Part shown: positions 1 to 50,476 of the stretch, one piece after another
Position numbering within the stretch: position 1 is the stretch's first letter
Layout: each line of letters opens with the position of its first letter
From: a virus
Reading direction: 5' to 3' (one strand)
IMG/VR virus record: IMGVR_UViG_3300031274_000003
Coordinates: 1 to 50,476 of that record
Length of the DNA: 50,476 nt
Notes under the pieces: model-generated
Told to the model about the DNA's origin: nothing
The model's database searches: none
What the model saw: the letters and a program-made list of their open reading frames with translations, nothing else
Position numbers and translations under genes: made by a program

Positions 1-174
1 CGCGACAGTGCTTTCTACTGCTTTTGCGGCGGATTCCAGTGCGCTGTCGTTCACGGTGACTATTGCCGGGTTTGCCGTGCAGACTGTCACTATGCCCGCG
101 GGCACTACGTCTCTGGCCGCTGCTGCGACTCAAATCAACCTCCAAATTGCGGGAGGCTATGCGCAGGTTGTGGG
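1..174. repeat. Terminal direct repeat, left copy
   Basis: This stretch repeats at 50303-50476 with a single mismatch: A at 128 against G at 50430. The substitution changes a Thr codon (ACT) to Ala (GCT) in the cement protein. Such an overlap is what a circularly permuted or circular genome gives when assembled. The mismatch points to two alleles in the sample or a read error. Confidence 0.97.
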
Positions 175-439
175 TTCTCAAATTCAGCTCGTAACTTATC
201 AGATCGGTAGCACTATGACCATCGCCGCCACAGATTCTACTACTGATATTACGTGGGATACGCCCGTAGCCGGTACCGGAGATCCGGCAATTTACGACTG
301 GAATGCGCGCGGCACTTTCCACGCTTCCACGGCGGCCACTCCAGTTGCCGGATACACAGAAGTCACTGCCTACAGTGAATGGCAGGCGGCTAAAACAGTC
401 AACGGGAGGTACTACGGCCTCCTCGAAGTGAAACTGTAA
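1..439 (+). CDS. Capsid cement/decoration protein, C-terminal part (gene continues from 49911)
   Basis: This is the C-terminal part of a gene cut by the ends of the contig. It joins in frame with the reading frame that starts at 49911, because bases 1-174 duplicate 50303-50476. The rebuilt protein is 276 residues (831 bp). The visible part is rich in Ala, Thr, Val and Ser, with beta-type alternation and no membrane segment. It lies directly before the major capsid gene (10-base gap, GGAGG at 440-444) and after the protease/scaffold gene, the usual place of a head cement or decoration protein (DUF2190/Gp24-like). The ATG at 8 is internal and is not the start. The function is inferred from position and general character. 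Confidence 0.75.
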   Translation, partial: ATVLSTAFAADSSALSFTVTIAGFAVQTVTMPAGTTSLAAAATQINLQIAGGYAQVVGSQIQLVTYQIGSTMTIAATDSTTDITWDTPVAGTGDPAIYDWNARGTFHASTAATPVAGYTEVTAYSEWQAAKTVNGRYYGLLEVKL

Positions 440-449
440 GGAGGCAACA

Positions 450-1409
450 GTGGACAACCTTTATGATATTATGATCGCTATCGGTGCTCTCCCTGCGCAC
501 GTAACACGCGCTGACGCAGGGGGATACACCAAAAATCTTTACGATCAGTTGACGGCAGTGAAGACCACCACATACGATCAGAGGTATGTGGCATTCAAGG
601 CCCGGCGCCTGATCCCTATCGCCAACGACACGTCTCCCGCGGCCGAGAAAGTCAAGTACTACAGCTGGTCTGAATTCGGTATGAGCCAGATCATCGCGAA
701 GTACTCGGATGATCTTCCGCTCGTTACTGCTCTGCGTCAGACGTTCGAGGCCGATATTGTTCCGTTCGGACAGGCCTACGAATATACCGTTCAGGATGTT
801 ATTCGTGCGGCGATGTCGGGAGAAAGTCTCTCTTCAAGAGACGCTATCGCATGCCGGACCATTTTCGAGCAGACTGTTGAGGAAGTTGCGGCAGTCGGCA
901 ATTCGAAGACCGGCTTGACGGGTCTCGCCAATCACCCGAATGTTACGATCTATGTACCTACCACGGGCACTTGGTCGACCGCTACCGGAATTCAGATGGC
1001 TTTGGACGCGATTGGGTTCATGAATGCTATCGTGATCGCCTGCAAAGAGGTGTTCATGCCGAACACGCTTGTGTTGGATATCACGAGTCATCGCTTGTTC
1101 ATGACCACGCCTGTGTCCACTACGGGTGATTCCATGAACACCGCGGCGCGGTACTTCCAGAACCACGCGGGCCAGACTGTTACAATCGAGTCGTGGAACA
1201 AGCTCCGAACGGCCGACGCCGCCGGCACCGGGCCTAGAGCGGTTATGTACCCGATGGATCGAATGGTTCTGGAGATGGAAATTCCGCTCGAATATACCGA
1301 GCTGCCGCCGCAGGCCAAGAACTTGGCGTTCATCGTCAACACGCACGGCCGTATCGGCGGCGTGAACATGTACTACCCGCCGGCAGTGGGTTACATGGAC
1401 GGTCTGTAG
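450..1409 (+). CDS. Major capsid protein (DUF2184 family)
   Basis: This 319-residue protein forms the icosahedral head shell. The stretch around residues 60-140 matches the DUF2184 type of HK97-fold major capsid protein: a SWSEFGMSQIIAKY segment, then DDLP, a YEYTVQDV segment and an EQTVEEVAAVGN-like segment. Length is typical for the family. The start is GTG at 450, chosen because GGAGG lies six bases upstream; the stop of the cement gene is 10 bases before. It follows the protease/scaffold and cement genes, the standard head order. A long antisense frame over it is a shadow. Confidence 0.92.
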   Translation: MDNLYDIMIAIGALPAHVTRADAGGYTKNLYDQLTAVKTTTYDQRYVAFKARRLIPIANDTSPAAEKVKYYSWSEFGMSQIIAKYSDDLPLVTALRQTFEADIVPFGQAYEYTVQDVIRAAMSGESLSSRDAIACRTIFEQTVEEVAAVGNSKTGLTGLANHPNVTIYVPTTGTWSTATGIQMALDAIGFMNAIVIACKEVFMPNTLVLDITSHRLFMTTPVSTTGDSMNTAARYFQNHAGQTVTIESWNKLRTADAAGTGPRAVMYPMDRMVLEMEIPLEYTELPPQAKNLAFIVNTHGRIGGVNMYYPPAVGYMDGL

Positions 1410-1439
1410 AATATGAGCCGCAGGAAAGGAGCAAAAATC

Positions 1440-1904
1440 GTGCAACTATCAATTAGCGAAAATCAAGAGAACAAAAGAGTGAAAACCTTGGTGGTGGCAA
1501 ACAAGACGAAACACGCCTTCTGTCTGCCGCCGCAGAAGGGCGATACCGATCTACTTCTCAATGGCGAAGAAGAAGGAAAATTCCTGACGCCCGGCGAGAA
1601 TACGATATCTGTGGAGCTGTGGGATCGGCTTACGAAAGGTGAAAAACCGAACAGAGGTGTCACTATCGCTCTTCGTTCTGGCAGCCTTGAAATGGTCCGG
1701 TTGGGGGAGGCGCATCCCGACAATTTGTCTTGGGCTTCCCGTCCCGAGAGTGAGTTTAGGGCGTTTCTGAGTCAGATAAAAGCAGTTGACAAGGTAGTTA
1801 CCATCAAAGAAGGCCTCGACGGTAACAAAAAATTGCTGGGTCTGTGTGAGGAGCGTATCGATCAAATTCTAGATGAAGCTTCGAAGATCACTGCCGGTGA
1901 GTAA
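1440..1904 (+). CDS. Conserved head-region protein of unknown function
   Basis: This 154-residue protein lies between the major capsid gene and the first connector gene. I chose GTG at 1440 because AGGAAAGGAG ends 8 bases before it; an in-frame ATG at 1413 has no ribosome site and would add nine residues. The first half is basic and beta-like. The C-terminal third is helical and charged (from about residue 105 on). It may be a head-completion or decoration factor, but I recognise no family. Its stop overlaps the next ATG (TAATG). Confidence 0.75.
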   Translation: MQLSISENQENKRVKTLVVANKTKHAFCLPPQKGDTDLLLNGEEEGKFLTPGENTISVELWDRLTKGEKPNRGVTIALRSGSLEMVRLGEAHPDNLSWASRPESEFRAFLSQIKAVDKVVTIKEGLDGNKKLLGLCEERIDQILDEASKITAGE

Positions 1905-2182
1905 TGGCGGTCACGGTCACAACTTTTCTGCGGGATTATCCCGAATTCAGTAACGCGTCTCCGGATTTGATCCGCAGAAAAGTTGCACTGGCCTCCAGTT
2001 TCGTAAGTGCTGCTGTTTTTGGCGATAAGCTCGACGATGCTGTAAAGCTGAGAGCCGCCCACCTGCTTTCGATATCCCCGCCTGGCGAAGAAGCCAAATC
2101 GGAGCCTGGTGAGACTTTTTACTGGATTGAATTCATGCGGTTGGTAAAAGTGGCTACCAGCGGAAAGAGCAGAGTGTCATGA
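1904..2182 (+). CDS. Head-tail connector (DUF4054-like)
   Basis: This 92-residue protein has the small helical-bundle pattern of DUF4054/gp6-type connectors: an N-terminal FLRDYPEFSNASPDLIRRK segment, then a helix around KLRAAHLLS. Such proteins form the ring under the portal that docks the tail. Length and place, directly before the neck protein, fit. Start and stop overlap the neighbours by a few bases, which suggests translational coupling. Confidence 0.75.
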   Translation: MAVTVTTFLRDYPEFSNASPDLIRRKVALASSFVSAAVFGDKLDDAVKLRAAHLLSISPPGEEAKSEPGETFYWIEFMRLVKVATSGKSRVS

Positions 2183-2622
2183 TTCTCGGCCCGGGTTGGA
2201 GATCTGTTTTTTTGCGGTTGATGCGAAAAGCTGAGATTCACGTAACGGTCGGCATTCATGCTTCTGATGCGGATAGATCGGCGGGAGATATTACCAATCC
2301 CGAAGCTGGCTACTATCAAGAGTTTGGGCGCCCCGAGCGGTCGTTTTTGCGTGAGCCTTTCGATAGAAAACGAGCCGAATACATACGAGATGCTGCACAG
2401 TGGTACGGTCAGGCGTTGAGAGGTATTAGGCCTATAGATGTTGTGCCGGAGCTTATAGGCATTAAAATAAGAGACGACATAAAAAGCAATTTAAAAGACG
2501 GTATTTCCCCGCCTTTAGCGCGGTCCACACAGAGGCAGCGCGATAAAAAGGGTCAAGGGTCTACGCCCCTGTTGGCTACGGGCCAGCTGGTGCGGGCTGT
2601 TGATTACAAAGTAAAAGAGTGA
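2179..2622 (+). CDS. Neck/tail-completion protein (HK97 gp10-like)
   Basis: This 147-residue basic protein ends in a typical signature of neck or tail-completion proteins: an SPPLARSTQRQRDKKG segment followed by TPLLATGQLVRAVDY. A GYYQEFG segment near residues 44-50 also fits the family. It overlaps the DUF4054 gene by ATGA. The expected role is to complete the neck or join head and tail. Confidence 0.7.
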   Translation: MILGPGWRSVFLRLMRKAEIHVTVGIHASDADRSAGDITNPEAGYYQEFGRPERSFLREPFDRKRAEYIRDAAQWYGQALRGIRPIDVVPELIGIKIRDDIKSNLKDGISPPLARSTQRQRDKKGQGSTPLLATGQLVRAVDYKVKE

Positions 2623-2628
2623 GGCAAC

Positions 2629-3042
2629 ATGGCAACACTATCGACTGACGCAAGAAACACTGCTTGTGACGCTGTTACGGCGCTGCTAAACGCCGGCGCC
2701 GGCGCGAACCCGCAGCTGATTATACGGACGGCAGCGCAAGCAACGCTATGCACTATAGATTTGGACAGCACAGACGCTGTCGGAGATGCTGTAGCGGGAG
2801 TTGCTACAGTGGCGGCACCGGACGGTGAAGCCAGTTGGGTCGGGTATCAAATCAACCCATCTGCCGATGGTGTGGCTGCCGACGCGGTAGTTGTTGATAA
2901 GGATGCGACCGTTGTCTATACGTTGACGGTAGGCATCACTGCGAGTGTGGATTTGCAGCTGGCTACGCTGACACTGCAAACCGCGGTTCCCATCACATTC
3001 AGCGCCGCGCCGACCATTACACAACTGGCCGCCCCTGCATGA
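2629..3042 (+). CDS. Putative structural protein of the neck region
   Basis: This 137-residue protein begins with STDARNTACDAVTALLNAG, an opening I associate with small structural proteins in phage head-tail gene blocks. The rest is Ala/Thr/Val-rich beta sequence with no transmembrane helix. A GAGGCA site precedes the ATG. It lies between the neck protein and the large terminator fusion. The exact role is unknown; decoration or fibre attachment is possible. Confidence 0.65.
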   Translation: MATLSTDARNTACDAVTALLNAGAGANPQLIIRTAAQATLCTIDLDSTDAVGDAVAGVATVAAPDGEASWVGYQINPSADGVAADAVVVDKDATVVYTLTVGITASVDLQLATLTLQTAVPITFSAAPTITQLAAPA

Positions 3043-3045
3043 TGA

Positions 3046-5586
3046 ATGGCGGATGTATTCGGCCACTTTGGCCTTGCCACAGGCAACAATGACGGAACCT
3101 CGTGGGAAGATGCTTATCAGACGCCTGCCGCGTTCACAGCAGGCCTGTCTGCGGATGATGTAGGCCTAGTTAAAAAAAATAAAGGCTACGACATGTCCGC
3201 AGTGTTTACGGTAGCCGTAAACTGCACAATACATTTTGGGTTTGCCTCCGCACTGACAGGCACAAGCTATGATATAGGCGCCAGGACGGATGTTACTAAA
3301 CTGAACGGAAATGCCGGGGCTTATAGGGCTTTAGACTTATCGGCAAATATAACCATAACCAGATTAGAAGTATATAATTATTCGTTTTCTACAGCGCCTA
3401 TAGGAAATTTCACATCCGGCGTTCTGGAATTTTCTGACTGCGTGTTTAGAAATTCTGTATCGACCGGATCGGACGATGTGTCTGGTATGAGAGTGGCTGA
3501 CCCAGCTGAGCTTACTTTAACCAACTGTCTGCTGCACGATTTAACTGGGGGTGCTTTTGGAGCGTTACGCATAGAATATGCGGCTGTAACTATCAGCGGC
3601 TGTTCTATTTACGATAATGAGGGCTCTTTCGGTGCCGGTCTTGCTATATACGCTAGCGGCAGTGAAACTATTACTATAGAAGACACGTTATTAGCTACCA
3701 ATGTAGGCGCTTTGGGGGGTGCGGTTTTTGATTTAGGATCGGACGGGCCCGTAATATTTAACCGGTGCAGGCTAATCAATAATACCGCGTCTTACGGGGC
3801 GGCTATTTATATAGATAGTGGCGGCGGCGCTATTACAATAAATAACTGCGTAATAGCAGACAATAACAGCAATTATTCGGGGGCGGTTCGCTTTGATTCA
3901 TCTTCTGGATATTTGAATATCACACAAAGCATTATCGCTAATAATGACAGCACAGATACGGTGTGCGGGGGCGTAGATACAAATCAGGACCCCTATATAG
4001 CAGATTGTATTTTATGGGGAAACACAGGAACGGCGGGTTCTGGGTCTCAATTGTTATCTGCCGACACTGCCGGCGTTGCGGAGTACTGCGATATAGAAGA
4101 TTTGGCTTCTACGGGCGTTTCCGGTATTGCCTCAGTAAGCAACTGTGTTGATGCGGACCCACTTTTTATAGGCACAGGAGATGATCCGTATAATTTCACA
4201 GGATCATCTCCTGCCTCAGTTACCGAAGGTGGATCTGTAAGCGTAACCGGCTATCAAGATTATGACATTTTAGACGCTGATCGGCCTGGTTCTGATCCTT
4301 CGATGGGCGCTTATCAAGTAGCGGCCGCGTCTACCAACCCGTGCTCAATATCAATAACAGTATCTGCACAGGAGTGGGATGCTTCTGGTAGCCAGGCGAA
4401 CGATGCGTCATTAGGTATCACAGTTGCTGCTCAGCGCTGGTTTGCTCAAGGGAGTCAAGAAAACGCAGCGGCTATAGCTATTGAAGTGGCTTCTCAAGAG
4501 TGGGCCGCCGCCGGCAGCCAAGCGAATGACGCCGCTATCGCTATAGAGATAGGCGCTCAGCAGTGGGAAGCTGTAGCGAATCAGGCAGGCACCAACGCAT
4601 GCACGATAAATATAGAAATACCGGCCCAAGAATGGACCACTGCCGGCAGCCAAGCGAATGACGCCAGTATAGCTATAGAAGTTGCTTCGGTTGAGGTATC
4701 GGCTGTAGGCGCTCAATATAACACAGCTTCTGTTGCGATAGAAGTTGCGCCGCAAGAGTGGAGCGCTGCCGGCAGCCAAGACAATCAAGCTATTTTAAGC
4801 ATAGAGGTGCCGGCTCAAGAGTGGTCGATGTACGGCAGCTCTCCCACCAATCCGTGCACTATAGCTGTACAGGTAGCGCCGCAGCTTTGGTCAGCTAGTG
4901 GCTCGCAGGCAAACAGCGCGGTTTTGAGTGCCGTTGTCGGGCCTCAAATCTGGACCGCTGCGGCCGGCGTTGTTTTACCGGAAGACGCTTTTAACCCGAC
5001 GCTAGACGTTAAAATGGACGCACTCCAACGTGCACTAGAGTGGGCTTTTGGCTGCCGTATCCGTTTCGGTAGAAGTCCAGAAGGTAACGAATATGAGCCT
5101 TACGGCAGCGTATGGGGCGATTTGGTTTTGATGTTTGCCGGCGACGCCGAAAATTGTGACGTAGAGATTAGAGATGTGGACATATCGGCCTACGATGGGG
5201 TGACGCCTCGTCAGGAAGTGGCGATAAGGCAAACTCAGTTGAGATTTCAGTTAACTCTGCGATCGCGTAGCCAAAAACCATCCAAGAGCGCGTGGGCTGC
5301 TGGTCTTACCGGCATGAGTCGCGTTAAACTGCCGTGGTTTATGGAAGAATTTTTGACTCCCTATAATTTGGCGATAGGTGAATTCAGGCAGTTGACAGAT
5401 AGCGGGTTCACTTACGATAACAGAGTCGAAGATATGGCAATATTTGAAATTTTAGTATACACTGTGATGGTAGAGTGTGACGAGGCAGCTCGGGGAACGT
5501 GGATTGAGCGAGTTGAAGTCACTTCTAATTTGGGTCTACCGTCTAGCCTAGAGTGGTCTGACGAGACCATTCCGGAAGAGGAGTAA
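3046..5586 (+). CDS. Beta-helix / 21-residue-repeat / tail terminator fusion protein
   Basis: This 846-residue protein has three parts. Residues 1 to about 425 look like a right-handed parallel beta-helix, with many N-N-C/S and I-x-N-C turns (for example TITINNCVIADNN) and a DADPLF segment typical of such folds. Residues 434 to about 640 hold nine and a half units of 21-23 residues built on a V-x-x-Q-E-W-x-A-x-G-S-Q pattern. Residues 650-846 resemble a phage neck/tail terminator (LIC_12616/gp12-like) and sit exactly where that gene belongs, just before the sheath. Terminators are normally about 160-200 residues, so the first 650 residues are an addition. No clear SD precedes the ATG at 3046; coupling to the upstream stop is likely. 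Met657 (5014) could start a stand-alone terminator but has no ribosome site. Confidence 0.8.
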   Translation: MADVFGHFGLATGNNDGTSWEDAYQTPAAFTAGLSADDVGLVKKNKGYDMSAVFTVAVNCTIHFGFASALTGTSYDIGARTDVTKLNGNAGAYRALDLSANITITRLEVYNYSFSTAPIGNFTSGVLEFSDCVFRNSVSTGSDDVSGMRVADPAELTLTNCLLHDLTGGAFGALRIEYAAVTISGCSIYDNEGSFGAGLAIYASGSETITIEDTLLATNVGALGGAVFDLGSDGPVIFNRCRLINNTASYGAAIYIDSGGGAITINNCVIADNNSNYSGAVRFDSSSGYLNITQSIIANNDSTDTVCGGVDTNQDPYIADCILWGNTGTAGSGSQLLSADTAGVAEYCDIEDLASTGVSGIASVSNCVDADPLFIGTGDDPYNFTGSSPASVTEGGSVSVTGYQDYDILDADRPGSDPSMGAYQVAAASTNPCSISITVSAQEWDASGSQANDASLGITVAAQRWFAQGSQENAAAIAIEVASQEWAAAGSQANDAAIAIEIGAQQWEAVANQAGTNACTINIEIPAQEWTTAGSQANDASIAIEVASVEVSAVGAQYNTASVAIEVAPQEWSAAGSQDNQAILSIEVPAQEWSMYGSSPTNPCTIAVQVAPQLWSASGSQANSAVLSAVVGPQIWTAAAGVVLPEDAFNPTLDVKMDALQRALEWAFGCRIRFGRSPEGNEYEPYGSVWGDLVLMFAGDAENCDVEIRDVDISAYDGVTPRQEVAIRQTQLRFQLTLRSRSQKPSKSAWAAGLTGMSRVKLPWFMEEFLTPYNLAIGEFRQLTDSGFTYDNRVEDMAIFEILVYTVMVECDEAARGTWIERVEVTSNLGLPSSLEWSDETIPEEE
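4345..4962 (+). repeat. In-frame 63-bp tandem repeats (21-residue units)
   Basis: Nine full units and one partial unit of about 63 bp code for the pattern I-x-I-E-V-x-x-Q-E-W-x-A-x-G-S-Q-x-N-x-A. Units four and eight are slightly longer and carry an N-A/P-C insertion. The units differ at many third positions, so the duplication is not recent. They join the beta-helix to the terminator domain. Confidence 0.88.
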
Positions 5587-5588
5587 TC

Positions 5589-6935
5589 ATGGGCCTGGAA
5601 TCAATTATCAGCGGCACGATAACATCCGGCACGTTGACCGGCACCGCTAAGTCATTCAAAATAGGGATGGTTTTTGGGCACCACAACGCCTATTCAGACG
5701 CCGCGCGAGTCTACACTACTGCGACAGCGTTGGACCAGTTGATAACGGACGGCATACCGGCAACAGACCCAATCTACCGTGGCGTAGCGTCCATGGTGTC
5801 GGCTCCTACCGGCAAGCCGGACAAGATTGTCGTAGGGAAGCAGAACGGTACGTTCACTCAAGCCGGAGAGATACAGGTCATCGGAACTCCCTACACCGGG
5901 CAGGTCTATTCGTTCGTGGTGCGAAACCCGTCCGGGGTGCCTACCACGATTTCCCACACCGTCACTATAGGTCAGACCACCACGGATATTGCCACGGCGC
6001 TCAATGCGCTGTTGACGGCGGTATCCGGGATAACTTCGACCTCCGCTACCGATACCATTAGTTGGGATTCTGACTCTGACAATGTTATGTGGACGTTCGA
6101 GAGCATGAATAAGCTTCAGTTTCAGTTTTTGGACACCACCCCCGCGCCTACGGATATCACTTTGGCTACAGATTTGGCGGCAGTTCGCGGCGCCAATAGG
6201 TTGTGGTACATGTTCACATGGGCAGGCCCGACGAGCGCGGCTATCAATCTGGCCAACGGAAATTGGGCTGAAAGCTATGAGCTGATGTATTTCGGTGTTT
6301 CATACAATAACAATGATGAGGATCCGGCATCAACCACTTCAGCTTCTTACTTATGTGCGGCGGCTAATTTGTTCAGAACCGCTATTTTATTCAGCGGCGA
6401 CCAGACAAAGAACTTGTCGGCGGCGGATATCGGTAAAATGCTGCCTTATGATCCGGGCAGCGCTACGTTTAACTTCAAGACAGTGGCTGTTACCGCTGAC
6501 TCGGTTAGCGGCGATGCCGAAACGGCTTTCGAACAGAACAATTGTGTGTACTACGCGGCACTAGAGGGGGGTTTCGATTGGATATTGAACACAAAAACAT
6601 CCGGAGGTGAGTGGATTGATGTTATCGTGTTCAGAGATTGGTTGTTTGCTCGTATTCGCGAAGCTGTCGCCACGCTGCTCGGAAACGCTCCAAAAATACC
6701 TTACACGCGCGGCGGCGAAGAGATGATCGCTAAAGAAATGCGGTCGGTGCTTCGTTTAGGCGTGACTAGAGGAGGTCTGGACGATACTGAAGAAGCGCCG
6801 GCCGTGACTTACCCCGAGATAGCCGATATTCTTCAAGCGGATCGTATCGACAGAATTTTGCCTGACATAGCGTTTAGCGGGCGTTTGGCCGGCGCTATCC
6901 ATGCGATTAGATTCACCGGCATTTTGCGGGTGTGA
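5589..6935 (+). CDS. Tail sheath protein (DUF3383)
   Basis: This 448-residue protein is the contractile sheath subunit, of the DUF3383 type. Seen are the N-terminal SGTITSGTLTGTAKSFKIG segment, a PDKIVVGKQ segment and an ARIREAVATLLGNAPKIPYT helix typical of the sheath C-terminal half. The ATG follows GAGGAG closely. It is followed by the tube gene, the usual sheath-tube order. Its presence makes the phage a myovirus. Confidence 0.9.
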   Translation: MGLESIISGTITSGTLTGTAKSFKIGMVFGHHNAYSDAARVYTTATALDQLITDGIPATDPIYRGVASMVSAPTGKPDKIVVGKQNGTFTQAGEIQVIGTPYTGQVYSFVVRNPSGVPTTISHTVTIGQTTTDIATALNALLTAVSGITSTSATDTISWDSDSDNVMWTFESMNKLQFQFLDTTPAPTDITLATDLAAVRGANRLWYMFTWAGPTSAAINLANGNWAESYELMYFGVSYNNNDEDPASTTSASYLCAAANLFRTAILFSGDQTKNLSAADIGKMLPYDPGSATFNFKTVAVTADSVSGDAETAFEQNNCVYYAALEGGFDWILNTKTSGGEWIDVIVFRDWLFARIREAVATLLGNAPKIPYTRGGEEMIAKEMRSVLRLGVTRGGLDDTEEAPAVTYPEIADILQADRIDRILPDIAFSGRLAGAIHAIRFTGILRV

Positions 6936-6947
6936 TAAGGAGCGGTC

Positions 6948-7391
6948 ATGTTTGAACCAAACGTAAAAGTATATAACCCCGCTGATCACGATTTTTCGTG
7001 GGGCCATATCATTATCAAGGGTTTTGCCAAAGGTACTTTCATCAAAGTAACGCCCGCGGCCGACGACACCGAAGATGAGAACGGTGTCGACGGGGAGGTC
7101 ATGGTAGCCATGACCAATGATCAGAGAGCGGATATCGAGTTTACACTCATGAAGTCCTCCGCGACAAATTTGGAGCTGTCTTTGGCGCGTAACCAAGGCG
7201 TTCAAGCCGGTCGCGTTCTGATCATGCCTATGTCACTTAGAGACGGCAATGGCAACGCTGTTTATGAGGGTGACAACACGTGGATAAAGGCGCGGCCTGA
7301 GAATGAAATAGCCTCAGGTGTCACCAGTATCAAATGGATGCTCAGGGTGGCGCATCTCAACAGCATCGAGGGCAATTTGACGCTGCCCTAA
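6948..7391 (+). CDS. Tail tube protein (DUF3277-like)
   Basis: This 147-residue protein forms the inner tail tube. An N-terminal YNPADHDFSWGHIIIKGFAKG segment and a TNDQRADIEFTLMKSS segment are typical of DUF3277-like tube proteins of small contractile phages. AAGGAG precedes the ATG. It sits between sheath and tail chaperones as expected. Confidence 0.88.
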   Translation: MFEPNVKVYNPADHDFSWGHIIIKGFAKGTFIKVTPAADDTEDENGVDGEVMVAMTNDQRADIEFTLMKSSATNLELSLARNQGVQAGRVLIMPMSLRDGNGNAVYEGDNTWIKARPENEIASGVTSIKWMLRVAHLNSIEGNLTLP

Positions 7392-7413
7392 CAGGTAATC
7401 GGAAAGGAGCAAA

Positions 7414-8028
7414 ATGATGATCACGCCTGTAAATACCGTAATAGACGGTGAAACCTATGAATTCATGCCTATGGGCGCTACAGAAGCGCGCAATTGGTTG
7501 ATGGTCCTGCAACAGACTATTGGACCTTCTGTAGCAGAGGCGTTTGCCGGTGTCAAAGGCGCCCAGATTCCCGATGAAGCGCTTGAGCTTGACCAAAACG
7601 ATCCGAAACTTTTGGTCGCCATGTTGGGACCCATTGCTGGATCTATTTCGGGCCTAATCAGTGGGTTGACCAGATCATTAAATGCCTCCATGTACGAAAA
7701 ACTGGTAGAGGCATTTTTGTCTAGGACCACAATAGAGACGCCGACCGGCGGTAAAATCTCTCTCAAAAAAGCATATCGAGAGACTGAGTTTTACAACAAG
7801 CTGGCGCTGGAGGGGCGCATACTCTTTTGGTGTCTCCGGGAGCAGTATGCCGATTTTTTCGGATATTGGGAGACGGCGCACGTCTTCCTAAGCAAAGCCA
7901 AGGAGGCGGCGGGATCTCTGTTGAAATCCCAACAAGCGTCGACTGGTGGATCTTCAGAATCGCGTCATCTGACAGATTCACAGCAGGCGTCACCGAAATT
8001 CAACGTGAATGGTCCCTTGCCGACATAG
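7414..8028 (+). CDS. Tail assembly chaperone, short form
   Basis: This 204-residue product is the short chaperone that binds the tape measure before the tube is built (like lambda gpG). AAAGGAGC precedes ATGATG. It lies between the tube and tape measure genes. After about residue 172 the sequence turns to Ser/Gln/Thr-rich low-complexity, as expected for a zero-frame tail downstream of a frameshift site. Its gene overlaps the -1 frame that codes for a conserved second chaperone segment. Confidence 0.8.
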   Translation: MMITPVNTVIDGETYEFMPMGATEARNWLMVLQQTIGPSVAEAFAGVKGAQIPDEALELDQNDPKLLVAMLGPIAGSISGLISGLTRSLNASMYEKLVEAFLSRTTIETPTGGKISLKKAYRETEFYNKLALEGRILFWCLREQYADFFGYWETAHVFLSKAKEAAGSLLKSQQASTGGSSESRHLTDSQQASPKFNVNGPLPT

Positions 8029-8111
8029 CGTCTGCCCATGTCGTTCTAGATGCTTTTGAGGCGGCAGAGGCCCGGGCTAGAGCAGAAGCGGCGAAATCGA
8101 GGAAGAGATGA
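7414..8111 (+). CDS. Tail assembly chaperone, -1 frameshift long form
   Basis: This long form is predicted to arise by -1 slippage at 7854-7860 (T TTT TTC in the zero frame). The first 149 residues are shared with the short form, then 83 residues come from the -1 frame ending at 8111, giving 232 residues. The -1 frame holds a clearly protein-like stretch (VDWWIFRIASS, then EIQREWSLADIASAHVVLDA) resembling the second tail chaperone segment (DUF6889/gpT-like). That stretch has no ATG start and no SD-served start of its own. It overlaps the tape measure start by ATGA. The frameshift is inferred, not shown. Confidence 0.72.
7854..7888 (+). promoter_or_regulatory. Programmed -1 frameshift signal
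   Basis: A slippery heptamer T-TTT-TTC (7854-7860) is in phase with the zero frame. Seven bases later comes a stem-loop: 7868-7875 pairs with 7881-7888 (eight pairs, one G-U) around a GCGCA loop. Heptamer, spacer and stem match the standard -1 frameshift layout. An AAGGAGG at 7900-7906 lies downstream and is not part of it. Confidence 0.75.
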
Positions 8112-9928
8112 TCGTTAGAGACCTACTTATTGATTTCGGCGCTAGACTGAACAAATCAGATTTAAGTAAAGTCGATAAGCAATCCCAAGGTTTTGCGACC
8201 AAAACCGGCGGGCTCATGACTACTTTGTTGAGCTTAGGTTTCCTTAAGTTCTTCAAAGATGCAACTATCGGCGTGTTGAGCTTAGCCAGCTCTGTTGTTG
8301 AAAACATGAACGTCATGAATGCCGCTTTCGGTGAGAATGTGGGCGACGTTCAGGCGTGGGCAAAATCGTTTGGCGATGCGGCAGGTAGAAACAGGTATGA
8401 ACTAGAGCAGATGGCAGGCAGCTTGGGCGCCATGCTCAATCCGATGTTGAAAAGCGCCGATGCCGCTGCCGATATGTCTAAAAAGCTTACTGAGCTGGCA
8501 GTGGATTTAGGCAGTTTCTATAACGTCGCTGATCAAGATGCTCTTGTTGCGCTTCGTGCAGGTTTAGTTGGCGAAACTGAACCCATGCGCAAATTCGGTG
8601 TCATCATGACCGAAGCGTCCATGAAAGCATGGATGTTGGAAAACCGAATAAAGGGCAACATAAAAACCATGTCGGTAGCGGATAAAACCATGCTCCGCTA
8701 CCGGTATATGTTAGAGCAGACTTCGCTTGCTAATGGTGACGCAATAAGAACGGCCGACTCTTTGGCCAACGCCGGTAAAGCGCTTAAAGCTAAATTCATG
8801 GAGCTGGTTACCGGTGCCGGTAGTAAACTGATACCCTTCGCCGGAAAAGTAGTTTACGCACTGTCTCGTGTTGTGACGCTGTTTAAGCAAGTATCGGCTG
8901 ACTCTAAAATAGTAGAGTCTGCTTTTGCCGTGTTGGGTGCCGCTGCTGTAGCGCTTGCTATAAAAATGCTGCTCCCGTTCCTGCCCATTATTTTAGCTAT
9001 AGGCGCGCTTATTCTTGTTATCGATGACCTGTGGACAATGTTCGAAGGCGGCGAATCAGAAATAGGTAAGCTCATAGATTGGTTATGGGGCCCTGGCAGT
9101 GCGCAAGCCGCGGTGACCGCGGTGAAGCAGGCATTTGCCGATTTCGTCGCTTGGATGAGAACGGATGGGCTTGCTATATGGCACGAAATAACCGCCGTAA
9201 TTCGAAACTTTATTAGAGCTGCCGCACCTTACATAAAGAGCTTTCTAGTAGGGATAGGCGATGCTTTTGTCTGGACTTTAGACAATGTTATTGAGCCATT
9301 TTTTACCTGGTTAATTGACTCAGCTATACCCGCAGTAGCCGATTTTGTTGAGGCTGCTACACCTTATATAAAGTTTTTCCTAACCGTAATAGGAGACGGT
9401 CTAGGTTGGGTTTACGATAATGTTCTTAAGCCTTTGTTTGGATTCCTTATCGATACCGCCATACCTATAATAGGCAAGGTGGCGAAAGCAATAGGTGAGT
9501 TTTTCGCGCCCGCTGTAGATAATCTAATTTGGTTTTTTGAGAAGCTGTTCGGAGTTGTCGGTAAGGTAATTGACGAGATAGGCAACTTTATCGACATGGT
9601 TGCCGAGGGTGTAAAAGCAGCCGCAGATTTGTTTGGGATAGATTTGAGCACTGAGCCTAAAAGCGGGATAGGCGGCACCAGAGTAGGTGGAGGGGCCGCT
9701 GCTTTTAACAAGGGCGTGCAGGCAGGCAGTTATTTAACTACCAGCATACCCTTGTCCGCGGTAGGCGCTGGCAATTACGGCGGCGACGAGATAAATCAAA
9801 ATGTTGAGATAAAATTCGACAACGCTCAGAATATTTCTCCTGAACGGGTAGGGTCAAATGTAGAAGACGTTATGAAGCGCGTCAATAAACGAGCGCTTGC
9901 TGCACTGAAGCAGCGGAAGGGTGGCTGA
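8108..9928 (+). CDS. Tail tape measure protein
   Basis: This 606-residue protein sets tail length and is expected to be ejected with the DNA. It follows the chaperones, as tape measures do. Seen are a helical N-terminal third, a strongly hydrophobic segment around residues 278-305 that could span a membrane, and repeated Trp/Phe-rich units around residues 345-490 (I-x-x-F-x-x-W-x-I-D-x-A-I-P). At about 1.5 angstrom per residue it predicts a tail near 90 nm. Confidence 0.9.
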   Translation: MIVRDLLIDFGARLNKSDLSKVDKQSQGFATKTGGLMTTLLSLGFLKFFKDATIGVLSLASSVVENMNVMNAAFGENVGDVQAWAKSFGDAAGRNRYELEQMAGSLGAMLNPMLKSADAAADMSKKLTELAVDLGSFYNVADQDALVALRAGLVGETEPMRKFGVIMTEASMKAWMLENRIKGNIKTMSVADKTMLRYRYMLEQTSLANGDAIRTADSLANAGKALKAKFMELVTGAGSKLIPFAGKVVYALSRVVTLFKQVSADSKIVESAFAVLGAAAVALAIKMLLPFLPIILAIGALILVIDDLWTMFEGGESEIGKLIDWLWGPGSAQAAVTAVKQAFADFVAWMRTDGLAIWHEITAVIRNFIRAAAPYIKSFLVGIGDAFVWTLDNVIEPFFTWLIDSAIPAVADFVEAATPYIKFFLTVIGDGLGWVYDNVLKPLFGFLIDTAIPIIGKVAKAIGEFFAPAVDNLIWFFEKLFGVVGKVIDEIGNFIDMVAEGVKAAADLFGIDLSTEPKSGIGGTRVGGGAAAFNKGVQAGSYLTTSIPLSAVGAGNYGGDEINQNVEIKFDNAQNISPERVGSNVEDVMKRVNKRALAALKQRKGG

Positions 9929-9929
9929 T

Positions 9930-10556
9930 ATGCCCAACGCCGATTTTAAAAGCCAACGCGGCGCTGCTCCTGTCGTTACAGTAGGGGATGTGCAAGTTTC
10001 TGCTTCACTGAACGAGATTCACGAGCTTAGTGCGGACGTAACGTCAGCACCGGTTGAGGGTAAGATCGATAATGATGATCACATCTACAGGAAGCCCAGA
10101 GAGGTGTCTATAGACGGTGTTGTATCGGACGTGTTCCTAGAGGTAGGCTTCCCTGGTAAATCGCTTATAGAGAGCTTTCGAACAGGCAACGAAGACAACC
10201 CGGCTGTTGAAGCGTGGCACACTATCAAGAGCTACTGGGAGACATCCAAGATTGTTGACGTAGAGACCTCGCTGGAGACAATACCATCGGTCGGTATTTT
10301 GAGTTTTAGAGTGCAGCGTGGCCCCGGAAATAAAAAAGGAGTGCTTTATTTTTCGATAAAATGCCGACAGATAAATGTGGTATCAACGCAAACTACAGGC
10401 ACTGTAAAATTACCTAAAGACAACGTTGTAAAAGGCAAGGCGGAAGGCAAAGGTAGTAAGGGTAAGAACGACGGCACGCAGGCACAAGACACAAAAGCGA
10501 AGCAGTCTACACTGTCTAGATTAGCGGGCGGCGTGTCCGGGTTTTTAGGTTTTTGA
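9930..10556 (+). CDS. Dit-like baseplate hub protein
   Basis: This protein of 208 residues starts at ATG 9930, which lies nine bases after GGAAGG; an in-frame GTG at 9921 directly abuts that site and is less likely. It has the pattern of Dit-like N-terminal domains of small contractile phages: VSASLNEIHELSADVTSAPVE, then the strands KPREVSIDGVVSD, with a Lys/Gly-rich C-terminal tail (about residues 165-190). It sits between tape measure and plug, which fits a central baseplate ring that starts tube assembly. Confidence 0.75.
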   Translation: MPNADFKSQRGAAPVVTVGDVQVSASLNEIHELSADVTSAPVEGKIDNDDHIYRKPREVSIDGVVSDVFLEVGFPGKSLIESFRTGNEDNPAVEAWHTIKSYWETSKIVDVETSLETIPSVGILSFRVQRGPGNKKGVLYFSIKCRQINVVSTQTTGTVKLPKDNVVKGKAEGKGSKGKNDGTQAQDTKAKQSTLSRLAGGVSGFLGF

Positions 10557-10557
10557 T

Positions 10558-10905
10558 ATGTTAGAAGTTATTCAAACAGAGACCGACGGCACTTTGCACT
10601 ACGATATTGAGCGAGAGCTTGACGGGACCAGCTTTATCTTGCGCTTTATATTCAACTCATACGATCAGCACTGGTTTTTGTCTGTGTTGACAGATGCAGG
10701 TGAGGAAATAGCAGGCGCGCAGTCGTATAGACTGGTTAACGGATGTTACCCACTAAACAGCGTTAGAGACTCCAACAGACCTGCCGGAGAGCTGTATTTA
10801 CTGCCTCAATCGGATCAAGACCCTACTCTTAAAACTTTGGGCATATCGTCCATACTGACATATCTGCCAAGAGCGGATATTTTAGAATTAAGGGCGCAGC
10901 TGTGA
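10558..10905 (+). CDS. Baseplate plug protein (Pam3 gp18-like)
   Basis: This 115-residue all-beta protein has the layout of the plug domain described for cyanophage Pam3: FILRFIFNSYDQHWFLSV strands, a GAQSYRLVNGCYPL segment and an AGELYLL strand. It is expected to close the tube channel at the baseplate. The next gene starts with GTG overlapping its stop (GTGA). Confidence 0.75.
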   Translation: MLEVIQTETDGTLHYDIERELDGTSFILRFIFNSYDQHWFLSVLTDAGEEIAGAQSYRLVNGCYPLNSVRDSNRPAGELYLLPQSDQDPTLKTLGISSILTYLPRADILELRAQL

Positions 10906-11723
10906 GTTTGATTTTTGACAGGCGTTATGAGCTGATAGTTGGGGATATGCTGTTTACAGACTTGGAGATAGGTTTTACAGCGGTCCGTTCTCTGAAAGAC
11001 ACCTCGCCCAACTCGCTAGAGCTTACAATCACTAATGTGGCGGAAAATAGAAGGTTATCGATGTCTTTAAGCAAAGCACCTACTGTACAGCTTAGCGCAG
11101 GTTATAAAGAAAATATGGGAGTGATATTTTTAGGTGAGGCTCGTGAGATAACGCATTCCAAACAGCAGACTGAGTGGGTAACGTCAATATCATCGGCAGA
11201 CGGTGAAAATGCTATGGCCAAATCTAGGATAAATAAATCTTTTGCCCCCGGTGTATCTTATGAAACGGTAGTTCTAGAGGTGGCTGAATCTATGGGCGGT
11301 ATAGGCTTAGGTAATCTGAAAAAACTACTTAAAAAAGGCGCGCTGCCGACCAAACGAAAAAAATTTGTAAAAGGCGTGACGGTAAGTGGACCGTCTAAAA
11401 AAGAATTGCGCAGGTTGATGCTCGCGTCAACTTTGGAGTGGAGTATTCAAAACAGCAAATTTCAGGTTTTAGAAGCCAATAAAACGCTGCAAACCGTGGC
11501 TTATGTTCTGTCAAAAGATACTGGATTACTTGGGTCGCCCATTTCCGATAATAAAGGTAATTTAGAGGTTACGTGTAATCTTAACCCTCAGATAGTTCCG
11601 GGTAGACAGATCGAGGTTCGTTCAAAGTACGTGAAAGGTTTCTACAGATGCGTTAGAGTGGAATATAGAGGCTCTTACCCGGGCGGTGAGTGGCGAAACA
11701 GCATAGAGGCAACTCGGATATGA
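10902..11723 (+). CDS. Baseplate hub protein (gp27-like)
   Basis: This 273-residue protein is predicted to form the hub between tube and spike. It begins at GTG 10902, overlapping the plug stop. Beta-rich segments such as LELTITNVAENRRLSMSL and VTCNLNPQIVPGRQIEV match hub proteins of small contractile phages, and its place before the spike gene supports the call. Confidence 0.75.
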   Translation: MSLIFDRRYELIVGDMLFTDLEIGFTAVRSLKDTSPNSLELTITNVAENRRLSMSLSKAPTVQLSAGYKENMGVIFLGEAREITHSKQQTEWVTSISSADGENAMAKSRINKSFAPGVSYETVVLEVAESMGGIGLGNLKKLLKKGALPTKRKKFVKGVTVSGPSKKELRRLMLASTLEWSIQNSKFQVLEANKTLQTVAYVLSKDTGLLGSPISDNKGNLEVTCNLNPQIVPGRQIEVRSKYVKGFYRCVRVEYRGSYPGGEWRNSIEATRI

Positions 11724-12286
11724 TAACACCCGATGAAATAGAAGTTATAGAGGCCGCTATCGAGTCTGATAGGTTGGACTTACACACATTTCAGGTAGGT
11801 TCTGTGCAGGCTGTTCACGGGGCGTATGTGGATGTTCGGCTGGGCGTGAAAAGGTTGATTCCTACAGATGAAGGTGGCTTAGAAGAAGAAGAGATTTGCG
11901 TACTGAAAAACCTACCTGTGTGGTGTTACAGAGATGCTACTTTTCACGCGAGTTTTCCGGTTCAGGTAGGCACTGAAGGAGCTGTCCTGTTTGCTGAAAC
12001 GTCATTGGCGCAGTGGCGCGCAGGCTCAGGCTCTGAAGTCCCGGATGATGTGGGCCGCCATACGTTAACAGGCGGTGTGTTTTTTCCGGGAGTTGTTCGA
12101 GATAATGACGCTGACGCACTGACTAGGCCGAATAATGGGATTACAGTCGGCACTGTTGACGGAACGGTATCGGTATCCGTACAAGCCGACGGCACGATAA
12201 CTGCCGAAAACAACGCAGGCAGCTTTGACTTGGCACCTACCGGCAGGTTTTCGGCAAACGGCAGCAATTTTACGGTTGACCCATGA
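11720..12286 (+). CDS. Baseplate spike protein (Gp138-like)
   Basis: This 188-residue protein is predicted to be the membrane-piercing spike. Residues 20-110 look like the OB-fold of Gp138-type spikes (VQAVHGAYVDVRL, then VLKNLPVW and GTEGAVLF). The C-terminal part (about 140-188) has short strands with Gly/Asn turns, like the beta-helical shaft. I chose ATG 11720, which overlaps the hub stop as ATGA and follows AGAGG; an in-frame GTG lies at 11690. Confidence 0.78.
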   Translation: MITPDEIEVIEAAIESDRLDLHTFQVGSVQAVHGAYVDVRLGVKRLIPTDEGGLEEEEICVLKNLPVWCYRDATFHASFPVQVGTEGAVLFAETSLAQWRAGSGSEVPDDVGRHTLTGGVFFPGVVRDNDADALTRPNNGITVGTVDGTVSVSVQADGTITAENNAGSFDLAPTGRFSANGSNFTVDP

Positions 12287-12693
12287 CATATTTCGCCAAT
12301 GAAAGCGCTCAAATAGAGCTTACAAACACCGCAGGGCCCGCCGATCTGGTTTACGGCGGAGACGTTCCGATATCTGATACTAATATCATAAAGACTTATG
12401 ATGCGAACGTCCGTGCGGGAGGCTCTAGAGTGGCTGTCACTTCCGTTACGGCGGTATGGACACCTTCTTGCCCTTATACCTCAGCGGGCACTCACACATT
12501 TGTCAGCGGCACAGGCACCGTAACTGCTCAATCGACTAGGTGTAGGTTGTCTGGACAGCCTCCTATGAGGCAGGATGACGTAGGCGCATGTGCGGGCGTG
12601 TGGAACCTAAGTTCAGCGCCGTATACGCCTATGGCATGTGCGTGCACGATGAGCGTTAGTAATGCCGGCCAGAATAGAGCGAGAGGGCTATGA
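12283..12693 (+). CDS. Putative PAAR-like spike tip protein
   Basis: This 136-residue protein follows the spike gene with an ATGA overlap. Its second half has five Cys (one near residue 67, others in the CRLSGQPPMRQDDVGACAG region and a later CAC), and the Gly/Pro/Asp-rich loop resembles PAAR tips that bind a metal ion. The position and the Cys pattern are the only arguments; no standard PAAR motif is certain. It could also be another small baseplate protein. Confidence 0.45.
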   Translation: MTYFANESAQIELTNTAGPADLVYGGDVPISDTNIIKTYDANVRAGGSRVAVTSVTAVWTPSCPYTSAGTHTFVSGTGTVTAQSTRCRLSGQPPMRQDDVGACAGVWNLSSAPYTPMACACTMSVSNAGQNRARGL

Positions 12694-15581
12694 CAAACAC
12701 TATTGCATCGTTCAGCGGCCCTAATAATGACTGGGTTTGGCGTAACGGCCGACGCGTGTTTGTTACCGGCGCCGATCTTATACGGCAGCGTTGGGGTATC
12801 CGGGCCCGGTCTATAAAAGGCGAATGGATTATCGATAAAAATGCAGGTATCCCCTACTGGGAAGAGATTTTTATAAAAAGATACTCCAACCAGCGCATAC
12901 GCGAGATATTCAGAGAGATGTCGCTCGCCACGCAGGGCGTTATCCGGGTAATCAGCATAAGCCCGGGGAAGGTCAATCCGGCCACTCGAAAACTGGAAGA
13001 CTTGGTGGTCAACTGCCTGATTGAAGGCGAGGAAGGTGAGGAAGCAGCCACATTCAGGTTCTTATCTGATGTTTATGATATAGGCACTCCCGGTAATATA
13101 ATATCAGTAACGACGCCTGATACAGGCGTCACGCCTACTTATTTTTCGTATGTCGCCAGAGACGGCGGCACCTTGTGGGCAGACTACGCCATATTCTACG
13201 CGGGCCCTGGAATAACTCTAGCCGACGGCGCTCACGGCATATCTATATCGGCTTCAGGAGTAAGGTCTATCGGTGTTTTGGGGCAGACGCCTTTAACCGG
13301 TGAGCCTACAGTATCGGCCGGCGACGGCATCGAACTCACTCAGGCCGCGGGCAACATAGAGATAACAAATATCGGAGTGTTGTCGCTATCATCAAACTCT
13401 AACGGTGAGGAGATCGCAGGCGGTGTCCGTGTCGTTGAGGGTAATGGTATTGTGGTAGATGCTCTAGATTCCGGTGACGGTTTCAAAGTAGCGCGGATAA
13501 CCGGAGGGCCCTGGCTTTTGGCAGACTCTATATCTACGGTGACCGGCACTCTGAACAGCGGCAGCGTAACCAGTACTCAAGACTATAGAGACTCTGATAT
13601 TTACGATGTGCAAGAGGTAGCGGCATCCCCCGGCCTAGACATACAAGTTATATTTGCCGGTGTAGATGCCTTCAGAAAGGTCATAAATTACCTTAAATAT
13701 GAGGGTGCCGGCACATTAACCATCTCTTTGTGGAATTTTTCTACAGTTGGTTGGGACACTATTCATAGTTTCACGTTGTCGGAAGCTTGGGAAGTTATCG
13801 AAATACCTGTAGCGGATACTGCGGACTATATAGACGGGTCAGGCGAGGTTAGAGTGCGCTACTACCGTGCAACTACTGGCAGCGCGGCCAATAACCTAGA
13901 GATAGATCTGTGCGTGTTGGAACGAGACACTGTGGGCGGTTCTGCGGGGGTCACTGACCACGGGGCCCTGACCGGTTTGCCTGATGTAAATGATCACGCT
14001 TATGCTTTTCTGCACAACGGCGCTAGAGCGATGTCAGGCACTTTTAATCTGGCTGCGCAGCGGATAACAGACTCCAACAGAAGCAGTAGCTCTTGGGCTT
14101 CTGCGGGTATACCATGGACGAGTAACCCTGCCGAATGGACGGCTATTCGAGATTTAATAGGGTATGAAGGGTCTATAGCGCTTGCGATTATACAAGCGGC
14201 AGCATCAGGCGCCGGCGTCACTTCTCTTAATTCATTGACCGGGGATTTAGGTGTAGCGGCCGGAGATAATATAGCGATTGATGTAACCGATCCAGATATA
14301 ACGGTGTCTGTAGCCGGTTTAGCTGATCGTCAAGTAGTGTTAGGCGACACAGACGGGTCTGTTTTACAAACCAACTTACTAGAGTTTACAACCGATAATC
14401 AGTTGGTGATTTCCGGAGGTTTTCCCGGTCAATCTTTGCTGGGAACAGGCTTTGTATCTCCCGGTGTAGTTGCTATAGGAGGCACAGGAACTTTATATTT
14501 AGGCGCGGCGGCCGCTCTTACTGATGCTAATAAAGCGGGGAGCACGTGGGCATCTAATGGTATACCTATCTCTAACAGTGCATCCGAATGGTCTGATATT
14601 GAAACGCTCATAGGGTCAGAAGGTTCATTATTTGAAGCTATTTTAACAGCAAACACAGGCAACACGCTGGGCGAAGCTTATAACCAGGGCGGTGCCGGGG
14701 TAGGCGCATTGATTCAAGCGACCGATGGCGGTGTAGTTATCCAAAACACCGGCCAAAATAATCTACTTCATATTCAACAGCTCGGCACGGCTACCTCAGG
14801 CATAGATGCCGCTATTAATTTTGTTAACCACAGCACTGCTCCAGAAGCCTTTGCGGCACTTTTTTCAGGCCTAGCCGGAGACTATATAGGAGTAAGTGAT
14901 TATGACGATGAAGAGTACCTGTCGGGCCATAGGCTGTATTGTAACAATCAGATTCTTTCGATGGTTTGTGAAGAAGACACTGCTGACCACGAATCTCATA
15001 GTTTAGTCTCGGTTCGGCGGTTTGCCACCAATCCCGATAATTATTTAACCAAGGCTATGCTGCTGTCTTCGCATTATGATGCAGACGCAGTACCGCCTGT
15101 TTACCATGAGGCCCGGGTTGAAACCAGAATAAGATGTACCACGGCCAACGATTGGCACACAGACATCTTCATGACCGTGTCAGGGGACGGCGCCGTAGAT
15201 GTCAACAACACGGATATAACTTTTGCTAAAACAGTATCTTATGGTTCGGCGCCTACTGACGCGTCTTATGCCGCGGGCACTTTAGTAGTGGATTGGACTG
15301 AAGGAGCGGTCCAAAAAGTCAGCATCACAGGCAACATAACGGCCGTGTCGTTCACACCACCTAGAGGCGTTACACCCAATCTGTTCATAGATATAGCTTC
15401 GCCTAGCGGTGACTATACCATATCCGGCTTTCCGGCAAACGTTCAATGGCAAGGGTCTATTGATCCAGATTCATCGGCGATGACTATTTATTCCGGAACA
15501 TCTGCCACTATATCTCTTGTCTATCTAGGCACGTCCATGGGCTATCGAGCAACTATTTTGCCTCAGGTGCCGACGCCATGA
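12690..15581 (+). CDS. Baseplate wedge protein W (gp25-like) fused to a tail-fibre region
   Basis: Residues 1 to about 130 of this 963-residue protein look like the wedge protein W of simple contractile tails (Mu gp46/gp25-like): a DLIRQRWGIRARSIKGEW segment, then EIFREMSLATQGVIRV. The rest looks like a fibre: long Gly/Ser/Thr beta sequence, two copies of a W-A-S-x-G-I-P...E-W...L-I-G-x-E-G-S segment (about residues 452-505 and 606-660), and a C-terminal domain (about 855-963) common at phage fibre ends. W alone is normally 110-140 residues. GAGAGGG precedes the ATG. Gene J follows after two further genes. Confidence 0.78.
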   Translation: MTNTIASFSGPNNDWVWRNGRRVFVTGADLIRQRWGIRARSIKGEWIIDKNAGIPYWEEIFIKRYSNQRIREIFREMSLATQGVIRVISISPGKVNPATRKLEDLVVNCLIEGEEGEEAATFRFLSDVYDIGTPGNIISVTTPDTGVTPTYFSYVARDGGTLWADYAIFYAGPGITLADGAHGISISASGVRSIGVLGQTPLTGEPTVSAGDGIELTQAAGNIEITNIGVLSLSSNSNGEEIAGGVRVVEGNGIVVDALDSGDGFKVARITGGPWLLADSISTVTGTLNSGSVTSTQDYRDSDIYDVQEVAASPGLDIQVIFAGVDAFRKVINYLKYEGAGTLTISLWNFSTVGWDTIHSFTLSEAWEVIEIPVADTADYIDGSGEVRVRYYRATTGSAANNLEIDLCVLERDTVGGSAGVTDHGALTGLPDVNDHAYAFLHNGARAMSGTFNLAAQRITDSNRSSSSWASAGIPWTSNPAEWTAIRDLIGYEGSIALAIIQAAASGAGVTSLNSLTGDLGVAAGDNIAIDVTDPDITVSVAGLADRQVVLGDTDGSVLQTNLLEFTTDNQLVISGGFPGQSLLGTGFVSPGVVAIGGTGTLYLGAAAALTDANKAGSTWASNGIPISNSASEWSDIETLIGSEGSLFEAILTANTGNTLGEAYNQGGAGVGALIQATDGGVVIQNTGQNNLLHIQQLGTATSGIDAAINFVNHSTAPEAFAALFSGLAGDYIGVSDYDDEEYLSGHRLYCNNQILSMVCEEDTADHESHSLVSVRRFATNPDNYLTKAMLLSSHYDADAVPPVYHEARVETRIRCTTANDWHTDIFMTVSGDGAVDVNNTDITFAKTVSYGSAPTDASYAAGTLVVDWTEGAVQKVSITGNITAVSFTPPRGVTPNLFIDIASPSGDYTISGFPANVQWQGSIDPDSSAMTIYSGTSATISLVYLGTSMGYRATILPQVPTP

Positions 15582-16291
15582 TGGGTATACACTATATCGG
15601 TGAAACATTGGGCGGTACTTCGGTACCTTGCTACGTACAACCTAACGCGCCCGGTGACCTGATTTTGGTCTGTGTAATTATCATAGGGACGACTTATGAC
15701 GTTGCTATACCCAGTCTTAGTGTGGACGCGCTCCGCAATGGGGTATCTCTAAATTCTGCTGGTGTTCCGTACTACCGAGACATAACCGGATCGCAATCAG
15801 GTGAAACCACTATAAGATTTAGGTACCAAGTAAGAATAATCAGACAAACAAATCCGGAAGTAGGTAACTACCCTGTGACTTTGTCGGCGTCGACAAATGG
15901 CGATCCGATCAGGCGTCGCTCTATGCGGGTTTATCTGCTAACTAGAGCCGTGTACGCCTCTATAAGTACCGCTTCAGGTAGCGGCACCTCTAACACTAGA
16001 ATTTTTTCGCCCAACGCTAGGTGGGGTTCAATGCAGATAGGGGGAGCGCTGGCAGTAGGTAATCTTCTCACAGGCCAGTGGTTTGATACAGTCAACATAT
16101 CTACAGACGTAATCGATAACTGTTCGTGGCGATCTGACGCTACTTATGGGTCATATTATAGGATTGCAGGGAGTGCTAATAGTGCTATACTGGCCACTAG
16201 AGCGTCGTGGTCACCGACTACCAGCTATGTTCACATGGCGATGAATTTTGACGCCGAAGAGTTGATGATCCCGCTAAACTCACAAGGATAA
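15578..16291 (+). CDS. Putative tail-fibre-associated or receptor-binding protein
   Basis: This 237-residue protein overlaps the stop of the wedge-fibre fusion (ATGATG). It is beta-rich with many Ser/Thr/Tyr and an Arg-rich centre (around residues 85-130). No transmembrane helix or known motif is clear. By position it is likely a fibre tip, adhesin or chaperone of the fibre. I do not recognise the family. Confidence 0.6.
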   Translation: MMGIHYIGETLGGTSVPCYVQPNAPGDLILVCVIIIGTTYDVAIPSLSVDALRNGVSLNSAGVPYYRDITGSQSGETTIRFRYQVRIIRQTNPEVGNYPVTLSASTNGDPIRRRSMRVYLLTRAVYASISTASGSGTSNTRIFSPNARWGSMQIGGALAVGNLLTGQWFDTVNISTDVIDNCSWRSDATYGSYYRIAGSANSAILATRASWSPTTSYVHMAMNFDAEELMIPLNSQG

Positions 16292-16302
16292 GGAGCAAAA
16301 CA

Positions 16303-16815
16303 ATGGAAAAAACATTCACAGTAGAAGAAGCACAGGTTGTTTATACCACGGGTTCAACCCTGAGAGGTATGGGCAACCAAAAAATGAATTACGCGTTGGA
16401 GCGTAATTTGGAGGCAGTACGGAAGATTATCGAGACCAGTCGGAAAGAATCCAAGCTCGATTCTTCGGAAGAGTTTCAGGCTTTGAAAAAAGCCGAGGAC
16501 GAGATCATAACTGCTGCCAGGGCCCTCCCTCAAACCATGTCGGAAGACGATAAAGACGCATGGTTTGCTGAGGAGTACAAAAAGATAAAACCAGCGCAAG
16601 ACGCTTTTAACGCGCTGGTCGAAAAATGGCGCAAAGAAAACGAAGTTACTGTGAGTGTGTATCACATTCATGAGAATGATCTCAGAGAACTGGAATTGGC
16701 CGAGTTGGACGGTGCTCCGAGAGATCCCAAGCATACCGACGCTCAATTTCTCAACCAATACCGCGCTCGGTATAACTGGATTATGGTTATGCTCGACTGC
16801 GTCAAAACTGACTAG
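16303..16815 (+). CDS. Unknown helical protein in the baseplate block
   Basis: This 170-residue, highly charged and helical protein has AAGGAG before its ATG. The opening (EEAQVVYTTGSTLRGM, then NYALERNLEAVRK) looks like small phage proteins of unknown role. It may assist fibre or baseplate assembly. No catalytic motif is seen. Confidence 0.6.
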   Translation: MEKTFTVEEAQVVYTTGSTLRGMGNQKMNYALERNLEAVRKIIETSRKESKLDSSEEFQALKKAEDEIITAARALPQTMSEDDKDAWFAEEYKKIKPAQDAFNALVEKWRKENEVTVSVYHIHENDLRELELAELDGAPRDPKHTDAQFLNQYRARYNWIMVMLDCVKTD

Positions 16816-16827
16816 AGGCAGAAAACA

Positions 16828-18000
16828 ATGGCCGGTGTATCAAGTTCGGGCTTCACGACAAAGACGTTTGAGGAAATCAGGGAAAGCGTAAATAACAGAG
16901 TTTACACTAATGTCAGCCCCGAGCTTGATTTAAGCGATGATTCTCTAGACGGTGTAGAGATAGCCGCGGTATCTGTAGAGCTAGCTGATATGTGGGAAGT
17001 GCTGCAAGCTCTACAAGCTTCCTTCGACCCCTCTCAAGCCTCAGGTTGGACGCTTGAGCAGCGATGCGCGATAACAGGCACGTATAAGTCTACCTACACC
17101 TACACGCGTGTATACGGTACCGTCGAGCTGGACGCAAACACCAGCTTGCCCGCAGGCAGTGTAGCGAACCTAACCGGCAAGCCCAACACTCGTTTTGCCA
17201 CGGAGACAGAAGTGCCGGGAGACGCTACGGGAGGCTTTTTCGATGTCTGGTTTGTGGCGCTTGAGCCGGGCCCGACCGCGGTTGATGTTGGCGAGCTGAG
17301 TGAGATCAATGTTGCTGAGCCGGGTTGGTTATCTGTAGATAACTCTGTTGAGCACGATACACTCGGCACTGTTCCGGAAACAGATGAGGAGCTCCGCGAC
17401 AAGCGTGTCAGGGAGTTGGCTGGAGCCGGCTCAAGTACGCTGGCGTCCATAAAAGCTGCCGTCTCTAGAGTCGCCAATGTGATAGACGTTGTCGGTTTTG
17501 AAAACACATCGCTGGTACCTCAAGGGCTGCTGCCTAGGAACTCCATTCAGCTAATCGTGCGTGGTGGTGACGATGACGACATAGCCGCCGCGATTTTCGA
17601 CAAACGGGCAGGGGGAGGCGCTGGCACTGTAGGCGCTACCGCTGTAGATGTAATTGACAGCGCCGGTGTCCCTCAAACAATACGCTTCGACCGAGCAAAC
17701 GAGCGCGATTTTTACGCATCGATTACGGTAGAAGTCACTTCGGCTTGGGAGGGCGCCGACGGTATTACCAAAGTGAAGGAAGCGGTAAAAGCCTATATCG
17801 ATTCACTCCACACAGGAGATGAAATTATTTACGAAAAAGTAATAGGGTCGTTTATTTTCGTGACAGGAGTATATGATTTAAGCTCCTGCGCAATTGGATT
17901 AAGCAGCCCTCCTGCAACGTCTACTGATATCGCCGTTGCTTTTGACGACGCTATATCGTGCGATATTGCCGATATATCGGTAACTACTATACCGGTGTAA
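16828..18000 (+). CDS. Baseplate wedge protein J
   Basis: This 390-residue protein is a J/gp6-like wedge component that links wedges to the hub. Signs are the N-terminal FTTKTFEEIRESVNNR segment, the WTLEQRCAITGTYK region, and the central PETDEELRDKRVRELAGAG followed by a helical domain, all typical of baseplate J. AGAGG precedes the ATG. The DUF2612 gene follows. Confidence 0.85.
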   Translation: MAGVSSSGFTTKTFEEIRESVNNRVYTNVSPELDLSDDSLDGVEIAAVSVELADMWEVLQALQASFDPSQASGWTLEQRCAITGTYKSTYTYTRVYGTVELDANTSLPAGSVANLTGKPNTRFATETEVPGDATGGFFDVWFVALEPGPTAVDVGELSEINVAEPGWLSVDNSVEHDTLGTVPETDEELRDKRVRELAGAGSSTLASIKAAVSRVANVIDVVGFENTSLVPQGLLPRNSIQLIVRGGDDDDIAAAIFDKRAGGGAGTVGATAVDVIDSAGVPQTIRFDRANERDFYASITVEVTSAWEGADGITKVKEAVKAYIDSLHTGDEIIYEKVIGSFIFVTGVYDLSSCAIGLSSPPATSTDIAVAFDDAISCDIADISVTTIPV

Positions 18001-18002
18001 AT

Positions 18003-18599
18003 ATGCCGCCTCCTGAAGTACATGGAAACCGAATAAACAAGGCAATCGCCAACCTGAAGGTTCAGTACAGCAATGCCGCGGGTATTCAGCAGGTTTTGGC
18101 CGCTGAGGTGGAAGAGGTAGCCGAACTTGAAACGGCTATTATCGATGTCTGGGTGAAGTACACTATAGAATACGGCGAAGGCTATGCTTTAGACTTGATA
18201 GGCGCTATTTTAGACGCCCCCAGAGGCGGGTTAACAGATACCAACTACAAAGCACTGCTTAGAGCGCAGATCCTCACATTAAGGTCTACCGGCAAAGTGG
18301 AGGAGCTGTACACGATACTGAGGACCATAGAGGATAGAGAATACAGGATATACCCCAAAGTCAATATGACTCTGATAGTGGAGGCTCGGGAGGCGTGGGG
18401 CGCTGTGTCAGTAGATACAGTGATAGATATTTTAAACAGAGCCAGAGAAGCGGGGTGGGATCTTATTTTTGTTTATTTCGAAAGCTATGCACCCCTCAGG
18501 TTTGCTTCTCAAGACACTACGCCGGAATACAGCACAACAGAAGGCTTAGCAAACGCGGCCGGAACTGAAGGCGGAAGGTTTGCGAGGGATAGACGATGA
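18003..18599 (+). CDS. Baseplate wedge protein (DUF2612, gpI-like)
   Basis: The start is ATG 18003, two bases after the J stop, giving 198 residues. The YGEGYALDLIGAILDAPRGG segment and the LLRAQILTLRSTGKVEELY helix mark DUF2612, the partner of J in small contractile tails. The C-terminal segment (about 160-198) is polar and may anchor the fibre. It overlaps the next gene by ATGA. Confidence 0.82.
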   Translation: MPPPEVHGNRINKAIANLKVQYSNAAGIQQVLAAEVEEVAELETAIIDVWVKYTIEYGEGYALDLIGAILDAPRGGLTDTNYKALLRAQILTLRSTGKVEELYTILRTIEDREYRIYPKVNMTLIVEAREAWGAVSVDTVIDILNRAREAGWDLIFVYFESYAPLRFASQDTTPEYSTTEGLANAAGTEGGRFARDRR

Positions 18600-19834
18600 A
18601 GACTTTTTGTGACGCACAGGCGTTTTTCGAGTACGGCCCCGCATCGGTTATGACTGAGGCACCGGACGGAAATATAAATTCCGGTTTTGTCTATGCGCAG
18701 TTACTGCCGCCAGGGATACTGAACTGGTTTTTTAACCAACTTACCTTGAACCAACTGAAGATGGCCCGACGGGCTGTAGGCACTCATGTGCTTGAGGCTT
18801 CGCAGCTGGCTACCGATTATATGGCCATAAAATGGCTCAATCTTCTGAATTTGTGGGTGGCTATACCCAATTCAACATCGGGATATCTTCGGTATTCTCC
18901 TGATGGTGAATACTGGTATCAAGGCGCATCTTTCGATTTCGGTGCTGATTCTCCGACAGCGCCTATAGATTATTTTAGAGCATCGCCTACTCAACTTTCG
19001 CTCTATGCGGCTTCTGATAACGCAGCGGCGGTAGAGGTATTGCACACACTGGACGTTACTACAGGAGCAATGGCCGCGCATCCCGGCGACACGTTGTCGG
19101 CAATAGGCCCCGCTCGGGTTTTCACAAGAAATTCAGAGCTGGCTTCTCAGAATCAACTTATCGTCACTACGGGCTCGCTATCGATGCCTGTGCTAGTGTC
19201 TCCTACGTATCTAGATGATTTTGCCGCCGTCACAGGTTTAGGATCTGTATTGTTCCGACACAGGCTTACGCACTATGTCGACGGTGGGGACAATGATCTG
19301 TGGTTCGGCATAGGCCACGGCGGCGCTGGATTCAGCCTGAAACGGTTTTCTGACACGACTATGGCCAGCGGAACGGAGCTTTACGACTTCGCCACAGAAG
19401 AGCCGGATTTTGTTCCTACAGCTATTGATATAAACAGCAACACGGGGCGCATAATAGTGGCGGGCACGGAGTCGGATACAGACGACCTGCTTAGGATCAT
19501 GTATAGTGATGATTTCGGCAGTACTTGGGCCGATGCCGTTGTTCCCACTGTAGATTTCGGAGCGGCGGCAACACAGGCTACATACGAGCGGATACAGTAT
19601 ATGGGAGGCTCTTTCTGGGTCGGGCACTTTCGGACGGTGGCGACCGCCGCAACGGCGCAGAGTATTTTCTTCTCTGTAGACAACGGTGTTACTTGGTACC
19701 GATCGCAACTTCTATTTGCCGCGTCAGATGAGCAGCAGCTCGCTTTTGCGGATTTTGATTTTTCAGGCAATTACTGGCTGGCCGCCCGCGGGTCTTATGG
19801 CGCGTTCCAGTTCAAAGGGAGTGTTTTGCCGTGA
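18596..19834 (+). CDS. Tail fibre protein with Asp-box propeller repeats
   Basis: This 412-residue protein has a fibre-attachment type N-terminus (about residues 18-50: ending PPGILNWFFNQLT). It then has at least three Asp-box-like units, S-x-D-x-G-x-x-W: SPDGEYW near residue 100, SDDFGSTW near 304 and SVDNGVTW near 362, typical of sialidase-like beta propellers. It probably binds surface sugars; no catalytic claim is made. It overlaps both neighbours by 4 bases. Confidence 0.75.
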   Translation: MKTFCDAQAFFEYGPASVMTEAPDGNINSGFVYAQLLPPGILNWFFNQLTLNQLKMARRAVGTHVLEASQLATDYMAIKWLNLLNLWVAIPNSTSGYLRYSPDGEYWYQGASFDFGADSPTAPIDYFRASPTQLSLYAASDNAAAVEVLHTLDVTTGAMAAHPGDTLSAIGPARVFTRNSELASQNQLIVTTGSLSMPVLVSPTYLDDFAAVTGLGSVLFRHRLTHYVDGGDNDLWFGIGHGGAGFSLKRFSDTTMASGTELYDFATEEPDFVPTAIDINSNTGRIIVAGTESDTDDLLRIMYSDDFGSTWADAVVPTVDFGAAATQATYERIQYMGGSFWVGHFRTVATAATAQSIFFSVDNGVTWYRSQLLFAASDEQQLAFADFDFSGNYWLAARGSYGAFQFKGSVLP

Positions 19835-20184
19835 TAGTAGAAATTTACGATAAACGAGTATTTGTGTATAAAGCCGGCGAGGTACCCGAGCCGCTAAAGG
19901 TGCAGGTTGAGAGAGAAGAAACGCGGAAGCCGCTAAACCTGTCCGGTGCTTCCGCTATTTTCAGCCTGTTTACCGTCAACGCCGCTGGCACAAGAGCCAC
20001 TGTTATTGACAGCAGGGAGGCCGCAGTAGACGCCGGAAACGGTATTGTCACTCATACTTGGCAAGCGGGGGATCTGGTAAACGAAGACAAGTACTTCGGC
20101 GTCTTCTTCATAACACTGTCCGACTCATCTGTTATCTCTATTCCTAAAAGAAGGTATTTTGAATTTGAGGTGGAGGCGCTTTAG
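19831..20184 (+). CDS. BppU-like baseplate/fibre protein
   Basis: This 117-residue beta protein starts at GTG 19831, overlapping the fibre stop (GTGA). It fits the N-terminal BppU pattern: PLNLSGASAIFSLF, then GNGIVTHTWQAGD, then a YFGVFFIT strand. Such domains attach receptor-binding proteins to the baseplate. It is the last late gene; the convergent early operon ends 78 bases away. Confidence 0.68.
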   Translation: MIVEIYDKRVFVYKAGEVPEPLKVQVEREETRKPLNLSGASAIFSLFTVNAAGTRATVIDSREAAVDAGNGIVTHTWQAGDLVNEDKYFGVFFITLSDSSVISIPKRRYFEFEVEAL

Positions 20185-20196
20185 GCGCAACGCCGG

Positions 20197-20237
20197 CCCC
20201 GGTCTTGTTTTTGGTTGCTCCTTTCACAAGACCGGGG
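20197..20237. terminator. Hairpin between convergent operons
   Basis: An 11-bp perfect stem (20197-20207 with 20227-20237) encloses a 19-base loop. It lies between the ends of the late and early operons, so it may stop both transcripts, though neither side has a strong T run. On the minus strand the loop holds an AAAGGAGC ribosome site without a gene. Confidence 0.5.
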
Positions 20238-20248
20238 CGCTTCTGCTT
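20211..20248 (-). repeat. Leader repeat, copy A (orphan)
   Basis: Read on the minus strand, this is a GGTCTTG segment followed by AAAGGAGCAACC. Closely similar copies at 21120-21157 and 21361-21390 lie directly before genes. Here no gene follows the ribosome site, so this looks like the leftover of a lost gene start. Confidence 0.7.
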
Positions 20249-20261
20249 AACACTAATGTTT

Positions 20262-20903
20262 CTAGAAGCAGGTTGCCGCGGTACTGATAAGTAGATCACG
20301 AAACGGAATAGGCGTTTCCTCTCGCTGGCGGTGTGTTAACCTTTTTACCGTATTATAGTGCCCCGTCCTAACTGCTCGGCGGCGTTCTTCAGAGGAGTGA
20401 AATCCTTCATCTAACCGTGATCGTTTACCGCTAGAGCCCCAATGTAAAACAGGCAGAGTAACGTGTGCCGCATATAACCAAGTCGCTTTTCGAGCAAGGT
20501 GGCCGTAATGCCCCTGCTCTACACAACACGTCCATCCAATACCGTCTCCTGCACTAACCCAGTTACCGGATTTAGGCGGTCGTATCAACCCAAAATGCCG
20601 CCACGCATGCGACGCTTCGGGATGTTCCAGTATGCCGCCGAATTGCCTCACTGCCCAAAGTGCGTGCTTAAAACATCCGCCGTCATCTCCCAGCTTCTTA
20701 GCCTTTGGGGTGCCAGCCAACATAGGGCCCCCGCTCCAGTAACGCCCCCATCTAGCACACGGTGGGTGAGCCACTACAGGCCACGGGCCGGTATAGTTGC
20801 GCGCGTCTCGTTCGGGCAAACCCCACGGCTCTACATTGGCTATCTCGTAATACGGCCCGCCTTGTAAAACATATAAAGCAGCTATTTTGTTAACTGTTTC
20901 CAT
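20262..20903 (-). CDS. PPC-motif phage protein, cytosine-methyltransferase-like
   Basis: This 213-residue protein has a VAHPPCARWG segment (about residue 45), an FGGILEHPEAS segment (about 90) and a C-terminal TPIPFRDLL. The Pro-Pro-Cys followed by a (W/G) pattern is like motif IV of C5 cytosine methyltransferases, and the LEHP segment is in the place of the ENV motif, but no clear AdoMet-binding FxGxG is seen. Phages often carry this family; its role is not established. It may act on DNA bases. It is the last gene of the early minus operon. Confidence 0.55.
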   Translation of the reverse strand: METVNKIAALYVLQGGPYYEIANVEPWGLPERDARNYTGPWPVVAHPPCARWGRYWSGGPMLAGTPKAKKLGDDGGCFKHALWAVRQFGGILEHPEASHAWRHFGLIRPPKSGNWVSAGDGIGWTCCVEQGHYGHLARKATWLYAAHVTLPVLHWGSSGKRSRLDEGFHSSEERRRAVRTGHYNTVKRLTHRQREETPIPFRDLLISTAATCF

Positions 20904-20930
20904 TTTTACTCTCTTCTTAGAAACCCAAGA

Positions 20931-21119
20931 TCAGCATCTACTCAAAGCTAATTCATGCTCAGTGATAGCTCTATATAAATAATCAGCAGCTACACCAAAA
21001 GCGTGCTTTGCTTCCTCTTCGCGATCACGGTGGTCGCTTTTCAGTAGGAGATCTCCATACGCTGCCCATAATTGAGATAGGTTTTCCAATTTAGCCACTT
21101 TATTTTCTATTTCATTCAT
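20931..21119 (-). CDS. Small unknown helical protein
   Basis: This 62-residue, highly charged helical protein uses ATG 21119, which follows AAAGGAAC within leader repeat copy B; an upstream in-frame TTG is unlikely. It overlaps the end of the previous gene by eight bases. No domain is recognised. Confidence 0.6.
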   Translation of the reverse strand: MNEIENKVAKLENLSQLWAAYGDLLLKSDHRDREEEAKHAFGVAADYLYRAITEHELALSRC

Positions 21120-21357
21120 TTGGTTGTTCCTTTCCAAGACCGGGACGCTTCTGTTTTTCAGGGTCGGTCTCTATCAAAAAATTCTTTTCTCCTTCGCTAA
21201 GCTCGCCGCCCCAACCGCTAAAAATGAAATCGGGCCACTCACCGGTTAGTTCATGGTAGGCGTTTTGGACTGCCACTCTCATCGGCAGATCAGCTCCTTT
21301 TGGGAGCTTTTTCCAATCAACCTCTCCAATTTTGCATTCCCAGATTTGTTTTTTCAT
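21112..21357 (-). CDS. Small unknown protein
   Basis: This 81-residue protein is soluble, with Trp residues and Lys/Glu-rich ends. Its C-terminus is coded by leader repeat copy B. The ATG follows copy C (a weaker AAAGTAGC site). A WPDFIFSGWGGELS segment near residues 38-51 is the only notable one. No family is recognised. Confidence 0.6.
   Translation of the reverse strand: MKKQIWECKIGEVDWKKLPKGADLPMRVAVQNAYHELTGEWPDFIFSGWGGELSEGEKNFLIETDPEKQKRPGLGKEQPNE
21120..21157 (-). repeat. Leader repeat, copy B
   Basis: This copy codes for the end of the 21112-21357 gene and also carries the ribosome site of the 20931-21119 gene. It matches copy A at about nine positions in ten. Confidence 0.75.
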
Positions 21358-21360
21358 TTT

Positions 21361-21390
21361 ATTGCTACTTTCACAAGACCAGGTCGTCTT
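21361..21390 (-). repeat. Leader repeat, copy C
   Basis: The shortest copy, with GGTCTTGTGAAAG preserved, lies right before ATG 21357. It supplies a weak ribosome site. Confidence 0.65.
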
Positions 21391-21393
21391 TAT

Positions 21394-21756
21394 TTACTCT
21401 AAACCTAGAACGCCTTTCACAACGGCCGTGAAAATGGTGTCTTTCATACGTTGAGCAATCGGAAGCTCCTCATATGAAACCATACACGGGTGCTCCTTCT
21501 TTTCCGGGTCTTTTACCGGTCCGTATTTCCACCCGGCTTCTTTCTTCTCTTTCATCCAACCTTCATGAGATGCCGACGGCGGTTGGTTTGGGTTCTTTAT
21601 GATGGCTTCTACCCCATGAATTACGCTATCTACTTGCCACTCCGGTGCTTTCTCAAATATCGGCTGAGACCGATCCCCTAAGTAGATACAATAAACTCGG
21701 TTTATTTCGTGCGCCGCCATAGCGGCATTCATAACTTGCATACTGACCGTTTTCAT
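21394..21756 (-). CDS. RyR-domain protein
   Basis: The start is ATG 21756, 8 bases after GAGAGGAC; a TTG six bases further up is less likely. The 120 residues form one RyR repeat domain: AAHEINRVYC near the start, then PEWQVDSVIHGVEAI, a SASHEGWMKEKKEAGWKYG segment and KKEHPCMVSYEELP. Such stand-alone RyR proteins are common in phages and bacteria; they may bind nucleotides, but the role in infection is unknown. Confidence 0.85.
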   Translation of the reverse strand: MKTVSMQVMNAAMAAHEINRVYCIYLGDRSQPIFEKAPEWQVDSVIHGVEAIIKNPNQPPSASHEGWMKEKKEAGWKYGPVKDPEKKEHPCMVSYEELPIAQRMKDTIFTAVVKGVLGLE

Positions 21757-21758
21757 TT

Positions 21759-21965
21759 TCAAAGTCCTCTCTCTGAGCTATCCCAGTATTCTGGCGCCAT
21801 GTCTTTCACCAAACTCGCCTTTACTGGCACTTCAAAAGTGATTTCGGCATACACCCTGCCGTGTCCTCTTTTGGTAAGTTTGGCAACTCCGTCTCTGAGC
21901 AAGTCGCTCAACGGCGCGGATTTTAAAACGACTTTGTCTCTGAAAGTTTCGATCATTTTTGGCAT
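21759..21965 (-). CDS. Small unknown protein
   Basis: This 68-residue protein follows a GGTGAAGAG site inside the end of the transglycosylase gene, with a 13-base overlap. It is basic in the middle with a GRVYAEITFEVP strand. No family is recognised. Confidence 0.55.
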   Translation of the reverse strand: MPKMIETFRDKVVLKSAPLSDLLRDGVAKLTKRGHGRVYAEITFEVPVKASLVKDMAPEYWDSSERGL

Positions 21966-22414
21966 TTTCTCTTCACCTTTCTTAGTTTGTTTCGCCTGTA
22001 GCGCAGCATGCGCTTAGCGCGCGGCGTTCCTTTGCATTTGCCTGACATGTATTTGTACATGCCTCTAGTCGAAGACCCGCCGCAGTCTTTTTTGAGCCTG
22101 TTCAACAGGTAAGCGGTGCACATGACTTGATCTTTTATACTGTGCAGCGAATACCCGTTTTTTGAACAAACATTTTTAGCGCGCCCATGAACTTGACCTA
22201 GTCCGTACTCTTTGAGTTTAGATTTCGACTCCGCTGTATAGTCGAAACTGCTTTCGAAATAGAAAACACCGGCAAGCTCAAATTTATCGATATCGAAAGT
22301 TTTGCTAGCCTCCTCTACCGCTCCCGTTATTTTAGTGCGGTAGCCTTTGTCTTTCATAACTCGAGAGTTAGGGGCCACGGACATCAGCGCGATTATAAAC
22401 AACTCTAGAGACAT
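21953..22414 (-). CDS. Lytic transglycosylase
   Basis: This 153-residue protein fits the soluble lytic transglycosylase fold, cleaving between MurNAc and GlcNAc. Glu54 in FYFESSFD is the catalytic candidate, followed by YGLGQVHGRA (SLT motif II) and MYKYMSGKC near the end. The C-terminal tail is very basic. A short hydrophobic N-terminus (residues 1-14) could serve export but is weak as a signal peptide. It lies in the early operon, far from the amidase at 40895, so it may serve lysis or entry. Confidence 0.75.
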   Translation of the reverse strand: MSLELFIIALMSVAPNSRVMKDKGYRTKITGAVEEASKTFDIDKFELAGVFYFESSFDYTAESKSKLKEYGLGQVHGRAKNVCSKNGYSLHSIKDQVMCTAYLLNRLKKDCGGSSTRGMYKYMSGKCKGTPRAKRMLRYRRNKLRKVKRKCQK

Positions 22415-22415
22415 A

Positions 22416-22715
22416 TTAAAACCTATCGTTAAATATCCAACGCTGTTCTTTTGGGATGCTTTTTAGCACTATAGCTTTTATTGATTTTAGCAGCGTTCTG
22501 GTGAACGCATAGGCATATGCTGTATAAACACGCTCAGGCTCAACTTCAACAGACACAGCAATTGTATCTCCCTTGAACTCGGTTGTGGCTTTTATTATAA
22601 ACAACGGACCGTATTTATTTGAGGCATCTACTATATCAATATTATCAGACCATATTCTGATCTCCTTTTTTACCTCTTCTATGAATAATTTACGCGATTT
22701 AACCTCATTTTCCAT
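22416..22715 (-). CDS. Unknown protein
   Basis: This 99-residue protein overlaps the preceding gene by 11 bases. It mixes strands and helices, with a charged N-terminus and no transmembrane helix. No domain is recognised. The place in the replication block suggests an accessory DNA role. Confidence 0.6.
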   Translation of the reverse strand: MENEVKSRKLFIEEVKKEIRIWSDNIDIVDASNKYGPLFIIKATTEFKGDTIAVSVEVEPERVYTAYAYAFTRTLLKSIKAIVLKSIPKEQRWIFNDRF

Positions 22716-23271
22716 TGGAGAGTCTATACCTTTCTGTTCTGAAGATACGGATACCGGGTATGTCCAACTTGCTCGGATCTGCGGATTCTCTTATTGCGAT
22801 ATTTACCGCACTGTTATCGATACATAGAAATTCTCTAGGTATCTTGCTGAAATCCTTTTCTTCCCACGCCCACACTTGTTGTGAAGACATCGCCGGTTTT
22901 GAAGCGGTCGTGGATAGCGCCGCCGCTTTGCTGAAGTCTTCGCTCTCAAGCGCTTTTCTTCGAGCGGCCTCTTGCTCTCTCTCCCACGACACAACCTTGC
23001 TTTTGGCGATGCTTTTAACCTTGGACAAAACGTCAAGTACGGGCTTGAACAGCGCGTCGACCTTGCGCTTTGCCTCAAGTTGAGGCCGTGTTATCTCCTG
23101 CCTCGCAGTATCGTATTCTTTGTGTTTGTTGTGGGCGTCCTGAGCGATCTCTAACATGATTTTAGCGGTGTCGCCGTCCACTACCTCGAACGTATTCAAA
23201 GCCTCTAGATACTCATCGGCCTCTGTTTTGGCCTCAACAACCATTTTTTCGATTATAGCTAATTCTGTCAT
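22705..23271 (-). CDS. Coiled-coil phage protein of the replication block
   Basis: This 188-residue protein starts at ATG 23271, five bases after GGGGAG. Residues 1 to about 110 are a long coiled-coil helix. The C-terminal third has the recurrent pattern WAWEEKDFSKIPREFLCID followed by IPGIRIFRTE, known in many phage proteins of unknown role next to replication and recombination genes. It probably binds a partner or DNA. Confidence 0.75.
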   Translation of the reverse strand: MTELAIIEKMVVEAKTEADEYLEALNTFEVVDGDTAKIMLEIAQDAHNKHKEYDTARQEITRPQLEAKRKVDALFKPVLDVLSKVKSIAKSKVVSWEREQEAARRKALESEDFSKAAALSTTASKPAMSSQQVWAWEEKDFSKIPREFLCIDNSAVNIAIRESADPSKLDIPGIRIFRTERYRLSNGK

Positions 23272-23510
23272 GCCCACTCCCCGTCTTTCACAATACCGCT
23301 AGGCTCGAAAACACCAGACAAAACATCTATCACAACACGCTTATCTGCGTTTTCCAATACCTCAACCAGATTATCGTATTGATCATAATCAATATCTGTG
23401 TGATCTTCTACCAAAGCTATAACAGCTTCTTCAAATTCTTTGATACTCGGCTTCTTTTCGAGCAGCTCTTTTAGGTCTTTTTCAAGCGCCCACGGTTTAG
23501 TTATTATCAT
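23268..23510 (-). CDS. Small acidic protein
   Basis: This 80-residue protein is strongly acidic (many Asp and Glu), with helix-forming sequence. AAGGAG precedes its ATG. It lies between the resolvase and coiled-coil genes, overlapping both by a few bases. It could be a DNA mimic or regulator, but nothing shows this directly. Confidence 0.6.
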   Translation of the reverse strand: MIITKPWALEKDLKELLEKKPSIKEFEEAVIALVEDHTDIDYDQYDNLVEVLENADKRVVIDVLSGVFEPSGIVKDGEWA

Positions 23511-23968
23511 ATTCGGCTCCTTACGATGCCGTACAGCGCCAAACCAAAGGCATCGATCACGTGATCGCTAAGCCCTAAAGGCAGCGATAACAGCTTCTCT
23601 ACTCGTCTGTTGTGCGGTTCTTTTTTAACGCTCCCTTTCCACTGCATCGGTGTCACAGTTTCAACGGTTGTGTATTCAGCAAGCTTACCTACTATAAGAC
23701 CGGTAAAATAAGCTAGGTCCAATATGTCGGACACTCTTATCGGCGATCCGGGTCGGTGCTCAGGCTTTTCTACTATCACTTTATCAGGAAACTTCAATAT
23801 ACCTATATTAATTTTATTTTCTATAGTATACAAGATTTGATTGGCGTGCGTTTCTAAGCTTTCATCTTTGTGCCTTTTTACTTCAGCGAAAACACCCAGA
23901 TAGTTCTTATTGTGATTTAGTATAGCAATTCCTGTGTGCCTGCCCGGGTCTATTCCCATTATTAGCAT
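23507..23968 (-). CDS. RuvC-like Holliday junction resolvase
   Basis: This 153-residue protein has the RNase H-like RuvC layout: MGIDPGRHTG at the start (Asp7), VIVEKPEH near residue 70 (catalytic Glu), and SDHVIDAFGLAL near the end with two acidic residues. It would cut branched DNA in recombination and before packaging. AAGGAG precedes the ATG. Phage RuvC-like proteins are usually 140-170 residues. Confidence 0.85.
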   Translation of the reverse strand: MLIMGIDPGRHTGIAILNHNKNYLGVFAEVKRHKDESLETHANQILYTIENKINIGILKFPDKVIVEKPEHRPGSPIRVSDILDLAYFTGLIVGKLAEYTTVETVTPMQWKGSVKKEPHNRRVEKLLSLPLGLSDHVIDAFGLALYGIVRSRI

Positions 23969-23984
23969 TGTGCAAACTCCTTGT

Positions 23985-24296
23985 TTAATGCATTTCAGGA
24001 TCTCTAAACATATCTAGAATAGCAGCACGCAATTCTGAAATATCTGAGCATAATACTCTACTTGTCAGATATTCAAGAATATAGCAGTCAAACCCTACAG
24101 CGATAGTAGCCGCGTATTCTTTGCTGTCTATATTTAACCTCCATATAAACGGTGAGTTTGAAGCTACTTCTATCATCCCAGGTTCTAAACTATTTTGTAA
24201 TTCCTCCATTAGTTTTCTGCAGAGTTCTATTCTATGCTCTAGTTTAGATGCCTTCGCCTTACCCTCCAAATACGCAGTCAAAAAATCATTTTCCAT
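23985..24296 (-). CDS. Unknown protein
   Basis: The start is ATG 24296, which overlaps the polymerase stop (TAATG); a GTG 12 bases up would add four residues. The 103 residues have a helical N-terminal half and a strand-rich centre. No motif is recognised. Confidence 0.55.
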   Translation of the reverse strand: MENDFLTAYLEGKAKASKLEHRIELCRKLMEELQNSLEPGMIEVASNSPFIWRLNIDSKEYAATIAVGFDCYILEYLTSRVLCSDISELRAAILDMFRDPEMH

Positions 24297-26164
24297 TACG
24301 GCACCCACACTTTCAGCCTACCGTTTTCGTCGAGTACACGTTTCGCTTTTTTAGACCACACCGACGACGCCACGGCTTCAGCATCAGTCGGGTAGTCTTC
24401 GCACATTCTGTTGAATTCTCTAGAGAATATTCGGTTGAGATCTTCTCCACACTGATGCAGATCGGATGTTATCGGCACTTCCAAAACAAGCTCATCGTGA
24501 ACCATGTTAACCGGGCGCGCGCCCAGCAATGCGCCGTTACCTGCATAGCACTCTCTAGTTATAGCTCTAGTGCCTGCCAGACACCCCGCGGCGGCGCCCG
24601 CTTGGAAGCGGTGATTGGCCAAGACCGTGTATTTGGCTACTGTCCTGAGCATGCCAGTAACATCTAGTTTAAGTTGCACCTGAGAACCGTCCGGGCCCGC
24701 CTCTCTCTGGCAATAGTCAAGATAATCGGGCATCTCCGGGAGCGCCTTCAGCCACGCTTTTCTGGTGGTGTCTATCTCTTCATAAGTCCACACGCGGCCG
24801 GTATTTCGAATCTGAGTCAACCTAAACGTATTGTGCATCATGCCGCCAGGAAACCCGAAGTTTGCCGCTTTAGCATTCTGCCTCGCTTTGGCCACAGTCG
24901 GATCGTCGTTAGCATACAAAGCTATGGCTTCTTCAAAGCTGATTCCCAAAAGCACAGAACCAACGTAAAGATGGACATCGACACCGTCATTAAGCAAGTC
25001 GCCAAGTACCGAGTACCCCAGAATATTTTTACAGGATTGCGCCAGCGTGTGCAGCTCAGCGCCGCTTATATCTGAAATCAGATACACAAAACCGTCTCTG
25101 GGGCGGTAGGTCTCACGGATACCGCCGTCTTTGGGGGCGTTCTGGAAATTGTTGCCTTCCAAGGGTTTTCTAGGCGTCGATGCGGAAGTCCTGCCTGTCG
25201 CCACGATATTGAAGCGCGTTGTTATCGGTACCACATACCCAAGTTCTAGCGTCTTGATATAGGTAGACAGCATTTTCTCTGCCGTTATGTACTCGGCACG
25301 TTTGAGCATCAATTCGTCGCCGCACAAGATGCACGCCACCTTATCGGTCGATATGCCTTTACCCGTCTTTGTTTTAGGTATATCGATACCTCGCTCTTCA
25401 CACGCCTGCCTAATTCGCTCCTGAGCGGGCTTCTGTTTTTTTGTGTAACCTTTTTTATCTTCTGCCAATAAACCGGCTTCGAGTAGGTCGGGAACCAGCT
25501 CACTCATTTTTGCTTCGAAACGCTCGCGGCACTCTTCTACTTTTTTCTGATCTGTCAACATCCCGCGCGCTGTCATCAATGTCAGGCAGAACGATGAATA
25601 CGAAAACGAATACTCTCCAACAATCTGATCTTGCCCCGCCATCTGTTCGGCAAAAATCTCCATTGTCGTGATTGAATCTTCTTTTGCATAGTCAATGGCT
25701 TCTTGCGGCCACTGCGATAGCGGCGTATCGATAAGCTCGCCGTAACGGAACCGCCAGCCTTGTGTCTTGCCCCACATGCGCTTATCGAGCACAAGCTCGG
25801 CCAAGTCGGCTAACGAGTACTCTTTCAAGGTATCGCTGTACAGCGCGCGGCCTACTGCTATGTCCCACAGTTTCTGCCTTATAGCGACGTCAGTGATTAA
25901 TCCTTTTTCATATTTTTCGAAAATGTACGGCAATAACTCGGGCCAAGTTGCAGCGGTAGTTCCTGCGTCATAGGCGAAATTAAGGCCTATCAACGTTATG
26001 TCATCGTTAGTGAGCTGCTCATACCACCAAGTGGCGAGGTAATCGCTATGCTTGAGTAAACCGGCGTCCCCCTCCCCGTCGTAATAGGAGGTGCATACGA
26101 CTTTAGGAAGGGGACGCCGCCGCGTGATTAAAAACGTCTCGTTATCTGCCGCACGAAAAATCAT
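24296..26164 (-). CDS. Family A DNA polymerase
   Basis: This 622-residue enzyme copies the phage DNA. The start is ATG 26164, overlapping the previous stop as ATGA; longer in-frame starts run into that gene. The N-terminal third looks like a 3'-5' exonuclease (TLIGLNFAYDAG near residue 63 and an AIDYAKEDS segment). Polymerase motifs are A (DISGAELH, about 365), B (RQNAKAANFGFPGG, about 433) and C (MVHDELVLE, about 555). The size is that of T7-like enzymes. No thioredoxin-binding loop is obvious. Confidence 0.93.
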   Translation of the reverse strand: MIFRAADNETFLITRRRPLPKVVCTSYYDGEGDAGLLKHSDYLATWWYEQLTNDDITLIGLNFAYDAGTTAATWPELLPYIFEKYEKGLITDVAIRQKLWDIAVGRALYSDTLKEYSLADLAELVLDKRMWGKTQGWRFRYGELIDTPLSQWPQEAIDYAKEDSITTMEIFAEQMAGQDQIVGEYSFSYSSFCLTLMTARGMLTDQKKVEECRERFEAKMSELVPDLLEAGLLAEDKKGYTKKQKPAQERIRQACEERGIDIPKTKTGKGISTDKVACILCGDELMLKRAEYITAEKMLSTYIKTLELGYVVPITTRFNIVATGRTSASTPRKPLEGNNFQNAPKDGGIRETYRPRDGFVYLISDISGAELHTLAQSCKNILGYSVLGDLLNDGVDVHLYVGSVLLGISFEEAIALYANDDPTVAKARQNAKAANFGFPGGMMHNTFRLTQIRNTGRVWTYEEIDTTRKAWLKALPEMPDYLDYCQREAGPDGSQVQLKLDVTGMLRTVAKYTVLANHRFQAGAAAGCLAGTRAITRECYAGNGALLGARPVNMVHDELVLEVPITSDLHQCGEDLNRIFSREFNRMCEDYPTDAEAVASSVWSKKAKRVLDENGRLKVWVP

Positions 26165-26649
26165 GCCAGACCGCACTTTCTCAAATATGCTTCGGTCGGC
26201 TCGGGGAGCCACTTGTGAACGGTGAAGGGCTTGTCTTCTTTCGTCCTTGTGATGAAACAAGACAACCTGAGAACCAGATCTTTCAGCGCGTTGTCTTGAA
26301 TGGCCGCCGTAGCAAGCTCGTCCCACTCTTCATCACTCCGCTCTTTCGGATCGTCTGCGCCCGACGCCGCGCACAGAAAGCCCATCCAGTTTTTGATACC
26401 CATGAGCGCTTTTGTTTTGTCGCCTGACAGCTTGATCACGTGAGACGCTGTTGTACCGACTGGGGGCGCATCTTCGTCATCACTGTCTACATACAGCACT
26501 TCGGCTTCGATGATAACGCTGTCGCCTTTGAAGCCCTCTTTCACCATCTTGGTGTTTTCAATTCGGACGATATACTCGCCCTCTTTGAAATAACGGCCTG
26601 CGCCGACCAACTCAACTTGACTCAATCCATAATTCGCAAAAATGCCCAT
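26161..26649 (-). CDS. Putative single-stranded DNA-binding protein
   Basis: This 162-residue acidic protein precedes the polymerase gene and overlaps it by ATGA. The strands FKEGEYIVRIENTKMV, SVIIEAEVLYVD and SHVIKL suggest an OB-like beta fold found in phage proteins of the DUF669/SSB kind. GGGAGAAC precedes the ATG. The neighbours (helicase, polymerase) support a role in replication. Confidence 0.6.
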   Translation of the reverse strand: MGIFANYGLSQVELVGAGRYFKEGEYIVRIENTKMVKEGFKGDSVIIEAEVLYVDSDDEDAPPVGTTASHVIKLSGDKTKALMGIKNWMGFLCAASGADDPKERSDEEWDELATAAIQDNALKDLVLRLSCFITRTKEDKPFTVHKWLPEPTEAYLRKCGLA

Positions 26650-28268
26650 TATTGTTCTCCCATTAAGTCTGCCATTAGCAGCTTTTGTTTTTGAGCAGTA
26701 GTGCTCTGAATGTATTTTGCATCTCTATATGCTTTACCATAATCATCATACGCTAATTGTAAAGTACTAAGTATTTTTAGATCCACTGTATCGGCCAATT
26801 GGCCTGACCTATGGGTTCTACCAATTAGCTGCTCCCAAGTTCTACCGTTCGCAGGAGGCGATAGAATTAAGTTCTTGCTCCACTTTTGAAGATTGAAGCC
26901 TTCTGCACACGCGTTAATAGATGCTGCTATTGTTCGCTCAGCAGCTTGTGTAGTTATAGATAAGCCGTTGCGCACACAGCGCCCTTTAGAGCCAAAAGTA
27001 GGCATATAGTTTTTAAGTATTTCACCAATGGCTTTATGTCTATACCATACGATGTAGCTTTTTTCTTTGATAGCCCACTCTGCAACTCTTTCTATGACAC
27101 TCTTATCGAACCAAATCGGTATCGTCTCTGGTATGAATTCTTTTTCTACTCTCTTCCAATTCTTTACCGCCCATGCACCCGCATAAGCTTCATCAATTTG
27201 AGATGCCGTTTCGTATTTTCTTGAGTACCTAAGCTCAGAACGGATGAAGCTGCCGTATTCAGATCTAGCAGCGGCCCAATAAGCGGGGGCCGGATACTTC
27301 CAAACATAGAAAAACCCAAGCGCTATTTCTCTGGCGTGTCGGTAAAACTCCGGGCCGGTGCACACAAAATCCCCGTTCGGCAGCTGCCACATGTCTTCGA
27401 GCTGCTGCCATGCCTTTCTGATAGGCTCGCTGTCGACATCTATAAAATCGAGCGTTATGGACGCGCCTACATCCACACTGTCGGCTAAGATAACACCGGG
27501 CACTTTCCGAATAAAGCTGCCATACCCTTTTCTAGCGTTGTCCAAATCCGGTCCAAAGTAAGTGAGTGCACCCAAGCCGGCACGAGTGGGTGGGTTTACG
27601 TCAAGCGCCTGACACCATAATTCAGCTTCTTTATAATCCTCAGGCAGTATAGAACCTTTCGGTGGCAGCGCTATAAGTTGAAGGTGCCAGTAGTCGTAAA
27701 AGGAACGTGTGGCCACGGTTCCGGATAGAGGAACAAAACGGCAATTGCCTGATGTTCGCCAATATTTCAGCACGCGCTTTGTGCAACCGGCCGCCCGGTT
27801 TTTTAGGTTATGGGCCTCGTCAGCTATAATCAGATCCGCACCAACCTCATTAAGAAAATTCGGGTGAGTAGATACATACTCATAACTGGCTATTTCATAA
27901 TTTGTGTGTTTCACCCAGTGCTTTTCAAGCTCGGCAAAGTCATAGCACGTTTTATCTCGCAACGCGCCTGGGATCAATAAGAGCGCTTTTTTGGCGTCCA
28001 TCACAGTAGGCAGCAGAAATGTGACTATCGTCTTGCCTTGACCTACGGGAAGCCCGCAAAATATACCATCAAAAGCGGCCGCTTCGTACAACGCCAATGC
28101 TTGTAAAGGCCATAACGTCATGAGGCCTTTATCCGTTTTCAATATGGACGTAAGCGGGTTCACCAACTCTAACCCAAGTCGATCCGGGTTTCTTTGAGGA
28201 AGATTTATAATCCGCCTAAAATGGAAGCTCTCAAGCGGTCCCGGGCGCGCTGCGAAAGTGAAATTCAT
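26649..28268 (-). CDS. SNF2-type superfamily 2 helicase
   Basis: This 539-residue ATPase has motif I LPVGQGKT (about residue 76), motif II IADEAHNLKN (about 149), motif III LSGTVATR, and motif VI GRTHRSGQ (about 483). That is the SNF2/DEAD box set of phage replication helicases. It would remodel or unwind DNA. It sits between the nuclease and the ssDNA-binding-like gene, overlapping the latter's start by one base. Confidence 0.88.
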   Translation of the reverse strand: MNFTFAARPGPLESFHFRRIINLPQRNPDRLGLELVNPLTSILKTDKGLMTLWPLQALALYEAAAFDGIFCGLPVGQGKTIVTFLLPTVMDAKKALLLIPGALRDKTCYDFAELEKHWVKHTNYEIASYEYVSTHPNFLNEVGADLIIADEAHNLKNRAAGCTKRVLKYWRTSGNCRFVPLSGTVATRSFYDYWHLQLIALPPKGSILPEDYKEAELWCQALDVNPPTRAGLGALTYFGPDLDNARKGYGSFIRKVPGVILADSVDVGASITLDFIDVDSEPIRKAWQQLEDMWQLPNGDFVCTGPEFYRHAREIALGFFYVWKYPAPAYWAAARSEYGSFIRSELRYSRKYETASQIDEAYAGAWAVKNWKRVEKEFIPETIPIWFDKSVIERVAEWAIKEKSYIVWYRHKAIGEILKNYMPTFGSKGRCVRNGLSITTQAAERTIAASINACAEGFNLQKWSKNLILSPPANGRTWEQLIGRTHRSGQLADTVDLKILSTLQLAYDDYGKAYRDAKYIQSTTAQKQKLLMADLMGEQ

Positions 28269-28274
28269 GCGGCG

Positions 28275-29444
28275 TTACTTGGCCAAAGCCTCGTTAATTT
28301 TGTCGATAGCTCTCTTCACCAACGTCTGATCGGCAGGAGTGGTCATCGCACAACCCGCCAGAAAGCCCAACGCCGCGGAGACATCACCGTCAAGCACGTG
28401 AGTAGTCTTCTCTTCTTTGACGGCCGGTGCTTGTGCCACCGCGCGCGCTGCTTTTTTTGTCGACCCCTTCGGTCTTCCGGGCGACTTTTTCGATTTCTCC
28501 AATTCATCGGCTTCGGCTTTGGCGGTCTCGGGCACCTGCGACGCCTCTTCTTTTTCTTCGGGCGGATTTACCGATTGAGGCTTTGGCGCGCCTGCTTGTT
28601 TCTCTTTCGCTGCTTTGATTTTCTCCAAAATGCTCATATTGCTAGACATCAGTCCGACAATCCTTTCTGCGTTTGTCAAATTGCAAACGCCTTTTCTTTC
28701 GCACCCCAAAAACATATCACATGCGTGGGGTTCCGGCGGCAAGTCCAATGCTTTAGCTCTCGCTCTTTTCAGCCTTGCCATTTCCTTTATTACGGGCAAT
28801 AACTGCTCTACAAAATCTTTCCGTATTTGGTCATAGTCTGCTTCGTGTTTTACAATATAAGAGCCTGATCTTTTATATTTTGTGCTTGCGTAATTCAACC
28901 AAAATCGACAGCTAGAGCCTCTTGATTTTGCGACTATAGGAGCGCAGAATTCATACAATATACGCTGTGGATCTTCTTTGAGGTGCTTTTCTTTTTTACC
29001 CCATTTCGCCGGGTCCGAAGATGTTTTATGATCCACAATATTTACGCCACCGTATATCCAGAATACATCAAATATTCCTACCAAATTTATATCACCGGGT
29101 AAGTCAATATTGTAATAACGCTTTACTTCTTTAGGTGTGACTGTAAATTTAAGTTCGAACTCCGCATTATAATCATGAAGCGCATCTATTAAAAAAATAC
29201 TGTTCAAGCCTTGTATAAGCTCCACAGCTATTTTTCCGGGATAATAGTCTTTTTCGCCGTACGTCCACACAGAATCAACATTCGGCAAAACACCTTCTTT
29301 ACCGTAGTGCTCTACATGCGAGTGACACTCACTACCTAAGGCAGTGGCAGCACTATCGCCGCTTTTTAGTTTATCTAGGTATCGCCACCCCCATATGCGT
29401 CGACAGGTCAAAAAACTATTTATCTGTGAAGCTGAAATATACAT
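28275..29444 (-). CDS. PD-(D/E)XK nuclease, Cas4/RecB-like, with AT-hook tail
   Basis: This 389-residue protein has the RecB/Cas4 nuclease layout: SQINSFLTCRRIWGW at the start, ALGSECHSHVEHY (residues 35-50), an ELKF strand near 98, GIFDVFW followed by IVDHKTSS near 140 (active site D-x-K), and a QRILYEF helix. A Cys near residue 14 plus three Cys around 240-255 (C-x5-C-x5-C) could hold an iron-sulphur cluster as in Cas4/AddB, though this is only a spacing argument. The C-terminal 100 residues are Lys/Ala/Glu-rich and include SPGRPKGSTKK, an AT-hook. It likely works with the helicase in recombination. Confidence 0.82.
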   Translation of the reverse strand: MYISASQINSFLTCRRIWGWRYLDKLKSGDSAATALGSECHSHVEHYGKEGVLPNVDSVWTYGEKDYYPGKIAVELIQGLNSIFLIDALHDYNAEFELKFTVTPKEVKRYYNIDLPGDINLVGIFDVFWIYGGVNIVDHKTSSDPAKWGKKEKHLKEDPQRILYEFCAPIVAKSRGSSCRFWLNYASTKYKRSGSYIVKHEADYDQIRKDFVEQLLPVIKEMARLKRARAKALDLPPEPHACDMFLGCERKGVCNLTNAERIVGLMSSNMSILEKIKAAKEKQAGAPKPQSVNPPEEKEEASQVPETAKAEADELEKSKKSPGRPKGSTKKAARAVAQAPAVKEEKTTHVLDGDVSAALGFLAGCAMTTPADQTLVKRAIDKINEALAK

Positions 29445-29459
29445 AGCTTGTATTTAAAT

Positions 29460-29726
29460 CTACTCTCCGCTATCGTCAAGCAGTTTGTCGCAAATATCGA
29501 AAATCATCATTGCGAAATTACCGATATCGGCGGCCTCTCTTTTAGCGTGATCAAACTGATCCGAAACCAGTGCTTCGCTAAGCTCTTCTAGCTCCTCCAG
29601 CAGCCTAATAAAAAAATAGTCAGGGTTATATTCATCCCAACCCCAACCGCTTACACCTCGATCTGCATCGTGCTCTTTTAGTTTAGCCTCCATAGCCTCT
29701 GCAAACTGTTTAACGGCTTTTCTCAT
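29460..29726 (-). CDS. MazG-like protein, copy 1
   Basis: This 88-residue protein has the EExxE...ExxD pattern of MazG-like NTP pyrophosphohydrolases (LLEELEELSEAL, then REAADIGNFAMM). Such enzymes clear unusual or signalling nucleotides. A near-copy lies just upstream (29729-30004), sharing FAEAM near the start and MIFDICDKLLDD at the end. AAAGGC precedes its ATG. Confidence 0.65.
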   Translation of the reverse strand: MRKAVKQFAEAMEAKLKEHDADRGVSGWGWDEYNPDYFFIRLLEELEELSEALVSDQFDHAKREAADIGNFAMMIFDICDKLLDDSGE

Positions 29727-29728
29727 TT

Positions 29729-30004
29729 TTAATGCCTTTCACCCAACGATCCTTTATCGTCAAGAAGTTTGTCGCAGATATCGAAGATCATCCGCGAAGA
29801 ATTGGCTACATCAACCGCTATTTTTTTACCGACAGTGAAATCGCCTGAACCCACAGATTCTGCAAACTCATCTACCTCGTCAATTAGTTTAGACAAAAAA
29901 TAAGTGAGACTGTGTTCATTTGACCCCGCTACCTCGAGGTCTGAATCATATCCATTCAATCTTTGATTCATTGCCTCTGCGAATTTTTTAATCGACTGTC
30001 TCAT
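29729..30004 (-). CDS. MazG-like protein, copy 2
   Basis: The start is ATG 30004, after AAAGGATC; longer in-frame starts lack a site. The 91 residues mirror the next gene (KFAEAM, LIDEVDEFAES, MIFDICDKLLDD). The acidic residues of the first motif are partly kept and the second motif has changed to KIAVDVAN. It may have become a regulatory or partner subunit. Confidence 0.58.
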   Translation of the reverse strand: MRQSIKKFAEAMNQRLNGYDSDLEVAGSNEHSLTYFLSKLIDEVDEFAESVGSGDFTVGKKIAVDVANSSRMIFDICDKLLDDKGSLGERH

Positions 30005-30206
30005 CGTCCGATCCTTTCGTGAATTGTATACAATGAAAATGCCTCGCAATTCGATGAGGCATTTGATCATTTATTCTCAGTGCTCCGAATAGACGGCATC
30101 GACCGCCCATGCTTCGAAACATAAACGGACAGCTTACGTCACAATAGTCGCCACGAGCCGCTATCTCTAGCGTCAGTTTCAGATGCTTGACGTTTTCTAT
30201 TTTCAT
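29988..30206 (-). CDS. Cys-rich small protein
   Basis: This 72-residue protein has four Cys (YCDVSCPF, GRCRLFG and a late HFHCI) and several His, so it may bind a metal ion. AAGGAG lies before the ATG. It overlaps the second MazG-like gene by 17 bases. No family is known to me. Confidence 0.6.
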   Translation of the reverse strand: MKIENVKHLKLTLEIAARGDYCDVSCPFMFRSMGGRCRLFGALRINDQMPHRIARHFHCIQFTKGSDDETVD

Positions 30207-30225
30207 GAAAAACTCCTTCTTATCT

Positions 30226-30432
30226 TTACTTTATATATGTGCAAGCGATCAGGTTCCACTGATCAACTACCTCTTTTTTAGTCAGTGCATGCAGCTTAGC
30301 GCAACCTAACTTACACTCAATTACCCACTTCGGTCTACCGTGGTTTCTGTTGATGTTTATAGGCTGCGGAGGCCACTGCCCGCATTTAGGGCAGGCTCTT
30401 AGATCTACCCAACGTACGCGTCCATTAGTCAT
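30226..30432 (-). CDS. Zinc-ribbon protein, Lar-like
   Basis: The start is ATG 30432 after GGAGAGAG, giving 68 residues. It has a CPKCG knuckle and an ECKLGC pair, then a KKEVVDQWN helix: the pattern of Lar-like zinc ribbons, known from the Rac prophage restriction alleviation protein. A similar gene lies at 34121 in the other early operon. Confidence 0.65.
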   Translation of the reverse strand: MTNGRVRWVDLRACPKCGQWPPQPININRNHGRPKWVIECKLGCAKLHALTKKEVVDQWNLIACTYIK

Positions 30433-30617
30433 TTTGCTCTCTCCACAAAAGCTTTTAGGATGGCCAAATGCCAATCCTTCAAAGGTCTGTCCGACTTTTT
30501 CATCTTCCTAACGATCTGAACCTCTAAATCGGTTAGCAATATAGTGCGCATCAAACTAGCATATAAAATACATTCGCACAGTGCTCTTTGCTCTATTATC
30601 GTATCGACTTTTGTCAT
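30429..30617 (-). CDS. Small helical protein
   Basis: This 62-residue protein starts at ATG 30617 after a strong GGGGGAG site; a longer frame upstream lacks one. It overlaps the zinc-ribbon gene. It looks fully helical; its Ile/Leu-rich middle with one Cys pair is moderately hydrophobic but not a clear membrane helix. Confidence 0.58.
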   Translation of the reverse strand: MTKVDTIIEQRALCECILYASLMRTILLTDLEVQIVRKMKKSDRPLKDWHLAILKAFVERAK

Positions 30618-30688
30618 AACTCCCCCTTTGATTAACAAACACCTTATGAGCGCTTCCTGTCTCACCAGAAAGCGCCGAAAGAAATTCG

Positions 30689-30856
30689 TTACTTCACCGA
30701 CTCGCCGATCTCCTTTCCGAGCGCTTCCGCGCACAACCGGCCCAGCTCCGCGCGCTCTGCGGTAGACAGCTCGCGCATCTCCGCCATCGTGACCGGCCTG
30801 CCGTCGTTTGCTTCAAAAAACTTCTTGATTGCTTTTACGTTCGAGATCTTTTCCAT
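30689..30856 (-). CDS. Small phage protein (55 residues)
   Basis: ATG 30856 follows AAAGGATC, and the frame stops at 30689. The sequence is helical, with a VKAIKKFFEANDG start and TMAEMRELSTAERAELG centre. I associate this pattern with small proteins in many phages, always of unknown role. Confidence 0.68.
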   Translation of the reverse strand: MEKISNVKAIKKFFEANDGRPVTMAEMRELSTAERAELGRLCAEALGKEIGESVK

Positions 30857-30891
30857 TTTGCTGATCCTTTCTGTGGCCGAAATCGGCCGGT

Positions 30892-31074
30892 TTATTCGTC
30901 AACGACCTCGTAATCAAAACCTTCTTCCAGGCAGTCAGCTATCTCGTCTGTGGTGCTGTCGTTTCCGCACGCGGCCACTGCTTGCGCCATTTGGATAACC
31001 GCCTCCTCAACTGTAGATGCCTCAAAAGTGATCGGCATGCCAAGGTCATCATTGATATTTTTTATTTTTGCCAC
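30892..31074 (-). CDS. Small acidic protein
   Basis: This 60-residue protein starts at GTG 31074, with GAGGAG seven bases before. It is acidic (many Asp and Glu) and helical; two Cys are present. Promoter copy P2 lies directly upstream. Confidence 0.6.
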   Translation of the reverse strand: MAKIKNINDDLGMPITFEASTVEEAVIQMAQAVAACGNDSTTDEIADCLEEGFDYEVVDE

Positions 31075-31086
31075 CTCGCATCTCCT

Positions 31087-31124
31087 CTGATACTAGGTTT
31101 AAATCGCATTTAAATAGCTGTCAA
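31087..31124 (-). promoter_or_regulatory. Promoter P2 with paired ATTTAAA sites
   Basis: On the minus strand: TTGACA (31124-31119), a 17-base spacer with ATTTAAA, then a second ATTTAAA whose start is 11 bases later, overlapping the -10 position (TAAACC). It is the same as P1 over 50 bp (31088-31137 and 31610-31659). The TTGACA overlaps the stop codon of the gene before. Confidence 0.68.
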
Positions 31125-31351
31125 CCGAAAAACGACAATATTTTTTGAGCGAGCTCATATATTTTGTCTATCTGTTCGGCAGTAGGGATTGCCCGCACCT
31201 CAAAATCCGGAAATTCAGATCGGTATGTTTCTATATCCATATCTTCCTCAAAATCTATCTCCGGGAAATAAATGCTGTCTCCTCTATCTATTGCAATATA
31301 CCAACGTGATCGGCCTTCTATATTAGCGTTAATCCAAAATACTTTATTCAT
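31121..31351 (-). CDS. Small acidic unknown protein
   Basis: This 76-residue acidic protein has an Asp/Glu-rich centre (FPEIDFEEDMD). The SD is weak (AGGCG). The last codons overlap promoter P2. No family is recognised. Confidence 0.58.
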   Translation of the reverse strand: MNKVFWINANIEGRSRWYIAIDRGDSIYFPEIDFEEDMDIETYRSEFPDFEVRAIPTAEQIDKIYELAQKILSFFG

Positions 31352-31358
31352 AGCGCGC

Positions 31359-31598
31359 CTATTCGCAATCTCCTAAAGCATTACGCGGCCGGCATCCTTT
31401 TATTTTTAAAAATTCGGCGACAACTGCTGACATTGTTTCGAAATCCTCGCCGAACGCTCTGAACATCCGCTTAACAGCCGGATAAGGATCAACAGGCTTA
31501 TAGTACCTTATAAAAGCGCCTAACCGCTTAGTGCAGTCGTATACTCCATAAGCGTTGTCGTCTTCTGCAATAACTTTCAGTCCTTTAATTAACATCAT
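31359..31598 (-). CDS. First gene of the minus early operon, unknown
   Basis: This 79-residue protein starts at ATGATG 31598, seven bases after AGGAGG; longer starts would run into the promoter. It is basic with three Cys, and no domain is recognised. Promoter P1 directly precedes it, so it should be among the first genes expressed. Confidence 0.62.
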   Translation of the reverse strand: MMLIKGLKVIAEDDNAYGVYDCTKRLGAFIRYYKPVDPYPAVKRMFRAFGEDFETMSAVVAEFLKIKGCRPRNALGDCE

Positions 31599-31605
31599 CT
31601 CGCAC

Positions 31606-31646
31606 CTCCTGATACTAGGTTTAAATCGCATTTAAATAGCTGTCAA
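31606..31646 (-). promoter_or_regulatory. Promoter P1 of the minus early operon
   Basis: On the minus strand: TTGACA (31646-31641), 17-base spacer, -10 region TAAACC (31623-31618), then AGGAGG and the ATG at 31598. The spacer carries two ATTTAAA sites whose starts are 11 bases apart. The divergent promoter P3 begins 36 bases away. Confidence 0.72.
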
Positions 31647-31681
31647 CCGAAAAACGACAGAGAGTTTTTTTATTTTTGTGC

Positions 31682-31730
31682 TTGACACCGATTTAAACCT
31701 GATTTAAATATACTGGTAGGAGGTAACGAC
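31682..31730 (+). promoter_or_regulatory. Promoter P3 of the plus early operon
   Basis: TTGACA (31682-31687), a 17-base spacer and TAAATA (31705-31710), with two ATTTAAA sites 11 bases apart as in P1, P2 and P4. TAGGAGG (31717-31723) follows at once, so the leader is short. Confidence 0.75.
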
Positions 31731-32045
31731 ATGACAATAACAAACGAAGATAGCATCTATCACATCGGTCTCATCAATAGCGCGGCCGACAGTGACGAGT
31801 TCATCGCCAATCTGGACGCCGAAACGGTCTATCCGTACCATCCGGACACCTGCCGCCTTTTGGTCGACAATGAGGTGTCTATAGGCACTGTAAGACGCTG
31901 GCGAGGCGATATTGACGACGCTATCGAGTGCATAATGGAGCGTGACCTGTTTCAACTGATGCTGTCTGCGGCTAGGCAGCGCCTCGACGCTCTGCAAGAC
32001 GCTGCATGGATAGAAAAATATGATGAACTTGGTTGTGGCTGGTAA
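31731..32045 (+). CDS. First gene of the plus early operon, unknown
   Basis: This 104-residue acidic protein lies directly behind promoter P3 with TAGGAGG before its ATG, so it should be made early and strongly. It looks mostly helical in the second half (EDAIECIMERDLF-like). No motif shows its role; a host-takeover or anti-defence role would fit its place. Confidence 0.65.
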   Translation: MTITNEDSIYHIGLINSAADSDEFIANLDAETVYPYHPDTCRLLVDNEVSIGTVRRWRGDIDDAIECIMERDLFQLMLSAARQRLDALQDAAWIEKYDELGCGW

Positions 32046-32079
32046 TGGTTGAGATATTCGTAATAGGAGTATTGGTGGT

Positions 32080-32580
32080 ATGGATACTAAGCAAATTTTG
32101 ATTGCGGCAGTCCTTCTCTCGGCATGCTGCGAAGACGATAGGCTTTATATCGACCGCGACTGCACGCCGACAGAAAGGAGCCTGATCTATACGGCGGCGC
32201 ATAGAATAAACGCTGTCGCCGGTTTCGAACGGATAGAAATCGCCGGTTTGAAAACATTTACCGGCGATATCCTCAACGATGACTACGACTCTGTGACTTG
32301 CGAAAAAGCAAATCCGGGCACTGAGCCGCATACTGGCGAAGCTTACGATACGGACATTATTCTGTATCGTGCTTATATAGATAATGATAAAGTGTTTCTT
32401 AACGTAGTAATGCATGAAATGGTGCACTATATTGCGAGAGGGCATAAAATAGATCTAGATTTTGTCGATAGTGCAGGTCATATAGACGATGAGAATTGTA
32501 TAATGGCTGAATACGTCGACACGGACCCGCCTTTAGATTTTTGCGAAAAAGACATTCAATTTATAAGGAGCGTACTATGA
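32080..32580 (+). CDS. Metzincin-like lipoprotein protease
   Basis: This 166-residue protein has a signal peptide with lipobox (LLSAC; Cys16 would be lipidated), so it should be anchored in the outer membrane or periplasm of a Gram-negative host. His112-Glu113-x-x-His116-x5-His122 (HEMVHYIARGH) has the spacing of the metzincin zinc site, with Ala in the place of the usual Gly. Met142 in CIMAEY could be the Met-turn. Six Cys lie beyond the lipobox Cys and may form disulphides. The ATG follows a TAGGAG 11 bases upstream. Its early position suggests a role in altering the cell envelope. Confidence 0.72.
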   Translation: MDTKQILIAAVLLSACCEDDRLYIDRDCTPTERSLIYTAAHRINAVAGFERIEIAGLKTFTGDILNDDYDSVTCEKANPGTEPHTGEAYDTDIILYRAYIDNDKVFLNVVMHEMVHYIARGHKIDLDFVDSAGHIDDENCIMAEYVDTDPPLDFCEKDIQFIRSVL

Positions 32581-32786
32581 AAGAAAGCGAAAAAGCAGCG
32601 GCTCTATTCGAGCTGTCGAAGCTGACTATACTGGTAAGAAAATTGAAAAAAAGCGATCTGGTACCAGCTGAGATATTAGAAGGCTTATCTGCCAGAATAG
32701 ACAAAATGAGAGCCGGTATTGATCCGGCAACTCTGGCCGCGTTCGACGCTGCGGCCGCTTTTGTGGAGAAAGAAGACGATGTCTAA
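32577..32786 (+). CDS. Small helical protein
   Basis: The start is ATG 32577, overlapping the previous stop (ATGA) after AAGGAG. This 69-residue protein is fully helical and rich in Ala, Lys and Glu. No domain is seen. Confidence 0.6.
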   Translation: MKESEKAAALFELSKLTILVRKLKKSDLVPAEILEGLSARIDKMRAGIDPATLAAFDAAAAFVEKEDDV

Positions 32787-33042
32787 ACACTATTACATAA
32801 CAAAATACGCGCTCTCCGAAGGTATCTCGTATGAAGAATGTACAGAAATGCCTAGCGGTGAGTACGTAAGTGCGAAACCTTTTCTTCAGCTTTTTAGAAT
32901 AGGTAGAGATGCTTTTGAGAATTTTGACGATGCTCATAAAAGAGCTGTCGAGATGCGTAACAAAAAGATAAAGTCTCTCAAAAAACAGTTGGTCCGCTTG
33001 GAAAAGCTAAGATTCGCCGATGCCAGAAAGGATAACGGATGA
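32779..33042 (+). CDS. Small basic protein
   Basis: The start is ATG 32779 after a GAGAAAGAAG site, overlapping the gene before by eight bases; an upstream in-frame start lies in that gene. The 87 residues end in a Lys/Arg-rich helix (about 60-87), possibly nucleic-acid binding. No family is known. Confidence 0.58.
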   Translation: MSKHYYITKYALSEGISYEECTEMPSGEYVSAKPFLQLFRIGRDAFENFDDAHKRAVEMRNKKIKSLKKQLVRLEKLRFADARKDNG

Positions 33043-33503
33043 AAATCGTAACAATACCGATTAAAATTGCGGTGCACGATAATGCGACACATATTGCCTT
33101 TGACAGCAACGGCGAAATAACAGAATTCGATCTAGAGCCTGAGATTTACGAGCCGTGCGAAAGCCCGGATGATGGTTTTTGGGTGGCTAGACATCCGTCA
33201 TCGTTTGCCGAAAAAATTGTCCCAATCAACTGGCGAGAGTCGCTTATAGAGGTGGATCACTACATCGCGAGAGAAGGTGGTGAAATAATGCCTCTCAGCA
33301 CGGTTCGGTTCGAGGATTTCGGCGATGAATTGCACATGACATTTATTTGCCCTCACTGCGGCAAGAGATCTTATATTGACGCGCCTCCATGCTGCTATGA
33401 TGACTATTCTGATGACGGCGCCGTATATCCAGATACTTTGGAATGCCCACTATGTCGCCGCGAATTTAGTGCCGATTTCTCCGAATATAAGTGGGAAGAC
33501 TAG
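33039..33503 (+). CDS. Zinc-ribbon protein of unknown role
   Basis: This 154-residue protein has a C-terminal zinc ribbon: CPHCG near residue 105 and CPLC near 140, with a Cys-Cys pair between. The N-terminal 90 residues are acidic beta-like sequence. It overlaps the previous stop. The role is unknown; a nucleic-acid or RNA polymerase contact is possible. Confidence 0.65.
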   Translation: MKIVTIPIKIAVHDNATHIAFDSNGEITEFDLEPEIYEPCESPDDGFWVARHPSSFAEKIVPINWRESLIEVDHYIAREGGEIMPLSTVRFEDFGDELHMTFICPHCGKRSYIDAPPCCYDDYSDDGAVYPDTLECPLCRREFSADFSEYKWED

Positions 33504-33567
33504 GTAGACGACCGTGATGATAAAACGTCATTATTGAAAGAGTACCCGTCTAGAGGAAGGTGGTGAA

Positions 33568-33879
33568 ATGATGAGACCCAATAAGCCCGGGCCTTGGTTA
33601 TTTGAGCCTGCGAAAGGTCTTGTGGTGAATTGCGCGTACATAACAAAATCTGGCCGCGTTCTTATGGCCGGATCGCCTGTATTGTGGACCGTAGAATCGT
33701 TCGAGAAAGATTCTTCGGTGTTTGTAAGATGGATAGGGCCCGCGCACCCTCCAAAGAAAGTCAACAGAAAACGTTTATCGGTTGATGATACTATGACCCC
33801 CTACATTATTGATGACCCGGAAGGGCATTTGGTATTTTATGATGATGTCAAAGAGTTTTTGATCGAAAGGTATGAATGA
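33568..33879 (+). CDS. Small unknown protein
   Basis: This 103-residue protein has a GGAAGGTGG site before ATGATG. It is beta-rich, with a VFVRWIGPAHPP segment like small SH3-type folds. The 64 bases before it hold no gene. No family is recognised. Confidence 0.58.
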   Translation: MMRPNKPGPWLFEPAKGLVVNCAYITKSGRVLMAGSPVLWTVESFEKDSSVFVRWIGPAHPPKKVNRKRLSVDDTMTPYIIDDPEGHLVFYDDVKEFLIERYE

Positions 33880-34124
33880 TGGGTAACAATATTTGTAACC
33901 AGAGACCAAATAATAACTGCTTACAAACGCGCAACGGTAAGTTTCATTGTACAAATCAAACGGACCGATGTTTAGGGTTCAAACAGGCTGATGGGATGTC
34001 AACCGGAAATTGTGAGTATTTCGTATGGACCGATAGCTTATGCTTATCTAAAAAAGCTAGGCTGGATTACGTGACAGTAGCCATTGAGTTAGGTCAAAAA
34101 TACCTGAATGAGGTAAAGCGATGA
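33876..34124 (+). CDS. Cys-rich small protein
   Basis: This 82-residue protein has six Cys in its first 57 residues and could bind zinc. Its end is helical. It overlaps both neighbours. It lies with other Cys-rich proteins in this block. Confidence 0.6.
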   Translation: MMGNNICNQRPNNNCLQTRNGKFHCTNQTDRCLGFKQADGMSTGNCEYFVWTDSLCLSKKARLDYVTVAIELGQKYLNEVKR

Positions 34125-34321
34125 ACCATAAAAAATGTCCTTTCTGCGCTCACGACAAACAACGTATTTGTTATAGAGAAACAGAAGGCTATGGCTGGTT
34201 TTCAGTAAAATATTACGAAATACGTTGTAGTAATTGTGGGGCATCCGGACCTGAAGATAAAACAGAAGAAGGCGCGTGGAAAGCTTGGAATAAACGCAAA
34301 AGAGTATTTAAGGCGGAATAA
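34121..34321 (+). CDS. Lar-like zinc-ribbon protein
   Basis: This 66-residue protein has CPFCAHD, then a Tyr-rich strand region, CSNCGASGP and a KTEEGAWKAWN helix, which is the Lar pattern. Lar-like proteins can lower type I restriction. It overlaps the previous and next genes by a few bases. Confidence 0.75.
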   Translation: MNHKKCPFCAHDKQRICYRETEGYGWFSVKYYEIRCSNCGASGPEDKTEEGAWKAWNKRKRVFKAE

Positions 34322-34551
34322 TGGAAAAATTCAGTGAGCGTTTTTGGGGTCACGTATTGGGATCGGACAAACCAAAAATACCGACATATAAAAAATACGA
34401 TGAAGATAACGAAACCGTCGACGGTATCAAAATTGTTGAGAAGCGCACTTTCGAAGATAAAGTATGCGGGGTGTCTGTCTGCATCGGCGTTCTTGAGAAC
34501 GGAAATATGGCAGTGTTGGAATTTAAAGTCGAAAAGAAGGCGGGTCGATAA
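34321..34551 (+). CDS. Small unknown protein
   Basis: This 76-residue protein starts at an ATG overlapping the Lar-like stop (TAATG). It is basic at the start and beta-like later. A shifted frame at 34334 overlaps it and is a shadow. Confidence 0.55.
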   Translation: MEKFSERFWGHVLGSDKPKIPTYKKYDEDNETVDGIKIVEKRTFEDKVCGVSVCIGVLENGNMAVLEFKVEKKAGR

Positions 34552-34749
34552 ATGGGGTCACTAAAAAAGAAAAAACTGAAAAAAGGCGAAAATAAGATGT
34601 TCATGGTCCGGCTGACGCCGGAACAGTGGGACAACGTGTTGGAGTGGATTGAATCCGAAGAATCTTCGGGAATGACGGCAAATGGCCGAATGTACTTCAC
34701 TACCCTCATGAAAAATTTCCACAGCGAGTTTATGAAGTTGTCGAAATAG
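34552..34749 (+). CDS. Small basic protein
   Basis: This 65-residue protein begins with a Lys-rich stretch, then RLTPEQWDNVLEWIESEE. An inner ATG at 34597 with AAAAGGCG before it may be the true start (50 residues). No domain is seen. Confidence 0.55.
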   Translation: MGSLKKKKLKKGENKMFMVRLTPEQWDNVLEWIESEESSGMTANGRMYFTTLMKNFHSEFMKLSK

Positions 34750-34785
34750 GCAGAAGTGCCATAAGGTATGAGGGAAGGAGGTAAC

Positions 34786-37194
34786 ATGGATGTCTATTTA
34801 TTCGACAACTTCAACTCACCGCCAGCTGAGAAAGTAACAGGGGAACCAAGCGAGATACTTGACATATTTGGAGACGAGGCCGCGTGCCCCTCTGTCCTGT
34901 GTCCTACCGAAGAAGACAAGCTGGCAGGCAGTGGTTTTGTTGTGGCTCAGTACAAAGAAGGGGCCCGGTCCAGGAAAGGCAGCGATCTGTCTCCTACCTC
35001 TACCGTTCAGATTCTCGTTTTCGATGTAGACGATGTCACTATAGACCAACTGGCTGAAGCTTGGCCTATTATGTCGTCTTACGACTCAGTGCTTTATTCT
35101 ACTTGGCGCCACACGGCTGACGCGCCTAGATTGCGCTACATGTTGGCTCTAGATAAGCCGATCTCTAACGTCGACAAACGGTATTTTGCATCTATTTATT
35201 CGTACGTGTCTAAAAAATTGAGTCTTCCGTATGATAAACAGGCTTCTGACCATGTAAGATTCTTTTGCGGTCCTCAACATAAACCGGGAGGACAACAAGA
35301 ACGTTATAGGTTCAAAGGGTCCCCTTTCCCCATATCAAAGGCAAGCGTAGCCGCTTTATCGGCGGCTACTAAAGACGAAACTGAAGGTAACGACTTTGAA
35401 GTTACAGGAGACCGGCCAAAAAAGCAAGGAATAAAGAATTTAGCGAAAAAGCTGCGTAACTCTCTTCGACCAGATCACAAAAAAATCGCTACTGCCATAG
35501 AGGCTATTCTCCGCGGGGAGCCTTATGCGCCCGAAGGTAGCCGGCACGCTACCACGCTGAAAGTCACGATGGCATTGGTCCAGAAATGGCCGCAGCTTGA
35601 CGCAGATTGGTTTGCTTCAGAGTATCTTGTCGATAAGTGTTGGGTAGATATGTGGCGCGGCGAAGAAAGCGAGGCGATGACCGACTGGTTAGGGTGTGTG
35701 AACGGCGCCCGAGACCGAATAGTAGAGTCAGAAAGCCGCGCCGCCGCTATGGCTAAAGTCCTAGAGCGTGCAACAAAATCAGTGCCGTTAACCGACTTGG
35801 CCGAACAACTCGGGAAACTTATACTGGCGCACGGAAACAGCTTCTATGTGTGGAGCTTAGACCACAAAATATACACAGGGCCCTGGATAGGCGTGGTTCT
35901 GCCTACCGTGGTTCGTAATCAACTAGGCGCCGTCGACGGTGTTCAAGAATACAAAATCACAAAGCAGGGCCACACGCTGAAAAGTGCCGGCGAGTTGGTG
36001 CATGAATACGGCACTACGGTGAAGGATGTTATCTGGTACCCGGACGAGCCGCCGGCAGTGTATGATGAAGGCACCGAAACACTGTACATGAAGGCCTACA
36101 ATTGGGTGAACTGGGAGCCTAAGTATCACCCAATTGCTGAGGAGCTGCTGTGTGCGGTAGCGGGAAGCCGAATAGAAGACCTGAAAGCGTACTTGTATAA
36201 GTTCAGAGACCTGACACAACCGCTGCCGGCGCTGACTCTTGTGGGGGGCCCCGGTGTCTGGAAGTCTCGCATAATGGAAATACTCGGCCGATGTTGGACC
36301 GACAAAGACGTGAGCCATACCAACAGGGCAGAGCACGCTCTCGCTCGATTCAACACATGTCTTCTCCGAAACCCGACTTGTTGGTCTGATGAGCAGCTAG
36401 TCAAGCTCAACGGCAAAGATCAGCCGGAACTGTATCGAAACAGCATAACGGCTAGAGTGCAGTTCATAGAACCGAAGGGATTGCCCATCGTACCGCTCAA
36501 GTGCGCTATCAGGCACCTGGTATCGGTGAACCGAGACACGCACGTATTCAGTTCTGAGGTAGATGCCGACTCCATCACAGCAACGATGGAGCGCTTTTTG
36601 TTGATAAACGTGGACGAACCCGCCGTGGCCTCATTCGAAGCAAAGTGGCGAGGCACCGAAGAACTTAATGTATTACGTGAAGGTCAATCTTTGCTTGAAC
36701 ACATTAGATTTATTGAAGAAAACAACGCATATAAAAGCGGCGGGCGGTTGTTTGTAGCGCCCAAGGTCGATATGTCCATGCTCATGCGATCCAGATTCCG
36801 AAACGACATGATGAATTACCTGTGGCAGATAGCTTTAGACGCTCTAGAGCAAGAAACGCGGTTCTCTGTTAAGGGTAATCTAACACGGTTACCGCTGGTC
36901 GTAGACGACGAAGGGCGACTACGTGTTTCCCCCGGCAGGCTGCACGCTCTTTGGGCCACCTCCAAAGTTGTTGCAGGAAACGGACTGAAGAGGCCCACCA
37001 CACAAAAGATAGGACACCTGCTCACACAAGCAGGCTTCAAAAAGTACCGAGATGAGCGCGCAACAAAGGCGCCCACGGGCGGCTGGGAAGTCAATTTGAG
37101 CACGTTCAGAGACTTTATTGAGGTCTCTGAGGTTATGAGTTGGGGGGATTTTTGCAGCGCTTGTGAAAACGTGTTCGGACAAGGCCCAAAATAG
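34786..37194 (+). CDS. Primase-helicase
   Basis: This 802-residue protein starts at ATG 34786 after AAGGAGG. The N-terminal third looks like an archaeo-eukaryotic primase domain (ILVFDVDDV near residue 78, then DAPRLRYMLALDKP and a SDHVRFFCGPQ segment). The centre is a D5/VirE-type ATPase with Walker A GGPGVWKS near residue 488 and a CWSDEQL segment. It should prime and unwind DNA. The usual Gly before the Lys of Walker A is Trp here. It lies next to the origin candidate. Confidence 0.82.
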   Translation: MDVYLFDNFNSPPAEKVTGEPSEILDIFGDEAACPSVLCPTEEDKLAGSGFVVAQYKEGARSRKGSDLSPTSTVQILVFDVDDVTIDQLAEAWPIMSSYDSVLYSTWRHTADAPRLRYMLALDKPISNVDKRYFASIYSYVSKKLSLPYDKQASDHVRFFCGPQHKPGGQQERYRFKGSPFPISKASVAALSAATKDETEGNDFEVTGDRPKKQGIKNLAKKLRNSLRPDHKKIATAIEAILRGEPYAPEGSRHATTLKVTMALVQKWPQLDADWFASEYLVDKCWVDMWRGEESEAMTDWLGCVNGARDRIVESESRAAAMAKVLERATKSVPLTDLAEQLGKLILAHGNSFYVWSLDHKIYTGPWIGVVLPTVVRNQLGAVDGVQEYKITKQGHTLKSAGELVHEYGTTVKDVIWYPDEPPAVYDEGTETLYMKAYNWVNWEPKYHPIAEELLCAVAGSRIEDLKAYLYKFRDLTQPLPALTLVGGPGVWKSRIMEILGRCWTDKDVSHTNRAEHALARFNTCLLRNPTCWSDEQLVKLNGKDQPELYRNSITARVQFIEPKGLPIVPLKCAIRHLVSVNRDTHVFSSEVDADSITATMERFLLINVDEPAVASFEAKWRGTEELNVLREGQSLLEHIRFIEENNAYKSGGRLFVAPKVDMSMLMRSRFRNDMMNYLWQIALDALEQETRFSVKGNLTRLPLVVDDEGRLRVSPGRLHALWATSKVVAGNGLKRPTTQKIGHLLTQAGFKKYRDERATKAPTGGWEVNLSTFRDFIEVSEVMSWGDFCSACENVFGQGPK

Positions 37195-37751
37195 TTCGGC
37201 CTGTACAAATCTGATATTATTAATAATTTAATTTCTGGGCCTATTCAATACCCTGTAATCATTAGCTTTATTCGTCGATACATTTTTTACAGTATTTCTG
37301 CGTTTGCATGTGAGGTATATATTGCAATTTATACAACACTAACAACACGTGAATTTTCTAAATTATTTTAATTTTATGAATTAATGTATAAATATAAAAT
37401 TACTATCAACACACGCCACACTTGAATTTTTTAATTTTAATAATTTTATTGACACACATAAGGCTACAGATAGGTTGTAATCCGTTAAGCATATATGTAA
37501 AGCTAATAATTTCAACATATTGAATAGGCCCGTAATTAATTCGGTAACAATATCGGATTTATAACAAGGCGATTTAAATTATAAAAAATTATATCGGGCC
37601 GATAATATATCTAAAAAAATATTCAATAGGCCCGGCCGATTCGATATACATATTAAGTAGTTACGGTACGATTTTGTAAAAAACTTAATATGCCAATTAT
37701 GCAATACGGCCTTACTTAACTTAAACGATTTCGGTATATTAGGAACATTCG

Positions 37752-37882
37752 GGCCGAAAGGCCTATTGATTTATAATTCGTGTGAGAAAGTATCAAAAAT
37801 TTTATTAAGAGAGGTGTGCGCGCGAGGCGTAAAAAAACGCGCGTACGTAAGGGGGAGTATGAAATCAATAGGCCTTTCGGCC
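37752..37882. repeat. Large inverted repeat in the gene-free region
   Basis: The arms 37752-37772 and 37862-37882 are perfect 21-bp inverted copies around an 89-base centre. Each arm holds a small hairpin with GGCC ends (GGCC-GAAA-GGCC and its partner), and the right one is followed by TTTTT. Inside the centre is a GC-rich inverted repeat around 37816-37846. Confidence 0.8.
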
Positions 37883-38027
37883 TTTTTCCGCGTAATGCAT
37901 CGATATTGTTAATAAAAAGTTGGGCCGAACCTCGAATTTTCAATAGGCCCAATAGGCCAAACGGTTGAAATCATTACTTTTGCGTTAATATAGAAGTTTT
38001 TACAGTTATTCTGTAAGTCGATTTAAG

Positions 38028-38055
38028 TTGACTTTTAGGCGGCAGGACTTATGCT
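38028..38055 (+). promoter_or_regulatory. Promoter of the ASCH gene
   Basis: TTGACT (38028-38033), a 16-base spacer and TATGCT (38050-38055). Transcription would begin around 38062, the first base of the ATG, which would make the mRNA leaderless. Confidence 0.55.
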
Positions 38056-38061
38056 GATTGC

Positions 38062-38565
38062 ATGAGAGTTTTGTCTATTCGAAATCCATACGCGTACCTT
38101 CTGGCTTTCGGCCTGAAGGACGTTGAAAACCGTACGTGGATCACAGACTATCGAGGAACTGTCCAAATCCATGCGTCAGGTGATTACACGTTCAGGTGGC
38201 CGGATGCGGATTGGTTGCCTGAGAGCGTCCGTGAGGTCATTCAGGATGCTATCGACAGGCGAGTGCCTTACGATGACCTTCACCGATACGCAAAAGGATA
38301 TGAGGATATGTGCCGTCACGCTGAGGCTGTGCTCGGTATTGAAGAAGGTGTAACGGACGATTTCATAGACACCTTAAAAAACGTCGATTTTAGTCCTTTT
38401 GTAACTAGTGCAATAATTGGACAGTTCGATCTAGTTGATATTGTTAAGAATTCTGACTCGCCGTGGGCTGAGAAAGGCTGCTATCACTGGATTACTGAGA
38501 GCAATATTGCCTATGAGCAACCGGAACTAGGCGTTAAAGGTAGGCTTCGATTGTGGAGCCGTTAG
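38062..38565 (+). CDS. ASCH-domain protein
   Basis: This 167-residue protein shows the ASCH/PUA-like fold: LSIRNPYAYLLAFGLKDVENRTW at the start, IHASGDYTF after it and AIIGQFDLVDIV near the end. ASCH proteins bind or process RNA and modified bases. No SD is in reach of the ATG; the promoter lies right before it. It opens the block that runs to the endolysin. Confidence 0.82.
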   Translation: MRVLSIRNPYAYLLAFGLKDVENRTWITDYRGTVQIHASGDYTFRWPDADWLPESVREVIQDAIDRRVPYDDLHRYAKGYEDMCRHAEAVLGIEEGVTDDFIDTLKNVDFSPFVTSAIIGQFDLVDIVKNSDSPWAEKGCYHWITESNIAYEQPELGVKGRLRLWSR

Positions 38566-38576
38566 AAGGAGTGGTT

Positions 38577-38894
38577 ATGAGAGTTTTGTTGTTTGTATTG
38601 GTTTTGTCGTTTGTCGGTTGTTCCGGCTCTGTTGGTCCTTTTGAGATATCGCCCGCCAAGGCGGCGCCTACGTGCGACGCGGTTAGAGCTCATCTTGTCG
38701 ACATCGGGTGTATGAAAGTGCCTATGTGCGCTACTGCCGTAAACGCTGCTGTAGAGCAGTACATAACGGCGCGAATGCCGAAAGATGTGGATTTCAGCGT
38801 GTACTGCGATATCGCGCTTGTGTCGGGACTTTTGCCGGTTGATTGCGTTATGGAGGCGCAGACACCCCAAGCCGTGCTTGATTGTGGAAAGTAG
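38577..38894 (+). CDS. Cys-rich lipoprotein
   Basis: The start is ATG 38577 after AAGGAG. This 105-residue protein has a clear lipoprotein signal (LLFVLVLSFVGC, lipobox Cys15). The rest holds six Cys that may form three disulphides, and is small and helical. It could act in surface exclusion or lysis, as an Rz1-like spanin part would, but it lacks the Pro-rich sequence typical for Rz1. Confidence 0.72.
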   Translation: MRVLLFVLVLSFVGCSGSVGPFEISPAKAAPTCDAVRAHLVDIGCMKVPMCATAVNAAVEQYITARMPKDVDFSVYCDIALVSGLLPVDCVMEAQTPQAVLDCGK

Positions 38895-38929
38895 GCGCGG
38901 TAGTATTTAGATAGAAAGGAGGTGATCAC

Positions 38930-39004
38930 ATGGGCACTCGAAGTTTGCGTGCAGGAATTGCGGCTAGTGGTCAGGGCGGCACCGGCCGCGCTATGCGAAA
39001 GTAG
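38930..39004 (+). CDS. Tiny basic Gly-rich peptide (24 residues)
   Basis: This short frame has the best ribosome site in the window: AGAAAGGAGGTGATC (38913-38927) matches the whole 3' end of typical 16S RNA, with 7 bases between AGGAGG and ATG. The peptide is rich in Arg and Gly and shares LRAGI and the RK end with the next small frame. Its role is unknown; packaging, DNA binding or membrane action are all possible. Confidence 0.65.
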   Translation: MGTRSLRAGIAASGQGGTGRAMRK

Positions 39005-39013
39005 AGGAGTGGT

Positions 39014-39100
39014 GTGAATTTATTTAGAAGATTAAGAGCTGGCATATCTAGACTTTTCGGCCGCGGAAATCGCGGCCGGTCCCGATCTACTCGAAAATAG
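39014..39100 (+). CDS. Tiny Arg-rich peptide (28 residues)
   Basis: It starts with GTG 39014 after GAGGAG and stops at 39100. Ten of 28 residues are Arg or Lys. LRAGI and the final RK resemble the previous tiny frame, so both may come from a duplication. Too short for domain calls. Confidence 0.58.
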   Translation: MNLFRRLRAGISRLFGRGNRGRSRSTRK

Positions 39101-39101
39101 C

Positions 39102-39779
39102 ATGTCTTTTTTCTCTCCCCAAATGGCCGCAGTGCTGAAGGAAAAGCCTGCGGCCATCCTTTTTTCAGGCGGCAAAGACAGCATCGCTATGTCAGATATG
39201 CTGAATGAGGAAGGCCTGCTGCCTAAACTGTTTGTGTATTTTTATTTTGTGCCGGGTTTATCGTTTGTGGAGTCTGTGCTCAGGCATTATGCTAGACTGT
39301 GGCGGGTAGGTATACTTCGCTACCCGTCAGACGAATCGCTTAGTTTAATGGCACAGATGAAGGGGGCGCGCAAAACCAAATACAATGAATCGGATGTGCT
39401 TAAGGCGCTCCGAGAAAGTTTGTCGCTTCGAAAGGAGTTGGCAGACATTTGGCTAGTTTCGGGAGCTAAGAAAAAAGACAGCTTAGCTAGGCGCGGGATG
39501 TTGTCCAAACTATCGAACGGAATAGATCCTAAGCGTAAGGTGATATACCCGCTTATTGATTGGTCGGATCGGCAAGTGATGGCTTATTGTAAGCAGCGTA
39601 AACTGAGACTGCCTATAACTTATAGCATGGGCCTAAAGAATTCTATGTGGGTGCCGGATATAGAAGGCCTTATCTGGATAAAAGCTAATTTCCCTAGAGA
39701 TTATGACCGTATAATTGCCGTGTTTCCTATTTTAAGCAGCATGGTGTTTAAGCATGAGAGGCAGTATGCCCGCAAATAA
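39102..39779 (+). CDS. PP-loop ATPase, PAPS-reductase-like
   Basis: This 225-residue protein has the PP-loop FSGGKDSIAMSDM (residues 19-31) of the adenine-nucleotide alpha hydrolase fold, as in PAPS reductase and DndC. A YSMGLKNSMWVPD segment near residue 180 and basic residues in the centre complete the fold. The four-Cys pattern for an iron-sulphur cluster is absent. It overlaps the ParB-like gene by 14 bases. The pair recurs in phages; its substrate is not known to me. Confidence 0.75.
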   Translation: MSFFSPQMAAVLKEKPAAILFSGGKDSIAMSDMLNEEGLLPKLFVYFYFVPGLSFVESVLRHYARLWRVGILRYPSDESLSLMAQMKGARKTKYNESDVLKALRESLSLRKELADIWLVSGAKKKDSLARRGMLSKLSNGIDPKRKVIYPLIDWSDRQVMAYCKQRKLRLPITYSMGLKNSMWVPDIEGLIWIKANFPRDYDRIIAVFPILSSMVFKHERQYARK

Positions 39780-40545
39780 ATATGAAGCGTTTGAGACGGC
39801 GATTATTCACAGGAGTCGTATAGCGACGGCCGATTACAACCCTAGGATTATATCTGAAGAAGCCAAGAAAAAGCTTAAACGTTTCATGAAATCCAAGCAG
39901 TTCGGTTTGTTGGCTCCGTTGGTATGGAACGTGTTAACAGGCACCTTGGTATCGGGCCATCAGCGTCTGGAGGTGCTTGACGCGCTACATGGGCATCTTG
40001 ATTATGAGCTGACTGTAGCCCAGGTAGAGCTGTCTGAAGAAGACGAGGTAAAGGCTAATGTTTTTCTGAACAATCCGTCAGCACAAGGCCAGTGGGATTA
40101 TGATGTCTTGACGCAGTTGGCGGATTTAGGCGATTTCGATTTCGATTTCGAGAAAGATTTTGGTTTTTCGTCGGACGAAATTGAGCTTATTTTCGGCCCG
40201 CCTGAGGAGGAGCTTGATCAGATAACGGCCGACGGAATGGCGCAGCTGCACGATATGATCCCCGATAAACCGCAACAGGTAGAAGTTGACGAGACTGTTG
40301 ACAGCTCTTTGTCTGAAGAGGAGGCCGAAAAGTTCAGGCAGCTTAAAAAGGAAGCGCGAGAGAAAGCAAAGCTTGACAATTTAAATGGGGATGGCTATAG
40401 ATTGAGTAAGGCTGATGTTACGGTCACGGTGGTCTTCAAAGACGCCGAGACGAAACGGGGCTTCATGCGGTTGATTTCAAGGCCTGAGACAGAACGGAAT
40501 ATAACAGCAGAGCATTTGTTCGAATGCATAGAGAACGGGTTTTAG
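39766..40545 (+). CDS. ParB-like nuclease-domain protein
   Basis: The start is ATG 39766 after GAGAGG. In this 259-residue protein, residues 20-110 have the ParB/sulfiredoxin-like fold: ADYNPRIISEEA, LLAPLVWN, LVSGHQRLEVLDALH. The centre is acidic (from about 110 to 175) and the end is a separate helical/strand region. Such proteins are often next to PP-loop or methyltransferase genes in phages, which suggests a role in DNA modification or in sensing it. Confidence 0.8.
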   Translation: MPANKYEAFETAIIHRSRIATADYNPRIISEEAKKKLKRFMKSKQFGLLAPLVWNVLTGTLVSGHQRLEVLDALHGHLDYELTVAQVELSEEDEVKANVFLNNPSAQGQWDYDVLTQLADLGDFDFDFEKDFGFSSDEIELIFGPPEEELDQITADGMAQLHDMIPDKPQQVEVDETVDSSLSEEEAEKFRQLKKEAREKAKLDNLNGDGYRLSKADVTVTVVFKDAETKRGFMRLISRPETERNITAEHLFECIENGF

Positions 40546-40884
40546 ATGGTTTCATATAAAGATGCGGAAATTTTAGGTATTCCAGTTGATGCGACGCGCG
40601 TAGTAAATTCTACTTCGTTATACGATGACGGGTCTGATGAAATGCCTAAAGTTGCTAATATAGGTAAATTGGAGAAGCTGCTGAGCGACGAAGGTTCTGA
40701 TCACTATAAACGTGGGTCAATACAGCCAGCGTTGTTTATACGAGCTAATGATATGCCGTTTTTTGAAGGGTCGGCTGTAAAGTATATTGCTAGACATAGG
40801 CACTCTAAAAACGGGAAGCGAGATCTCGAGAAAGCTATCCACTATTTGAAAATGATTATAGCGTGTGACTACTCGAGTGATTAG
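40546..40884 (+). CDS. DUF3310-like protein
   Basis: This 112-residue protein ends in a DUF3310-like domain: HYKRGSIQPALFI (about residues 53-65), EGSAVKYIARHR (74-85) and KNGKRDLEKAIHYLKM (88-103). This family is common in phages and is often annotated as nucleotide-kinase-like, without proof. It starts directly after the ParB-like stop. Confidence 0.82.
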   Translation: MVSYKDAEILGIPVDATRVVNSTSLYDDGSDEMPKVANIGKLEKLLSDEGSDHYKRGSIQPALFIRANDMPFFEGSAVKYIARHRHSKNGKRDLEKAIHYLKMIIACDYSSD

Positions 40885-40894
40885 AAGGTTAAGT

Positions 40895-41482
40895 ATGACC
40901 ACTTTTCTACTGAATTCAGGGCATAGCATATACACCGCAGGCAAGCGTAGTCCATTAATACCCCCCGGTGTTTTGGAGTATGAGTTTAATTTTGCTGTGG
41001 TGAAGCGTATACGAAGCAAGGCGTTGGATCTGGGGCTTGATACTGTTTATATAAATCCGAGACCGGATATAGAGAACATGACACTGAGCGAGGTAGTTCG
41101 ACGAGCGAACAATTTTTATGCTGATAATCACGATTGTGTTTTCATGTCTATCCATGCCAACGCAGCTGAGCTTAAGGGCGATAGTAAATGGGCAAAAGCC
41201 AGCGGCGCTGCTGTGTTTATCGCAAAGAAAGCTTCTGAGAATTCTAAAAGATTAGCGAGGTTGTTGGTAAAAAGTGTTTCAGATTTGGCTATGCTTTCGA
41301 ATAGAGGCGTGAAAAGAGCTAATTATAGAGTGCTTGCGGAAACTAAATGCCCTGCTGTGCTGTCAGAGAATGGCTTCATGACCAATCACAATGACGCGAC
41401 TAAGCTAAGCAATTCTTATTGGAGAGATAAGATAGCCGATGCTCATATTTGGGCAATGATGGATTATTGCGGGCGCACATGA
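40895..41482 (+). CDS. N-acetylmuramoyl-L-alanine amidase (Amidase_3), endolysin
   Basis: This 195-residue enzyme would cut the amide bond between MurNAc and the stem peptide. Zinc ligands are visible: His10 in LNSGH, a Glu in LEYEFN (about 29-31) and His in SIHANA (about 88). SENGF near residue 157 has the catalytic Glu. It starts at ATG 40895 after GAAGG. No signal peptide is seen, so it would need a holin. Confidence 0.88.
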   Translation: MTTFLLNSGHSIYTAGKRSPLIPPGVLEYEFNFAVVKRIRSKALDLGLDTVYINPRPDIENMTLSEVVRRANNFYADNHDCVFMSIHANAAELKGDSKWAKASGAAVFIAKKASENSKRLARLLVKSVSDLAMLSNRGVKRANYRVLAETKCPAVLSENGFMTNHNDATKLSNSYWRDKIADAHIWAMMDYCGRT

Positions 41483-41706
41483 GACTAGAGGACAAGAAAA
41501 GCAGACTGCTGAAGCTGATGAGTAAAAGCACTAGGTGGTATACGCCTACAGAATTGGGTATTGCCATGGGTAAACCCTATTACTCGGCGTCAGCTTTTAC
41601 TTGCCCTGTTCTTAAACTGCTTGTGGCAGAAGGTTGGGTAGAGTCTAACAGAGGTGTATATAGGTTGGTAAAATGGACAACAAAAAATGGTATCAGTCGA
41701 AGCTGA
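41479..41706 (+). CDS. Small winged-helix-like protein
   Basis: The start is ATG 41479, overlapping the amidase stop (ATGA). The 75 residues look like a winged helix (SRLLKLM, YTPTELGIAMG, then LKLLVAEGWVESNRGVYRLV). It may regulate late genes. The gene's end overlaps the next start by 34 bases. Confidence 0.6.
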   Translation: MRLEDKKSRLLKLMSKSTRWYTPTELGIAMGKPYYSASAFTCPVLKLLVAEGWVESNRGVYRLVKWTTKNGISRS

Positions 41707-41858
41707 TTTGGTTGGGTGTTGCTATGACGGTGTCCGGCGTTTATAAAGCGCTGACAGGCGGCGACGACAGTATGGACATAGATAAACTTCAGCAGCTTGT
41801 CGAAGGAATTACGGTTCTTGTGCTCCGAGTTGCTACTACAAAAGGCCTGACTAAATGA
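41673..41858 (+). CDS. Small membrane protein, possible holin
   Basis: This 61-residue protein starts with KKWYQSKLIWLGVAMTVSGV, an opening typical of small phage membrane proteins near endolysins, and has one probable membrane helix at residues 11-27. The second half is moderately hydrophobic. It lies two genes after the amidase. Holin function is inferred. Confidence 0.58.
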   Translation: MDNKKWYQSKLIWLGVAMTVSGVYKALTGGDDSMDIDKLQQLVEGITVLVLRVATTKGLTK

Positions 41859-42052
41859 AATTGTCGGACATACAAGCGGGAAAGCAGTATAGAGTTTGCT
41901 CAGATAGTGTGTGCGGTAATTTTATAATCGGCGATGTAGTTCAGAAGTATGTCGACGGCAGTTTACGTAACTACATGGTGGCGGATTTAGTGAGTTTGAC
42001 ACCTAAGGGCGAGTGGGAACATCTAGATTGTGAAGTGGAGCCGGTTGAATGA
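41855..42052 (+). CDS. Small unknown protein, tandem copy 1
   Basis: This 65-residue protein is a near-copy of the next gene (MKL-DIQ-GK, then IGDVVQKY, and a DCEVE end). Both look like small beta barrels with two or three Cys. It overlaps the neighbours by ATGA. No function is recognised. Confidence 0.65.
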   Translation: MKLSDIQAGKQYRVCSDSVCGNFIIGDVVQKYVDGSLRNYMVADLVSLTPKGEWEHLDCEVEPVE

Positions 42053-42246
42053 AGCTAGCTGATATACAAGAGGGCAAGAAGTACAGAGTATGCTGGGGCA
42101 GTGCTTGCGGCACTTTTGTGATAGGCGATGTAGTTCAGAAGTATGGCGATGGTTGTTTGGGTAATAGTATGATTGACGGTTTAGGCGGCTGGTTAGAAAA
42201 AGGCCAGTGGGAGAATATCGATTGTGAAGTGGAGCTGGTTGAATAG
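42049..42246 (+). CDS. Small unknown protein, tandem copy 2
   Basis: This is the second of the two 65-residue paralogues, with more than half of the residues shared. It has an additional Cys near the middle (GDGCLGNSM). The structured non-coding segment begins after its stop. Confidence 0.65.
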   Translation: MKLADIQEGKKYRVCWGSACGTFVIGDVVQKYGDGCLGNSMIDGLGGWLEKGQWENIDCEVELVE

Positions 42247-42253
42247 GCAATTA

Positions 42254-42305
42254 CACCGACCTGCGTTTCTTAGGCCTAAACCCTAGGATTGGTTGCACGT
42301 CGGTG
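42254..42305 (+). other. Upstream hairpin of the structured segment
   Basis: CACCGAC (42254-42260) pairs with GTCGGTG (42299-42305). Inside, CCTAAACCCTAGG and a TTAGGCCTAA palindrome can form smaller hairpins. It stands just before the long stem at 42311. Confidence 0.55.
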
Positions 42306-42310
42306 CTTGT

Positions 42311-42444
42311 GCCCGCCTGCACCTGTAGAAGATAAGTACGGTCGAATGCAACGTACTAAGTCATTTGGACGAAAGTGCATACCGCAAAGTGATTGACAGC
42401 TTTAGGTGCCTGAAGAATAATGTAAGGTGCAGGCGGGCTTTTTT
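42311..42444 (+). ncRNA. Structured RNA element ending in an intrinsic terminator
   Basis: A perfect 14-bp stem pairs 42311-42324 with 42425-42438, followed by TTTTTT (42439-42444). The enclosed 100 bases have further pairing: AGTACG (42335-42340) with CGTACT (42352-42357); the loop ATGCA (42346-42350) with TGCAT (42376-42380), which gives a pseudoknot; and AAAGTG/CA-CTTT around 42386-42403. No protein frame explains it. It lies upstream of the terminase genes. It could be a leader regulator, a stable small RNA or a packaging RNA. Confidence 0.6.
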
Positions 42445-42462
42445 AAAAGGAGATAATCTAAA

Positions 42463-42510
42463 ATGGCGTGCGGCGGCAAGAAAAAAGACAGAGGGAAGAA
42501 GAAAAAATGA
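42463..42510 (+). CDS. Tiny Lys-rich peptide (15 residues)
   Basis: The frame follows AAAAGGAGATAATC and its stop overlaps the next ATG (ATGA). The peptide starts MACGG and is otherwise nearly all Lys, Arg and Gly. It may serve as a leader for translational coupling, or be a functional basic peptide. Confidence 0.5.
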   Translation: MACGGKKKDRGKKKK

Positions 42511-42689
42511 AATGCTTAAAGGGCAGCCATATTCCCGTTATAGAGGTAGATTCTACGCGGTCTATTTTTGTGGAAAAGTGTCTTATATGCGGCATAGAGC
42601 TGTCTAGAGGAGAGCCTACGCCGTGGGTACATCTTATTGAGCCTAAATTTTTTCCAAGTACTGAGGGCAGTGATGGGCAAGGACGATAA
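42507..42689 (+). CDS. Small Cys-containing protein
   Basis: The start is ATG 42507, coupled to the tiny peptide. The 60 residues have an early Cys and a CLICG knuckle, so a zinc site is possible. Its end overlaps the terminase small subunit start by 17 bases. Confidence 0.58.
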   Translation: MKCLKGSHIPVIEVDSTRSIFVEKCLICGIELSRGEPTPWVHLIEPKFFPSTEGSDGQGR

Positions 42690-43284
42690 ATTTTTGCCGG
42701 ACGGCTCTGTAGACTACAGGGCAAGAAGCGGGAAGAAGCGAAAGGATCTGCGCTACAAGCTGGCTATATGGAATAGGTCGACGGCCGAGACGGACAAAGA
42801 ATTTCATATCTATCGAGTGTTCAGAGATATGGAGCCCGATGACCGCGACTTTCAAGAGTATGTTTTTAAGAACGGCTATGATTTGGATTATGTTAACGAG
42901 CTGTACGAGAAACATAACTGGGAAGAGCGTATAGAGGCATGGGATTCATCGGCTCGCTCCAGATTAGCCGCAAGGCAGGCCATGGCCGCCCGCAAGATGA
43001 AGGACAATCACGCGGCTGTAGGGTCGGCTATGTTGGCGGTAGCCGCTAAGCAGCTCGGCAGGTGGAACAATCTTCCCCCCGATGCGGATCCGATGCCGGT
43101 AAACGCTCTTGTGAATTTGGCGCAGACCGGTGTGGCTATCGAGCGGTTGTCTAGGGATTTAGCGTCTGATGAGACCACGATAAACGTGAAATCGGATGTG
43201 GACGCCAGCAAATTATCCACAGATGATCTGCTAAAACTTCGCGAGCTGAGGAAAAAAGCGCGGGCTGTCAAGGATGATGAATGA
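42673..43284 (+). CDS. terS: Terminase small subunit
   Basis: The start is ATG 42673 after GAGGGC. This 203-residue protein lies directly before the large subunit and overlaps it. It has helical DNA-binding-like sequence (YEKHNWEERIEAWDSSARS near residue 75) and a long helical C-terminus. It would recognise the packaging site and load the motor. Confidence 0.8.
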   Translation: MGKDDKFLPDGSVDYRARSGKKRKDLRYKLAIWNRSTAETDKEFHIYRVFRDMEPDDRDFQEYVFKNGYDLDYVNELYEKHNWEERIEAWDSSARSRLAARQAMAARKMKDNHAAVGSAMLAVAAKQLGRWNNLPPDADPMPVNALVNLAQTGVAIERLSRDLASDETTINVKSDVDASKLSTDDLLKLRELRKKARAVKDDE

Positions 43285-44758
43285 GGCAGATCTGTTCTAT
43301 GACGTGCTTGACGACGAGGCGCTTGAAGCGGAATTAGGATCAAGATCTCTACACGAATACATAAAGCTAGCCTGGCCTGAAGTAGAACCCTCGAACGAGT
43401 TTGTCGATAACTGGCACATAGGCGCTATTTGTGAGCATCTAGAGGCAGTTATCGACGGTCAGATAACTCGACTGGTTATAAACGTGCCGCCCGGCACCAT
43501 GAAATCACTTACATGCTGTGTGTTTTTCCCTTCGTGGGTCTGGGGCCCCAGAAACCTGCCAGGCAAAAAGCTTATGTTCGGTTCCTATACCGATCGCTTG
43601 GCTTATCGAGACTCGCTTAGAACACGAAACTTAGTTAATTCAATATTTTATAGGCGTAGGTGGGGCAACAGAGTCAAACTCACTACCAGCTCTCTAAGTA
43701 AATTCGATACAGATGCCGCCGGCTGGCGCATGGCGACTACCGTCAGGGGCGGCGCCACGGGCGAGCACGCCGATATTCAGCTGGTAGATGACCCGCTTAA
43801 GCCATACGAGGTTACACGAGCGCTGACAGTCACCGGGACCGCTCTTGAGGATTGCCGGATATGGTGGTCGGAAACGATGGCATCTCGGCTTGTAAGCATT
43901 GTAAAATCCGCTAGAATTATAATTATGCAGAGACTACACGATGCGGATTTGGCCGGCGCCGTTTTGAAAGAGGGCGGGTACGAGCACCTTATGTTGCCTA
44001 TGGCTTTCGAGAGCAAACGAAAGTGCTTCACGTCAATCGGCTTTGAGGATCCACGTACAGAAGATGGAGAGCTTCTGTTCTCTGAGCGTTTCCCTCAAGA
44101 GGCTGTAGATAAGCAAGCAAAAGAGATGGGTTCTAGAGCGGCTCGTGCGCAGCATCAGCAAGACCCGATATTGCTCGAAGGTAACATCATTCATGGAAAC
44201 TGGATTCAGCACTGGGAGCAAGAAAAACTGCCGTTAAGGTGGCTGACCATGATCCAGAGTTGGGACTGCACCTTCAAAGATTCGGACGGTACCGATTTTG
44301 TCGCCGGTCAGGTATGGGCATTGGGAAGTGATAGCAATTTTTATCTTTTAGACCAGATTTGTGAGCGCATGGGGTTGGTAGATACGTGCTTGGCCATGAA
44401 GCGCATGTCTAAGAAATGGCCGAAAACATTCAGGAAACTTATAGAGAATAAGGCTAACGGGCCCGCTGTTTATGAGGTCATGAAAAAGCGGATAAAAGGC
44501 CTCAGATTGGTAGAGCCCGAGGGCGGTAAAATAGCGCGCGTGCATGCGATGGAGCCGGTTTGGGAAGCCGGTGAGGTGTTTATTCCGCCCGCTGATGTGG
44601 AGTGGGTAGGCGGCTATATTAGCGAATTGACAGGGTTCCCAGCAAAGGCGCATGATGATCAGGTAGATGCGACGTCACAAGCGTTGCTGTATCTCCAAAC
44701 CAAGAGCATAAAAATGCTTAAGGATGCTATGGCGAAACAGGAAAGGCTTTTCACATGA
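43274..44758 (+). CDS. terL: Terminase large subunit
   Basis: This 494-residue protein is the packaging ATPase and nuclease. Walker A is VPPGTMKS (about residues 74-81); Walker B lies in ADIQLVDDP (about 165-175). The nuclease domain has QSWDCTFKD (about 330) and HDDQVDATSQAL (about 460). Length is typical. It overlaps the small subunit and portal genes. Confidence 0.95.
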   Translation: MMNEADLFYDVLDDEALEAELGSRSLHEYIKLAWPEVEPSNEFVDNWHIGAICEHLEAVIDGQITRLVINVPPGTMKSLTCCVFFPSWVWGPRNLPGKKLMFGSYTDRLAYRDSLRTRNLVNSIFYRRRWGNRVKLTTSSLSKFDTDAAGWRMATTVRGGATGEHADIQLVDDPLKPYEVTRALTVTGTALEDCRIWWSETMASRLVSIVKSARIIIMQRLHDADLAGAVLKEGGYEHLMLPMAFESKRKCFTSIGFEDPRTEDGELLFSERFPQEAVDKQAKEMGSRAARAQHQQDPILLEGNIIHGNWIQHWEQEKLPLRWLTMIQSWDCTFKDSDGTDFVAGQVWALGSDSNFYLLDQICERMGLVDTCLAMKRMSKKWPKTFRKLIENKANGPAVYEVMKKRIKGLRLVEPEGGKIARVHAMEPVWEAGEVFIPPADVEWVGGYISELTGFPAKAHDDQVDATSQALLYLQTKSIKMLKDAMAKQERLFT

Positions 44759-46266
44759 TAGATTTCAAAAAACAGGCCGTAACGTTGGGGCGTATGGCAG
44801 CGCGTGAAATGCAGCGTAGGGCAGACGCATGGGTGAATACGCTGACCGGTGTCGGTACCTCTAGAGATGCCGATGAGTGGACGGCATTTATGCTAAGGCA
44901 GCATTTGGATGATAATACAGCTGCCGCTATCTACAGCGAAAACGATATCGCAGCTAGGGTTTGCGATACGTATCCGGAATATGCCATTAAAAAAGGCTTC
45001 AACATCAATATACGGGTCGGTGCTGACTATGATGCGGACGCGATAGAGGCTAAAAAGCGCGATGAGAAGTTGATGCGCGATGAGTTGGCCAGGTTGAAAG
45101 CTGTATCTAAGCTCACCTCGGCCGCTGTTTGGGGTAATGTATTTGGCAAGGGCGTTGCGCTTATCGGTATTGATGACGGTTCAGAAAGCTTAGACCAACC
45201 GGTAAATGAGGGCGGCATCAGATCAATACTGCACCTAACTGTGTACGACAAACGGCGCGTAACTGTAAAAGAGTATTACGAAGATTCCAACGAGCCAAAA
45301 TACGGCGACCCTAAAGTTTATACGCTGAGCGCCAAGGCCAGGCAGGGAGAGGCGATAGATGTGCACGAGTCTAGAGTGCTCACTTTTGAAGGAGTGCGCA
45401 CACCGGACGATGAAAAATCTAACAGAGGCGGTTTTGATTATTCTTTTTTGAACCGAGCGCACAAGATTGTTCGGCAAACGGCAATGAGCTGGGATACGCT
45501 GTCGGCATTGATTGCGGAAGCCAGTCAGGGCGTGTTCTATATAGATGGGTATATTGAAGCGCTTGCGGGAGATGAAGAAGAAGTTATCGAAAAGCGCATG
45601 ACGTTGATCGATATGATGCGGAATAGATTGCGATCTCTGGTATTGGACGCGCAGAGTGAACGCTTTGAGCGAGTGCCGGTTAATTTTGGAGGTATATCGG
45701 AAGCGTTTGATCAGCTTATGTATAGGCTGTCTTTGGCAACAACAATACCCGTAACTATTCTCATGGGTAGGTCCCCCGCAGGAATGAACGCTACCGGTGA
45801 GTCTGATTTAGAGATGTTCTATTCCAGAGTAGAGAACTTTCGAGACTTATTCGTAACGCCCGAAGCTGAAAAGCTCATAAGGTATATTTTTAAGGCTTCT
45901 GATGGGCCATTCACCGGCGAGCCCGACAACTGGCAAATCAAATACAAAGACCCGAGGTCTGTGTCTCCGGACAAAAAAATACAAGAAGATAAAACGAAAG
46001 CTGAAACAGATGCTATTTATTTGGATCGCGGGGTCATTACCGAAGAAGAGTGCGGTGTGTCTCGGTTCGGGCCTGATTCCGACTCTGATATTACCATAGA
46101 TATAGAAGCGCGAGCGCTGAAGGCAGAGGAGAAACCTTATGGGACGGAACAAGAGCCGGACGTTACGAGCGGCGAGGATGCGCTACAGAACGAAGGCGCT
46201 TCAGATAATCCGGGAGGTCAACAAGGCGCTACAGCGAGTAATACAGACCAGAACAGACGCCAGTGA
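44755..46266 (+). CDS. Portal protein (DUF1073-like)
   Basis: This 503-residue protein forms the portal ring. DUF1073-type features are WTAFMLRQHLDDNTAAAIY near residue 43, YPEYAIKKGFNI, and RLSLATTIPVTILMGRSPAGMNATGE near residues 325-350. It follows the large terminase with an ATGA overlap. Its last 43 residues overlap the Mu F-like gene in another frame. Confidence 0.9.
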   Translation: MIDFKKQAVTLGRMAAREMQRRADAWVNTLTGVGTSRDADEWTAFMLRQHLDDNTAAAIYSENDIAARVCDTYPEYAIKKGFNINIRVGADYDADAIEAKKRDEKLMRDELARLKAVSKLTSAAVWGNVFGKGVALIGIDDGSESLDQPVNEGGIRSILHLTVYDKRRVTVKEYYEDSNEPKYGDPKVYTLSAKARQGEAIDVHESRVLTFEGVRTPDDEKSNRGGFDYSFLNRAHKIVRQTAMSWDTLSALIAEASQGVFYIDGYIEALAGDEEEVIEKRMTLIDMMRNRLRSLVLDAQSERFERVPVNFGGISEAFDQLMYRLSLATTIPVTILMGRSPAGMNATGESDLEMFYSRVENFRDLFVTPEAEKLIRYIFKASDGPFTGEPDNWQIKYKDPRSVSPDKKIQEDKTKAETDAIYLDRGVITEEECGVSRFGPDSDSDITIDIEARALKAEEKPYGTEQEPDVTSGEDALQNEGASDNPGGQQGATASNTDQNRRQ

Positions 46267-46855
46267 GGTAAATGCGTCCTTCATAGATAGACTAAAAGCC
46301 GCCGCGGTAGCGGTTTTGGCAAGGTTCGGTTTATACAACGTAGTATCGAGCACGTTTGCGGATTTTGATTTTGCGAATAGAAATTATTATTCGGGCATTG
46401 CCGGAACAAAGGCTTTAGGCCTCAACAAGATGGGCGTTCCTAACGAGATGCTTGAGAACTGGATTAAGCGGAATGTAGCTTTAATCACCAATACGTCATT
46501 TACCGAAGTGCAGCGCTTGGAAGGCCTGTTCAGAGACGCGGCTTTCTCCAATATTCGTGCCGATGAATTTCAAAAACAGATTTCGAGAGTGTTTAAGTTT
46601 GGCAGAAACAATGCCAAACTGATAGCGATGGACCAATCCGGCAAGTTGTGGGGACAACTCAACGAGTACCGCCAGACTAGAGCCGGTATAAAAGGCTATT
46701 ACTGGCGCACCACTCGAATTTGGAGCCGTGTTAGGCCAAAGCACGCGGCTAGAGAAGGTCAGTTTTTCTTGTGGTCAAGACCGCCTGATGGCGGCCACCC
46801 GGGACAGGAGATTCGCTGTATGTGCCACGCAGAAGCGGCTTTAGACCGGATGTAG
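46139..46855 (+). CDS. Mu gpF-like minor head protein
   Basis: This 238-residue protein ends with the Mu F pattern: VRPKHAAREGQFFLW, PPDGGHPGQEIRCMCHAEA. Such proteins are minor head components ejected or used in assembly. The start is ATG 46139, with GAGGAG 8-9 bases upstream, which places the first 128 bases inside the portal gene in another frame. Its stop directly abuts the convergent accessory gene. Confidence 0.85.
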   Translation: MGRNKSRTLRAARMRYRTKALQIIREVNKALQRVIQTRTDASEVNASFIDRLKAAAVAVLARFGLYNVVSSTFADFDFANRNYYSGIAGTKALGLNKMGVPNEMLENWIKRNVALITNTSFTEVQRLEGLFRDAAFSNIRADEFQKQISRVFKFGRNNAKLIAMDQSGKLWGQLNEYRQTRAGIKGYYWRTTRIWSRVRPKHAAREGQFFLWSRPPDGGHPGQEIRCMCHAEAALDRM

Positions 46856-46856
46856 T
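46822..46856 (+). repeat. 35-bp direct repeat, copy 1 (end of the Mu F-like gene)
   Basis: This copy is the natural end of the Mu F-like gene. It matches 47081-47115 at 32 of 35 positions, 259 bp apart. The two copies bracket the first accessory minus-strand gene. Confidence 0.85.
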
Positions 46857-47071
46857 CAGTTTTTAATACTGCTTAAAATATCTAGCACTAGTTGTTTGTT
46901 GTCTGTAAGCCAGTAAATTAAATCCTCTGCGTCTACTCTACCATTATTAGCGTATAAAGGGTGTTTATTTATTTTTTCGATTGCGACTAGATGCGCCTGA
47001 CGTGAAGTAGCTTCTTCTATATCTGTGAAAATTTTTCCGTCCGTAGTTTGATATGCTTTTATGGTTTTCAT
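46856..47071 (-). CDS. Accessory protein 1 of the minus cassette
   Basis: The start is ATG 47071, after GAGGGATAT. The 71 residues are soluble with a mixed fold and no known motif. Its stop directly meets that of the Mu F-like gene. The direct repeat copies lie on both sides, so the gene seems to have come in with the duplication. Confidence 0.58.
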   Translation of the reverse strand: MKTIKAYQTTDGKIFTDIEEATSRQAHLVAIEKINKHPLYANNGRVDAEDLIYWLTDNKQLVLDILSSIKN

Positions 47072-47080
47072 ATATCCCTC

Positions 47081-47115
47081 GTGCCGCGCGGAAGCGGCTT
47101 TAGATCGGATGTAGT
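47081..47115 (+). repeat. 35-bp direct repeat, copy 2
   Basis: This is a duplicate of the coding end of the Mu F-like gene, including the TAG stop, with three base changes. It has no coding role here and marks an insertion or duplication boundary. Confidence 0.85.
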
Positions 47116-47118
47116 TTA

Positions 47119-47364
47119 TTAGTATAATATTTTTAAACAAAGCAGGTCAGATAGCAAAGATTTAACATCTACTATATCGGGAGTAGTGCGTATATAGTGT
47201 GCTATTTCCGGTGAATTCATTTCAGGCAGCACTATTTCTATAAAAGCGAGTATTTCGATCCTGCCAAAACTACTACTAGCTGTGAGTTTATTTATCTGAT
47301 CTATTTTCGGCCGTTCTTTCTCTCTTTTCTGCCTAGCTGCGTCTAAACATTTATTGAACGTCAT
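47119..47364 (-). CDS. Accessory protein 2 of the minus cassette
   Basis: I chose ATG 47364 (81 residues), with GAGG nine bases before; an in-frame ATG at 47379 would add five. The N-terminus is Lys/Arg-rich, and the rest is a hydrophobic helical region without a clear membrane helix. No family is recognised. Confidence 0.52.
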   Translation of the reverse strand: MTFNKCLDAARQKREKERPKIDQINKLTASSSFGRIEILAFIEIVLPEMNSPEIAHYIRTTPDIVDVKSLLSDLLCLKILY

Positions 47365-47382
47365 TCTCTGCCTCAACATCTT

Positions 47383-47637
47383 TCATTTTAACAGCGTTAT
47401 TGGGTATACGGTGAAGATGTGTTTTACTGAGCTGTTTGAGTCAATTACGAGCAGATCGGATATGTTTTTATCGCTGCCGTAAAAATAGATCCACGGTTTG
47501 CATTTCGGCGAGCCTTCTGAGCCGCATAGCTTGAATACGATGTTTTTGTATTCGGCATACGTTATCTTGCTCCCAAGTGCTTCAAACTCGATTTCGGTTT
47601 TGTGTTTTTTGCACACTGCTTTCATTTTTTGTTTCAT
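47383..47637 (-). CDS. Accessory protein 3 of the minus cassette
   Basis: The start is ATG 47637 after AAAAGGACC; a TTG six codons further up is unlikely. This 84-residue basic protein has three Cys and beta-type sequence with a PWIYFYGSDK segment. No family is recognised. Confidence 0.58.
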   Translation of the reverse strand: MKQKMKAVCKKHKTEIEFEALGSKITYAEYKNIVFKLCGSEGSPKCKPWIYFYGSDKNISDLLVIDSNSSVKHIFTVYPITLLK

Positions 47638-47891
47638 TTGTGGTCCTTTTGCCAACTAAGCAACATGTTTATCTGCCTATGGATGGCTTGTTTTGTTTCG
47701 GAAATCGTTTTGTACAGATAATAGTCTGGCGTGACTATATCGGTGTTTGTTACCACGTGTTTTTTGGAGATTGTTACTGTGGTATACGATCCGTGTCTGT
47801 CTATGACTCGAGTGACTTTCACTTTTTCCGGCCATAGATCACCTCTGAAATAGTAGGCAGTGTCACCTACGTTGAAGTCTTTGCCTTCCAT
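47634..47891 (-). CDS. Accessory protein 4 of the minus cassette
   Basis: This 85-residue protein has GAGAGG before its ATG and a small beta-barrel look: FNVGDTAYYF, WPEKVKVTRVI, TTVTISKKHV, then a C-terminal helix. It resembles KOW/SH3-type folds in layout only. It overlaps the next gene by ATGA. Confidence 0.6.
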   Translation of the reverse strand: MEGKDFNVGDTAYYFRGDLWPEKVKVTRVIDRHGSYTTVTISKKHVVTNTDIVTPDYYLYKTISETKQAIHRQINMLLSWQKDHK

Positions 47892-47902
47892 TTTTTACCT
47901 CT

Positions 47903-48208
47903 CTAGAGCTTGTACGCGGCCACCACATTGGCCGGATTTCTGGCCATGTATTCGTCTGACCATTCGGTAGTGACTCGGACATTGTTTATGACTTCTCTTA
48001 TCCAGTCGAAGTCACTGTAGTGGTACGGATAGCAGTCACCGAAGACCGTTGCATGTCGTTTGAAGTAGTCATCGTTTTTGTTTTTGATCTCGAACAAAAA
48101 TGTCCGCAGGCTCAAAAACATTTTGGCGTCTATTTTCAATGTCCGCCACAGTGAGCCGTCCAGGTTGTAGATGGCTTCCTCTGTAAAAATTCGTTCCGCT
48201 CTTTTCAT
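47903..48208 (-). CDS. Accessory protein 5, first gene of the minus cassette
   Basis: The start is ATG 48208 after TAGGAGG; 101 residues. It is directly behind promoter P4, so it should be expressed with the early genes that use the same promoter type. Trp/Tyr-rich helical sequence is seen; no family is known. Confidence 0.65.
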   Translation of the reverse strand: MKRAERIFTEEAIYNLDGSLWRTLKIDAKMFLSLRTFLFEIKNKNDDYFKRHATVFGDCYPYHYSDFDWIREVINNVRVTTEWSDEYMARNPANVVAAYKL

Positions 48209-48257
48209 GTCGGCACCTCCTATCAATATATTTAAATCGCATTTAAATGGCTGTCAA
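48209..48257 (-). promoter_or_regulatory. Promoter P4 of the minus cassette
   Basis: On the minus strand: TTGACA (48257-48252), a 17-base spacer and TAAATA (48234-48229), then TAGGAGG and ATG 48208. The two ATTTAAA sites 11 bases apart are as in P1-P3. Confidence 0.75.
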
Positions 48258-48320
48258 CTTTTTATTTGCGAAAACAGCGATTACAGTATATCTTAAAATT
48301 GATGAAATTGGAGGTTCGAG

Positions 48321-48668
48321 ATGGCCAATGAAATTTTAGATATCTGTAGAAGTATACAGGATATTGTCAGTAAACAGCCTACTAGAGACGAGGTACTGAG
48401 CATCGTAAAAGACGAGATAAAAGGACAGTTAGAAAACCATGAAAACGGCTGTCCGGCGCGTCAATCGCATAGCGATGTCAAAGAACGGTTGAACAATGTT
48501 GAGTCTAAGGCGATAAGCGCGGCCACTCAAATAGGCGTGCTGCAAGGTAGGTTATCAGGAGTGTCGGCATTTGCGCGGAATATGAGCCCCAAAGCGTTAA
48601 TAGCCTTAGGCACGATAATCGGCGCGGCTATCCCGGTAGCCATCGCTATTTTTAATGCGTTCAAATGA
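48321..48668 (+). CDS. Small membrane protein, XhlA/holin-like
   Basis: This 115-residue protein has a helical coiled-coil N-terminal part (residues 1-75, with a CPARQSHSDVKERLNNVE segment) and a C-terminal membrane helix (about 90-112). This matches XhlA-like or holin-type proteins. GGAGG lies before the ATG. A possible promoter is TTGCGA with TATCTT around 48266-48294. It comes just before the protease gene, so a structural role cannot be excluded. Confidence 0.6.
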   Translation: MANEILDICRSIQDIVSKQPTRDEVLSIVKDEIKGQLENHENGCPARQSHSDVKERLNNVESKAISAATQIGVLQGRLSGVSAFARNMSPKALIALGTIIGAAIPVAIAIFNAFK

Positions 48669-48669
48669 T

Positions 48670-48698
48670 TTGACAAGAACTGTTTTTTCTGTTCATAG
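48670..48698 (+). promoter_or_regulatory. Late promoter before the protease gene
   Basis: TTGACA (48670-48675), a 17-base spacer and TCATAG (48693-48698). Transcription would begin at about 48705, next to the ATG at 48706, which has no SD. TTAAAAT (48699-48705) could be another -10 but would then overlap the start codon. Confidence 0.5.
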
Positions 48699-48705
48699 TT
48701 AAAAT

Positions 48706-49911
48706 ATGGACGGATTTTATAACAAAACCCGCAGTTTACGCACAGATTCTAAAGAAGAGCATGAAGCTTCTGTAGAAAAGCGCTTTGATTTCGTAAAGTT
48801 AGGTTCTAAAGTCCACAAAACACGGCAAGGTTTTTTACGCGTTCCTGCTGCTTTTACGCGAGCGGGCGTTTTGAAGTATAGGCGCGCAGACGGCACCGTT
48901 GTCAGAGAATTGCGCCATCCCGATGATGTTTTTGAACAGGAAGCAATGGCTTCGCTGGAGGCTTTGCCCATTATCGTGGATCATGTGGTCACTGAGGTGA
49001 GTCCGGATAACCATAAACAAGTTCAAGTCGGTTTCACCGCTACAGAGGTCAAAAGAGATGCCCATGACCATGCGCTGGGCGAAGCCATTATCCAAGATTC
49101 TGACGCAATTAGGGGAGTCTCGGAAGGGAAGCTTGTTGAATTTTCGCCTTGCTATGAGTGCGTTATTGACCCAACGCCCGGTGTGTACAACGGTGAGCGT
49201 TACGATCAACGCCAGCGCCGAATAAGATACGATAATTTAGCTCTAGGTCCGTCCGGATGGGGCAGAAGCGGTCCCACAGTCAGTTTCAGAATGGATGGCG
49301 GAGCTTTTTGCGGTTTAGAAGAAGAGCAGCCAAAGGAAGGTATAAAGATGGAAGAGTTTGAAATCCGAATGGATGGAGTAACGTACAAACTCAGCACGGC
49401 GCCCGGGGCACAGGGGCCTTTTGTTGCTTCTGTGCAGAAACTCAGGCAGCGGGCCGATGCTGCTGATGAGGAGATAGCTCGCCTTAAAGGTGAAGTCGAT
49501 GCGCAGAAGCTCAAAAGCGAAGACCTCAAGAAGAGGCTCGATTCGGCGCTGGCGCCCGCGGCGATAGAGAAGGCGGCGAGAGAGCGGGCAGAGGTTATCG
49601 AAAAGGCCAAAGCTATCGTTCCGGATATCCGGACCGATGGGCTCACCGTATCGGAGATCAAACGCAAAGTTGTCGAAACGAAAGAGCTCCGTCTTGACAG
49701 CATTCCGGAAAATCACCTAGAGGGGTATATTTCCGGCGCGTTTGCCGGTTTCGACACTCCGAAAAAGGAAGAGAAAAAAACAGGCCCGGCGTACCCCGAA
49801 ATCGGTGCAAAGCCCATCAACCGCCAAGACGGCAATGCAGAGCTGCCGCCTGATGTCTTGGCACGTCAGCGCATGGTTAAAGCCGGGCGCGGAGAGGAGG
49901 TCAAATCCTAA
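48706..49911 (+). CDS. Prohead protease fused to scaffold (DUF2213)
   Basis: In this 401-residue protein, residues 20-200 match DUF2213, the prohead protease group: GFLRVPAAFTRAGVLKYR, ALPIIVDHVV (candidate active His) and LVEFSPCYECVI (candidate active Ser). The rest is a coiled-coil scaffold part (about 235-320) with a Pro/Lys-rich end. The fused layout is common: the enzyme shapes the shell and then digests the scaffold. The ATG has no SD; a promoter lies directly before it. Its stop overlaps the cement gene (TAATG). Confidence 0.82.
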   Translation: MDGFYNKTRSLRTDSKEEHEASVEKRFDFVKLGSKVHKTRQGFLRVPAAFTRAGVLKYRRADGTVVRELRHPDDVFEQEAMASLEALPIIVDHVVTEVSPDNHKQVQVGFTATEVKRDAHDHALGEAIIQDSDAIRGVSEGKLVEFSPCYECVIDPTPGVYNGERYDQRQRRIRYDNLALGPSGWGRSGPTVSFRMDGGAFCGLEEEQPKEGIKMEEFEIRMDGVTYKLSTAPGAQGPFVASVQKLRQRADAADEEIARLKGEVDAQKLKSEDLKKRLDSALAPAAIEKAARERAEVIEKAKAIVPDIRTDGLTVSEIKRKVVETKELRLDSIPENHLEGYISGAFAGFDTPKKEEKKTGPAYPEIGAKPINRQDGNAELPPDVLARQRMVKAGRGEEVKS

Positions 49912-50476
49912 TGATCACTTCTATTCTCGACGAAAGAGCGCCGGTATATTCCGGCATGGTTGTGGGACGCCCGCTTGAGCGCCGCACCGGTGTAGCGAGT
50001 GAGCGGATTTACTTCGGCAAAGGCGTATCCATTGCGCCGGCTAGCGATCTCACGCTAGACCCGGTTTTGAACCTGTTTACCGACACGCAGCAGTTTATGG
50101 GTGTGTCGGTTGCAGATACAACGCTGGAAGCGCTTGCCGATCCAGTTACCGGCATCCCCAACACCGCGCCGTTTGGTGCGCACAGCGCCAATAGACCGTT
50201 CGGCTATGTGCGGAAAGGGCTTATTTGGGTCCACTCCGACACCGCAATCACGTCCAGGGCGCTGGGTGTGTTTGTAAAGGATGAGGATGGTCTCGGCACG
50301 CCCGCGACAGTGCTTTCTACTGCTTTTGCGGCGGATTCCAGTGCGCTGTCGTTCACGGTGACTATTGCCGGGTTTGCCGTGCAGACTGTCACTATGCCCG
50401 CGGGCACTACGTCTCTGGCCGCTGCTGCGGCTCAAATCAACCTCCAAATTGCGGGAGGCTATGCGCAGGTTGTGGG
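49911..50476 (+). CDS. Capsid cement/decoration protein, N-terminal part (continues at 1)
   Basis: This is the start of the gene cut by the contig ends; it goes on in frame at 1-439 after allowing for the 174-base overlap. The N-terminal part has GMVVGRPLERRTGVASERI and TDTQQFMGVSVAD segments. A GAGGAGG site lies 12-18 bases before the ATG, which overlaps the previous stop. The head position between scaffold and capsid fits a cement or decoration protein. Confidence 0.75.
   Translation, partial: MITSILDERAPVYSGMVVGRPLERRTGVASERIYFGKGVSIAPASDLTLDPVLNLFTDTQQFMGVSVADTTLEALADPVTGIPNTAPFGAHSANRPFGYVRKGLIWVHSDTAITSRALGVFVKDEDGLGTPATVLSTAFAADSSALSFTVTIAGFAVQTVTMPAGTTSLAAAAAQINLQIAGGYAQVV
50303..50476. 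repeat. Terminal direct repeat, right copy
   Basis: This stretch equals bases 1-174 except G at 50430 where the left copy has A at 128. Confidence 0.97.

Follow-up and report, generated by a model that had tools for sequence, protein, structure and literature searches.

A covariation-supported phage RNA element with a terminator-like closing helix, found at the lysis-packaging junction of two uncultured phages

Few noncoding RNAs of phages are known to have a structure backed by covariation. GOLLD and ROOL are structured RNAs of several hundred nucleotides that occur in phage genomes and form Rfam families, and the PR'-tR' leader of lambda (6S RNA) spans about 200 nt, with an intrinsic terminator just before the late genes that is read through with Q. 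The RNA structures of GOLLD and ROOL are ornate (PMC12286853). The put RNA of phage HK022 works in cis as an antitermination RNA, binding RNA polymerase and suppressing termination; the put sites of about 70 nt, putL and putR, lie downstream of the early promoters and act on distant terminators (PMC9378689).

Here we describe an RNA element of about 199 nt at 42246-42444, on the plus strand of a 50,476-bp stretch of DNA (the window, analysed at its full length) that constitutes IMG/VR virus record IMGVR_UViG_3300031274_000003. Gene content, including tail sheath, baseplate, TerS/TerL, portal, protease, major capsid protein, DNA polymerase and helicase, identifies the source as a myovirus. The element lies between the lysis genes and the DNA-packaging genes of this uncultured phage, in the order amidase, small ORF, holin-like ORF (small, and assigned by eye), two 65-aa ORFs, element, short peptide, terS and terL. 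Like HK022 put, it is phage-encoded and would present two adjacent long stem-loops in the nascent RNA before co-oriented phage genes; unlike put, it is ~199 nt long, occurs in one copy among late genes, after the lysis genes, and its second stem is itself a probable terminator with a centre of 100-154 nt.

Lambda 6S RNA is similar in its length of ~200 nt, its terminator at the end and its place just before late genes, whereas our element has a heavily covarying structure, and neither a conserved 5' promoter nor a Q-like protein was found for it. Unlike GOLLD and ROOL, it measures about 199-248 nt and belongs to no Rfam family. As with phi29 pRNA, it is a structured phage RNA that in the window adjoins packaging genes, but it has no Rfam match, accompanies different packaging machinery and lies apart from the terminase in a related phage. 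Inverted repeats around hairpins also recall retron msr-msd; unlike in retrons, no adjacent reverse transcriptase gene is known from the ORFs scanned, and no reverse transcriptase family was found among the large ORFs and the part of the small ORFs covered.

The conserved RNA starts at 42246/42247, immediately past the TAG that ends the upstream ORF, and comprises two domains side by side. The first is a long hairpin (P0/P1/P1c); the second is a core, made up of P3 and a variable part, around which the stem P2 closes. An earlier sequence-only reading had placed the element at 42254-42444; its 5' hairpin (42254-42305) is real and among the best supported parts, while the true start is a few bases earlier. 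Strand GCAA of P0 (42247-42250) pairs with TTGT (42307-42310), identically in both independent folds of the RNAs described below, and these pairs are invariant between the two phages and so provide no covariation evidence for P0. No nucleotide separates P0 from P2, and the two helices are likely to stack coaxially. P1 has 7 bp (42254-42260 with 42299-42305) and three compensatory changes; within its hairpin the predicted fold contains the 3-bp P1b (42262-42264 with 42295-42297) and the apical hairpin P1c (42268-42288; 7 bp), which has three compensatory changes and a conserved loop, CCYAAAC (42275-42281).

In the window, P2 is a perfect 14-bp stem (42311-42324 with 42425-42438) around a 100-nt centre and is followed directly by T6 (42439-42444), exactly as first read. 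P3 (42335-42357) has 6 bp (42335-42340 with 42352-42357), three compensatory changes and one one-sided change, and its loop sequence CGAATGC (42343-42349) is the same in both phages. Beyond it, GACGA (42368-42372) is conserved 18 nt from CGAATGC in both phages (alignment A5, below), and GTGATTGAC (42389-42397) forms a conserved island in the 3' half of the centre, which is otherwise variable. This island overlaps the -35 of a sigma-70-like promoter candidate inside the P2 loop (TTGACA-17-AATAAT, 42393-42421; 11 of 12 consensus positions). The window holds three perfect stems of at least 14 bp with loops of up to 200 nt, against 0.017 expected per dinucleotide-shuffled window, and two stems of at least 10 bp followed by a T-run, against 0.1 expected by the same measure. 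Folding energies relative to shuffles are z = -5.2 for 42311-42444 and z = -4.4 for 42246-42444.

A homolog occurs at the corresponding place (40076-40323; ~248 nt) in the sole close relative found, G001 (IMGVR_UViG_3300027987_000471; 51,307 bp), the TerL of which is 89% identical and which shares ~70% nucleotide identity with the window across most of the genome. A plain DNA search missed the element in G001; a long-stem scan and inspection revealed the homolog. Both sequences contain, as landmarks, GGCAAT, the apical GGCCYAAACCC hairpin, TTGTGC, TAAGT, CGAATGC, GACGA, GTGATTGAC (40240-40248 in G001) and, at the T6 run, an identical TTTTTTAAAA. The sequence of the closing stem has changed in G001, where it forms 10 Watson-Crick pairs and one GU pair, and the enclosed centre is ~152-154 nt long. 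Folded separately, the two RNAs yield the same helices: P0, P1, P1b, P1c, P2 and P3. No open reading frame over the element is common to both phages.

Fourteen base pairs changed on both sides (5 in P2, 9 elsewhere) and 1 of 39 pairs was lost, this covariation deriving from one sequence pair, the window element and its G001 homolog. For 28 pairs, the MAFFT alignment A5, which covers the 5' 134 columns, gives nine double changes (in P1, P1c and P3), one one-sided change and one broken pair. The P2 pairs were aligned by hand from the outside in, anchored by TTGTGC on the 5' side and the T-run on the 3' side and including a one-base choice at the outermost pair, and the 11 that both phages share include five compensatory changes, one one-sided change and no broken pair. 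The 14-bp stem had been named beforehand as a place to look for compensatory changes in related phages. Sliding the pairing partners by 1-3 columns left no double changes and abolished pairing.

As a control, 1,798 aligned 134-nt blocks from the rest of both genomes, folded and scored like the element, averaged 1.4 double changes (maximum 7) and kept a mean of 63% of pairs, none keeping 95%. On this measure the element has 10 double changes at only 56% identity; of the 35 pairs in its 134-nt minimum-energy fold, for which the P2 3' arm was left out, 29 are kept. Because the double changes fall at the same positions with different letters, they point to selection on an RNA or single-strand fold and not on a DNA-binding sequence, and from the two genomes compared we conclude that the fold is under selection in both phages. 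The suggestion that this is a structured RNA and more than a plain terminator is borne out by the comparison with one homolog, in which P2 and three further helices together show 14 compensatory changes.

Two finer points of the sequence-only reading fared less well. The letters ATGCA (42346-42350), TGCAT (42376-42380) and AGGTGC (42404-42409) are all present, yet the pseudoknot proposed between the first two finds no TGCAT partner in G001 even though the P3 loop is conserved. Likewise, the proposed two-form attenuator, in which AGGTGC pairs with GCACCT, has a predicted probability of 0.95 in the window transcript as long as the 3' arm is still missing, and no equivalent in G001. A possible pairing of the P3-loop GAATGC with GCATTC of P1 is perfect in G001 and imperfect in the window.

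The original statement that the element matches no family agrees with Rfam 15, in which the whole window had no match at gathering cut-offs; at E values up to 10, the element and its G001 copy drew only implausible sub-threshold matches (MIR530, at 17.6 of 85 bits, on the antisense strand). BLASTN against phages and plasmids found no homolog of the element. Conserved-motif scans of IMG/VR recovered only G001, other matches being chance by covariance model or inspection, as were all 75 stretches returned by a conserved-motif scan of GTDB genomes. Protein scans with TerL, the major capsid protein, the amidase and the 65-aa ORF found no close relative besides G001, and a TerL scan of GTDB genomes found no close relative. 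Covariance model R1 scores 141.9 and 152.5 bits on its two building members, with the next best at 12 bits, and over 84 sources and 32 virus records it found those two members only. Models R1 and R2 both find one copy per genome in the window and G001, with second-best scores at noise level.

Thus, on present data, the element appears restricted to a small uncultured phage lineage, and we regard it as a sound claim that the two members define a new covariation-supported phage RNA family in which a putative terminator serves as closing helix. It stands outside Rfam, sits where lysis genes give way to packaging genes, carries two invariant exposed loops, and has an unusual layout: a hairpin is set directly against a terminator helix, which in turn surrounds a folded core. 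Enough of the structure is defined to serve as a guide for probing, deletion and pull-down work and as the seed of covariance searches in larger virus collections.

The genes on either side of the element differ between the two phages. Upstream, two 65-aa ORFs in the window stand against a holin-like gene in G001, a few nucleotides past which the element starts. Downstream, the short peptide and terS of the window stand against a 1.7-kb gene for a 565-aa beta-helix-like lipoprotein, which in G001 separates the element from terS and leaves a gap of 1.9 kb. The terminase link of the earlier reading is weak: terS is close by in the window, but in G001 this gene intervenes. The G001 gene (L011:4858-6555) is absent from the window; its product is lipoprotein-like and probably a beta-helix, a fold judged by eye. 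The 65-aa ORFs of the window (41855-42052 and 42049-42246) are tandem duplicates with 72% DNA identity; they match no family, and tblastn against G001 found no counterpart.

Our preferred reading, to which we give just short of an even chance, is that the element is a noncoding RNA of the phage, that its closing helix also serves the lysis unit as terminator, and that the RNA acts independently through its two conserved loops. Its transcription, 3' end and function are what we infer from sequence. RNA polymerase leaving the lysis genes would transcribe the element, the pre-folded core would draw the distant P2 arms together, and P2 with U6 would halt transcription and leave a stable RNA 3' end. 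The product may stay joined to the lysis mRNA as its tail, or be freed as an RNA of its own by processing close to the upstream stop codon. The exposed loops CCYAAAC (P1c) and CGAAUGC (P3) could bind a protein, of the phage or of the host, or a second RNA. Transcription would get to the downstream genes by leak-through and, in the window phage, perhaps also from a promoter within the P2 loop.

P1, P1c and P3 are unneeded for termination, yet their structure is conserved and their loops are invariant, which makes an additional role of the RNA probable. Additionally, the differing flanking genes favour a self-contained RNA over regulation of one gene. No conserved promoter was found just upstream of the element, so independent expression would need processing. 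A search for complements near gene starts in the two phage genomes found no antisense target common to both phages for either loop. Rather unlikely, though conceivable, is a regulatory phage RNA of a new class: its terminator helix would surround a core for sensing or binding, and the one element would both end the lysis unit and either control the expression of packaging genes or act on a target in the host.

The main rival is a cis-acting conditional terminator, an attenuator or put-like RNA, in which the P0/P1 and P3 domains, alone or bound by a factor, would decide whether transcription stops at P2 and U6 and thereby set run-on into the terminase-portal genes; we judge this possible, though on balance unlikely. 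Only 19 nt in the window and about 40 nt in G001 separate T6 from the next start codon, and no good promoter was found in between in either genome, so the downstream genes may depend on read-through and a cis role stays a serious rival. A place among co-oriented genes is likewise compatible with a cis role, and while the 3' arm is still missing, an alternative pairing of GGCA with TGCY at the base of P2 is predicted in both phages (probability ~0.98 and ~0.67). However, G001 lacks the AGGTGC alternative, the two phages have different genes immediately after the element, and the P1 domain is single-copy in each genome, whereas the put sites of HK022 are paired (PMC9378689).

It is improbable that the element is just a common intrinsic terminator closing the lysis operon, with arms far apart and a centre kept only as folding scaffold or mRNA 3'-end protection. 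P2 with T6 is textbook-like: in both phages a G+C-rich stem runs straight into a T-run, a terminator sequence at which transcription would stop, and T6AAAA is identical in the two. However, the loop of 100 nt here and 152-154 nt in G001 is not the short loop expected of an intrinsic terminator, and both genomes close the tail genes with a plain short-loop stem (20196-20238 in the window; 18848-18892 in G001). Moreover, P1, P1c and P3 covary, with invariant loops at fixed spacing, which a terminator does not need.

Still less probable is a terminator with a nested promoter for the terminase operon, at which upstream transcripts would stop at P2 and a new transcript would start at ~42428 in the 3' arm, without the 5' arm. 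The 11-of-12 site at 42393-42421 argues for it, since such sites occur ~2 times per 50-kb genome and roughly 0.003 are expected in the element stretch, and the -35-like TTGAC is kept in G001. However, the G001 site reads TTGACT-18-ATTAAA, with no good -10 at the right distance, and a promoter leaves the covariation of P1 and P3 unexplained. Such a promoter could coexist with the independent RNA that we prefer. Elsewhere, a promoter-like TTTGACA-N18-CATAGT is conserved in both phages before the head protease and capsid genes (48670-48699; G001 48121-48150).

A packaging RNA resembling phi29 pRNA, or an RNA or single-stranded DNA packaging site for terminase, is very improbable: the element is near terS in the window phage, but it is 1.9 kb away in G001, the phage has an ordinary TerS/TerL pair whereas pRNA partners the gp16 ATPase of phi29-like phages, and there is no match to an Rfam pRNA.

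Two other loci of the window were noted. A PAPS reductase-like auxiliary metabolic gene (39102-39779) adjoins a ParB-like gene. A second large inverted repeat (37752-37882; G001 35690-35823) has a 21-bp perfect stem and a centre of 89 nt in the window and 92 nt in G001 with a conserved interior, ATAATTCGTRTGAG...GGGGAGTAT, and shows three compensatory changes in the 17 pairs compared with G001. This repeat sits in an 870-bp AT-rich noncoding region that contains seven copies of AATAGGCC and resembles a replication origin.
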